DNA from: Aerophototrophica crusticola
GTDB taxonomy: Bacteria; Pseudomonadota; Alphaproteobacteria; Azospirillales; Azospirillaceae
DNA: 40,048 bases
Assembly (NCBI GenBank): GCA_001939945.1
Contig: MOEB01000034.1
Span: 1-40,048, forward strand
Reading direction: 5' to 3'
A program made the position numbers and the translations under genes. The notes below the pieces were generated by a model. It searched no databases. It worked only from the letters and a program-made list of their open reading frames with translations, and had not been told where the DNA came from. Positions 1 to 40,048 of the stretch are shown piece by piece (positions within the stretch are counted from its first letter, which is position 1; the number at the start of each line of letters is the position of its first letter).

Positions 1-1
1 C

Positions 2-172
2 CTGCAGCGCCTCCGCGTCGAGCGGGCCATGGAGCTGCTGGAGACGACGAGCCTCCCCCTGGGGGAGGTCGCCCACCGCGTCGGCTATGCCGAGCCGGGC
101 ACGCTGCGGCGGCTCATCCGCCGGCACGGGGCGGGCACCCCGCTGCGCCCCCGGCCGGCCGGCGCCGCCTGA
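2..172 (+). CDS. AraC-family regulator, C-terminal end (partial)
   Basis: The frame is open from the left edge and ends in TGA, giving the last 56 residues of a protein whose N-terminus lies outside the window. The piece reads LQRLRVERAMELLETTSLPL, then a second helix-turn-helix (EVAHRVGYAEPGTLRRLIRR) and a short Pro/Ala tail. This is the typical end of an AraC/XylS DNA-binding domain; the RVERAMELLE and VGYAE...RR spacing resembles the GlxA branch, which has an N-terminal amidase-like sensor domain. The target is unknown. The small membrane protein 139 bp downstream on the same strand may be a target or partner, but this rests on position only. Confidence 0.75.
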   Translation: MQRLRVERAMELLETTSLPLGEVAHRVGYAEPGTLRRLIRRHGAGTPLRPRPAGAA

Positions 173-310
173 GCGCCGGCCCCTCCCGCCGGCCCGCGCG
201 GTTTGTCAGATCCGGCCCGGATTTTGTCGGTTCCGCCACTAGGCGGCCTTGCCGCGCCAGGCGACACTTCCCGCGACGGGGCACACGGCACCGTGCCCGA
301 CGGAGGGACG

Positions 311-697
311 ATGAGCTGGCTGACACTCCTGCTGTGTTTCAAGATCATCTTCACGCTGGCCACCTGCGCCGCCCCGCTGCTGCTGCTGCCCGGCCCCCGC
401 CTGGCGCGCCTCTACCGCGTCGGGGCGGACGCCGTCCCCCTCGCCAGGCTGTACGGCGTCGCGCTGCTGGCGCTGCTGGTGGGCTACGCCTCCGGCATCG
501 GCCCGGCGGAGGCGGGCAGCTTCCCCGGCGGCGTCGTGGCCATGGGGATCGCCTCGAACGCCGGCGCCACGGCCGTGCTGCTGGCCACGGGGGCCTGGCG
601 CCGCGCCCGCGCCCTGACCTTGGCCTTCGGCGGGATCGCCGTCGCGCTCGCTGCGTCCTGTGCGGCGCCGGGGGCGGCCCTGCGGGCGGCCTGGTGA
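311..697 (+). CDS. small four-helix membrane protein, unknown function
   Basis: A 128-residue protein. I chose the ATG at 311 because GGAGGG lies 4-9 bases upstream; an in-frame ATG at 203 would add a Pro/Gly-rich stretch that does not look coding. Four hydrophobic segments are visible, at about residues 3-27, 46-62, 70-91 and 98-118, joined by short Arg-containing loops, so it should be an integral inner-membrane protein. I recognise no catalytic motif or named family. It follows the AraC-type regulator end on the same strand, with no clear promoter between. Function unassigned. Confidence 0.6.
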
Positions 698-719
698 CCC
701 GCGGCAGGCACCGCCGGCC

Positions 720-1031
720 ACCCTCCCCGCACCACGGCCCCGTCCGCCGCCCGCCAGCGCACGGCGCAGGTGCGCACGCACAGGTTCCGGTCCATGACCT
801 TGATGGCTTGGGCGGCCAGGTCGGCCAGACGCTGGCCGCGCAGCTCCCGCACCATGCGCCCGCCCGGCGCTTCCAGGGCCTGGGCCACCTGCTCGACCTG
901 GGCGGGGACGGCCTTCACCTCGTTGGCCACCACTGAGAACCCCCGCCCCGCCTCGCCGGCACGCGCAGCCTCGATCATGGCGTTGAGCGCCAGGATGCGG
1001 TCTGGCCGGTGATCGCGCGGATGGCCTCGGT
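720..1031 (-). pseudogene. methyl-accepting chemotaxis protein remnant, frameshifted and truncated
   Basis: Read on the minus strand, one frame gives [11 protein letters not shown] and the next gives [20 protein letters not shown] followed by [20 protein letters not shown]. These are the two halves of the conserved signalling tip of a chemoreceptor (normally I-A-x-Q-T-N-L-L-A-L-N-A-x-I-E-A-A-R). The frames join at about 997-1001, where one base is missing. After the receptor helix comes [20 protein letters not shown], which resembles the D-R-N-L-Y-E-R-T-x-D-V-R-W-W-A-T motif I associate with a C-terminal sensor of some Azospirillum-type receptors; several usual residues are changed (Y to C, E to V, W to R). 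The similarity stops near 720. There is no ligand-binding N-terminus, so this is a dead fragment. Confidence 0.7.
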
Positions 1032-1404
1032 GCGGGCGGGGGCCGCGGGTGGGCTGGAAAGGCCGGCATGGTGTCAGCCATCGCGGCCTCGGCCCGGCAC
1101 GGCGTCACCGCAGGCCAGACGACCGCCTGCCGCCGTGTGCGGGAAGGGGCACCGGGGGCCGGGAGGGTGCTCCCGGGCCCGGCGCTTGGCTGGTGGATGC
1201 ACGGCGAAGGCGGCAACCCCGGCGGGGCCGCCGGACCCGGGTGGCGGCTGGCGGCCGGCCCATCGGGTACCCCGGCCGGCTCCCCGGACCGGGCGGGTCC
1301 CCGGCAGTGCCGACCAAGCCCCGGAAGGCTAGCCGGGCAGGGCGGCCCCGCCAAGGGCATGGTAATGCCACAGGGTTCGGGAACATGGCCCTTCCCCTTC
1401 CTTG
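1032..1404. other. gene-free GC-rich stretch
   Basis: Open frames exist on both strands because stop codons are rare at this base composition. None has a ribosome binding site with a recognisable protein, and the translations are low-complexity Pro/Arg/Gly strings. It may be decayed sequence of the chemotaxis-receptor gene. Confidence 0.5.
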
Positions 1405-1520
1405 CTTTCAAAAAAGATTAAACTGAAATTCGAGGCAAATCAGGGATTTGTTGCTGTATCGCACCGCTATGTTAACAGGTTGATCGGCGCGTTATTACCT
1501 CTATCGAAAGGTTGCCGCCT
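1405..1520 (+). promoter_or_regulatory. AT-rich region, likely promoter of the Flp/Tad operon
   Basis: About 110 bases are strikingly AT-rich against the surroundings, with runs such as TTTCAAAAAAGATTAAACTG and ATGTTAACAGGTTGATC. It is the only such stretch upstream of flp and lies 200-300 bases before it, so the operon promoter probably sits here, leaving a long leader. I could not fix a -35/-10 pair and saw no clean TTAA-N7-TTAA CtrA box. From here to 1726 I see no gene. Confidence 0.45.
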
Positions 1521-1726
1521 GGGCCTGCCGCCCGCATGCTTGTTCATGCCGCAGGACGCGGCGACGGCGACGGGGCGCCTCGGCCCACGCCGTCCATCCC
1601 CCCACCCGAGGCATCCCAAGAAGCGTAACGGCACGGGACCGGCCCCCAGCGGGGCGCGGCATGACCCCGGCATCCGCGGCCCCCCGGCCCGGGTGGTCGG
1701 CCCGGCTCAACCCTGACGAGGACCTG

Positions 1727-1966
1727 ATGACCGCCAAGACCCTGACTTCCCGTTCCTTCCGTTCCGTCCTGCGCGACCGCAAGGGCGTGTCCGCCCTGGA
1801 GTACGGCCTGCTGGCCGCCCTGATCGCCGCCGCGGTGATCACCGCCGCCACCACCTTCGGCGGCAGCCTGAACACCGCCTTCGACGGCCTGGGCAACAAG
1901 CTGGAGGCCGAGGTGAACAAGGTCGGCGCCTCCGGCGGCTCCGGCGGCTCCGGCGGCAGCCGCTGA
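1727..1966 (+). CDS. flp: Flp-type pilin
   Basis: Major subunit of the Flp/Tad pilus, 79 residues. The prepilin signature is RKG followed by VSALEYGLLAALIAAAVITA: cleavage is expected after Gly, leaving Val at +1, Glu at +5 and Tyr at +6, as in Flp pilins, followed by the single hydrophobic helix. The ATG at 1727 follows GACGAGGACCTG; an upstream in-frame ATG at 1661 would add residues before the usual short leader. The C-terminus is an unusual Gly-Ser tail, ASGGSGGSGGSR. It is the first gene of the pilus operon, and its peptidase (CpaA) is encoded 25 bases downstream. Confidence 0.92.
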   Translation: MTAKTLTSRSFRSVLRDRKGVSALEYGLLAALIAAAVITAATTFGGSLNTAFDGLGNKLEAEVNKVGASGGSGGSGGSR

Positions 1967-1991
1967 CGGCCCGGGCGGGGGAGGTCCGGCC

Positions 1992-2519
1992 ATGCACGGG
2001 TTCGCCCTGGTCCTGCCGGCCGCCGCCGCCTGCTACCTCCTCGCCGCCGCGACGGACGTGGCGGCGAGGGTGATCCCCGACCGGTGCAGCGTCGCCCTGG
2101 TCCTGCTGACCCTGGCCCACCACGGCCTAGCGGGCGGGGCGACGCAGGCGGGGATGGCCCTGGCCGTGGGCGCCGCCGTCTTCCTGGCCCTCTCCCTGCT
2201 CTGCATGGCGGGGGTGATGGGGGGCGGCGACGCCAAGCTGCTGGGCGCCAGCGCCGCCCTGTTGGGCCCGGCCCTGCTGCCGGAGTTCCTGCTCACCACC
2301 GCGCTGGCGGGGGGTGCCCTGTCCCTGGCCTACCTCTTGGCCCACCGGCTGATGAGGGAAGCCAGGACCCTTCCCCCCGCCCCCGGCCCCCGCACCACCG
2401 CCCGCAAGCTCCGCCAAGCCCTGGCGGCGGAGCGGCGGCGGGTGGCCCGGGCGCCCACCCTGCCCTACGGCGTCGCCATCGCCGCCGGGGCCCTGGGCAC
2501 CGCGGCCCTCGCATCCTGA
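1992..2519 (+). CDS. cpaA: CpaA/TadV prepilin peptidase (A24)
   Basis: Inner-membrane aspartic peptidase that cleaves and matures the Flp prepilin and the TadE-type pseudopilins. It has 175 residues, with the two catalytic aspartates of the A24 family visible: Asp22 in ATDVAARVIPD and Asp80 in GGGDAKLLG. Several hydrophobic segments alternate with short loops. Residues 120-150 form a basic Pro/Arg-rich cytoplasmic loop before a last membrane segment, so the protein is slightly longer than minimal TadV. GGGGGAGG precedes the ATG. It follows flp and precedes cpaB, the standard order. Confidence 0.92.
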   Translation: MHGFALVLPAAAACYLLAAATDVAARVIPDRCSVALVLLTLAHHGLAGGATQAGMALAVGAAVFLALSLLCMAGVMGGGDAKLLGASAALLGPALLPEFLLTTALAGGALSLAYLLAHRLMREARTLPPAPGPRTTARKLRQALAAERRRVARAPTLPYGVAIAAGALGTAALAS

Positions 2520-2550
2520 CCCCTGCTTCCCCTCCCGGAGAGGACGTCCC

Positions 2551-3435
2551 ATGTTGCTGCGCGTCACCCTGATCGGCGTCTTCCTGGTCTCCCTCTGCGC
2601 CATCGGCCTGGTGCTGTTCCGCCCGGCGCCGGAGCCCGCCCCCGCCCAGGTGGCGGAGGCGCCGGCCCCCGCCCCGCCGGCCGTGCTGGTGGCCGCCCGC
2701 GACATCCCGTTGGGCTCCCTTCTGCGCGACGGCGACCTGCGCTGGCAGGAATGGGCCGGGCCGGAGGTGCCCGTGGGCTTCGTCGCCCGCGACCCCGCCA
2801 ACCCCGACAGCGCCGTCTATCTGGGCGCCGTGGCCCGCCGCGGCTTCGTGGTGGGGGAGCCGGTGCAGGCCGGCTACCTGGTCAAGCCGGGGGAGCGGGG
2901 CTTCCTGGCCGCCGTGCTGACCCCCGGCCACCGCGCGGTGGCGGTGAGCGTGGACGCCACCAGCGCCGCCAGCGGCCTGATCTGGCCGGGCGACCGGGTG
3001 GACGTGATCCTGACCCAGACCTTCGACGACGGCACCAGCCGCCCCACCCGCAAGGCGGTGGGGGAGACGGTGCTGCGCGACGTGCGCGTCCTGTCCATCG
3101 ACCAGACCTTCCAGGAGACGGCCACCAGCGGCGGCGGCACCCTGCCGGCGGAGCTGCGGGTCCCCCGCACCGTGACGCTGGAGGCCAGCCCCGCGGACGC
3201 GGAGCGCATCGCCGTCGCCGCGGGCCTGGGCCGCCTGACCCTGGCCCTGCGCAGCCTGGGCCGAACCGACGCGGAGGCGGACCCGGAGGTGGCCCTGGCC
3301 ACCAAGCCTTCCCCCACCTGGGCGGCCGACGTCTCCCCCGCCCTGGCGCTGGTGCCCGGGTCCCGCCCGGCCAACCCCGGCGGGGGGCCCGGCGGCCCCA
3401 CCATCCTGCGCGGCTCCGACCGGCCCTCCCGCTGA
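2551..3435 (+). CDS. cpaB: CpaB/RcpC pilus assembly protein
   Basis: Periplasmic Flp pilus assembly protein that works with the secretin. It has 294 residues: an N-terminal membrane anchor (about 5-24, VTLIGVFLVSLCAIGLVLF), a Pro/Ala linker, then a SAF domain starting at VLVAARDIPLGSLLRDGDL, and a second RcpC domain containing AVAVSVDATSAASGLIWPGD and VDVILTQTF, the usual family signature. The tail after residue 250 is Pro/Gly-rich. GGAGAGGA lies upstream of the ATG. It sits between the peptidase and the secretin genes, with 31- and 23-base gaps, clearly in one operon. Confidence 0.92.
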   Translation: MLLRVTLIGVFLVSLCAIGLVLFRPAPEPAPAQVAEAPAPAPPAVLVAARDIPLGSLLRDGDLRWQEWAGPEVPVGFVARDPANPDSAVYLGAVARRGFVVGEPVQAGYLVKPGERGFLAAVLTPGHRAVAVSVDATSAASGLIWPGDRVDVILTQTFDDGTSRPTRKAVGETVLRDVRVLSIDQTFQETATSGGGTLPAELRVPRTVTLEASPADAERIAVAAGLGRLTLALRSLGRTDAEADPEVALATKPSPTWAADVSPALALVPGSRPANPGGGPGGPTILRGSDRPSR

Positions 3436-3458
3436 CCGCCTTTCCCAGGACACGCCCC

Positions 3459-4880
3459 ATGCATCCCAGCGACCCCAAGCACCGCCCCTGGCGCGCCACC
3501 CTGGCCCTGGCCGCCCTGCTGGCCGCCCCCGCCCTGCCCGCCCCGCCCGCCTGGGGGCAGTCGCCGGCCCCCGTCACCGTTGCCGCCCCGGGCGCCCAGG
3601 CCATCAGCCTGGAGGTGGGCAGCGGCCGGTCCGTGCCCCTGCCCCAGCCCGCCGCCACCCTGTTCGTCGCCTCCCCCGACATCGCCGACGTGCAGGCCCC
3701 GGCCCAGGCGCGCAGCTTCTTCGTCACCGCCAAGAAGCCCGGCCGCACCACCATCTATGCCCTGGACGGGTCCGGCCGGCAGATCGCGGCGCTGGAGGTT
3801 TCCGTCAGCCAGCCATTGTCGGCCATCCGCCAGCACCTGTCCCGCGCCTTCCCCGACCTGAAAGCGGAGGTGGAGAGCACGCCCGCCGGGTTGGTGGTCA
3901 GCGGCAGCGTCACCAACCCCATGGAGGCGGCCGCCACGGTGGAGGCGGTGCGCCAGTTCGTGGGCGAGGCGCAGCCGGTGGTGAACCGCCTGGCCGTCAC
4001 CGGCAGCACCCAGGTGAACCTGCGGGTGCGGGTGGCGGAGGTGTCCCGCACGGTGACGGAGGAGCTGGGCTTCAACTGGGAGAGCTTCTTCAGCTTCGGC
4101 AACTTCAGTTTCGGCATCGCCACCGGCCGCGACGCCCTGTCCGGCGATACCATCCTGCGCGCCGCCAGCGGGGCCGCCGCCATCCCGCTCGGCTACCGGA
4201 ACGGCAACGTGGACGTGAACGCCATCGTGGACGCCCTGGCCCGCGACGGGCTGGTGACCATCCTGGCGGAGCCGAACCTGACGGCGGTGTCGGGGGAGAC
4301 GGCCAGCTTCCTGGCGGGCGGGGAGTTCCCCATCCCCGTCAGCCGCCGCGACGACGAGATCACCATCGAGTTCAAGAAGTTCGGCGTCAGCCTGGACTTC
4401 ACGCCCACGGTCATGTCCGGCGGCCGCATCAGCATGCGCGTCCGGCCGGAGGTGAGTGAGCTGACCGACGAGGGGGCGGTGAACATCCGCAACCTGGTGA
4501 TCCCGGCGCTCAGCGTCCGCCGCGCCGAGACGACGGTGGAGCTGGGAAGCGGGCAGAGCTTCGCCATCGCCGGCCTGCTGCAGGACAACACCCGCAACAC
4601 CGTCGACCAGGTGCCGGGCCTGGGCAAGATCCCCGTCCTGGGCGCCCTGTTCAGCTCCAGCCGCTTCCAGCGGGAGGAGACGGAGCTGGTGATCGTCGTC
4701 ACCCCCTACCTGGTGCGGCCCACCGGCGGCCCGGCCAGCTTGCGCCTGCCCACCGACGGCTACGCCCCGCCCACGGACCTGGAGCGCATCTTCCTGAACC
4801 GGCTGAACCGGCCGGGCCAGCCCCTGGTGGGGCCGGGCGGCGCCCGCCTCAGCGGCGATGCCGGCTTCATCCTGGAATGA
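3459..4880 (+). CDS. cpaC: CpaC/RcpA outer-membrane secretin
   Basis: Forms the outer-membrane channel of the Flp/Tad pilus. It has 473 residues from the ATG at 3459, which is preceded by CCCAGGA. A signal peptide (about 1-33, ending PPAWGQ) is followed by the pilus/secretin N-terminal domain (SLEVGSGRSVPLPQPAATLF), a BON-like domain around VVSGSVTNPMEAAATVEAVR, and the secretin domain with LAEPNLTAVSGETASFLAGG, FTPTVMSGGRISMRVRPEVS and VPGLGKIPVLGALFSS. The C-terminal ELVIVVTPYLVRP is the usual secretin end. The next gene is the CpaD lipoprotein. Confidence 0.95.
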   Translation: MHPSDPKHRPWRATLALAALLAAPALPAPPAWGQSPAPVTVAAPGAQAISLEVGSGRSVPLPQPAATLFVASPDIADVQAPAQARSFFVTAKKPGRTTIYALDGSGRQIAALEVSVSQPLSAIRQHLSRAFPDLKAEVESTPAGLVVSGSVTNPMEAAATVEAVRQFVGEAQPVVNRLAVTGSTQVNLRVRVAEVSRTVTEELGFNWESFFSFGNFSFGIATGRDALSGDTILRAASGAAAIPLGYRNGNVDVNAIVDALARDGLVTILAEPNLTAVSGETASFLAGGEFPIPVSRRDDEITIEFKKFGVSLDFTPTVMSGGRISMRVRPEVSELTDEGAVNIRNLVIPALSVRRAETTVELGSGQSFAIAGLLQDNTRNTVDQVPGLGKIPVLGALFSSSRFQREETELVIVVTPYLVRPTGGPASLRLPTDGYAPPTDLERIFLNRLNRPGQPLVGPGGARLSGDAGFILE

Positions 4881-4909
4881 CCCCCCGCCCCTTCGCCGGA
4901 GAGCATGCC

Positions 4910-5266
4910 ATGCCCCGCCTGATCCCCCTGGCCGCCCTGGCCGCCCTGCCCCTGGCCGCGGCCTGCACGACGCCCGAGCAGATGGCCCGCCCCATCCCCC
5001 AGACCGCCCCGCTGGAGGGCAAGTGCCAGCCCTGGCCCGACATCCAGGATCTGGGCATCCCCGGCCCCGGCCTGCTGGGCTGCTCCAACCGGGAGAACCT
5101 GGCCGCCATGGTGGCGGACCCGCGGGACCTGGAGCAGGGCCGCGCCCTGGCCCCGGCCGACGGCACCCACGCCGCAGCGGCCGTCGAGCGCTACCGCGCC
5201 GACAAGGTGAAGCCCTTCCCGTCCGAGACCGCCACCGGCGGCCGCGGCGCTTCCCTGAACCAGTGA
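4910..5266 (+). CDS. cpaD: CpaD-like pilus lipoprotein, short form
   Basis: Small lipoprotein of the Flp pilus, 118 residues. The signal peptide ends LAALPLAAAC, so Cys21 should be lipidated. The body carries the CpaD core: GCSNRENLAAMVADPRDLEQ followed by a conserved PADGTHAAAAVERYR stretch. CpaD proteins I know are around 200 residues and begin with a longer domain; here only the C-terminal core follows the lipobox. There is no frame break, so this looks like a natural short variant. The ATG at 4910 has CGGAGAG upstream. It lies between the secretin and cpaE, the usual CpaD position. Confidence 0.85.
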   Translation: MPRLIPLAALAALPLAAACTTPEQMARPIPQTAPLEGKCQPWPDIQDLGIPGPGLLGCSNRENLAAMVADPRDLEQGRALAPADGTHAAAAVERYRADKVKPFPSETATGGRGASLNQ

Positions 5267-5274
5267 GGCCCGCC

Positions 5275-6462
5275 ATGGATGGCAGCTTGCTCCCCCTCCC
5301 CCGGCCCGAGGCGCCGCTGGCCGACCGCAGCCGCCGGCTGCTGGCCTATGTCACCGACCCGGAGTCGGAGGGGCTGCTGAAGCGCCTCGCCACCCCCCAC
5401 TTCGCCGGGGTGGAGGTGCGCCGCGGCGGCGTGGACACGGCGGTGAGGGAGCTGCGCCAGCAACGCTCCCCCGACGTGCTGCTGGTGGACCTGTCCGGCG
5501 TGGCCCTGAAGGTGGGCGCCATGGAGCGGCTGGCGGAGGTCTGCGACCCCGACGTGTCCGTCATGGCCCTGGGCGACAGCAACGACATCGCGCTGTACCG
5601 CGGGCTCCAATCCTTGGGAGTCGCGGAATACTTCTACAAGCCCCTGCCTGCCGACCAGCTCGGCCAGGCCCTGGCGAGCCTCGCCCGCGGGGCCAACGGC
5701 ACCGGCCCTCGCGCCCGCGCCGGCAAGGTGGTGGCGGTGGCCGGGGTGCGCGGCGGCGCGGGGGCCACCACCCTGGCCATCAACCTGGCCCACCGCTTGG
5801 CGGCGGAGGGGCGGCGGGTGGCCCTGGTGGATTTGGACCTGTCCGGCGGCACGGTGGCCCTGGGCCTGGACCTGAAGCCCGCCGCCGCCCTGCGGGAGGC
5901 CCTGGAGGCGCCGGAGCGGCTGGACGATTTGTTCCTGGAGCGGGCCGTCGTCTCCGCCGGCGACAGGCTAGACGTGCTGGCGGCGGAGGAAGGGCCGGGC
6001 CACGCGCCCGAGCCGCGACCCGACGCGGTGGCCGCCCTGCTGCACCGGCTGGCCCGGCGCTACCATTACGTGGTGGCAGACCTGCCCCGCGGGGCGCTCG
6101 CCGCCCCCATCCTGGCCCTGGCGGGGGCGCGGCTGCTGGTCTCCGACCCCAGCCTCGCAGGTGCCCGGGACGCGTTGCGGCTGTCCCAGGCCCTGGGCGC
6201 CGCCACCCCGACCCTGGTGGCCCTGAACCGGGCGGGCCAGCCCGGCGGCCTGTCGGTTCAGGACTTCGCCAAGGCCCTGGGCCGCAAGCCGGACGCCCAG
6301 GTGGACTGGCTGCCCAAGCCCCTGGGCCTTGCGGCCGTGCAGGGGGTGGTGGCCTCGGCCCAGTGCCGCCCCTTCCGCGCGCAACTCGACGCCCTGGCCG
6401 CCCAGATCACCGGCCGCGCCGCGCCCGCCCGCCCCGGCCTGCTCGCGAGGTTCCGTCGATGA
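5275..6462 (+). CDS. cpaE: CpaE/TadZ pilus localisation ATPase-like protein
   Basis: MinD/ParA-like protein that places the Tad machine, probably at the cell pole. It has 395 residues. Residues 21-135 form a response-regulator-like domain (LLAYVTDPESEGLLKRL, VLLVDLSG, EYFYKPL). From 151 comes a P-loop domain with GVRGGAGATTLAINLAHRLA, where the usual signature lysines are replaced by Arg159 and Ala164; this is common in CpaE/TadZ and suggests weak or absent ATP hydrolysis. VALVDLDLSGGTVALGLDL is the ParA-type switch. The stop overlaps the cpaF start by ATGA, indicating coupled translation. Confidence 0.93.
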   Translation: MDGSLLPLPRPEAPLADRSRRLLAYVTDPESEGLLKRLATPHFAGVEVRRGGVDTAVRELRQQRSPDVLLVDLSGVALKVGAMERLAEVCDPDVSVMALGDSNDIALYRGLQSLGVAEYFYKPLPADQLGQALASLARGANGTGPRARAGKVVAVAGVRGGAGATTLAINLAHRLAAEGRRVALVDLDLSGGTVALGLDLKPAAALREALEAPERLDDLFLERAVVSAGDRLDVLAAEEGPGHAPEPRPDAVAALLHRLARRYHYVVADLPRGALAAPILALAGARLLVSDPSLAGARDALRLSQALGAATPTLVALNRAGQPGGLSVQDFAKALGRKPDAQVDWLPKPLGLAAVQGVVASAQCRPFRAQLDALAAQITGRAAPARPGLLARFRR

Positions 6463-7838
6463 CCGCCCTGTTCGGCCGCAAGGCCCGGCTGGAGCCGGAG
6501 CCCGGCCCCGCCCCCCTTCCCCCGCCGCTGCCCGCCTGGACGCCCCAGGCCGAGCCGGCGCCCGCCAACGCCGCCCGGCAGAAATCCCTGGACGCCATCC
6601 GGCAGGAAGCCCTGTCCCGCATCGACCCGGCCGCCGTCGCCAAGCTGGACCCCGCCGCCCTGCGGCCCCAGCTGGAGCGGCTGGTGGATGAGATCGCCAC
6701 CGCGTCCCGCGTCCAGCTCAACGGGCGGGAGCAGGCAGAGCTGGCGGCCGACCTGGCCAACGACATGCTGGGGCTGGGCCCGCTGGAGCCGCTGCTGGCG
6801 GACGACGGCATCACCGACATCATGGTGAACGGCCCCCACCGGGTGTTCGTGGAGCAGCGGGGCCGGCTGCACCTGTCCAACGTGCGCTTCCGCGACGCGC
6901 AGCACGTGCTGAACGTGGCCCAGCGCATCGCCTCGGGCATCGGCCGGCGGGTGGACGAATCCAGCCCCATGGTGGATGCCCGCCTGGCCGACGGCAGCCG
7001 CGTCAACATCGTCGTGCCACCCCTGGCGCTCGACGGCACCTGCATCTCCATCCGCAAGTTCGCCCGCCGCCGCATCGACTTCGCCAAGCTGGTGGAGAGC
7101 CGGTCCATGAGCGAGGCCCTGGCACGGGTGCTGGAGATCGTCGCCCGCTGCCGCCTGAACGTGGTGATCAGCGGCGGCACCGGGGCGGGCAAGACCACCC
7201 TGCTGAACGCCATGTCCCGCCTGATCGACCCGGGCGAGCGGGTGGTGACCATCGAGGACGCGGCGGAGCTGCAACTGCAACAGCCCCACGTGGTGCGGCT
7301 GGAGACGCGGCCCCCCAACCTGGAGGGGCAGGGCCAGGTGACCCAGCGCGATTTGGTGCGCAACGCGCTGCGCATGCGCCCCGACCGCATCATCATCGGC
7401 GAGGTCCGCGGGGCGGAGGCCTTCGACATGCTCCAGGCCATGAACACGGGCCATGACGGCTCCATGTCCACCATCCACGCCAACAACGCCCGGGAGGCCA
7501 TCGGCCGCATGGAGAACATGGTGCTGATGGGCAATGTGGGCCTGCCGCAGCGGGCCATCCGCCAGCAGGTGGCTAGCGCCGTCAACCTGATCGTCCAGGT
7601 GCAGCGCATGCGCGACGGCGTCCGCCGCGTCACCCAGGTGGCGGAGGTGGCGGGGCTGGAGGGCGATGTGGTGGTGCTCCAGGACCTGTTCACCTTCGAG
7701 ATGGCGGGGGAGGAGCGGGACGGCACCCTGCGCGGCAGCTTCCGCTCCAGCGGCGTGCGGCCGGGCTTCATCGACCGGCTGTCCTATTTCGGCCTCGACG
7801 GCGCCTACATGGCCGCCGTCGAGGCCGGCCGGGCCTGA
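6459..7838 (+). CDS. cpaF: CpaF/TadA secretion ATPase
   Basis: Cytoplasmic hexameric ATPase that powers Flp pilus assembly, 459 residues. The N-terminal 80 residues are variable and Pro/Ala-rich. The family region begins at NDMLGLGPLEPLLADDGITD (about 101). Walker A is GGTGAGKTT at 239-247, the Asp box is around VVTIEDAAELQL, Walker B is RIIIGEVRGAEA at 310-321, and the His box is GHDGSMSTIHANN at 331-343. All catalytic motifs are intact. The start overlaps the cpaE stop by four bases. Confidence 0.96.
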   Translation: MTALFGRKARLEPEPGPAPLPPPLPAWTPQAEPAPANAARQKSLDAIRQEALSRIDPAAVAKLDPAALRPQLERLVDEIATASRVQLNGREQAELAADLANDMLGLGPLEPLLADDGITDIMVNGPHRVFVEQRGRLHLSNVRFRDAQHVLNVAQRIASGIGRRVDESSPMVDARLADGSRVNIVVPPLALDGTCISIRKFARRRIDFAKLVESRSMSEALARVLEIVARCRLNVVISGGTGAGKTTLLNAMSRLIDPGERVVTIEDAAELQLQQPHVVRLETRPPNLEGQGQVTQRDLVRNALRMRPDRIIIGEVRGAEAFDMLQAMNTGHDGSMSTIHANNAREAIGRMENMVLMGNVGLPQRAIRQQVASAVNLIVQVQRMRDGVRRVTQVAEVAGLEGDVVVLQDLFTFEMAGEERDGTLRGSFRSSGVRPGFIDRLSYFGLDGAYMAAVEAGRA

Positions 7839-7853
7839 GCGGGGAGCGCGCCC

Positions 7854-8825
7854 ATGCCCGCCCTGACGCCCCTTGAGACGACGGTCCTGGCCCTGGCCGC
7901 CCTGCTGACCGGCCTGTCCGCCCTGGCCCTGCTGGCACAGGAACGGGGCAAGCGCGCCGCCGCCCGGCTGGCCCGGGCCAACCCCGCCCTGGCGCCCGCA
8001 GGGCCTAGCGGGGCCGCGCCGGTGCGGCTGACCCGGCAGGCGCGGCGCTGGCCGGCGCTTGGCGACATGGCCGCCGCCTTCCTCGGCATCGACCGGGCGT
8101 TGGGCCCCGCGGCGCGGCCGCCGGTTGTGGTGGCCGTAGCCCTGGCGCTGGCAGCGGGGGTCGGGGTGGCGTGGGTGGCCAATTTGCTGCTGGGGACCAG
8201 CGGCGTCACCCGGCTGCTGGTCGCCCTGGGGGCCGGCTACGGCGCCCTCCGCTGGGCCCATGCCAACCGCAAGGCCGCGCACTTGGCCCGGCTGCTGGAG
8301 CAGTTCCCCGACGCGCTGGGCCTGGTGGTCCGCGCCGTCCGCGCCGGCGTGCCCGTGGCGGAGGGCATCAAGATGGTGGCGGCGGAGCTGCCCGCCCCCA
8401 TCGGGCGGGAGTTCCGGCAGGTGGCCGACGCCATCGCCATCGGCACCGACCTGGAACAGGCCCTGTGGGACCTGGCCCGCCGCACCGGCCTGCCGGAGTT
8501 CCGCTTCTTCGTCGTCACCGTCGTGCTGCAGCGGGAGACGGGTGGGAACTTGACGGAGACGCTGGACAATTTGGCCGACGTGATCCGCAAGCGTCGGGCC
8601 GTGCGCCAGCGGGCCAAGGCCCTGACGGCGGAGGCGCGCATGTCCATCATGGTGCTGGCCGTGCTGCCCTTCGTCGCCGGCGGCGGGCTGTGGCTGATCA
8701 ACCCGGACTACCTGCTGAAGCTCTTCACCACGGCGGAGGGCCGCGGCCTGCTGGCCGCCGCCCTGTGCAGCCTGGGCGTCGGCCTCGGCTCCATGCACCT
8801 GCTGATCAAGAGGACCCTGGGATGA
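7854..8825 (+). CDS. tadB: TadB inner-membrane platform protein
   Basis: One of the two inner-membrane platform proteins that couple the CpaF ATPase to pilus growth. It has 323 residues: an N-terminal membrane segment (about 8-29), two more around 83-130, then the type II secretion F domain (LEQFPDALGLVVRAVRAGVP and FVVTVVLQRETGGNLTETLD), and two C-terminal membrane segments. GGGGAG precedes the ATG. Its stop overlaps the tadC start by ATGA, as expected for two subunits made in equal amounts. Confidence 0.94.
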   Translation: MPALTPLETTVLALAALLTGLSALALLAQERGKRAAARLARANPALAPAGPSGAAPVRLTRQARRWPALGDMAAAFLGIDRALGPAARPPVVVAVALALAAGVGVAWVANLLLGTSGVTRLLVALGAGYGALRWAHANRKAAHLARLLEQFPDALGLVVRAVRAGVPVAEGIKMVAAELPAPIGREFRQVADAIAIGTDLEQALWDLARRTGLPEFRFFVVTVVLQRETGGNLTETLDNLADVIRKRRAVRQRAKALTAEARMSIMVLAVLPFVAGGGLWLINPDYLLKLFTTAEGRGLLAAALCSLGVGLGSMHLLIKRTLG

Positions 8826-9775
8826 CCGCCCTGGAGACCGTCCCCCTGGGCGCGGTGGAGCTGGCCGTCCTGGCCGTGGCCCTGCTGGCGCTGCTGTCCT
8901 TCGCCCTGGGCACCACCCTCTACCGCCGCCAGGGCCTGATGGCCGCCCGCATCGCCCGGGCGCGGGGGGAGGGGCCGGGAGCGTCCGGCGCGCGGGGCCG
9001 GGGCCTGGCCAAGGCGCTGCTGGCCGGCCTGGGCGGGCTGGTGGCCGCCAACCCGGTGCTGCTGGGCAAGAAGGAGATGGACGCCCTGCGCCGCCGGCTG
9101 GTGGCCGCGGGCTTCTACCGGCCGGGCGCCCTGCCCTATGCCATCGCCGCCAAGCTGCTGCTGGCCACCCTGTTCGGCCTGTGGGGCTGGCTGGTCCAGG
9201 GGTCGCACCCGCACTGGCCCTTGGGCGTGGCCGCGCTGCTGGTGCTGGGCGGGGCGCTGCTGGGCTGGCGCCTGCCGGACATCGTCCTGAACGCCCGCGC
9301 CGGGGAGCGGCGCAAGGCGGTGGAGCGGGGCCTGCCCGACGCCTTGGACCTGCTGGTGATCTGCGGCGAGGCGGGCCTGGGCCTGGACACGGCCATCGGC
9401 CGGGTGGCGGAGGAGATGGCCCAGGCCCACCCCGTGCTGGGGGAGGAGCTGGCCATCACCGCGGCTGAGATGCGGGTGCTGCCCGACCGGCACGCGGCGC
9501 TGGCCAACTTGGCGGACCGGCTGGGGCTGGAGGTGCTGCGCAGCACCGTCGCCACCCTTGCCCAGACCCTGCGCTTCGGCACGCCCCTGGGCCAGGCCCT
9601 GCGCGTGCTGGCGGGGGAGCTGCGGCGGGAGCGGATCGTCAAGTTCGAGGAGCAGGCCGCCAAGCTGCCGGTCAAGCTGACCCTGCCCATGGTGGTCTTC
9701 ATCCTGCCCTGCGTCTTCATCGTCGTCGGCGGGCCGGCCGTGCTGGACCTCGCCAAGCTTCTTTCCTCCATGTGA
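8822..9775 (+). CDS. tadC: TadC inner-membrane platform protein
   Basis: Second platform protein, paralogous to TadB, 317 residues. An N-terminal membrane segment (about 10-32), a basic cytoplasmic stretch and two membrane segments (about 100-150) precede the F domain: ALDLLVICGEAGLGLDTAIG, LADRLGLEVLRSTVATLAQT and RFGTPLGQALRVLAGELRRE. The last segment, PMVVFILPCVFIVVGGPAVL, is typical of TadC. The ATG overlaps the tadB stop. Confidence 0.94.
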   Translation: MTALETVPLGAVELAVLAVALLALLSFALGTTLYRRQGLMAARIARARGEGPGASGARGRGLAKALLAGLGGLVAANPVLLGKKEMDALRRRLVAAGFYRPGALPYAIAAKLLLATLFGLWGWLVQGSHPHWPLGVAALLVLGGALLGWRLPDIVLNARAGERRKAVERGLPDALDLLVICGEAGLGLDTAIGRVAEEMAQAHPVLGEELAITAAEMRVLPDRHAALANLADRLGLEVLRSTVATLAQTLRFGTPLGQALRVLAGELRRERIVKFEEQAAKLPVKLTLPMVVFILPCVFIVVGGPAVLDLAKLLSSM

Positions 9776-9789
9776 CGGAGCCCTCCCCC

Positions 9790-10536
9790 ATGCGGTCCCG
9801 ATCCCCCCTGTCCCTGGCCCTGCTGGCCGCCTGCCTGCTGCTGCCCGCCTGCGCCGCCCCGTCCCCCGGCGCGCGGACCCTGTCGGACAAGGCCCAGCTC
9901 CAGGCCACCCTGGCGGAGCGGGCGGCGGAGGCCGGCAACCCCGCCGCGTCCGCCCGGCTGTACCGCGCCGCCCTGGCGCAGAACCCCGACGACGCCAAGA
10001 CCGCCCTGGCCCTGGCCGACGCCCTGTCCCGCGGCGGCAAGCTGGCGGAGGCGGAGGAGGCCTACCAGGCCCTGCTGCGGAAGGACCCGCGCGATCGCGC
10101 GGCCCAGCTTGGCCTCGGTCGGGTGCATTTGCTGCTGAAGCGGCCGGACCAGGCCCTGGCCGCCTTCGCCGGGGCGGGCGACGACCCCGCCGCCCGCATC
10201 GGCCGCGGCGTCGCCCTGGACATGCTGGGCCGCCACGGGGAGGCGCAGGCCGAGTACCGCGCCGTGCTGGCGGCCGCCCCCGCCAACCGCACCGCCGCCA
10301 ACAACCTCGCCCTGTCGCTGGCCCTGTCCGGGGACTTGCGCCAAGCCGAGGGCCTGCTGGTACCGCTCGCCGACGGGCCGGGCAGCGAGCCCCGCTTCCG
10401 TCAGAACCTGGCCCTGGTCTATGGCCTGCAAGGGCAGGACGGCCGCGCTGCCGCCCTGGCCCGCGCCGATCTGGACCCCGACGCCGTCCGCGGCAACCTG
10501 GCCTTCTACGCCGCGGTGAGGGGGGCTGGCCCATGA
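9790..10536 (+). CDS. tadD: TadD tetratricopeptide lipoprotein
   Basis: TPR lipoprotein of the Tad system, 248 residues, thought to help pilus assembly at the outer membrane. The ATG at 9790 has GGAG ten bases upstream; a GTG at 9772 overlapping the tadC stop is a weaker alternative. The signal peptide ends LLLPAC, so Cys should be lipidated. TPR-like helices follow from about residue 40 (ASARLYRAALAQNPDDAKTA, EAEEAYQALLRKDPRDRAAQ, AQAEYRAVLAAAPANRTAAN). The stop overlaps the next start by ATGA. Confidence 0.9.
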   Translation: MRSRSPLSLALLAACLLLPACAAPSPGARTLSDKAQLQATLAERAAEAGNPAASARLYRAALAQNPDDAKTALALADALSRGGKLAEAEEAYQALLRKDPRDRAAQLGLGRVHLLLKRPDQALAAFAGAGDDPAARIGRGVALDMLGRHGEAQAEYRAVLAAAPANRTAANNLALSLALSGDLRQAEGLLVPLADGPGSEPRFRQNLALVYGLQGQDGRAAALARADLDPDAVRGNLAFYAAVRGAGP

Positions 10537-11093
10537 CGGGGGTGTGGGCCGACAGGCGCGGGGTCACGGCGCTGGACTTCGCCCTGGTGGGGCCGGCCTT
10601 CCTGCTGATGGTCCTGGGCATCGTGGAGGTCAGCCGGATCCTGACCGCGCAGCAGCTCCTCGACATGGCCGCCCGCGAGGCCAGCCGGGTCGGCATCACC
10701 GGGGTGAAGCCGGAGGGCGGCAAGACGCGGGAGCAGATGGTCCGCGACATCGTGGAGGAGGTGGTCACCCCCTTCCTGGACCCCGCCCGGGTGACCCTGG
10801 CCCTGGAGAGCTACCCGGGCTTCCAGTCCATCGGCAAGCCGGAGCCCTTCGCCGACCTGGACGGCAACGGGGGCTGGGCGCCGGGGGAACCCTATACCGA
10901 CGTGAACGGCAACGGCCGCTGGGACGAGGACCAGGGCCGGTCCGGCTCCGCCGGCAGCGGCGGGCAGGTGGTGATCTACCGGCTGGGCTACGAGAACAGC
11001 CCCGTCACCGCCCTGTTCGCCAAGGCCTTCGGCCGGGACACCATCCGCTATTCCGCCCGCGTGGTGGTGCGGAACGAGCCCTTCCGGGAGTGA
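10533..11093 (+). CDS. tadE: TadE-like pseudopilin with an inserted Asp/Asn-Gly loop
   Basis: Minor pseudopilin of the Flp/Tad system, 186 residues. The prepilin-like site is RRG followed by VTALDFALVGPAFLLMVLGI, with Asp rather than Glu at +5. An amphipathic stretch (TAQQLLDMAAREASRVGI) follows. Residues 108-134 hold two DxNGNG-type loops (ADLDGNGGW, EPYTDVNGNGRWDED), resembling calcium-binding loops. The rest is a small periplasmic domain ending RDTIRYSARVVVRNEPF. ATGA overlap with tadD shows translational coupling. Confidence 0.87.
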   Translation: MTGVWADRRGVTALDFALVGPAFLLMVLGIVEVSRILTAQQLLDMAAREASRVGITGVKPEGGKTREQMVRDIVEEVVTPFLDPARVTLALESYPGFQSIGKPEPFADLDGNGGWAPGEPYTDVNGNGRWDEDQGRSGSAGSGGQVVIYRLGYENSPVTALFAKAFGRDTIRYSARVVVRNEPFRE

Positions 11094-11094
11094 G

Positions 11095-11691
11095 ATGATG
11101 GCGATCCCCTGTCCCTTGTCTGACAAGCGCGGCGTCGCGGCGACGGAGCTGGCCCTGCTGGCGCCCATGCTGCTGCTGATGCTGCTGGCCATGGTGGACA
11201 TCACCCGCTTCGCCATCTCCGTGCTGGTGGTGGACCGGGTGGCGGCGGGGGTGGCGGATCTGGGCGCCCAGTTCGACCGCATCCGCGCCGGCACCACCAT
11301 CACCCAGGGCAACGAGGTGGGCGTGCTGTTCCTGGCGGCGCAGGAGATGGGCCGGCCCCTGGACATGACCGGCACCGGCAAGGTCATCGTCAGCAGCGTG
11401 TCCGACCAGGGGGCCGGGGCCCGGCTGATGTGGCAGGCCTGCTCCGGCCCCGCCGGCTGCGCCACCGGCCCGAAGAGCGGCATCGCCAGCGTGCCCGGCG
11501 CCGCCGCGGCCCTGCCGGAGGGGTTCAGCGTCCGCTTCGGCGACACGGCCCTGTTCGTGGAGGCTTTCTACGACTTCCGCCCCTACCTGCTCAGCGCCCG
11601 CTGGCTGGGCCGGGACGACACGCTGGTGGGCCTGCGCCGCAGCGCCGTCCGCCGCCCCCGCCTGGGCGCCCTAACCAGCCTGGACCCGTGA
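11095..11691 (+). CDS. second TadE/TadF-like pseudopilin
   Basis: A 198-residue minor pseudopilin. DKRG followed by VAATELALLAPMLLLMLLAM is a TadE-type prepilin site with the canonical Glu at +5. The remainder is a periplasmic domain with a likely disulfide pair in QACSGPAGCAT. The ATG lies one base after the previous stop. By position it fills the TadF slot, but the sequence alone does not separate TadE from TadF, so I leave the symbol blank. Confidence 0.85.
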   Translation: MMAIPCPLSDKRGVAATELALLAPMLLLMLLAMVDITRFAISVLVVDRVAAGVADLGAQFDRIRAGTTITQGNEVGVLFLAAQEMGRPLDMTGTGKVIVSSVSDQGAGARLMWQACSGPAGCATGPKSGIASVPGAAAALPEGFSVRFGDTALFVEAFYDFRPYLLSARWLGRDDTLVGLRRSAVRRPRLGALTSLDP

Positions 11692-11716
11692 TGCCGGGGG
11701 CCCAAGCGACCGCGAG

Positions 11717-11730
11717 TTTCGAATTCGAAA
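11717..11730. promoter_or_regulatory. perfect AT-rich palindrome before tadG
   Basis: TTTCGAATTCGAAA is a perfect 14-base palindrome in the 69-base gap between the second TadE-like gene and the TadG-like gene. It is the only long gap inside the operon and the palindrome is locally AT-rich, so it may be an operator or part of an internal promoter. Confidence 0.35.
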
Positions 11731-11775
11731 GTGCCGTTCCCGACCCTTGACCCGCCGCCGATGGGTGACCGTGCC

Positions 11776-13176
11776 ATGAGCCTCTCCCGCCTTGCCCATG
11801 CCTTCCGCCGGTCCGGCAACGTCTCCGTCATGGCCGCCCTGCTGGCCGTGCCCCTGCTGGGGGCGGTGGGGATGTCGGTGGACATGGCCCGCGGCTACGT
11901 GGTGCACAACCGCCTGGTGGGCGCGCTGGACGCGGCGGCCCTGGCGGGCGGGCGGGTGCTGGGCACGGCCAACGTGGAGGCCGACATCCGCATGTATTTC
12001 CGGGCCAACATCCCGCCCGGCTTCCTGGGCGCGACCATCGGCGACCCGCAGGTCACCGTGAACCCGGACGGGGAGACGCTGAGCGTCAGGGCCAGCGCCA
12101 GCCTGCCCACCGTCTTCATGGGCCTGTTCGGGCGGGACACCCTGTCCGTCTCCGCCGAGAACAAGGTGCGGCGGACCCTGCGCGGGCTGGAGCTGTCCCT
12201 GGTCTTGGACGTGACCGGGTCCATGTGGAGCGGGGACCGCATCGGCCAGCTCCGCGCCTCCGCCAAGGACCTGGTGGACATCCTGTTCGGCCCGAAGGAC
12301 GAGGTGCCGACCTTGTGGATCTCCGTGGTCCCCTATACCTCCACCGTCAACCTGGGGGCGACCCGCACGGCTTGGCTGGACGCCGGCTCCCCACCCGCGA
12401 GCGCCTATGGCACCCAGGGCTGGCGCGGCTGCGTGGAGGCGCGGGTGGGCAATGACAGCACCGACACGCCGCCGGCGGAGGCGCCGTTCCGCGCCTTCCT
12501 CTACCCCAACACCACGGGCCAGCACGCGGGCGGCGGCGACAACGACTGGCCGCCCCTGACCGACGTGCTGCCCTATGTGAACTCCAACGACCGGGCCGGC
12601 CCGAACCTGGGCTGCGGGCCGCCGGTGCTGTCGCTGACCAACAAGCGGTCCGACATCCTGGCGCGGATCGACACGCTGCGCGGCGTGAACCGCGGCGGCA
12701 CCATGGCCAACATCGGGCTCCAGGCCGGCTGGTTCACCCTGTCGCCCCGCTGGCGCGGCCTGTGGGGCGCGCCCACCCCGGCGGGGATGCCGCTGGACTA
12801 CGGCCTGCCCGACTATGACAAGGCCATCGTGCTGCTGACCGACGGCAGCAACGAGTGGTTCGATTACGGCAAGCCGCCCACCGGCGACTACACCGCCTAT
12901 GGCCGCCTGTCCGACGGGCGGCTGGGCACCACCAACAACGGCACCGCCACCACCCGCATCAACAGCCGCATGACCGACCTGTGCACCGCCATCAAGGCCC
13001 AGGGGATCAAGGTCTACACCATCACCCTGGCGGTCACGAGCGAGACGACCAAGGGCCTGTACCGCGCCTGTGCCTCCCAGCCCGGCTACTACTTCAACTC
13101 CCCTACGGCGGCGGAGCTGCGCACGATCTTCCAGCAGATCGGCACCCAGCTCAGCAGCCTGCGCCTGGAGCGCTGA
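11776..13176 (+). CDS. tadG: TadG-like pilus protein with VWA domain
   Basis: A 466-residue protein from the ATG at 11776; ATG 11761 is equally possible and adds only MGDRA. The N-terminus has the TadG pattern RSGNVSVMAALLAVPLLGAV with VDMARGYVVHNRLVGALDAA, a single membrane anchor without the pseudopilin Glu. A von Willebrand A domain starts at ELSLVLDVTGSMWSGDRIGQ, where D-x-T-G-S is a MIDAS metal site, and continues through KAIVLLTDGSNEW to IKVYTITLAVTS. It is likely envelope-anchored and facing the periplasm. Last gene of the pilus operon. Confidence 0.88.
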   Translation: MSLSRLAHAFRRSGNVSVMAALLAVPLLGAVGMSVDMARGYVVHNRLVGALDAAALAGGRVLGTANVEADIRMYFRANIPPGFLGATIGDPQVTVNPDGETLSVRASASLPTVFMGLFGRDTLSVSAENKVRRTLRGLELSLVLDVTGSMWSGDRIGQLRASAKDLVDILFGPKDEVPTLWISVVPYTSTVNLGATRTAWLDAGSPPASAYGTQGWRGCVEARVGNDSTDTPPAEAPFRAFLYPNTTGQHAGGGDNDWPPLTDVLPYVNSNDRAGPNLGCGPPVLSLTNKRSDILARIDTLRGVNRGGTMANIGLQAGWFTLSPRWRGLWGAPTPAGMPLDYGLPDYDKAIVLLTDGSNEWFDYGKPPTGDYTAYGRLSDGRLGTTNNGTATTRINSRMTDLCTAIKAQGIKVYTITLAVTSETTKGLYRACASQPGYYFNSPTAAELRTIFQQIGTQLSSLRLER

Positions 13177-13217
13177 GCCTGCCGCGTGGACCTACGTGTG
13201 GGTTTGGCTGGCCGGCA

Positions 13218-13241
13218 GCCGCCGTCCCCCGCCGCGGCGGC
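13218..13241 (+). terminator. hairpin after the pilus operon
   Basis: GCCGCCG pairs perfectly with CGGCGGC across a 10-base loop, starting 42 bases after the tadG stop. There is no T-run, so terminator function is inferred from position. Confidence 0.4.
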
Positions 13242-13355
13242 GTGTTGCGCCACCAGGTTCGCGGCCCGGGCGATCTCCGAGGGCCTGCGGCAGGGGACGG
13301 ACAAGCCCGCGGGCCCCGACGCTGACGGCTGATCTTTTGCATTTAAAGATGATGA

Positions 13356-13369
13356 TTTTGGATGCATTT
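13356..13369. promoter_or_regulatory. operator-like site A, TTTTGGATGCATTT
   Basis: This lies in an AT-rich patch (13335-13370) 53 bases before the hydroxyacid dehydrogenase start. It shares the 11-base string TTTTGGATGCA with the site upstream of the AtuA gene (19369) and TGGATGCA with the site at 22903. TTG-N4-CAA-type palindromes are what FCD-class GntR proteins usually bind, and such a gene lies 1.2 kb downstream. Confidence 0.5.
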
Positions 13370-13421
13370 TGGCGGGGCATCATTACCATCGCGGCAGCCC
13401 ACAAACAGGAAGGCCTCGGTC

Positions 13422-14423
13422 ATGCCCCCGGTCACCCGCCGCAAGGTCGTCGTCACGCAACGCTTCTTCGACGACCGCTCGTTGGACTACCTCCGCGCCC
13501 ACGGCTGTGAGGTGCACCTGGCGCCGCCGCCGCCCGGGAAGGGCGACGGCGACCTGGACACGGGGACGTTGCGCGGCCTGCTGGCGGGGGCGTCGGGCTG
13601 GATCGTCGGCCATGCGCGGGTGAGCCGCCCGCTGCTGGAGGCGTTGCCCGGCTTGCTGGTCATCGCCCGCCGCGGCGTCGGCTACGACCGGGTCGACATC
13701 GGGGCGGCGCGCGAGTTGGGCCGTGTCGTCACCATCGCGGCGGGCGGCAACGATGCCTCCGTCGCCGACCACACGATCGGGCTGATGATCGCCGTCGGCC
13801 GCCGGTTCCGGGAGTCCCAGGCCGGCATGCTGGCGGGGGACTGGTCGATCCTCAGCGGGACGGACCTGTGCGAGAAGACGGTTGGGCTGGTGGGGCTGGG
13901 GCGGATCGGCAAGAGCGTCGTCCGGCGGCTCTCGGGCTTCGACGCCAAGGTCCTGGTCCACACGCGCAGCCCCGACCCGGACTATGCGAGGCAGGCGGGC
14001 GTGGAGTACGTGGACCTCCCCGACCTGCTGCGGCGCAGCGACTATGTCAGCCTGCACGCGCCGCTGACGCCGGAGACGCGCTTCCTGGTCGACGGGGCCG
14101 CCCTGGCCGCCATGAGGAAGGGCGCGTTCCTCATCAACACGGCGCGCGGCGGCCTGGTGGACGACGCGGCGTTGCTGGAGTCCCTGCGGTCCGGGCACCT
14201 GGGCGGTGCCGGCCTGGACGTCTTCGCCAGCGAGGGCGACCCTGCCTACCGGCCCGTGTCGGACGCCCTGCTGGCCCTGCCCAACGTCGTGGCGACGCCG
14301 CATGCCGGCGCCTCCTCCCACGAGGGCCTGGCCCGCACCAACCTGGTCGCGGCCCGCTCGGTGGTGGCCGTGCTGGACGGGCATCCCCTGCCGCCCGGCA
14401 CCGTCGTCGTCGACGGCCGCTGA
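13422..14423 (+). CDS. D-2-hydroxyacid dehydrogenase
   Basis: NAD(P)-dependent reduction of a 2-oxoacid or oxidation of a D-2-hydroxyacid in the cytoplasm. It has 333 residues. The Rossmann motif is GLVGLGRIGKSVVRRL (about 155-170), and the catalytic triad of the family is in place: Arg242 in NTARGGLVDD, Glu271 in DVFASEGDP and His294 in TPHAGASS. AGGAAGG precedes the ATG at 13422. It resembles the SerA/hydroxypyruvate-reductase branch, but the exact substrate cannot be read. Site A lies in front, and the GntR gene follows on the same strand, so it likely belongs to the hydroxyacid regulon. Confidence 0.9.
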   Translation: MPPVTRRKVVVTQRFFDDRSLDYLRAHGCEVHLAPPPPGKGDGDLDTGTLRGLLAGASGWIVGHARVSRPLLEALPGLLVIARRGVGYDRVDIGAARELGRVVTIAAGGNDASVADHTIGLMIAVGRRFRESQAGMLAGDWSILSGTDLCEKTVGLVGLGRIGKSVVRRLSGFDAKVLVHTRSPDPDYARQAGVEYVDLPDLLRRSDYVSLHAPLTPETRFLVDGAALAAMRKGAFLINTARGGLVDDAALLESLRSGHLGGAGLDVFASEGDPAYRPVSDALLALPNVVATPHAGASSHEGLARTNLVAARSVVAVLDGHPLPPGTVVVDGR

Positions 14424-14428
14424 CCCGC

Positions 14429-14450
14429 GCCCGGGACGGCCGTCCCGGGC
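14429..14450. terminator. 22-base perfect palindrome after the dehydrogenase
   Basis: The arm GCCCGGGACGG is followed at once by its exact reverse complement, with no loop, five bases after the stop. It may terminate or attenuate transcription into the GntR gene, or act as an operator. There is no T-run. Confidence 0.4.
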
Positions 14451-14546
14451 AGGGCGGGCATCCCGGCTTTCGGGTTGCATCTTCGCCGGGCGGTTGCTTT
14501 AAGGGATGGATGAGGCCGCCCGCGCGAAGCCGGGCGCGGAGGGGGC

Positions 14547-15326
14547 GTGGGGCACGTGACGAACAAGGCGACGACGGACGGCGCGGGGCAGGAGGACGCC
14601 CTGGCCGACCCCCAGCAGACGGAACCGGCCACCCACTCCGTGCTCATGCGCCTGCGCGAGATGATCGTGACGGGCAAGATCGCGCCGGACGCCAAGCTGC
14701 GCGCCGAGGCCCTGGCCACCCAGCTGGAGGTGTCGCGCACCCCGATCCGCAGCGCGCTGGCCGTGCTGTCGGCCGAGGGGCTGGTGAGCTACAGCGTGAA
14801 CCGCGGCTATACCGCCCGCGCCGTCACCGTCGGCGACGTGTTCGACAGCATCGAGGTGCGGGCCACGCTGGAGGGGATGGCCGCCCACGCCGCCGTCGAC
14901 CTCGGCTGGGAACCGGGAGAGCTGCGGCGGCTGGCCGGGCTCGTCGAGCAGGGGCGTGCCATCGTCGACCGCGGGGAGTGGTCGGAGCGGATTGAATATG
15001 AGTGGTATGAGCTGAACCGGCAGTTCCACCGGGCGATCATGGTCGCGTCGCGCAACGAGGTGCTGCGCAACGCCGTGCGCATGACGCTGATCTATCCCAT
15101 CCTGGGCGACGCCGCCCGCCTGTGCCCCAGCATCGCGGCCTCCGTGCCCCCGCGTCACCGGCAGCTCCCCAGCACCCCGCCGGCGCACATCCTGGAGTCC
15201 CAGGCGGCGCACGAGGAGGTGCTGGACGCCTTCCGGCGGGATGACGGCGCGGAGGCGCAGCGCCTGATCTCTGAGCATGTGCTCGCCACCAAGCACCGGC
15301 TTCACGCCATCCTCATCCCCCGGTGA
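14547..15326 (+). CDS. GntR-family regulator with FCD domain
   Basis: Transcription factor, about 259 residues. Residues 31-95 form the winged helix-turn-helix (LREMIVTGKIAPDAKLRAEA, then LEVSRTPIRSALAVLSAEGL with the typical SRTPIR recognition region and a wing VNRGYTAR). The FCD effector domain follows, with VRATLEGMAAHAA, NRQFHRAIM and a late HEEVLDAFRR...LISEHV pattern, typical of regulators that sense small organic acids. The start is uncertain: GTG 14547 or GTG 14556, the latter better spaced from GGAGGGGG. It probably controls the surrounding locus through TGGATGCA sites; TTGCATC at 14475-14481 could allow self-control. Confidence 0.88.
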   Translation: MGHVTNKATTDGAGQEDALADPQQTEPATHSVLMRLREMIVTGKIAPDAKLRAEALATQLEVSRTPIRSALAVLSAEGLVSYSVNRGYTARAVTVGDVFDSIEVRATLEGMAAHAAVDLGWEPGELRRLAGLVEQGRAIVDRGEWSERIEYEWYELNRQFHRAIMVASRNEVLRNAVRMTLIYPILGDAARLCPSIAASVPPRHRQLPSTPPAHILESQAAHEEVLDAFRRDDGAEAQRLISEHVLATKHRLHAILIPR

Positions 15327-15328
15327 GG

Positions 15329-15358
15329 GCGTCGCGCGGGCCACGGCCCCCGCGACGC
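15329..15358. terminator. bidirectional hairpin between gntR and the lipase gene
   Basis: GCGTCGCG pairs with CGCGACGC, and inside it GGGCC pairs with GGCCC around a two-base turn, with one C-C mismatch. It fills the short gap between two convergent genes and starts three bases after the GntR stop. Confidence 0.6.
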
Positions 15359-15368
15359 GGCGCCGGGG

Positions 15369-16706
15369 TCAATCGTCATTGAACGGCGCGTCCTCCCGCC
15401 GTTCACCTGGGGGCCCGGGCGGCGAGACCGTGGCGCAGTTGCCCTGCGGCTTCCGTCCGGCCAGGAGCGACCGCGCGAAGCCGAGGGTGTCGTCGAACGA
15501 CCCGTGCAGGGCGCCGTCATGGCCCAGGCCGTCATAGCGGCGCCAGGTGATGTCCCCGCTCGCGGCGCACAGCGCGGCCACGGCGGCATACTGGCGCATC
15601 GGCGGGATCGTCTGGTCGGCGAGGCCCGTCCCGACGAGGACCGGGACGCCGATTGCGCCTACGGGCATGTCCGTCAACGGCATGCGCATCGGCGCCAACC
15701 CTTCGAGGGAGACGGAAAGGGTGTCGGGCAGTCCCCTCACCTCCAGCTTCCGGGCGAGCATCCCCAGCTCCTTGGTACAGCCCTGCCGGGCCGCTTCCAG
15801 CAGTTGCCGCCCCTTGGGGCTGAGCAACCGGTCGATGGGTGGGGCATCGTCACGCAATCCCCCCGACGCGAGGCTGAGGAACATGTTGGGGGTGTCACGG
15901 GCGGGAAGCGGGACGGGACCGTCGGGGAACGTGCTGTTCAGCCCGGTCGCCGCCACGCCCAGGACGTTGAGTTCGGGGGCGTATTCGCGGGCGAGCCTTC
16001 CCGCGCCCAACGCGGCCCCCGCCCCCTGGGACTGGCCGGCGACCAGGGTGCGGTTGGAGACCAGCCCGGGCCTTGCCAGCAGGGCCGCCCGGGCCGCGTC
16101 GAGGACGGAGCGGCCCTCCGACGGCCAGTGGAGATAGGGGTGCGGCCCCGGGCCCCCGAGGCCCTGGTAGTCCGTCGCGACCACGGCGAAGCCCGCCGCG
16201 AGCCAGCGGTCGAGGTAGGTGGCGTCCCGTGGGCGGAACCCGGTCCAGGACGGCGCGCAGGCATCGGCGATGCCCAGCGTGCCGTGGGCCCAGGCCAGGA
16301 GGGGCCATCCCCCGCGCGGCGGCGTGCCCGACGGCAGGAACAAGGTGCCGCTCACGGCGATCCGCCCGGAGTGCCAGCGGGCGTCGGTCGAGGTGTAGAG
16401 GATCCGTACCACTGCCGCTGCGGCCCCGGTCCCTGGCTGGGCTGGCAGCGTCTCCTGCCGCAGCAGGACACCGGGCTCCGCCGGTAATGGGCCGTCCCAC
16501 CGATAGAAGGGCGAAAGGTCCATGTCCCCTGCGGCCGGCCCGGTCGGCAGCCCTCCCCATGCGTTGCCGCCGGGGCCGGCCATGGCGAGGGCCAGGGCGA
16601 TGCACGTGGCCGCGGCCCGGCGGAGGACCGCCGGCCGGGGCCTTCCACGCCGCCGGTCGCCCCCGAAGCCGGGCCGCCCCGGGGGTCTGGGGAGGAGGGT
16701 TGGCAT
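15369..16706 (-). CDS. secretory-lipase-family esterase
   Basis: Exported alpha/beta hydrolase of the secretory lipase (LIP) type, 445 residues, expected to cleave esters in the periplasm or outside. A basic N-terminus and a hydrophobic segment (about 32-50) form the signal. The family start is FYRWDGPLPAEPGVLLRQE. The nucleophile elbow is GQSQG with Ser226; likely partners are Asp364 (GTGLADQTIP) and His396 (GLGHDG). The ATG at 16706 has GGGAG upstream. It lies 40 bases after the OmpV-like gene on the same strand and may be the last gene of the AtuA operon, or separate. Confidence 0.85.
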   Translation of the reverse strand: MPTLLPRPPGRPGFGGDRRRGRPRPAVLRRAAATCIALALAMAGPGGNAWGGLPTGPAAGDMDLSPFYRWDGPLPAEPGVLLRQETLPAQPGTGAAAAVVRILYTSTDARWHSGRIAVSGTLFLPSGTPPRGGWPLLAWAHGTLGIADACAPSWTGFRPRDATYLDRWLAAGFAVVATDYQGLGGPGPHPYLHWPSEGRSVLDAARAALLARPGLVSNRTLVAGQSQGAGAALGAGRLAREYAPELNVLGVAATGLNSTFPDGPVPLPARDTPNMFLSLASGGLRDDAPPIDRLLSPKGRQLLEAARQGCTKELGMLARKLEVRGLPDTLSVSLEGLAPMRMPLTDMPVGAIGVPVLVGTGLADQTIPPMRQYAAVAALCAASGDITWRRYDGLGHDGALHGSFDDTLGFARSLLAGRKPQGNCATVSPPGPPGERREDAPFNDD

Positions 16707-16746
16707 TTGTGCTCCCAAGGCTGGAAGGGGTGGCGACGCGATGGCG

Positions 16747-17544
16747 TCAGAAGCGGTACCCGAGGGCGACCGCGCCGGAGAACTGGCTGGCCCGGCCTTC
16801 CTGGTCCACCACCGGGCTGTCCTTGAAATCGCCCAAGAGCTGCTTGTAGCTGCCCAAAACCTGGATGCTCCAGTTCTCGTCCAGCGCGTAGCCGACCTTG
16901 GCGAACAGGCCGACGTCACGGATGCCCCCGCCGGCGTCGTGGGCGGGCAGGCCGCTGGCCGCCGCTGCTGCCGGGCTGATCCCGAAATAGGTCTGGGCGT
17001 AGTCCTCGTCGACATAGGTCAGGCGGACGCCGCCGCCGACCGACCAGCGGTCCCCCAGCTTCCGGCCATAGGCCAGGCCCAGCGAGCCGATGGAGCCGTC
17101 ATGGGTGTCGGAGACGTCGGCCAGGTATGACGCGTCCAGGGTCAGGCTGTCGGCCCTGCCGAACACCCCCTTCCAGGCATAGGCGGCGAAAACACCGGCC
17201 TGGAACGCGTCGTCGATCTCGGGCAGCAGGGCGACACGGTCGTTCTTCACGCTGTCGTCGCGGCCGCTCTCGATGTCCGCGATCACCCCCAGGGACAGGC
17301 CGGACGCCAGGGACATGCCGAGGCTGATCTCCTTGCCCTGGACCTCCAGGAAATAGCGGCCATAGGTGAGGTTGCCGGCGAAATAGGGCGCCAGTTCCAT
17401 GTCCTTGGAACCGAGATAGTCGGGCCGGGCGCCGACGCCGGCGGCCAGCCTCCCGGACCAGCCCGCATCCGCCGCCCAGGCAGGCAGTGGGGAAAGGGCC
17501 GGCAACAGGGCGCAAAGAAGCGATCCGAGGCGGATGGTTCGCAT
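16747..17544 (-). CDS. MipA/OmpV-family outer-membrane protein
   Basis: Outer-membrane beta-barrel, 265 residues. The signal peptide ends PLPAWA before ADAGW. The body alternates as barrel strands do: GARPDYLGSKDMELAPYFAG is the typical N-terminal MipA/OmpV stretch, and it ends in FSGAVALGYRF with a terminal Phe, the usual barrel-assembly signal. Proteins of this family are porin-like or scaffold proteins. Here, next to the esterase and on the same strand as the AtuA pair, a role in letting substrate or product cross the outer membrane is a reasonable inference. Confidence 0.87.
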   Translation of the reverse strand: MRTIRLGSLLCALLPALSPLPAWAADAGWSGRLAAGVGARPDYLGSKDMELAPYFAGNLTYGRYFLEVQGKEISLGMSLASGLSLGVIADIESGRDDSVKNDRVALLPEIDDAFQAGVFAAYAWKGVFGRADSLTLDASYLADVSDTHDGSIGSLGLAYGRKLGDRWSVGGGVRLTYVDEDYAQTYFGISPAAAAASGLPAHDAGGGIRDVGLFAKVGYALDENWSIQVLGSYKQLLGDFKDSPVVDQEGRASQFSGAVALGYRF

Positions 17545-17594
17545 CGTCTACTCACGATAGTGATGTCAAGGGGGAACTATTTGCAGGCCGCCGG

Positions 17595-17903
17595 TCAGGT
17601 CAGCTCGATATCGAGCAGGCGGACATATTGCTGGCCGCAATGCATGTCGCGCTCCACCACGCCGCCCTGCGGGCTGGTGCGGGCGTGGGAGATCTTGACC
17701 ATGTTCAGGCTGGGCACGGGATAGTGGCGCACCAGCGCCGGGTCGGCCCCGAACAGCCGGTGGAACAGGTCCGGCCCCAACGCCGGGTGGGCGTGGTAGC
17801 GCCGGAAGTTCTCCGGCCCGTCGAAGAACAGGTCGAAGGTGACCCAGAAAGGCCCCGCGTTCTTGGACCGGACATGCCGGCAGACATCCTTGAGCCTCGC
17901 CAT
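17595..17903 (-). CDS. AtuA-like ferredoxin-fold protein (DUF4387 type)
   Basis: A 102-residue cytoplasmic protein that I recognise as the small partner family of AtuA (formerly DUF4387). Visible features are RLKDVCRHVRSKNAGPFWVT, FDLFFDGPENF, and a conserved end around SLNMVKISHARTSPQGG and ERDMHCGQQYV. In many bacteria this domain is fused to or encoded directly after the AtuA N-terminal domain. Its ATG overlaps the AtuA stop by ATGA, so the two are made together and probably form a complex. The reaction is not established to my knowledge. Confidence 0.82.
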   Translation of the reverse strand: MARLKDVCRHVRSKNAGPFWVTFDLFFDGPENFRRYHAHPALGPDLFHRLFGADPALVRHYPVPSLNMVKISHARTSPQGGVVERDMHCGQQYVRLLDIELT

Positions 17904-19288
17904 CACGCCGCCTCCCCTTGCGACAGGTCGATCCACACGGTGCGCACCAGCTCCATCGGGTCGTCGACCTCGATGACGTGGTTCAGCAGGAACTCGTAGA
18001 CGGGGCCGCGGTCGATGTCGGCCGGGGAGAAGGCAAAGCCGTAGCTGGGCAACTCCTCGTCCATCACGATGGGGAAGTGGAAGAAGTACGGGTTGCAGGC
18101 CTTGGCGATCTGCGAGGCCATCTCCTGGCTGTCGGCCGTGGCCACGAACAGCACGCCGACCTCCCGCGGCGGGGCCGTGCCGGGCGGCGGCCGGTCGCCG
18201 GTGACGGCGTTCCAGCCATACAGGCGCAGGGAGATGTGGAAGTCCCCGGCCGCCGGCCCGATGGTCTTGTGGACCCGGTCATGGAGGGCAGCCAGCATCT
18301 TGTCGTGGAATTCATCCACCCGCGCCAGCACCACCGGATCCTGGATGCCGATCAGCATGATGGTCTGGAAGCGCCGGCTGCCGGCACCCTCCAGCTTCAT
18401 CGTATAGGGCTGCGGCTTCCAGACCGAGCCGCTGACCGTCACCGTCCGCTCGTCGCGCTGGGCATAGTCTGCCCCGGTCACGTCCAGCACGCCGCCGGGC
18501 TCCACCAGAAGGAAGGGGTTGCTGTTCTCGTACAGCATGTGGGCCGAGACGCTCTCGGGGCTGCAGCGGTTGCTGAGGGACAGCGGCTCCACTTCGAACC
18601 CGTCCGGGCCGATGCTGATCAGGGCGCCGGCCCCTTCCAGCCTGTTGACGGCGCACTGGCCGCCGCATTCCGCGATCTTGGCCGCGTGCCACGCGGGACC
18701 GGCGGGCGCGCCCTTCAGCAAGGCGTAGCTGGCCAGGACCGCCGTGTCGGTGGTGCGGCCGCCCAGCACGATATCGGCCCCGGCTGCCAGCGCCGCGATA
18801 TAGGGCTCGGCGCCCATGACGGCGACGATATGGTCGCAGTCATCGATGGTGGCATCCTCAAGCGCGCCCAGGGGCGGCAGTGGCCGGATTTTGCCAGCGG
18901 CGTTGTATCGCTTCAGCGCCGCCTTCTCCTGCTCGCAATAGAGAAGGGCGATCCTGGGCTTCAGCCCCAGTTCGCCCGCCACCTCCAGCACGATGTCGCG
19001 CGTCCAGTCGACATTGCGGTCGCCGCCGGCCTGGCCGCTGGAACCCACGATCAGCGGGATACCGGCTTTGGCGGCTTCCCGCATCAGGATGGTCAGGTCG
19101 CGCTTCACCGACCCGCGGTTGTTCTTGGAGATGCCCAGCGCCAGGTAGGCCGCCCCGCTGTCGGTGGAGCCGGCATCGGTGGCGATGGCGTGGGCCCCCC
19201 GGGAGATGCCGTAGCGCACCTCCTCCTCCCGCGCGCCGGCGCCCAGCGACCCGGTGGGGACCAGGATTTTGATCGGACCGTCCAACAT
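17903..19288 (-). CDS. acyclic terpene utilisation AtuA-family protein
   Basis: A 461-residue cytoplasmic protein of the AtuA N-terminal family (formerly DUF1446). Motifs are KILVPTGSLGAGAREEEVRY, ATDAGSTDSGAAYLALG, VGSSGQAGGDRNVDWTRDIV, GADIVLGGRTTDTAVLASYA and a late GWNAVTGDRPPP. AtuA is named from the citronellol/geraniol cluster of Pseudomonas, but nothing here (no AtuC/F carboxylase) supports terpene breakdown. The neighbours instead suggest a hydroxy- or oxo-acid substrate. Site B lies 81 bases upstream and a leader hairpin at 19314-19329. It is coupled to the small partner gene by ATGA. Confidence 0.88.
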   Translation of the reverse strand: MLDGPIKILVPTGSLGAGAREEEVRYGISRGAHAIATDAGSTDSGAAYLALGISKNNRGSVKRDLTILMREAAKAGIPLIVGSSGQAGGDRNVDWTRDIVLEVAGELGLKPRIALLYCEQEKAALKRYNAAGKIRPLPPLGALEDATIDDCDHIVAVMGAEPYIAALAAGADIVLGGRTTDTAVLASYALLKGAPAGPAWHAAKIAECGGQCAVNRLEGAGALISIGPDGFEVEPLSLSNRCSPESVSAHMLYENSNPFLLVEPGGVLDVTGADYAQRDERTVTVSGSVWKPQPYTMKLEGAGSRRFQTIMLIGIQDPVVLARVDEFHDKMLAALHDRVHKTIGPAAGDFHISLRLYGWNAVTGDRPPPGTAPPREVGVLFVATADSQEMASQIAKACNPYFFHFPIVMDEELPSYGFAFSPADIDRGPVYEFLLNHVIEVDDPMELVRTVWIDLSQGEAA

Positions 19289-19313
19289 GATTGCTCAATC
19301 CAGGTGATCTGGG

Positions 19314-19329
19314 GGCCTCCCCTGAGGCC
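19314..19329 (-). other. leader hairpin before the AtuA gene
   Basis: GGCCTC and GAGGCC form a perfect six-base stem around a CCCT loop, between site B and the AtuA start codon. It may affect messenger stability or translation. Confidence 0.35.
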
Positions 19330-19368
19330 GGTGAGGGAACACTGAATTATTGAATTCGATTGGTCAAG

Positions 19369-19382
19369 TTTTGGATGCAAAA
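19369..19382. promoter_or_regulatory. operator-like site B, TTTTGGATGCAAAA
   Basis: The outer bases form a perfect palindrome TTTTG-N4-CAAAA, matching the TTG-N4-CAA layout common for FCD-type GntR operators. On the AtuA strand it reads TTGCATCCA, then four bases, then TTGACC, a good -35 hexamer. The divergent-gene gap at 22902 has the same order (TTGCATCCA, five bases, TTGACC). Confidence 0.6.
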
Positions 19383-19432
19383 ATCTACTGGATCGGCACC
19401 TGCACCCCTGGGGCTCCCCTTGGAACCGAGCC

Positions 19433-19493
19433 GCCGCCGCCCGACGGGGCGGCGGCGATGCCAGACCCGGCCTGCGCCGGCAAGGGAGCCGGC
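19433..19493 (-). terminator. paired hairpins after the aldolase gene
   Basis: Two perfect stems follow the aldolase stop: GCCGGC around a six-base loop (19476-19493), and a ten-base stem of GCCGCCGCCC with loop GACG (19433-19456). They end the transporter-aldolase operon by position; no T-run. Confidence 0.5.
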
Positions 19494-19509
19494 GGGCCCG
19501 GCCACACGC

Positions 19510-20277
19510 TCAGTGCCGGAAGCCGGGGTCGATGCGGTCGAGCTTGCGCAGCAGGGCCGGCCAGGCCAGGCGCTCGGCCGCCATGTCGGCCATGGGGCCG
19601 GAGGATTGCTGGCGGACCTTGTCGGCGACGCCCCGCGGCGGCGGGTGCAGGTTCTCCCGGCCGGCGGCCAGCATGTGGACCTGCGCCTCGCAGGCCCGCT
19701 CCAGGAAATAGACGCGCAGGAACGCGACGGCGACCGAAGGGCCGACGGCCAGCGTGCCGTGGTTGCGCAGCAGCATCAGGTTGCGGCTGCCCAGGTCCGC
19801 CACCAGGCGCTGGCGCTCGTCCAGGTCGGTGGCGATGCCCTCGTACTCATGGAAGGCGATGTCGTGGTGGGCGACCATCGCCGTCTGGGTCAGGGGCAGC
19901 AGCCCGTCACGCATGGCCGACACGGCCTGGCCGTAGGGCGTGTGCAGGTGGATCACGGCCTGGGCGTCCTCCCGCGCCATGTGGACCGCGGAATGGATGG
20001 TGAAGCCGGCGGGGTTGACCATGTGGGGCGTGGGGGCCACCGCCCGGCCCTCGACGTCGATCTTCACCAGGGACGAGGCGGTGATCTCCTCGAACATCAG
20101 GTCGTAGGGGTTGATCAGGAAATGGTGTTCCGGCCCGGGGACCCGTACCGACAGGTGCGTGAAGACCAGGTCGTCCCAGCCGTAAAGGGCGACCAGGCGG
20201 AACGCCGCGGCCAGGTCGGTCCGCAGCCGCCACTCGTCCGGCGAGACCTGGTCCTGGATGCTTTCGCTGCCCGACAT
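19510..20277 (-). CDS. class II aldolase/adducin-family protein
   Basis: A 255-residue zinc-dependent lyase or related enzyme. The fold signature is AFRLVALYGWDDLVFTHLSV, NPYDLMFEEITASSLVKID, the zinc ligands in VIHLHTPYGQAVSA and the late LRNHGTLAVG stretch with another ligand His. Family members split or decarboxylate hydroxylated acids and sugar acids; this one belongs to the unphosphorylated-substrate-like group often found in catabolic islands, but the substrate is unknown. It follows the AbrB-like permease gene by 54 bases on the same strand, probably as the last gene of that operon. Confidence 0.87.
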   Translation of the reverse strand: MSGSESIQDQVSPDEWRLRTDLAAAFRLVALYGWDDLVFTHLSVRVPGPEHHFLINPYDLMFEEITASSLVKIDVEGRAVAPTPHMVNPAGFTIHSAVHMAREDAQAVIHLHTPYGQAVSAMRDGLLPLTQTAMVAHHDIAFHEYEGIATDLDERQRLVADLGSRNLMLLRNHGTLAVGPSVAVAFLRVYFLERACEAQVHMLAAGRENLHPPPRGVADKVRQQSSGPMADMAAERLAWPALLRKLDRIDPGFRH

Positions 20278-20331
20278 TGGGATGCTCCTCCCGTTCGTTG
20301 CAAGGGATGGTGGGGGCGGCCGCCGGCGGGC

Positions 20332-21381
20332 TCAGCCCAGCCGGCGGGCGGCATGGGTGGCGATCGCCGGTCCGACCAGCAGCACCAGCAGGACGCGCAC
20401 CACCTGCGCCGCCAGGATGAAGGGCAGGTCGACCGGGACCGACGCCCCGATGATCAGGATGGCGTCGATGCCGCCGGGCGTCGTCGCCAGGTAGCCGGTC
20501 AGCCAGTCGACGCCGCAAAGCAGGCTGACCACCAGCCCCAGCCCCGCGCAGAGGACGACCAGGGCGAAGGCCGCCAGCAGGATGCGCGGCAGGGCGCGGG
20601 CACCGTCGATGACGCTGGCCTTGGTGAAGCTGAGGCCGATGTTCCAGCCGATGAGCGCGTAGGCGCCGGCCGCCAGCAGCGGCGGGACGGACGGCCGCGC
20701 CACGCCCGTGGCGACCAGGGCGGCGCCCGCCAACCCCGGCACCAGGAAGGCCGCCGCGGGGAACCGCAGCCGTCGTGCCGCCAGGAAGCCCAGGGCGGCC
20801 AGCCCCAGCGTCTCCGCCAGTGCCCGCGGGGCCAGCGGCGGGAACCAGCCCGCGGCCGGCAGGGCCTTCGCCGGTCCCGTCAGGGCGTGCGCCAGGGCGA
20901 TGGCCGCCCCCGTCACCATCAGGATGCGCAGGTACTGCATCAGGGCGACTATGCGCCCGTCCCCGCCCTGCTCCTGGGCCAGGGCCACCATGCCGGCGGC
21001 ACCGCCGGGCGACAGGCCCCAGACGGCGGTCGGCCCCTGGAACCAGCCGACCTTAGCCAGCCCCCAGCCAAGGCCGGTGCTGGCCAGCAGGCTGGCGCCC
21101 GCCATCAGCAGCAGGACCGGCAGCTGCGCCAGCAGCGCCGGCCCCGCGGCCTGGCCCAAAGCCACGCCGACCAGGCAGCCGATGATGGTGTAGCTGCCCA
21201 GCAGTGCCGCCTTCGCCGGCCGGATCGCCGCCCCGCCCAGGGCGAAGCCGATGCCGGCCAGCAGCGGCCCCAGCAACAGGGCGGCCGGCACGCCCGCCAG
21301 CTTCAGCCCGGCCACCAGGCCGCCGGTCACGACGGCCAGCAGCAGCCACTGCGCCATCCTGGCGAGCCACGGCGAACCCAT
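20332..21381 (-). CDS. AbrB-family membrane permease
   Basis: Integral membrane protein, 349 residues, about ten hydrophobic segments. The repeated AbrB signature appears twice: LSPGGAAGMVALAQEQGGDG with QYLRILMVTG, and ATTPGGIDAILIIGASVPVD with AAQVVRVLLVLLVGP. This two-fold repeat is characteristic of the family once labelled ammonia-monooxygenase-like. Its transport role is poorly defined. The start lies three bases after the CitMHS stop, so both are co-translated and may handle related substrates. Confidence 0.85.
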   Translation of the reverse strand: MGSPWLARMAQWLLLAVVTGGLVAGLKLAGVPAALLLGPLLAGIGFALGGAAIRPAKAALLGSYTIIGCLVGVALGQAAGPALLAQLPVLLLMAGASLLASTGLGWGLAKVGWFQGPTAVWGLSPGGAAGMVALAQEQGGDGRIVALMQYLRILMVTGAAIALAHALTGPAKALPAAGWFPPLAPRALAETLGLAALGFLAARRLRFPAAAFLVPGLAGAALVATGVARPSVPPLLAAGAYALIGWNIGLSFTKASVIDGARALPRILLAAFALVVLCAGLGLVVSLLCGVDWLTGYLATTPGGIDAILIIGASVPVDLPFILAAQVVRVLLVLLVGPAIATHAARRLG

Positions 21382-21384
21382 GGC

Positions 21385-22713
21385 TCAGCCCACCCTGAGC
21401 GGGATCGCGCCGGTGGCCATGCCTGCGGCCAGCACCACCAGGCTGATGAGGACCGCCCACTTCAGGGCGAAGCGCTGGGCGTCGGCGACGTCCACGCCCA
21501 GCAGCCCGCAGGCCAGGTAGATCGGGGCCAGCAACGGGCTCAGCGCGTGCACGGGCTGGCCCACCAGCGAGGCGCGGGCGATGGCCTCCGCTTCGATGCC
21601 ATAGGCGGCGGCGGTGCTGGCGATCACCGGGACGACCCCGAAGTAATAGGCGTCGTTGGACATGACGAAGGTCAGCGGCATGCTGGCCAGGGCGGTGATG
21701 GGGGCCAGGTAGGCCCCGACCTCCGGCGGCACGACCGACAGGGCGGCCCCGGCCATGGCGTCGGCCATGCCCGTGCCGTTGAGGATGCCGGTGAAGGCCC
21801 CGGCCGCGAAGATCAGCACCACCACGTTGACCACGTTGTCGGCGTGGGCTGCGACCCGCGCCTTCTGGTCCTTGACGCTGGGATAGTTGACGGTGGCGGC
21901 GACAGCGAACGCCCCCATCATCAGCACCGGCAGCGGCGCCAGGTGCAGCAGCATCCCCAGCACCAAGCCCACGGTCAGGGCCAGGTTGAACCAGAACAGG
22001 TGGGGGCGGCGGATGCCGGGCTCGGCCCCCGGCAGGGCGCAGGCGGCCCCCTGCCCCACCTCGCCCGCTTGGCGGGGCTGCGCGGCGAGGCGCCGCCGCT
22101 CCGACAGGCCGAAGCGGTAGGCCAGCAGGAACGTGGCCAGCAGCCCCGCCACCATGGCCGGGACCAGCGGCCCGAAGACCCGCATCAGGTCGACCCCGAC
22201 GGCGGTGGCGGCGCGGGCCGCCGGCCCGCCCCAGGGGACATAGTTCATCAGCGCGTTGCAGAGGCCTAGCAGGGTGGCCAGGATCAGCGGGTTCATGCCG
22301 ACCCGCCGGTAAACGGGCAGGAAGGCCGTGATGATGATCAGCGCCGTCGTCGTCCCGTCCCCGTCCAGGGAGATGACCGTGGTCAGCAGGGCCGTGCCCA
22401 GCGCGATGCGCACGGGGTCGTCGCCGACCATGGCCAGCACGCGCCGCACCAGCGGGTCGAACAGGCCGGCGTCCATCATGATGGCGAAGTAGAGCACGGC
22501 GAAGGTCAGCATCAGCGCCGTCGGCGTCACCTGCCGCACGCCGTCCAGGATCATCCCGCCCAGGCCGGCCCCGGCGCCCGACAGCAGCCCGAACAGGATG
22601 GGGACCGCCAGCAGCGCGGCGACCGCCGACATCCGCTTCGTCATGATCAGCACCATGAAGGTGGCGACCATCGCCGTCCCCAGCAGGGCCGGCGGGAACA
22701 TGGTGTCGGTCAA
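21385..22713 (-). CDS. CitMHS-family carboxylate transporter
   Basis: Secondary transporter for citrate-like acids, often as metal complexes, about 442 residues and twelve hydrophobic segments. Family motifs are SLDGDGTTTALIIITAFLPV, LGLCNALMNYVPWGGPAARA and VMSNDAYYFGVVPVIASTAA. A TTG at 22713 has GGGAGA seven bases upstream; the ATG at 22701 is the alternative and is twenty bases from that site. The central loop after residue 200 is cytoplasmic and Arg-rich. First gene of an operon with the AbrB-like permease and the aldolase, divergent from the TonB receptor, with site C between them. Confidence 0.9.
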   Translation of the reverse strand: MTDTMFPPALLGTAMVATFMVLIMTKRMSAVAALLAVPILFGLLSGAGAGLGGMILDGVRQVTPTALMLTFAVLYFAIMMDAGLFDPLVRRVLAMVGDDPVRIALGTALLTTVISLDGDGTTTALIIITAFLPVYRRVGMNPLILATLLGLCNALMNYVPWGGPAARAATAVGVDLMRVFGPLVPAMVAGLLATFLLAYRFGLSERRRLAAQPRQAGEVGQGAACALPGAEPGIRRPHLFWFNLALTVGLVLGMLLHLAPLPVLMMGAFAVAATVNYPSVKDQKARVAAHADNVVNVVVLIFAAGAFTGILNGTGMADAMAGAALSVVPPEVGAYLAPITALASMPLTFVMSNDAYYFGVVPVIASTAAAYGIEAEAIARASLVGQPVHALSPLLAPIYLACGLLGVDVADAQRFALKWAVLISLVVLAAGMATGAIPLRVG

Positions 22714-22882
22714 GGCAGGGTCTCCCGCGGTGGCGGGGCCGGCCCGGCCGGGCGCTCCGGGCGCCCTGGGGCTGGCCGTCGCCAGAGGTCTGGCGCGTCG
22801 TTGGACAGGATCGGCGGGCACGGGCGCGCCGTTCCCCACCGGTCGCCATCCTGGGCGGCCGGCCCTGGCCCGTCAAGAAAAA

Positions 22883-22932
22883 CATCCAGACGCAGTATAA
22901 ATTGCATCCATTCTGTTGACCTGGGGCATCCA
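22883..22932. promoter_or_regulatory. site C: three CATCCA repeats at 22-base spacing around a promoter
   Basis: CATCCA occurs at 22883, 22905 and 22927, exactly 22 bases apart (two helical turns). The middle copy is part of TTGCATCCA (22902-22910), matching site B. TTGACC at 22916-22921 with CATACC 16 bases later is a plausible promoter for the TonB receptor gene. Sites here could control both divergent operons. Confidence 0.55.
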
Positions 22933-22998
22933 TTGCCCATACCTTCCCCCATCCCCGGCGCGGAAGACCGGGGCGGCATACAGGGATGGGGAGGAGTC

Positions 22999-25146
22999 AT
23001 GGGCAAGGTAAGCCGCAGGCTGCTGGCGCGGTGGCTGGCCGCGACGGCCATGGTGTCGACAGGGGCGGCGGCGCAGGACGCCCCGCAGCCCACGCAGCTG
23101 GAAGAGATCATCGTGAGCGCCCAACGCCGCAGCGAGCGCCTGCAGGACGTGCCGGTGACGGTGACCGCCTTCAGCGCGGAGGAGATCGAGCTTGCCCGCC
23201 TGCGGCAGATCGACGACATCGCGACCCGCACGCCGGGCTTGAACTTCGACGCCTTCCCGGCGTCTCAGCCGCGCATCACCATCCGCGGCATCGGGTCCAG
23301 CGACCGCGGCGCCGCCGGCGACCCCAGCTCCGCCGTCTTCCTGGACGAGGTCTACCTGGGCCGGCCGGCCGCCGTGGCCTTCGACGCCTTCGACGTGTCC
23401 CGGATCGAGGTGCTGAAGGGCCCGCAGGGCACCCTTTACGGCCGCAACGTCGTGGGCGGCGCCATCAACGTCGTCACCAACCGGCCGGAGCTGGACGGCA
23501 CCGACGCGGCGGCGGAGGCCACCGTCGGCAACTACGGGCGGCTGGAGGCGGCGGGCTTCCTCAACCTCCCCCTGGTCGAGGGCAAGTGGGCGGCCCGGGC
23601 CAGCGGCGCCTGGCGCACCCATGACGGCTATGTCCGCAACAGCTTCACCGGCGGCCGGGTGGAGGACCAGGACACGAGGAGCGGCCGGCTGCACCTGTAC
23701 GGCGAGCCGTCGGAGGCCTTCCGGGTGCTGCTGACCCTGGACGGCACCCGCGACCGGGCGGACGGCCCGGCCCAGCACGTGCTGGACCTGGACCCGACCG
23801 ACCCCCGGTCGGCCCTGTGGACCGTCGACCGCGGCCGCAAGCGCACCGCCGGCTCGACCGAGGGCTACCAGGACCGCGACACCTGGGGCGTCCGGGGGCA
23901 GCTCGACTGGGACCTGCCCTTCGCGACGCTCACCTACCTCGGCTCCTACCGCGACCTGGACTACCACACCGCCTACGACTTCGACGGCGGCAACCCCACC
24001 ACGAACCGCGTCGGCATCAGCGGCGGCAACGACGAGGCCGGCGACTTCTCCAGCCACGAGCTGCGGCTGGGTTCCCTGCCCGGCAGCGACGTCCAGTGGG
24101 TGGCCGGCCTTTACAACTTCAACAGCAACACGGACCGCCTGGACACGCTGGTCATCGACATGGGTCGCCCGGCGACGGAGGTCTACACGCAGGCCGCGGA
24201 GCTGACCAGCTACGCCGCCTTCGGCGACGTGACCCTGCCGCTGGGCGAGCAATTCTCCCTGATCGGCGGCCTGCGCTATTCCAGGGACGAGAAGGACTAC
24301 CGCGTCTCCAACACGGCGGGCACGGCCGTGCTGCGCGGCGCCGGGCGGTTCGACGTGACCACGTCCGACACTTACGGCGCCTGGACCTGGCGGGGCGGCG
24401 GGCAGTACCGCCTGGACCGGGACCACCAGCTCTACGCCATGGTCTCCCGAGGCTTCAAGAGCGGCGGGTTCCAGGACACGCCCAGCTCGGCGGCAGACGC
24501 CGCGGACGGGTTCGAGCCGGAGTTCGCCACCCAGTACGAGGTGGGACAGAAGAGCAGCTTCCTGGACGGCAGCCTCGTCTGGAACAACACCGTCTACGTC
24601 ATGAAGTACAGCGACCTGCAGACAAGGCGCACCCTGCCCAACCTGTCCGTCGTCACCGACAACGCCGGCAAGGCGACGATCAAGGGCTATGAGACCTACC
24701 TGAGCTGGCGCCCCTTCGCCGGCGGGCGCCTGACGGCCAGCTACGGCTACACCGACGCCACCTTCGACGAGTTCGAGCCGGAGCCGGGGGTGGACTATTC
24801 CGGCAACCGCATCTCGCGCACGCCCAGGCACAAGGTCGTCCTGTCACCGTCGTACGAGGCGTCCCTGCCGGACGGCCACAGCCTGCTGTTCGCGGCCGAC
24901 TACCGGTACGAGAGCCTGATCTTCGACGACAATGCCAACGAGGGCCCGGAACGGCGCCCCCCGACCCACTTCGTGGACGCGCGCATCGTCTTCACCGACG
25001 GGTCGGGGCGGTGGACGGCCTCGCTCTGGGGAAAGAACCTGACGAACGAGGTGACGCGGACCTTCCAGGCCGTCTTCCTGGGCGCCAACTTCGGCGCCTA
25101 CAACCCGCCCCGGACCTTCGGGGCGACGCTGGGCTGGCGGCTCTGA
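22999..25146 (+). CDS. TonB-dependent receptor
   Basis: Outer-membrane active transporter, 715 residues. The signal peptide ends STGAAAQDA. The plug begins LEEIIVSAQRRSERLQDVPV and contains ITIRGIG, SSAVFLDEVYLGRPA and VEVLKGPQGTLYGRNVVGGA. The barrel follows and ends FGATLGWRL. The ATG at 22999 has a strong GGGGAGGAG. The sequence type is the broad group seen in Sphingomonas- and Caulobacter-like bacteria that take up plant or aromatic compounds rather than classical siderophore receptors. It is followed by the tartrate-type dehydrogenase and divergent from the transporter operon, so it probably imports the substrate ester. Confidence 0.93.
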   Translation: MGKVSRRLLARWLAATAMVSTGAAAQDAPQPTQLEEIIVSAQRRSERLQDVPVTVTAFSAEEIELARLRQIDDIATRTPGLNFDAFPASQPRITIRGIGSSDRGAAGDPSSAVFLDEVYLGRPAAVAFDAFDVSRIEVLKGPQGTLYGRNVVGGAINVVTNRPELDGTDAAAEATVGNYGRLEAAGFLNLPLVEGKWAARASGAWRTHDGYVRNSFTGGRVEDQDTRSGRLHLYGEPSEAFRVLLTLDGTRDRADGPAQHVLDLDPTDPRSALWTVDRGRKRTAGSTEGYQDRDTWGVRGQLDWDLPFATLTYLGSYRDLDYHTAYDFDGGNPTTNRVGISGGNDEAGDFSSHELRLGSLPGSDVQWVAGLYNFNSNTDRLDTLVIDMGRPATEVYTQAAELTSYAAFGDVTLPLGEQFSLIGGLRYSRDEKDYRVSNTAGTAVLRGAGRFDVTTSDTYGAWTWRGGGQYRLDRDHQLYAMVSRGFKSGGFQDTPSSAADAADGFEPEFATQYEVGQKSSFLDGSLVWNNTVYVMKYSDLQTRRTLPNLSVVTDNAGKATIKGYETYLSWRPFAGGRLTASYGYTDATFDEFEPEPGVDYSGNRISRTPRHKVVLSPSYEASLPDGHSLLFAADYRYESLIFDDNANEGPERRPPTHFVDARIVFTDGSGRWTASLWGKNLTNEVTRTFQAVFLGANFGAYNPPRTFGATLGWRL

Positions 25147-25194
25147 CCAGACGGGGTGTGTCCCCCGTCCCTTACCCTTCCCGGAGGATCACCG

Positions 25195-26280
25195 ATGAGT
25201 CCAGGCCGCCCCTACCGCATCGCCGTCATCCCCGGCGACGGCATCGGCAAGGAAGTGGTGCCCGAGGGCCTGCGCGTGCTGGAGGCCGTGTCGGAGCGGC
25301 ACGGCTGCCGCTTCCGCTTCGACCATTTCGACTTCGCCAGCTGCGACTACTACCTGCGGCACGGCAAGATGATGCCGGACGACTGGAAGGAGCGGATCGG
25401 CGGCCACGACGCCATCTTCTTCGGCGCCGTCGGCTGGCCGGCGAGCGTGCCGGACCATGTCTCGCTCTGGGGCTCGCTGATCCAGTTCCGGCGGGAGTTC
25501 GACCAGTACGTCAACCTGCGCCCCGTGCGCCTGATGCCGGGCGTGCCCTGCCCCCTGGCGGGGCGGCAGCCGGGCGACATCGACTTCTACGTGGTGCGGG
25601 AGAACACGGAGGGCGAATACTCCTCCATCGGCGGCCGCATCTTCCCAGGCACGGAGCGGGAGGTGGTGATGCAGGAGACGGTGATGACCCGCGTGGGCAC
25701 CGACCGGATCCTGAGGTACGCCTTCGACCTGGCGCGGCGCCGGGACAAGCGGCACCTGACCTCGGCCACCAAGTCCAACGGCATCGCCATCACCATGCCC
25801 TACTGGGACGAGCGGGTGGAGGCCATGGCTGCGAACTACCCCGACGTGCGCTGGGACAAGTACCACATCGACATCCTGGCCGCCCATTTCGTGCAGCACC
25901 CGGACTGGTTCGACGTGGTCGTCGCCTCCAACCTGTTCGGCGACATCCTGTCGGACCTGGGGCCGGCCTGCACCGGCACCATCGGCATCGCGCCCGCCGG
26001 CAACATCAACCCCGACCGCCGGTTCCCTTCCCTGTTCGAGCCGGTGCACGGCTCCGCCCCCGACATCGCGGGCCGAGGCATCGCCAACCCCGTGGGCCAG
26101 GTCTGGTCGGCGGCCCTGATGCTGGAGCACCTGGGCGAGTACCAGGCGGCGGCGGCCATCGTGAGGGCCATCGAGGTGGTGCTGGCCCAGCCGGGCCTCA
26201 GGACCCGCGACCTGGGCGGCCCGGCCGACACCATCGCCTGCGGGCAGGCCATCGCGGAGGCCGTGCGCCAGGGATGCTGA
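25195..26280 (+). CDS. tartrate/D-malate-type dehydrogenase
   Basis: NAD-dependent beta-decarboxylating or oxidising dehydrogenase of the isocitrate/isopropylmalate superfamily, 361 residues, cytoplasmic. Family features are IAVIPGDGIGKEVVPEGLRV, FFGAVGWPASVPDHVSLWGS, the substrate region FDQYVNLRPVRLMPG, RENTEGEYSSIGG, the metal aspartates in VVASNLFGDILSDLG and EPVHGSAPDIAG. The VPDHVSLWG and YVNLRPVRL segments point to tartrate/D-malate dehydrogenase rather than LeuB. GGAGG precedes the ATG at 25195. It follows the receptor gene by 48 bases, so it is co-transcribed. Confidence 0.92.
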   Translation: MSPGRPYRIAVIPGDGIGKEVVPEGLRVLEAVSERHGCRFRFDHFDFASCDYYLRHGKMMPDDWKERIGGHDAIFFGAVGWPASVPDHVSLWGSLIQFRREFDQYVNLRPVRLMPGVPCPLAGRQPGDIDFYVVRENTEGEYSSIGGRIFPGTEREVVMQETVMTRVGTDRILRYAFDLARRRDKRHLTSATKSNGIAITMPYWDERVEAMAANYPDVRWDKYHIDILAAHFVQHPDWFDVVVASNLFGDILSDLGPACTGTIGIAPAGNINPDRRFPSLFEPVHGSAPDIAGRGIANPVGQVWSAALMLEHLGEYQAAAAIVRAIEVVLAQPGLRTRDLGGPADTIACGQAIAEAVRQGC

Positions 26281-26297
26281 CCGGCGGCCCCTGCGCC

Positions 26298-26313
26298 GTC
26301 CACCTCCGTGGAC
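26298..26313. terminator. hairpin between convergent dehydrogenase and LysR genes
   Basis: GTCCAC and GTGGAC form a perfect six-base stem around CTCC in the 52-base gap between two convergent genes. Confidence 0.5.
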
Positions 26314-26332
26314 CCGACCGGCACACGCCGCT

Positions 26333-27326
26333 TCAACCCGCCCCCGGAGCCGCCGCCAAGCCATGGCCCGTCTGCCACCCCGCCGCCGGGTCCTCGACGG
26401 CCTTGATCCCCAACGGCCATACCTGGGCCGAGCCGTCCCCACCCGGCTCGACGCGGTCCACCAGGAAGTCCAGGAAGGCCCGCACCTTCGGCGGCTGCAC
26501 CCGCCCGCCGGGGAAGACCGCGTGCAGGTCCACGTCGGTCCCGGCCCAGCCTTGCAGCACCCGCTCCACCCGCCCCGCTTCCAGGTGGTCCCGCATGGAG
26601 AGGTCGGTGGCCAGCACCAGGCCGCCGCCGGCCAGCAGGGCCGGGACCAGCATCTCCGGGTCGTCGGCCGCCATCACCGGGTCGATGGCCACGTCCAGCG
26701 CCCCGCCCTCACCCACCAGCCGCCAGCCATACCCGCCGGGGCGCCGGGCCGCCAGGGTGGCCAAGGTGGCGTGGCCTGACAGCTCGCCCGGGTGGGCCGG
26801 CAGCCCGTGGACGGCCCGGTAGGCGGGCGCCGCGTAGACGTGCCGGGCCAGGGTGCCGAGCCGGCGGGCGGCCATGGTGGAATCCCGCAGCGGCCCCATG
26901 CGGATCGCCACGTCGATCTGGCGCGCCACCAGGTCCAGGTTCTCGTGGCTCAACACCAGGTCGATGCGCACGTCCGGGTAGCGGGCCCGGAAGCCGGGCA
27001 GCAGCGGGGCGATGACCTTCATCCCGAAGGATGGCGGGGTGGTGACCCGCAGCCAGCCCCGCGGCGCGGAGTTGGGCCACCGCGTCCTCCGCTGCCTCCA
27101 GCCCGGCCGCGACAAGTCGACAGCGCTCGAAATAGACGGTCCCCGCCTCCGTCAGGCCGATCCGGCGGGTGGTCCGGTGCAGCAGCCGGATGCCCAGCCG
27201 CTGTTCCAGGTCGCGCACCCGGCGGCTGAGCGTCGCCTTGGGCAGCCCGAGCCGCCGGGCGGCCTGGGTGAAGCTGCCTTCCTCCACCACCCGGACGAAG
27301 GCGATGGTGTCGTTCAGGTCCTGCAT
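26333..27326 (-). pseudogene. LysR-family regulator with a frameshift
   Basis: The first 83 or so residues, from ATG 27326, form a normal LysR helix-turn-helix (DTIAFVRVVEEGSFTQAARR, LPKATLSRRVRDLEQRLGIR, GLTEAGTVYFERC). After AVAQLR the frame changes; the neighbouring frame continues PRGWLRVTTPPSFGMKVIAP and then a complete effector-binding domain down to 26333 (DVRIDLVLSHENLDLVARQI, VDVAIRMGPL). The break lies at about 27060-27070 in a GC-rich string and equals one extra base or two missing bases. If real, the gene makes only the DNA-binding part. It is divergent from the metallohydrolase gene, the usual arrangement for a LysR and its target. Confidence 0.85.
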
Positions 27327-27478
27327 CTCACGGCCGATTGGGTGCGTTCATGAAACAATCTTGACCGGCCGGGCCGGATAATCAAGCCGCCGCCTTGGTG
27401 CTAGCCATGGCCTGGCTTGCAGCGCCCCTGGGCAGGGGAGGCCGCGAGCATCCCCCGGATTGTCCAAGGAAACGCACC

Positions 27479-28444
27479 ATGACACCGCGAACCCTGTTGC
27501 TGGCCGCCGGCCTGCTGCTCGCCGCCGTGCCGGCCACCCGGGCCGCCGAGCCGGCCAAGCAGGCCCGCCCCGCCGCCGCCCAGCCGGCGGCGGCGGGGGT
27601 CTACCGCTTCACCGTGGGCGAGGCGCGGGTAACCGCCCTCAGCGACGGGACCCTTCCCCTGGACATCAAGCCGCTGGTGCGGGGCCTGCCGCCGGGGCAG
27701 GTCGACGCCCTGCTGGCGGAACGGTTCGAGCGCGACCCGCTGGAGACCTCCATCAACGCCTACCTGGTGGAGGCCGGCGGCCGCGTGCTGCTGGTGGACA
27801 CCGGGGCCGGGCAGCTGTTCGGCCCTTATGGCGGGAAGCTGCCCGCCAGCCTGGCGGCGGCCGGCTACCGGCCGGAGCAGGTGACCGACATCCTGCTGAC
27901 CCATGTCCACACCGACCATTCCGGCGGCCTGGCCCTGGACGGGCGGATCGCCTTCCCCAACGCCACGGTGCATGTGGGCCAAGCGGACCTGGACTTCTTC
28001 CTGGACCGGGCGAACATCGCCAAGGGCATGCCGCCCCGCCACCACGAGGAGGCCGTGGCGACGGTCGGCCCCTACCTGAAGGCGGGCAAGGTCAAGGCTT
28101 TCACCAAGCGGGCCGAGATCCTGCCGGGCGTCACCGCCATCCCCACCCCGGGCCACACCCCCGGCCACGCCTTCTACCGGGTGGAGAGCAAGGGCGAGAG
28201 CATCGAGTTCTGGGGCGACATCATCCATGTCGGCCCCGTCCAGATGCCGCACCCGGAGGCGACGGTGACCTATGACATCGACCAGGACGCCGCCCGCGCC
28301 CAGCGCCTGGCCCGCTTCGCGGAGGAGGCGGACACCGGCCAGCTGACCGCCGCCGCGCACCTACCCTTCCCCGGCGTCGGCCGGCTGCGCCGCGAGGGCA
28401 ATGGATACCGCTGGGTGCCGGTGGAATACCGCAACCGGGAGTAG
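27479..28444 (+). CDS. methyl-parathion-hydrolase-type metallo-beta-lactamase-fold hydrolase
   Basis: Exported hydrolase, 321 residues; the signal peptide ends VPATRA before AEPAKQ. The binuclear metal site is complete: His142, His144, Asp146, His147 (THVHTDHSGG), His226 (GHTPGH), Asp247 (FWGDII) and His294 (AAHLPFPG). Spacing and surroundings (ETSINAYLVEAGGRVLLVDT, LFGPYGGKLPASLAAAGYRP, VESKG, GYRWVPVEY) match methyl parathion hydrolase as I recall it, whose relatives are often lactonases or arylesterases. The real substrate here is unknown. AAGGAAAC precedes the ATG. Divergent from the LysR gene; tail-to-tail with the MFS gene, eight bases apart. Confidence 0.87.
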   Translation: MTPRTLLLAAGLLLAAVPATRAAEPAKQARPAAAQPAAAGVYRFTVGEARVTALSDGTLPLDIKPLVRGLPPGQVDALLAERFERDPLETSINAYLVEAGGRVLLVDTGAGQLFGPYGGKLPASLAAAGYRPEQVTDILLTHVHTDHSGGLALDGRIAFPNATVHVGQADLDFFLDRANIAKGMPPRHHEEAVATVGPYLKAGKVKAFTKRAEILPGVTAIPTPGHTPGHAFYRVESKGESIEFWGDIIHVGPVQMPHPEATVTYDIDQDAARAQRLARFAEEADTGQLTAAAHLPFPGVGRLRREGNGYRWVPVEYRNRE

Positions 28445-28452
28445 GCCGCGCC

Positions 28453-29730
28453 CTAGACCGGTGTCCGGCGCACGGCGCGGATGGCCAGCAGGAAGGAAGC
28501 GCAGGCCACCAGGCTGGTGGCGACGCCGGCCAGGGTCAGGGCGTCGCCCACCGCGGCCTCCCCGCCGATCAGGCCGGACAGCAGGCTGACCATGCTGGGC
28601 GCCAGGCCCAGGCTGACCAGCACGCCCACCGCGCTCAACAGGCTGACGCACAGGCCGCGCAGGTGGTTGGGCACCAGCAGGGCCACGGCGGTGGTGGTCA
28701 CCACCCCCACCGCCCCGCCGCTCAGCATCATCAGGGCCAGCAGGGCGGCGAACAGGGGCACGCTCCCCGCCACGGGGAAGCAGGCCGCCGGCACCGACAG
28801 GGCCGACCCCAGCAGGGCCCCCACCAACACGCCGCCCCGACCGAAGCGCCGGCTGCCCCAGTCCGCCAGGAAGCCCCCGGCGACGGTCCCGCCGATGCCC
28901 GACCCCAGCAGCAGCAGGCCCATCCAGCCGCCGAACTCCGCCGGTTGCAGGCCGAAGGACCGGCTCAGCACCGGCACCGCCCAGATGGAGGCGGCGGCGT
29001 CCGCCATGCTGAGGGTGACCATGCCCACCACCAGGGGCAGCAGGAAGCCGCGGAGGGCCCACAGCTCCGCCAAGGCCGGGCGCAGGGCGGGCGGGGCGGC
29101 GCCGGCCGGTTCCCCCGCCCGCGGCGGCTCCCGCACTGGCAGCAGCAGCGCCGCCGGCAGCAGCATGGCCGCGGCGGCCAGCAGCAAGGCCCCGCGCCAG
29201 GGCGCCAGGCCCAGCCAGGGTGCCTCCCCCACCTCCGGCGTGAGGGCGCCCACCAGGGTCCCGCCGGCGACGAAGGCCAGGGCGGAGCCGATGGCTTGGC
29301 CGGTGCCCAGCACCATCATGGCCCGTCCCCGCCGCTCCGGCGGCGACAGGTCGGCCGCCAGGGACACGGCCGCCGCCGCGGCGCCGGCCACGCCGAGGCC
29401 CACCAGCATCCGCCCAGCGAACATGCTGGCGAAGTCCCAGGCCAGGGCCGTCGCCACCGTCCCCGCCACCCAGCAGAGGGACAGGAGCAGCAGCAGGGTC
29501 ACCCGCCGCGTCCGGTCCACCAGCCGCCCGATGGGCACGGACAGCAGCGCCACCGGCACGGCCAGGGCCAGGCCCTGCACCAGCCCCATCTGGTTGTCGG
29601 TCAGGCCCAAATCGGCCTTGGCCAGTTCCTGGAAGGGGGACAGCATGGTGCGCGCGGCCATGCCGGCCAGCAGCGACAGGGCGACCAGCAGCAGGGCCGC
29701 CTGGCCCCGGGGCGGGGTGGGAAGCGGCAT
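28453..29730 (-). CDS. MFS transporter
   Basis: Twelve-helix major facilitator permease, 425 residues. The loop 2-3 motif is IGRLVDRTRRVTLLLLLSL, with FAGRMLVGLGVAGAAAAAVS in helix 4-5. A basic, Pro-rich central loop (LPVREPPRAGEPAGAAPPAL) separates the halves. The start lies three bases before the M81 peptidase stop (29734), i.e. directly downstream of it on the minus strand, so it is co-translated with it. By analogy with mlrD of the microcystin cluster it could carry peptides or their products across the inner membrane; this is an inference from neighbours. Confidence 0.87.
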   Translation of the reverse strand: MPLPTPPRGQAALLLVALSLLAGMAARTMLSPFQELAKADLGLTDNQMGLVQGLALAVPVALLSVPIGRLVDRTRRVTLLLLLSLCWVAGTVATALAWDFASMFAGRMLVGLGVAGAAAAAVSLAADLSPPERRGRAMMVLGTGQAIGSALAFVAGGTLVGALTPEVGEAPWLGLAPWRGALLLAAAAMLLPAALLLPVREPPRAGEPAGAAPPALRPALAELWALRGFLLPLVVGMVTLSMADAAASIWAVPVLSRSFGLQPAEFGGWMGLLLLGSGIGGTVAGGFLADWGSRRFGRGGVLVGALLGSALSVPAACFPVAGSVPLFAALLALMMLSGGAVGVVTTTAVALLVPNHLRGLCVSLLSAVGVLVSLGLAPSMVSLLSGLIGGEAAVGDALTLAGVATSLVACASFLLAIRAVRRTPV

Positions 29731-29733
29731 GGC

Positions 29734-31242
29734 TCAGGCCCCCTTTGCGTGGAGGCTGCCCACCGGGTCCAGCGGCCAGACCGGCCGCCGCAGGTGCCGG
29801 TACGGCAGGGAGGGCAGGTCGCCGTTCAGGGAGCCCGGCGCGTCGCAATAGAACGTCGCCCGCGCCACCGGGTCGAAGCCGGCCCGGAAATGCTGGGTGG
29901 ACTTCACCACCACCAAATCCTTGGCCGCCAAGTCGATGCCCAGCGCCGTGAAGCATTCGGGGGAGAAGACCTGCTGCCGGTGGCTGTTGACGACGATGTC
30001 GATGCCCCCGGCCCGCAGCGCCACGGCGAGGCCCAACGGCTCCGTCAGCTCCCCGCCCAGGCCGCGCTGGCGGGCGTCGTCGCGCACGGCCAGCACCTCC
30101 ACGTCCAAATCCACCGGATCGCCGGACAAGGGCCCCACCTTGCCGCCCAGGCGCAGGGGCAGGCGCGCGCCCACGCCTGCGTCGGCCGCGATGGCGGCGG
30201 CCTGCGGGTCCCAGAGCATGCCCAGGGCGGCGTTGCCGATCCCCCGCCCCAGCAGGGCGCGGAGCACGAAGGTGCTGTCGCAGGCCGCCCCGCCGCCGGG
30301 GTTGTCCGCCCCGTCGGCCAGCACCACGGGCCCGCCCGGGCCGATGGCGGCCACCGCCAGGTCCAGCGCCTGGGCGAGGGGCAGGCGCCGGTTCGGCATG
30401 CCGGTGGCGAGGCGCAGGAACCCGTCCCCCACCTGCCCCGCCACCCGGGCCGCCGCCCCCTTGTCGCTCCCGTCATGCACCACCAGCACGGCGGCGCCCG
30501 TGTGCTCCGTGTCCGACCAGGGGAAGCCGTGCATGACCGAGACGGCCAGCACCCCGTCCCGCCCCTCATGCCCGGCCAGGCCGTCCACGAAGCCGCGCAT
30601 GGGCTGCTCCGTCGTGCCGTACAGGCCCAGCACGGGCACCCGCCGCATCAGGGTGCGGGCCCGCCGCCCGCCCCGGGCCATGCCGGCCAGGATGGCGTAC
30701 AGCTCCCGCATGCGGGGCAGGTAGTCGGTGTGCGGGTATTCCTTGCAGGCCATGATGACGGCCCCGCTTCCCACCATGGCGGGGGAGGCGTTGCCGTGCA
30801 GGTCCAGCATGGCGCCCACCGGCAGGCCCGGCCCCATCTGGGCGCGGACCCGGGCCAGCAGGTCGCCCTCGCAGTCCGGGTAGCCGTCGGCCACCATGGC
30901 CCCGTGCAGCACCAGCACCACCATGTCCACCGGCCCGGCCGCCGCCAGCGCGGCCAGCAGCCCGTCGCGCAGCCCCTCATAGACGGGGCGCGGCGCGGGG
31001 CCGGAGGGCTGGGTCCAGGCGGCGGGGCCGTCGATCACGGTGTCGCCCCGCTCCGCCGCCACGGTGAACAGGTCGCCATAGGCGGGGAAGCCCCTGGCCT
31101 TGGGCAGGGTGGCCGGGTCCCCCGCCCGGTGCAGGATGTCCGCCGCGAAGGCCCGCAGGCTGGTGGGCAGGGGGGAGAAGCTGTTGGTCTCGTGCGCCAG
31201 GGCGGCGACGAACACGCGCAGCGGCCCGGCCGCGCCGCTCAT
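29734..31242 (-). CDS. M81-family metallopeptidase (MlrC-like)
   Basis: Cytoplasmic zinc peptidase of family M81, 502 residues, the family of microcystinase MlrC, which cuts linear microcystin and its tetrapeptide. Family motifs are VFVAALAHETNSFSPLPTSL, VLVLHGAMVADGYPDCEGDL, GAMLDLHGNASPAMVG and ACKEYPHTDYLPRM, which hold the expected Asp/His metal ligands; the MlrC domain continues with VLADGADNPGGGAACDSTFV. Length is normal for the family. Its ATG overlaps the serine-hydrolase stop by ATGA, so the two hydrolases are made together. Not all M81 proteins attack microcystin; the substrate is open. Confidence 0.9.
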   Translation of the reverse strand: MSGAAGPLRVFVAALAHETNSFSPLPTSLRAFAADILHRAGDPATLPKARGFPAYGDLFTVAAERGDTVIDGPAAWTQPSGPAPRPVYEGLRDGLLAALAAAGPVDMVVLVLHGAMVADGYPDCEGDLLARVRAQMGPGLPVGAMLDLHGNASPAMVGSGAVIMACKEYPHTDYLPRMRELYAILAGMARGGRRARTLMRRVPVLGLYGTTEQPMRGFVDGLAGHEGRDGVLAVSVMHGFPWSDTEHTGAAVLVVHDGSDKGAAARVAGQVGDGFLRLATGMPNRRLPLAQALDLAVAAIGPGGPVVLADGADNPGGGAACDSTFVLRALLGRGIGNAALGMLWDPQAAAIAADAGVGARLPLRLGGKVGPLSGDPVDLDVEVLAVRDDARQRGLGGELTEPLGLAVALRAGGIDIVVNSHRQQVFSPECFTALGIDLAAKDLVVVKSTQHFRAGFDPVARATFYCDAPGSLNGDLPSLPYRHLRRPVWPLDPVGSLHAKGA

Positions 31243-32846
31243 GCCGCCCTCCCGAAGCGCAGCCGCCGCGTGCGGCCCGACGTGAAGGTGAAGCCGCCCC
31301 CGTCCCCGTCGAAGGCGACGATGCCGGTCAGCATGGGCACGGGCAGGCTGGTGACGCTGGCGTTCCACAGGCCCGGCGCGGCGTTGCTGAGCCGGTGCAC
31401 CACGGTGCCGTAGCGCCCGCGGAAGGTCAGGCGCCCGCCCTCCGGCGTCACCTCCACCAGGGCGGTGGTGCCGCTGGCCCTCGCCTCGTACCGGCCGGCG
31501 AGGGGGGCGAGGTCGGCGGCCGGGTCGGGGGTGAGCAGGTGCAAGGTCTCCTCCTGGCCGAACTCCACGCCGCGGATGGTGGCCTGCGGCTCCGCCGTCT
31601 CCGGCAGGAACAGCCTTGTATGGAACACCGGGATGGTGGGGCGGAAGCTGCCGTCGGGGAACTTCGCCAGCGGCAGGGTGGAGCCGCTGAGGCTGATGGT
31701 CGCCATGTCCCCGTGCCGGCCCAGGGTGAAGCTGGCACCGGTGCGGGGGGAGTAGTAGGTGCCGGTCGGAACCGGGCCCGCGAACGGCTCCACCGCGGGG
31801 CCGAGGCCGGGGACGCAGGCGTCAATGACCTTGTTGGCCAGGCCCATGGGGTCCACCCCCGCCCGGTTTGTCAGGATGACGATGTCCAGCCCGTGGTCCG
31901 GCACCCTGAGCATCTGGCAGGCGCCGCCGAACAGGCCGCCGGCATGGTGCACGACGCGCACGCCCCGGTATTCCCCCGACAGCAGCCCCAGCCCGTAGCC
32001 CGTGTCGTAGCCGTTGTCGAGCACGGCGGTGCGGGTCATCTCCCGCCAGGTCGCGGGCGTGCCGACGATCGGGTCGGCCATGTGCCGCAGCCAGCGCAGC
32101 ATGTCGTCCACGGTGGAGACGATGCCCCCCTCCGCCGCGATCTCCGGCCCCATGGGCTGGCGGTAGAAGCCGCCCTTGCCGTCCATCATGTGCAGGGACG
32201 CGCTGTTCGGCACGAAGTCCGTGTCCAGCAGCCGCAGCATGGTGTCGTGCATGCCCACCGGGCGGAAGACCCGCTCCTCCAGGAACGGGCCCAGGTCGCG
32301 GCCCGTGATGCGCTCGATCACCGCGGTCAGCAGCACGTAGCCGCCGTTGTTGTAGCTCCACTCCGCGTTCGGCTCGAAGTTGACGCCGTCATCCTCGGCC
32401 GTGAGCCGCACCTGGTCCTCGGTGGAGACGAAGTGGCCGGGGCCGCTGAGCTGCAACACCAGCTCCAGGGAGCAGCGCAGCCCGCTGACATGGGTCATCA
32501 GCTGGCGCATGGTGATGCGGTCGAAGCGGGGCGGCAGCTCCGGCAGGTATTTTCGCACCGGGTCGTCGGGGCTGGCCCGCCCCTCCTCCGCCAGCAGCAT
32601 GAAGGCCAGCGCGCCGAAATGCTTGGTGGTGGAGCCGATGCGCATGCGGATGGTCGGCGACAGGGTCACCGGCAGCTCCAGGCTGGCCAGCCCGAAGCCC
32701 TTGCGGTAGGCGGGCACGCCGCCCAGGGCCACGCCCACCGCCACGCCGGGCAGGTGCCCCTGGTCATAGGGGGCGAAGATGGCGTCCAGCGCCGCCGGGT
32801 CCACGCTGGCCGTGCTGCCGGGCGCGCCGGCGGTGCCGTTGTCCAT
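31239..32846 (-). CDS. S12 serine hydrolase, D-aminopeptidase/MlrB-like
   Basis: Penicillin-recognising (beta-lactamase-fold) hydrolase, 535 residues. Catalytic motifs are S72-T-T-K75 in MRIGSTTKHFGAL, Y165-N-N in EWSYNNGGY and a late HHAGGLFGG in place of KTG. After residue 370 two beta-rich domains follow (SFTLGRHGDMATISLSGS, then LAPLAGRYEARASGTTALVE), an architecture and length like D-aminopeptidase of Ochrobactrum. No signal peptide is visible, so it acts in the cytoplasm. ATGA overlap with the M81 gene and position beside an MFS gene recall mlrB. It probably removes D-residues or opens unusual peptides. Confidence 0.86.
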   Translation of the reverse strand: MDNGTAGAPGSTASVDPAALDAIFAPYDQGHLPGVAVGVALGGVPAYRKGFGLASLELPVTLSPTIRMRIGSTTKHFGALAFMLLAEEGRASPDDPVRKYLPELPPRFDRITMRQLMTHVSGLRCSLELVLQLSGPGHFVSTEDQVRLTAEDDGVNFEPNAEWSYNNGGYVLLTAVIERITGRDLGPFLEERVFRPVGMHDTMLRLLDTDFVPNSASLHMMDGKGGFYRQPMGPEIAAEGGIVSTVDDMLRWLRHMADPIVGTPATWREMTRTAVLDNGYDTGYGLGLLSGEYRGVRVVHHAGGLFGGACQMLRVPDHGLDIVILTNRAGVDPMGLANKVIDACVPGLGPAVEPFAGPVPTGTYYSPRTGASFTLGRHGDMATISLSGSTLPLAKFPDGSFRPTIPVFHTRLFLPETAEPQATIRGVEFGQEETLHLLTPDPAADLAPLAGRYEARASGTTALVEVTPEGGRLTFRGRYGTVVHRLSNAAPGLWNASVTSLPVPMLTGIVAFDGDGGGFTFTSGRTRRLRFGRAA

Positions 32847-32872
32847 GGTCCACCTGTGGGTCGTGGTTGGGC

Positions 32873-35104
32873 TCAGAACCGGGTGCCGAGGGTCAGGCCG
32901 ATGGTGCGGGGTTGCAGCACCGTGACCCGCGCCGGGCCGCCGGCCACGGCGAAGGCGGTGATGGCCGACAGCTCCCCCCGCTTGTCGAACAGGTTGCGCA
33001 CGGCCAGCCGCGCTTCCACCGGCCCCAGCTCCACGCCCAGGCGCAGGTCCACCGTCTGGTAGTCCGGCAGCCGGTACTGCGGGCTGCCGGCGCTCTGGTC
33101 GAAGCTGGCGACGCGGGCGGAGACGTGGCGGAAGGTGATCCCGGCGCTGGCCTCGTGCCCGCCCAGCTCGAAGTCGTAGTCGGCCAGGACCGTGGCGGCG
33201 AAGCGGGGCGTGTTGGGCAGCCGGTGGCCCTTGTCCCCGCCCAGGTCCGGCGCGTCCTCCCGCAGCTCGGCGTCGGCATAGGCCAGGGTGGCCCCCAGCC
33301 GCAGGGCCGCGGTGGGGCGGGCGGACAGGGTGGCCTCCACGCCGCGGACGCGGGCCGACCCCGCGTTGGCCAGCACGCCCAGGGCGTTGCGCACCGCGGC
33401 CACCTGCATGTCGTCCCAGTCGATCCAATAGGCGCTGGCGTCCAGGCTGTAGCGCCGGTCTCCCGTCTCCGCCCGCAGGCCGCCCTCATAGCTCCAGAGC
33501 TTGTCCGCCTTGAAGGTGGGGGGCGCCAGGGGCTGGCCGGTGGCCGGGTCGTTGGCCACGAAGTTCGGGCCGCCGGGGCGGTAGCCGCTGGCCACCCGGG
33601 CATAGGCCATGGCCCGGTCGGTGAAACGGTACTGGGCATTGCCCACATAGGTGACCACCTCGTCCTCCGAGGTGGCCTCCGGGAAGGAGCCCGCCAGGAT
33701 GCCGGTGGCGACCTGCTCATAGCCCTGGTCGTTGGCGGCGTAGCGCAGGCCGGCCCCCAGGTCCAGCCGGTCGGTCACGTGCCAGGTGGCGTTGGCGAAG
33801 CCGGCGGCCTCCTCATAGGTGCTGGGCAGGTCCACGGCCAGCAGCACCGGCGCCGCCAGGGCGCCGCTTGCGCCATAGGGGTCCACCCGCTGCCGCTGCC
33901 GGCTGTCCTCATGGGTGTAGAAGCCGCCCAGCAGCCAGTCCACCGCCCCGCCACCCGGGGAGGCGACCCGCACCTCCTGCACGAACTTGTCCGTCTTGTT
34001 GGACTTGGGCAGGTCCACCGCCGCGTAGTTCAGCCCGAAGCCGGCCAACAGGGGGACATACAGCGCCGACAGGTCGGTGACCCCGTCGCTGCGCACCGTC
34101 TGGTAACTGGTGATGGAGGACAGCAGCACCGGCCCGGCGTCATACTCCACCGCGCCGCTGACCAGCCGGAACTCCTGGTCGAAGCCCTCCCGGCGCAGGC
34201 GGCGCTGCTCCAGCGCGCCGCCGATGGGCCGCCCCGTCAGCCGGTCCTTGTCCACGGCGGCGTTGCCGTCGCGCTCGATGTCCTGGGCGAAGGCGGTCAG
34301 CCTGACCTCCAGCCCCTCGGACGGCGCGGCCAGCAGGTCCAGCCGGCCGCCCCCGATGTCCGCCCGGTTCAGGTTCCTGCGGCCGGCGGCGGGGTCGTCC
34401 ACGTAGCCGGCGTCGCGGGTGTGGAAGCCGCCGGCCCGGGCCGCGACCTTGCCCCCCGCCAGCGGGACGTTCAGGGCGGCGTTGCCGGTATGGCCGGTGC
34501 CGCCGTTGCGGGTCGTGGACAGGCCGAGCTGGGCCGTGCCGCCCATCGCGTCCAGCTCCGGCCGGCGGGTGACGTACTTGACCAGGCCGCCCATGGAGCT
34601 GGCGCCGTAGAGCGTGCCCTGCGGCCCGCGCAGCACCTCCACCCGCTCCAGGTCGAACAGCCCCACGTCCAGCGCCAGCGAGGCGCTGTTGGCGAAGGCG
34701 GTGCTGGAGCCGTAGGGCACGTCGTCCACATATATGGCCACGGTGGGGGAGACGTTGGCCCCCGTGGTGACGCCGCGCAGGTTCACCTGGGTGTCGCCGG
34801 CGCCGCTGGTGGTGAAGTTCAGGCCCGGCACCGTCTGGGCGAAGTCGCGGAACTGGGTGGCGCCCAGGCGCTCCAGCGTCTCCGCCGTCACGGCGGAGAT
34901 GGACAGGGGCGTGTCGGCCAGGCGCTCCTGGCGCTTCTGGGCCGTGACGATGATCTCCTCCAGCACCGCCCCGCTGCCGTCCTGCGCCTGGGCCGGGCCG
35001 GCTTGCCAGGCCGCCAGCCCCGCCAGGGCGACACCGCACGCCGCGCGCCGCCGCGCCCACTCCCGCTCCCGCCAACCCATCGGAACCCCCCGGTTCTCGT
35101 TCAT
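32873..35104 (-). CDS. TonB-dependent receptor
   Basis: Outer-membrane receptor, 743 residues from ATG 35104; ATG 35080 is an alternative with a GGGGGG just upstream. The signal peptide ends AGPAQAQDG. The plug starts LEEIIVTAQKRQERLADTPL and holds VNLRGVTTGANVSPTVAIYV, DDVPYG and VEVLRGPQGTLYGASSMGGL. The barrel ends RTIGLTLGTRF with the terminal Phe. It precedes the S12 gene by 26 bases on the same strand, heading the peptide operon, and is divergent from the D-amino-acid dehydrogenase. It is the likely port for the peptide substrate. Confidence 0.93.
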   Translation of the reverse strand: MNENRGVPMGWREREWARRRAACGVALAGLAAWQAGPAQAQDGSGAVLEEIIVTAQKRQERLADTPLSISAVTAETLERLGATQFRDFAQTVPGLNFTTSGAGDTQVNLRGVTTGANVSPTVAIYVDDVPYGSSTAFANSASLALDVGLFDLERVEVLRGPQGTLYGASSMGGLVKYVTRRPELDAMGGTAQLGLSTTRNGGTGHTGNAALNVPLAGGKVAARAGGFHTRDAGYVDDPAAGRRNLNRADIGGGRLDLLAAPSEGLEVRLTAFAQDIERDGNAAVDKDRLTGRPIGGALEQRRLRREGFDQEFRLVSGAVEYDAGPVLLSSITSYQTVRSDGVTDLSALYVPLLAGFGLNYAAVDLPKSNKTDKFVQEVRVASPGGGAVDWLLGGFYTHEDSRQRQRVDPYGASGALAAPVLLAVDLPSTYEEAAGFANATWHVTDRLDLGAGLRYAANDQGYEQVATGILAGSFPEATSEDEVVTYVGNAQYRFTDRAMAYARVASGYRPGGPNFVANDPATGQPLAPPTFKADKLWSYEGGLRAETGDRRYSLDASAYWIDWDDMQVAAVRNALGVLANAGSARVRGVEATLSARPTAALRLGATLAYADAELREDAPDLGGDKGHRLPNTPRFAATVLADYDFELGGHEASAGITFRHVSARVASFDQSAGSPQYRLPDYQTVDLRLGVELGPVEARLAVRNLFDKRGELSAITAFAVAGGPARVTVLQPRTIGLTLGTRF

Positions 35105-35152
35105 ATGTTGTCCGGATATTCCGCGCCACGTTCCTTTCCTGTCAAGAGACGT

Positions 35153-35168
35153 TTCTCCATTGGGAGAA
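35153..35168. promoter_or_regulatory. operator-like inverted repeat, TonB side
   Basis: TTCTCC-ATTG-GGAGAA is a perfect inverted repeat 49 bases before the receptor start. On the minus strand it reads TTCTCCCAATGGAGAA, matching 14 of 16 bases of the site at 35296 in front of the divergent gene. Confidence 0.6.
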
Positions 35169-35286
35169 GATTTCTCGACAGACATGGGGTTGGTGGGCGG
35201 GCTGGCATCCTTCCCGATGTCCAGGCCGCCAGCCCGCCCCTTCCGGCGAGCAGACACGAAGGCACTGGACAGGCCGGCGGCTAAGT

Positions 35287-35311
35287 GAGAAATTTTTCTC
35301 CCAATAGAAAA
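35287..35311. promoter_or_regulatory. operator-like repeats, dehydrogenase side
   Basis: A perfect palindrome GAGAAA-TT-TTTCTC (35287-35300) overlaps TTCTCCCAATAGAAAA (35296-35311), the near copy of the site at 35153. It lies 20 bases before the GTG start. A further TTTTCCGAGAA follows at 35316. Confidence 0.6.
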
Positions 35312-35330
35312 CCGATTTTCCGAGAAGCCC

Positions 35331-36458
35331 GTGGACAAGGTCGACTTCATCGTCATCGGCGCCGGCATCGCCGGGGCCTCCGTCGCGGCGGAGCTGGGGG
35401 CGCGGGCGCGCGTCCTGCTGCTGGAGGCGGAGGACAGGCCCGGCCTGCACGCCACCGGCCGATCCGCCGCCCTCTACGCCGCCAGCTATGGCGGGCCCGC
35501 CGTGCGGGCGCTGACCCGCGCCAGCCGGGCCTTCTTCGACCAGCCGCCGGACGGCTTCGCCGCGCAGCCGCTGCTGTCGGACCGGGGCGTGCTGTACGTG
35601 GCGGACCGGGAGCAGGCGCCGCGCCTGGCCGCCCTGCTGGCGGAGGTCACGGCCACCGGTGGCCACATCGCCCCGGTGGGCACGGACCTCGCCTTCTCCC
35701 TGGTGCCGCTGCTGCGGCGGGACGTGGTGGCCGCCGCGGCATTGGACCCGGCCTCCATGGACATCGACGTGGACGCCCTGCACCAGGGCTACCTGCGCCT
35801 GGCCCGCCGCCGCGGGGTGGCGGTGCTGGCAGGCGCCCGGGCGGCGGGGCCGCGTCGGGAGGGGGGCCTCTGGGTCCTGGACGCGGGCGGGCGGGCGGTC
35901 GCGGCGCCCGTGGTGGTGAACGCCGCCGGCGCCTGGGCGGAAGCCGTGGGGCGGTCCTTCGGGGCGGCCCCGCTGGGGCTGGCGGCCCTGCGCCGCACGG
36001 CCGTGCTGGTGGACCCGCCCCCGGGGGTGGAGACGGGCCACTGGCCCGTGCTGTTCGACCCGGACGAGCGCTTTTACGTGAAACCGGACGCGGGGAAGCT
36101 CCTGCTCTCCCCCGCCGACGAGACGCCGTCCGACCCCTGCGACGCCCAGCCGGAGGAGCTGGACGTGGCCATCGCCGTGGACCGGGTGCAGCAGGTGCTG
36201 GACCTGCCGGTGCGCCATGTCAGCCACCGCTGGGCGGGGCTGCGCACCTTCGCGCCGGACCGCGGCCCCGTGGTGGGCTTCGACCCCGGCGTGCCCGGGC
36301 TGTTCTGGTTCGCCGGCCAGGGCGGCTACGGCATCCAGATGGCCCCGGCCCTGGCCAGGCTCGGGGCCGCCCTGGCCTTCGGCAAGGCGGCGCCGGCGGA
36401 CATCCTGGCGGAAGGGCTCGCCCCCGCCGACGTGGACCCGGCCCGGTTCCGGGCCTGA
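35331..36458 (+). CDS. DauA-like FAD-dependent D-amino-acid dehydrogenase
   Basis: Oxidises D-amino acids to imino acids with FAD, 375 residues, the same length as D-arginine dehydrogenase DauA of Pseudomonas aeruginosa, to which it aligns without gaps in the parts I can recall. FAD motif: VIGAGIAGASVAAELG (8-23). DauA residues kept: Tyr53, Arg222, Tyr249, Arg305. Changed: His48 to Leu and Glu87 to Val. Glu87 binds the guanidinium group in DauA, so this enzyme should not favour D-Arg/D-Lys. Start GTG at 35331 with GAGAAG upstream. RidA and the XRE-cupin regulator follow on the same strand. Confidence 0.9.
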   Translation: MDKVDFIVIGAGIAGASVAAELGARARVLLLEAEDRPGLHATGRSAALYAASYGGPAVRALTRASRAFFDQPPDGFAAQPLLSDRGVLYVADREQAPRLAALLAEVTATGGHIAPVGTDLAFSLVPLLRRDVVAAAALDPASMDIDVDALHQGYLRLARRRGVAVLAGARAAGPRREGGLWVLDAGGRAVAAPVVVNAAGAWAEAVGRSFGAAPLGLAALRRTAVLVDPPPGVETGHWPVLFDPDERFYVKPDAGKLLLSPADETPSDPCDAQPEELDVAIAVDRVQQVLDLPVRHVSHRWAGLRTFAPDRGPVVGFDPGVPGLFWFAGQGGYGIQMAPALARLGAALAFGKAAPADILAEGLAPADVDPARFRA

Positions 36459-36477
36459 GGCCGGCGACTGCCGGCCC

Positions 36478-36562
36478 GCCCGCGCGTGCGGGCGTGAGCC
36501 AAGGGCGCGGATGCGCCCGCCCGGCGTTTGAGGGGGCCGCCGACCGGCCACGGTCGGCGGCC
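36478..36562 (+). repeat. three tandem tetraloop hairpins between the dehydrogenase and ridA
   Basis: Perfect stems in a row: GCCCGC with loop GCGT (36478-36493), GGGCGC with loop GGAT (36503-36518), and a twelve-base stem GGCCGCCGACCG with loop GCCA (36535-36562). The last ends 14 bases before the ridA ribosome binding site. They may stabilise, attenuate or process the messenger. Confidence 0.65.
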
Positions 36563-36590
36563 ATCGGTAACAGACAAGGAGCGCGTGACG

Positions 36591-37006
36591 ATGGTCATCC
36601 ATGGCGAGCCGCCGGTCGGCCCCTCCGGCACCCCCCTGCCCCTGTCCGTGGCCGTCGAGGCGGGCGGGCTGGTCTTCCTGTCGGGGCAGGTGCCCCTGGT
36701 GGACGGGGTCGTGCGGGGCGCCGACATCACCGAGCAGGCGGCGGTCGTGCTGGACGGCATCGCCGACACCCTCGCCCGCGCCGGGCTGGGGCTGGGGCAC
36801 GTGGTCAAGGCCACCGTCTGGCTGGTGGACGCGGCCGACTTCCCCGCCTTCAACCGGGTCTACGTGGAGCGGTTCGCCGCCCCATACCCCGCCCGCTCCA
36901 CCGTCGTCTCGGCCCGCTGGTCCCGGGTGCCAGGGTGGAGGTGGAGGTGGTGGCCGCCCGCGGGGAGCCGCGCGCGAGGCCGCTTGCGAACGCCGGGGCG
37001 GGCTGA
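36591..37006 (+). pseudogene. ridA: RidA-family imine deaminase with a frameshift
   Basis: RidA hydrolyses reactive imines, the direct product of the dehydrogenase upstream. From ATG 36591 (AAGGAG nine bases before) the protein is normal: GGLVFLSGQVPLVDGVVRGA, ATVWLVDAADFPAFNRVYVE and YPARSTVVSAR. One base is then missing at about 36914-36918; the next frame supplies the expected end LVPGARVEVEVVAARGEPRA and stops at 37006. As read, the frame continues as a Trp/Arg-rich tail to 37046, overlapping the next gene, and loses the conserved Glu of the VEVEVVA strand. The substrate Arg of PARS is kept. Either an inactive gene or a sequence error. Confidence 0.85.
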
Positions 37007-37030
37007 AATAACGGGGGCGGGCCGCGCCGC

Positions 37031-37684
37031 ATGGACAGGACGATGAGGAAGAACCAGACGCTGGGCCAGCTGATCGGCGCGCTGCGGCAGCGCAACGGCT
37101 GGACCTTGAAGCAGATGAGCGACAAGGTCGGCATCCCCCTGTCCACCCTGGCCAAGGTGGAGACGGGCAAGCTGTCGCTGAGCTACGACAAGCTGCAGCA
37201 GTTCACCGCCCGGCTGGGCCTGAGCATGGTGGACTTCCTGGCCCAGGAGGCGGGGGCGGGCGGCGGGGCCGACGCGCCGCCCGTGGTCACCGGCCGCCGC
37301 AGCCTGACGGCCGAGGGCAACGCGGTGCGCATCCGCACCGGCAACTACGACTACGAGTACCTCTGCGCCGACCTGCGCCAGAAGCGGATGGTGCCGATCC
37401 TGACCCGGGTGCACGCCGCCAGCCTGGCCGAGTTCGGCGAGCTGGTCCGGCACAAGGGGGAGGAGTTCATCTACGTGCTGGAGGGCACGGTGGAGGTGCA
37501 CCTGGAGTTCTACGCGCCGGTCACCCTGCGGGCCGGCCAGGGCATCTACATCGACAGCCTGATGGGCCACGCCTATCTCCGCAAGGACTGCGAGAGCGCG
37601 GTGGTCCTGGCCGTCTGCTCCGGCGAGGACCCCGACCTGCAGAGCGACCTGATCGGCCTGGCGGAGGCGGAGCGCCAGACCTGA
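37031..37684 (+). CDS. XRE-family regulator with cupin domain
   Basis: A 217-residue transcription factor. The N-terminal helix-turn-helix (about 12-66) reads LGQLIGALRQRNGWTLKQMS, KVGIPLSTLAKVETGKLSLS and LQQFTARLGLSMVDFL. The C-terminal cupin (about 125-205) includes HKGEEFIYVLEGTVEVHLEF, LRAGQGIYIDSLMGHAYLR and probably binds a small effector. Regulators of this build commonly sit in amino-acid or polyamine catabolic operons. It lies after ridA and is the best candidate for binding the paired TTCTCC repeats at 35153 and 35296. ATG 37043 is an alternative start. Confidence 0.9.
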   Translation: MDRTMRKNQTLGQLIGALRQRNGWTLKQMSDKVGIPLSTLAKVETGKLSLSYDKLQQFTARLGLSMVDFLAQEAGAGGGADAPPVVTGRRSLTAEGNAVRIRTGNYDYEYLCADLRQKRMVPILTRVHAASLAEFGELVRHKGEEFIYVLEGTVEVHLEFYAPVTLRAGQGIYIDSLMGHAYLRKDCESAVVLAVCSGEDPDLQSDLIGLAEAERQT

Positions 37685-37692
37685 CGCGCCCG

Positions 37693-38289
37693 TCAGCCGC
37701 GCTTCAGCAGGTCGTGCACCATCAGCGGCCCGCCGAACTGCTGCAAGGGGCCCGCCGCGGCGAGGCTGCCCAGGTCGATGGGGGCGAAGCCCAGCCGGTC
37801 CACGAGCCCCGCCACGTCGGCGTTGGCCGCCCGGTCGTCGCCGGACAGGAAGACCACCCGCCGCCCGCCCGGGCTCGCCGGGTCCTGCGCCAGCACGGCC
37901 GCCGGCAGGGTGTTGAAGGCCTTCACCAGCCGGGCGCCGGGCACAGCCTCCGCCACGATGGCGCTGGACAGGCGCCCGCCCAGGTCCTTGGGCGTGAAGG
38001 CGGGGTAGTCGATGGCGTTGGTGGCGTCCACCACCACGCGGCCCTGCCAGGGGCCGGCCCCGCGCACGGCGTCCGGCACCTTGGGGAAGGGCACGGCCAG
38101 GATGACCAGGTCGGCCGCCAGCGCCTGCTCCAGCGTCGCGGGCACCACCGTGGGCCCCAGCTCGGCCACGAGCCCGGCCAGGGAGGCAGGGCCGCGGCTG
38201 TTGGCGACGAGGACGTTGATGCCCTTGCGGGCGAACTGGCGGGCAAGGGCGGAACCGATGTTGCCGGAACCGATGATCGCGTAGGCCAT
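37693..38289 (-). CDS. NADPH-dependent F420-type reductase (NAD-binding)
   Basis: A 198-residue Rossmann protein of the F420-dependent NADP oxidoreductase type. AYAIIGSGNIGSALARQFAR is the nucleotide motif, followed by VLVANSRGP (NADPH phosphate-binding Ser-Arg), VILAVPFPKVPD and VVVDATNAIDY, with VKAFNTLPAAVL and FLSGDDRAA typical of the family. In bacteria without F420 such proteins probably use flavins or other acceptors; the substrate is unknown. It is convergent with the XRE gene, eight bases apart. Confidence 0.85.
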   Translation of the reverse strand: MAYAIIGSGNIGSALARQFARKGINVLVANSRGPASLAGLVAELGPTVVPATLEQALAADLVILAVPFPKVPDAVRGAGPWQGRVVVDATNAIDYPAFTPKDLGGRLSSAIVAEAVPGARLVKAFNTLPAAVLAQDPASPGGRRVVFLSGDDRAANADVAGLVDRLGFAPIDLGSLAAAGPLQQFGGPLMVHDLLKRG

Positions 38290-38339
38290 GGCGGCCTCCT
38301 TCTCGGGAAAGACGGTGTGGGTCTGGCCGGCGGCGGGGC

Positions 38340-38385
38340 GGCCCCGTTCGGGGCCCCTGCCCCCGCCGCGCTGGCAGGGGGCAGG
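38340..38385 (-). other. two hairpins between wrbA and the reductase
   Basis: GGCCCCG/CGGGGCC (38340-38355) and CCTGCCCCC/GGGGGCAGG (38356-38385) are perfect stems. They may end the wrbA transcript or sit in the reductase leader. Confidence 0.4.
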
Positions 38386-38435
38386 ATGCGTCCGCTCGGC
38401 CTGCCGGGAAACCGGGATAATCTCGTTCCGACCGT

Positions 38436-38448
38436 TCGAGAATCTCGA
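38436..38448. promoter_or_regulatory. palindrome TCGAGA-A-TCTCGA
   Basis: A perfect 6-1-6 palindrome in a short AT-richer patch, with one more copy of TCTCG at 38421, between wrbA and the reductase gene. Probable operator for the reductase promoter. Confidence 0.4.
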
Positions 38449-38460
38449 TAACCCCCAACC

Positions 38461-39060
38461 TCAGCCGAACAACCGGGCGGCGGTGCGGGCCACCAGCTCC
38501 CCCTGGTGGCGGGCACCGGCCAGCTCGGTCTCGCTGGGCCGGCGGCTGCCGTCGCCGCCGGCGATGGTGGTGGCGCCGTAGGGCGCGCCGCCCACCACCT
38601 CATCCACCCGCATCTGGCCCTGGTGGCTGTAGGGCAGGCCCACCACCACCATGCCGAAATGCAGCAGGTTGGTGATGATGGAGAACAGGGTCGTCTCCTG
38701 CCCGCCATGCTGGGTGGCGGTGGACGTGAAGGCCGCCCCCACCTTGCCGTTCAGGGCGCCGCGGGCCCAGAGCCCGCCCGTCTGGTCCAGGAAGGCCGCC
38801 ATCTGCGAGGCCATGCGGCCATAGCGGGTGCCGGTGCCGACGATGATGGCGTCGTACTGCTCCAGCTCCGCCACCGTGGCCACCGGAGCGGCCTGGTCCA
38901 GCTTGAAGTGGGCCTTGGCGGCGATGTCCGGGGGCACGGTCTCCGGCACGCGCCGGATGTCCACGCTGGCCCCGGCCGCGCGGGCGCCGTCGGCCACGGC
39001 TTCCGCCATCGCCTCGATGTGGCCGTAGGATGAATAGTAAAGGACCAGGACCTTCGCCAT
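38461..39060 (-). CDS. wrbA: NAD(P)H:quinone oxidoreductase WrbA
   Basis: Flavodoxin-fold FMN enzyme that reduces quinones by two electrons, 199 residues, full length. The FMN phosphate loop is [20 protein letters not shown], followed by [58 protein letters not shown] and [20 protein letters not shown], all WrbA hallmarks. The ATG is at 39060. It probably protects against oxidative or quinone stress and is unrelated to the peptide cluster. Confidence 0.95.
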
Positions 39061-39137
39061 GCCGGACTCCGGGCGGGGGCGGCAGGCCGCTTCCCGGCCC
39101 GCCTGGGAGCCCCATGCTCGACCGCCCGGGTCGGGAC

Positions 39138-39162
39138 GGATTCCGCCGGCTTGCTGGAATCC
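39138..39162 (-). terminator. hairpin after the TPR gene
   Basis: GGATTCC pairs with GGAATCC across an 11-base loop, just beyond the stop of the TPR protein at 39170. No T-run. Confidence 0.4.
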
Positions 39163-39169
39163 GCCGGGC

Positions 39170-40048
39170 TCAGCGGGCCAGCCGGTCGGAGAGGAAGCGG
39201 GCGACGGCCCCCCGGGCCCAGGCGGCATCCCGCGCCGCGCCCTCCCGCCGCAGCCGCCGGGCCCGCGCCTCCCCCAGGGCCGCCAGCAGGTGGCCGTCCA
39301 GCAGGCCCCGCACCGCGAGCTCCGTCGCCTCCCGCCGGACGCCGCCCCGCTCCAGCAGCGCGTCCGCGCACCCGGCCAGCCGCGCCGCCAGGGCCGGTTC
39401 CCCGGAAAGGCAGGCGGCGAGCGCCACCCGCTCCAGGGTCCAGGGCAGGGTGAACAGCCGGTCGTGGGCCCGGTTTGTGTCGGCAGCCACCTGGGCGTGG
39501 GGCAGCGCCTCCGCCAGCCGCCCCTCCGCCAGCAGGTAGGTGGCGAGGTTGCCGTGCACCGCCTCCCGCACCACCGCGGCGTGGCCGCCCGCCGCCACGT
39601 CGCGGGCGTTCTCCGTGGCGATGGCGATGGCCTGGACCCGGTTGCCCGCCGCGAACTCTGCCTCCGCCATGCGCAGCCGGATCAGCACAAGGGGGGAGCC
39701 CACCTCCCCCGCCCGGGCCAGGGCGATGTCGAACAGGGCCATGGCCCCGTCCCGGTCGCCCCGGTCGGCGTGGAGAACGGCCAGCTGGCTGGTCAGGTTG
39801 GCCTCCTCCCGCCGGAAGCCGCACCGGGCCGCCAGGGCCCAAGCCTCCATCAGCAGGGCCTCGGCGCCGGCCGCGTCCCCCTGGTTGGCCAGCACCCAGT
39901 ACAGCTCGAACAGGACCCAGGCCAGCTGGTCGGGCCGGGCGCCCTGCCGCGCCTCCGCCAGCAGCGCCTGGCAGTCCGCCGCCGGGAGGGGGGCGCCGGA
40001 ATCGAGGGTGCCCAGCGCCACCCGGGCCACGGCCGCCGCGGCGGGGGG
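39170..40048 (-). CDS. TPR-repeat protein, C-terminal part (partial)
   Basis: The frame is open to the right edge, so the N-terminus is missing; about 292 residues are visible. Helical pairs of TPR type repeat throughout ([60 protein letters not shown]). The end, [20 protein letters not shown] followed by [16 protein letters not shown], resembles the C-terminus of large ATPase regulators with a winged-helix or cyclase N-domain and a TPR tail. That assignment needs the missing part. Confidence 0.65.

Follow-up and report, generated by a model that had tools for sequence, protein, structure and literature searches.

A conserved divergent gene set that may serve the use of D-residue peptides in Proteobacteria

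Seven genes in the window (the whole stretch of 40,048 nucleotides that was analysed) form a conserved module of soil and water bacteria, and the conservation across loci together with a palindrome between the two arms indicates that their grouping is not accidental. A TonB receptor, an S12 hydrolase, an M81 metallopeptidase and an MFS permease lie on one strand, with a DauA-like dehydrogenase, a Rid protein and an XRE-cupin regulator running divergently. Because the arms are conserved together, a palindrome is found in seven loci and homologues of a D-aminopeptidase and of DauA are included, the use of D-residue peptides is the best reading of the set. A sequence-only reading had claimed import, cutting and oxidation of such peptides; this part remains the likeliest account, but the role it gave to Rid is weakened. 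With some reservation, we favour a dedicated and self-contained module for import, hydrolysis and oxidation that would be controlled as one regulon.

The seven genes and the two divergent arms described by that reading are all present, and a Pfam scan placed every gene above its cutoff:

28453..29730, minus strand: MFS permease, which probably imports the peptide or fragments of it through the inner membrane (Pfam MFS_1, 109 bits)
29734..31242, minus strand: M81 metallopeptidase, MlrC family (Pfam M81, 239 bits; MlrC_C, 188 bits)
31239..32834, minus strand: S12 serine hydrolase, D-aminopeptidase-like (Pfam S12 beta-lactamase, 204 bits; D-aminopeptidase profile alignment)
32873..35086, minus strand: TonB-dependent outer-membrane receptor, start codon uncertain (Pfam barrel, 134 bits; plug, 79 bits)
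35153..35168, no strand: exact palindrome TTCTC-N6-GAGAA, putative operator, towards the receptor gene within the inter-arm gap (also present in this gap of six relatives)
35296..35311, no strand: second copy of the palindrome with one mismatch, directly before the dehydrogenase gene (palindrome scan)
35331..36458, plus strand: predicted DauA-like FAD-dependent D-amino-acid dehydrogenase (Pfam DAO, 180 bits; DauA structure match)
36591..~37006, plus strand: Rid-family imine deaminase gene, frame broken near the 3' end (Pfam Rid, 77 bits)
37031..37684, plus strand: XRE-cupin transcriptional regulator with an N-terminal HTH and a C-terminal cupin (Pfam HTH_3 and Cupin_2)

The start of the M81 gene overlaps the stop of the S12 gene as ATGA, just as had been claimed for the two hydrolases, and the MFS start codon is 3 bases past the M81 stop codon. 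A scan of the gap between the arms with the sigma-70 consensus gave no promoter. The XRE-cupin protein likely controls both arms.

The comparison set consists of 19 other loci found via M81 alone, with 56% identity or more between their M81 and that of the window. The short loci L088-L141, L085 (a copy of L059) and M81 pieces with fewer than 300 aligned residues (including L067) are excluded from the count. The loci span Alpha- and Betaproteobacteria and their gene orders are rearranged. Joint conservation of the arms, which had been put forward as a check, was found: a DauA-like gene is within 8 kb of M81 in 18/19 loci and an XRE-cupin gene is within 10 kb in 19/19. An S12 gene is present in 18/19 (13 of the window's type and five of another S12 type) and an MFS or POT permease in 16/19, with POT in 6/19 and two weak MFS matches, both in Brevundimonas. 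The claim that the module has its own TonB receptor holds for the window, but the receptor lies within 9.5 kb in 9/19 related loci, and slightly farther out in four more. L069 retains only M81, DauA and XRE-cupin, and the order XRE-Rid-DauA/TonB-S12-M81 is identical in two Brevundimonas loci. The five nearby genes outside the set encode LysR, metallo-hydrolase, tartrate dehydrogenase, F420-type reductase and WrbA proteins; only LysR recurs near related M81 genes (2/19 loci).

The best DauA-like match is inside the M81 locus in 11 of 12 such genomes, and the twelfth has no match at all. On the M81 tree (same exclusions, plus L064) adjacency of M81 and DauA is clustered, with 8 changes against a shuffled mean of 26.8 and none of 500 shuffles as low. 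Adjacency also occurs outside the window's clade, where no fewer than 4 changes are needed to explain the starred branches. Apart from the window's own, no M81 above 48% identity is among the matches listed for 398 genomes sampled from the window's phylum (up to three candidates scored in each), and none of 488 plasmid records searched for close M81 relatives reaches 60%.

There are TTCTC-N6-GAGAA palindromes in the inter-arm gap of the window and of its six nearest relatives. These relatives hold 11 exact copies, all in the gap, and none elsewhere in 116,487 bases, and the palindromes are likely to be a shared operator. They were not found in the other lineages of module loci, and we reject the palindrome as a general operator, confined as it is to the window and six relatives. 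Two Brevundimonas loci have a different inverted repeat in the same gap, with arms CAAGAGA and TCTCTTG. Of the 14 places in the window's genome with an exact palindrome, 13 lie elsewhere and have GC-rich spacers; one of these was read. A chance neighbourhood, with no functional link between the genes, would gain from the abundance of DauA-like genes (119/385 alphaproteobacterial genomes). However, an association in 18/19 and 19/19 loci over two classes, with changed gene order and a shared palindrome, leaves this explanation strongly disfavoured and hardly credible.

The presence of a DauA-like dehydrogenase is borne out by the best solved structure for the oxidoreductase, which is DauA (E=5e-93; next family 1e-10), and by the retention of substrate-carboxylate and catalytic residues; Y53, R222, Y249 and R305 are kept in the window and in 27/27 module copies. 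In DauA, Glu87 touches the side chain of arginine; the window has Val at this position and none of the 27 copies has Glu, and the window enzyme is therefore probably not an arginine specialist. Since 28 of 29 further alphaproteobacterial proteins, all best DauA-like matches, lack Glu87 too, its loss is nothing unusual and we reject it as a marker of module membership. These 29 were taken from the best matches in the 385 alphaproteobacterial genomes, namely those with an assigned locus, and 1.5 kb of flank was read around each; a few of them may be part of module loci, and M81 is within 1.5 kb in one (L181). As DauA-like genes are common elsewhere, and M81 is that close in just one of the 29, it is M81 and not DauA that marks the module.

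A further DauA residue in contact with arginine, Glu246, is retained by the window and by 21/27 module copies. This would suit a peptide that need not contain D-residues, in which case arginine- or amine-bearing peptides would be used and the DauA-like enzyme would act on another amine. In four loci of Massilia and Pseudoduganella, AstA comes after M81 and POT, and L086 has a gene of the arginase family by its TonB gene. AstA is, however, limited to 4/19 loci, and both the D-aminopeptidase-type S12 and the retained DauA substrate-carboxylate residues argue against this explanation, which we consider unlikely.

The S12 hydrolase had been described as having a D-aminopeptidase-like build, and the data agree: the motifs S-x-x-K, Y-x-N and H-x-G occur unchanged in 8/8 aligned S12 proteins, and a profile of eight family members aligns over positions 3-521 of 524 with D-aminopeptidase 1ei5, the top solved structure (E=1e-47). 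By sequence, the window S12 is a D-aminopeptidase homologue. The NCBIfam D-aminopeptidase model matches 8/8 members at E 1e-20, below its cutoff (117 vs 443 bits). By eye, no obvious signal sequence is seen at the start of the window S12. Some S12 proteins of the other type bear a signal-like N-terminus (L039, L061), so the location of the S12 step may differ.

S12 enzymes also include DD-carboxypeptidases, and D-Ala is common in the environment, which would fit the recycling or scavenging of cell-wall peptides with D-Ala and D-Glu peptides as substrates. In addition, the gene after the permease in Pelomonas locus L033 (MR_MLE) belongs to the enolase superfamily, which includes dipeptide epimerases. 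Among the Pfam-scanned locus proteins (a subset of the genes), however, there is no muramidase, N-acetylmuramoyl amidase or amino-sugar enzyme, and the patchy distribution of M81 in the phylum, with no other listed match above 48% in the 398 genomes, also makes this quite improbable. Alternatively, S12 and M81 could serve defence by destroying D-residue peptide antibiotics, as proposed for Gram-positive D-stereospecific S12 peptidases; a passage of PMC9541196 proposes that S12 peptidases hydrolyse D-residue nonribosomal antibiotics. Here the presence of a receptor, a permease, a D-amino-acid dehydrogenase and a regulator of a metabolite-sensing type speaks for uptake and use instead, as does an S12 that lacks an obvious signal sequence in the window. 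Defence has, in our view, a small chance of being correct.

Rid cannot be counted as a core part. A Rid match at 55 bits is found in 7/19 loci and none in 12/19, although one of the 12 (L034) has a weaker match. In the window the family similarity runs over two reading frames near the 3' end, reflecting either an assembly error or a broken gene; there is an intact copy in Brevundimonas. The gene that the proposal of imine clearance by RidA calls for is present, but it is optional and its frame is broken in the window. Rid2 and Rid3 deaminate the DauA-made imine in vitro, as stated in a passage of PMC5619798.

Window M81 residues E18, H113, D147, H149 and H171 align with the five zinc-site residues named for MlrC in a passage of PMC12474180, and the zinc-site Glu, His, Asp, His and His are kept in 90/90 aligned M81 proteins. 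The protein matches MlrC structure 7ylq at E=5e-90. A likeness to mlrBCD had been claimed, and it holds as family-level kinship for M81 (38% identical to MlrC) and S12 (28% identical to MlrB over 407 residues). It fails for the permease, which matches MFS_1 and Sugar_tr but not PTR2 and has no significant similarity to MlrD. The window M81 also scores far below the cutoff of the curated MlrC model (317 vs 999 bits), which is passed in 2/397 sampled genomes of a sphingomonad family, and MlrC is placed elsewhere on the M81 tree than the window's clade. The cutoffs, identities and tree position rule out a strict MlrB-MlrC-MlrD identity.

These results bear on whether the set is the microcystin/nodularin pathway proper, that is, the mlr system minus its ring-opening enzyme. 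Besides the family-level match to MlrC, this would draw on Massilia-type loci, where a POT permease 41% identical to MlrD is directly after the M81 gene, and on MlrB, whose best solved relative is also a D-aminopeptidase. The M81 score and tree position and the unlike permease argue against it. One MlrA query, run with no positive control, gave no match at E 0.001 in the window's genome, in line with the earlier description "without mlrA". Furthermore, within the 20 kb surrounding mlrC, the two true mlr loci show neither a DauA-like nor an XRE-cupin gene. We consider the microcystin pathway very unlikely here.

For most M81 peptidases we know of no established function apart from microcystin breakdown. 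A passage of PMC5852478 reports that MlrC cleaves an Adda-Glu bond, so M81 need not favour D-residues. The joining of mlr-like peptidases to D-amino-acid oxidation had been thought new. Pairing with D-amino-acid enzymes has a precedent in mlrE and mlrF, described in part of PMC6256522 as similar to dipeptidase and D-aminoacylase, but none of the titles listed in searches of open-licence papers describes this particular assembly.

From the gene content, conservation, active-site residues and palindromes observed, we infer the enzymatic steps, their order and cellular location, and the ligand and site of the regulator. In the proposed use of D-residue peptides, the TonB receptor would carry the peptide across the outer membrane and the MFS permease (POT in other lineages) across the inner membrane. 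A cytoplasmic D-aminopeptidase-like S12 would remove N-terminal D-residues and a cytoplasmic M81 would cleave bonds left untouched by ordinary peptidases. The DauA-like dehydrogenase would convert the freed D-amino acids to imino acids, and these would hydrolyse to keto acids, with the Rid protein helping where it is present and intact. The XRE-cupin protein may sense the substrate or a product and act on the inter-arm palindromes. None of the parts is of a new kind, and as an assembly they make a good target for experiments.

More tentatively, the loci could represent a widespread, undescribed and regulon-controlled way of feeding on natural D-residue peptides in Proteobacteria, in which M81 is coupled to oxidative D-amino-acid catabolism. 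If this is true, M81 would be partly a D-peptide peptidase family and the microcystin pathway one offshoot of it. In any case, the conserved core of M81, DauA and regulator suggests a concrete substrate class for M81. Cyanobacterial and nonribosomal peptides may have degraders that do without mlrA, and module loci are a place to seek them and to obtain enzymes that handle D-residue peptides.

Among known systems, the mlrABCD(EF) cluster of sphingomonads likewise combines an S12 hydrolase and an M81 metallopeptidase with a permease; a TonB receptor lies close to it, and mlrE and mlrF (dipeptidase and D-aminoacylase type) come after mlrB. It differs in that the window has no detected MlrA, an MFS_1 rather than a PTR2 permease, and an S12 without an obvious signal sequence (MlrB is reported as periplasmic in part of PMC12474180); the window also has the DauA-like dehydrogenase and XRE-cupin regulator that are absent from the two true mlr loci examined. 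D-aminopeptidase DAP of Ochrobactrum anthropi (1ei5) shares the three motifs and aligns over nearly its full length, including the C-terminal part, whereas the window S12 is below the curated cutoff and belongs to an uptake and oxidation module. Finally, D-arginine catabolism in Pseudomonas aeruginosa uses DauA with its partner DauB. Like DauA, the window enzyme is a predicted FAD dehydrogenase that retains the residues for catalysis and for binding the substrate carboxylate, and some Rid proteins act on the imine product of DauA; unlike DauA, it has Glu87 replaced, and its gene adjoins peptidases, a receptor and a permease.

Apart from the module itself, three neighbouring genes and a third copy of a palindrome, TTCTC-N6-GAGAA, were noted in the window, which is an entire contig (40,048 bases, 73.5% G+C) of a 6.06 Mb draft genome:

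18,930: palindrome with one mismatch, outside the module
25,156-26,280: tartrate dehydrogenase gene, above the curated cutoff (588 against 470 bits)
26,333-27,326: LysR-type regulator gene, in two reading frames (ORFs of 205 and 260 aa)
27,395-28,444: gene for a metallo-beta-lactamase-fold protein like the quorum-quenching lactonase AidB (182 bits against a cutoff of 360)
from 35,086 leftward, minus strand: genes for a TonB receptor, S12 hydrolase, M81 metallopeptidase and MFS permease, in that order
35,153: exact palindrome, in the gap between the arms
35,296: palindrome with one mismatch, in the gap between the arms
from 35,331 rightward, plus strand: genes for a DauA-like dehydrogenase, Rid protein and XRE-cupin regulator

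The S12 and M81 genes share an ATGA overlap. The split LysR-type gene probably reflects a frameshift, which would be the contig's second after that of the Rid gene. The metallo-beta-lactamase-fold gene is convergent with the MFS gene and has no counterpart near any of the 19 related M81 genes described below.

The only queries used to gather relatives were the M81 protein and the MlrC family. The sample comprised 36 named loci, stretches around 20 of 51 further matches of the search that covered the genus of the window, 18 of 21 matches in the Novosphingobium family (15 stretches, the other three lying inside named loci) and 5 of 22 other matches from a third M81 search, giving 89 M81 genes besides that of the window. 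All M81 matches of at least 56% identity from the named-loci search, the search covering the genus and the third search were taken, except L067, a fragment of 13% coverage. In the 19 loci at or above this identity, a DauA-like gene lies within 8 kb of M81 in 18 and an XRE-cupin gene within 10 kb in all 19. The remaining 70 M81 genes (at most 51% identity) have a DauA-like gene nearby in 14 cases, of which five come from loci that had already entered the count through another M81 copy; flanks were short in a few. The two divergent arms are thus conserved together, as the sequence-only reading had supposed, and the module is real. Within 9.5 kb of M81, an S12 gene is found in 18 of the 19 loci (13 of the window type), a permease in 16 (MFS in 11, POT in six), a TonB receptor in nine (slightly further away in four more), Rid in seven and AstA in four. 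Module loci occur in Azospirillaceae, Caulobacteraceae, Sphingomonadaceae, Rhizorhabdaceae, Oxalobacteraceae, Sphaerotilaceae and Burkholderiaceae. The gene set is constant across the lineages compared while gene order differs, which indicates functional linkage. L034, from Caballeronia, has no DauA-like match; a different DAO-family gene there has an MFS_2 permease and a weakly matching Rid gene as neighbours.

DauA-like genes were found in 119 of 385 alphaproteobacterial genomes when at most five candidates were scored in each (E 1e-60), and M81 lies within 1.5 kb in one of the best 29 loci, the window excluded. It is therefore the M81 clade that marks the module, DauA being general. The best DauA-like match falls inside the M81 locus in 11 of 12 module genomes and the twelfth has no such match; four further matches in these genomes, weaker or partial, lie outside the locus. 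An M81 tree was built with 89 rows after removal of one short row; 83 rows carried a label, 33 of them for DauA. Adjacency to DauA requires eight changes on this tree, whereas shuffling gave a mean of 26.8 and none of 500 shuffles was as low. Near-copies inflate this clustering, and the recurrence of adjacency in separate clades is more telling: the starred branches force at least four changes.

The families suggest that the module most likely serves uptake and oxidation of D-residue peptides. This keeps the import, cleavage and oxidation proposed earlier, with less weight on imine clearance by Rid, which is present in seven of the 19 loci. With a family profile of eight S12 members, the top solved structure is the D-aminopeptidase 1ei5 (E=1e-47, nearly the entire length aligned); with the window S12 as single query, 1ei5 aligns in the catalytic part only and ranks behind six others. 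For MlrB, the S12 enzyme of microcystin degradation, 1ei5 is again the closest solved structure, across the catalytic part, so this likeness alone cannot separate the two. All five metal-site residues named for MlrC in PMC12474180 are kept in 90 of 90 M81 proteins. Among solved structures DauA fits the dehydrogenase best (E=5e-93; the next family reaches 1e-10). Among DauA residues whose roles are described in PMC11193025, Tyr53, Arg222, Tyr249 and Arg305 are present in the window protein and in 27 of 27 module copies; the window protein also has Glu246, as do 21 of the 27 copies, and Glu87 is in none of these. The imine product of DauA is acted on by Rid2 and Rid3, not RidA or Rid1, according to PMC5619798.

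Across 116,487 bases from the six nearest relatives there are 11 exact copies of the palindrome, all between the arms, and none outside the gap even with one mismatch allowed; 0.10 matches are expected by chance in the window. The natural reading is that one regulator would control both arms through this site, and the XRE-cupin protein is the presumed regulator. The palindrome was not found in the gaps of other lineages' loci. Palindromes of this form occur at 13 places on several contigs of the window's own genome, one of them read, with GC-rich, mostly identical spacers, and are possibly a dispersed repeat.

One genome classed in the window's genus matches Azospirillum sp. RU38E without a difference along 18,000 bases of a contig, which places the host in Azospirillaceae. 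In 10 other genomes of the genus the best M81 is 48% identical to that of the window. Four carry a second module version, in which an M81 about 47% identical adjoins DauA; all four also have XRE-cupin, Rid and an S12 of a different type, and three have a TonB receptor. Massilia and Pseudoduganella loci (L035-L038) have a POT permease and AstA (arginine N-succinyltransferase) about 1.4-2.6 kb after M81, and an arginase-family gene adjoins the TonB gene in L086 (18,209-19,219); these hint at arginine-bearing substrates in those loci. In Pelomonas (L033, 12,926-13,954) an enolase-superfamily (MR_MLE) gene follows the permease and could encode a dipeptide epimerase, an activity found in that superfamily. 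In Brevundimonas (L032, 1,187-3,783) the genes after that for the XRE-cupin regulator encode a class I/II aminotransferase and an MFS protein; the aminotransferase could return keto acids to amino acids. Tandem M81 genes lie beside the module in Novosphingobium organovorum (L041, 8,517-11,443), and Massilia-type loci likewise have two M81 copies.

The resemblance to mlrB-mlrC-mlrD claimed earlier holds in part. M81 is 38% identical to MlrC and S12 28% identical to MlrB, but M81 scores 317 bits against the NCBIfam MlrC cutoff of 999 and the MFS permease has no significant similarity to MlrD; in Massilia-type loci M81 is followed by a POT permease that shares 41% identity with MlrD. In keeping with the absence of mlrA, one MlrA query (E 0.001) found no match in the genome. 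The MlrC cutoff is passed by two of 397 sampled genomes, in the family of Novosphingobium; neither 20 kb locus has a DauA-like or XRE-cupin gene, and both MlrC proteins (L142, L143) stand apart on the tree. The position of MlrC in L143 (433,681-435,213) fits the mlr coordinates for Novosphingobium sp. MD-1 in PMC7082461. In one true mlr locus, read gene by gene, proteins of the M19 dipeptidase and Amidohydro_3 families are encoded after mlrB, matching mlrE (dipeptidase) and mlrF (D-aminoacylase) as described in PMC6256522. Such clusters are a precedent for joining these peptidases to D-amino-acid enzymes; what is new is that a DauA-like enzyme would carry out the oxidation, with an XRE-cupin regulator in control.
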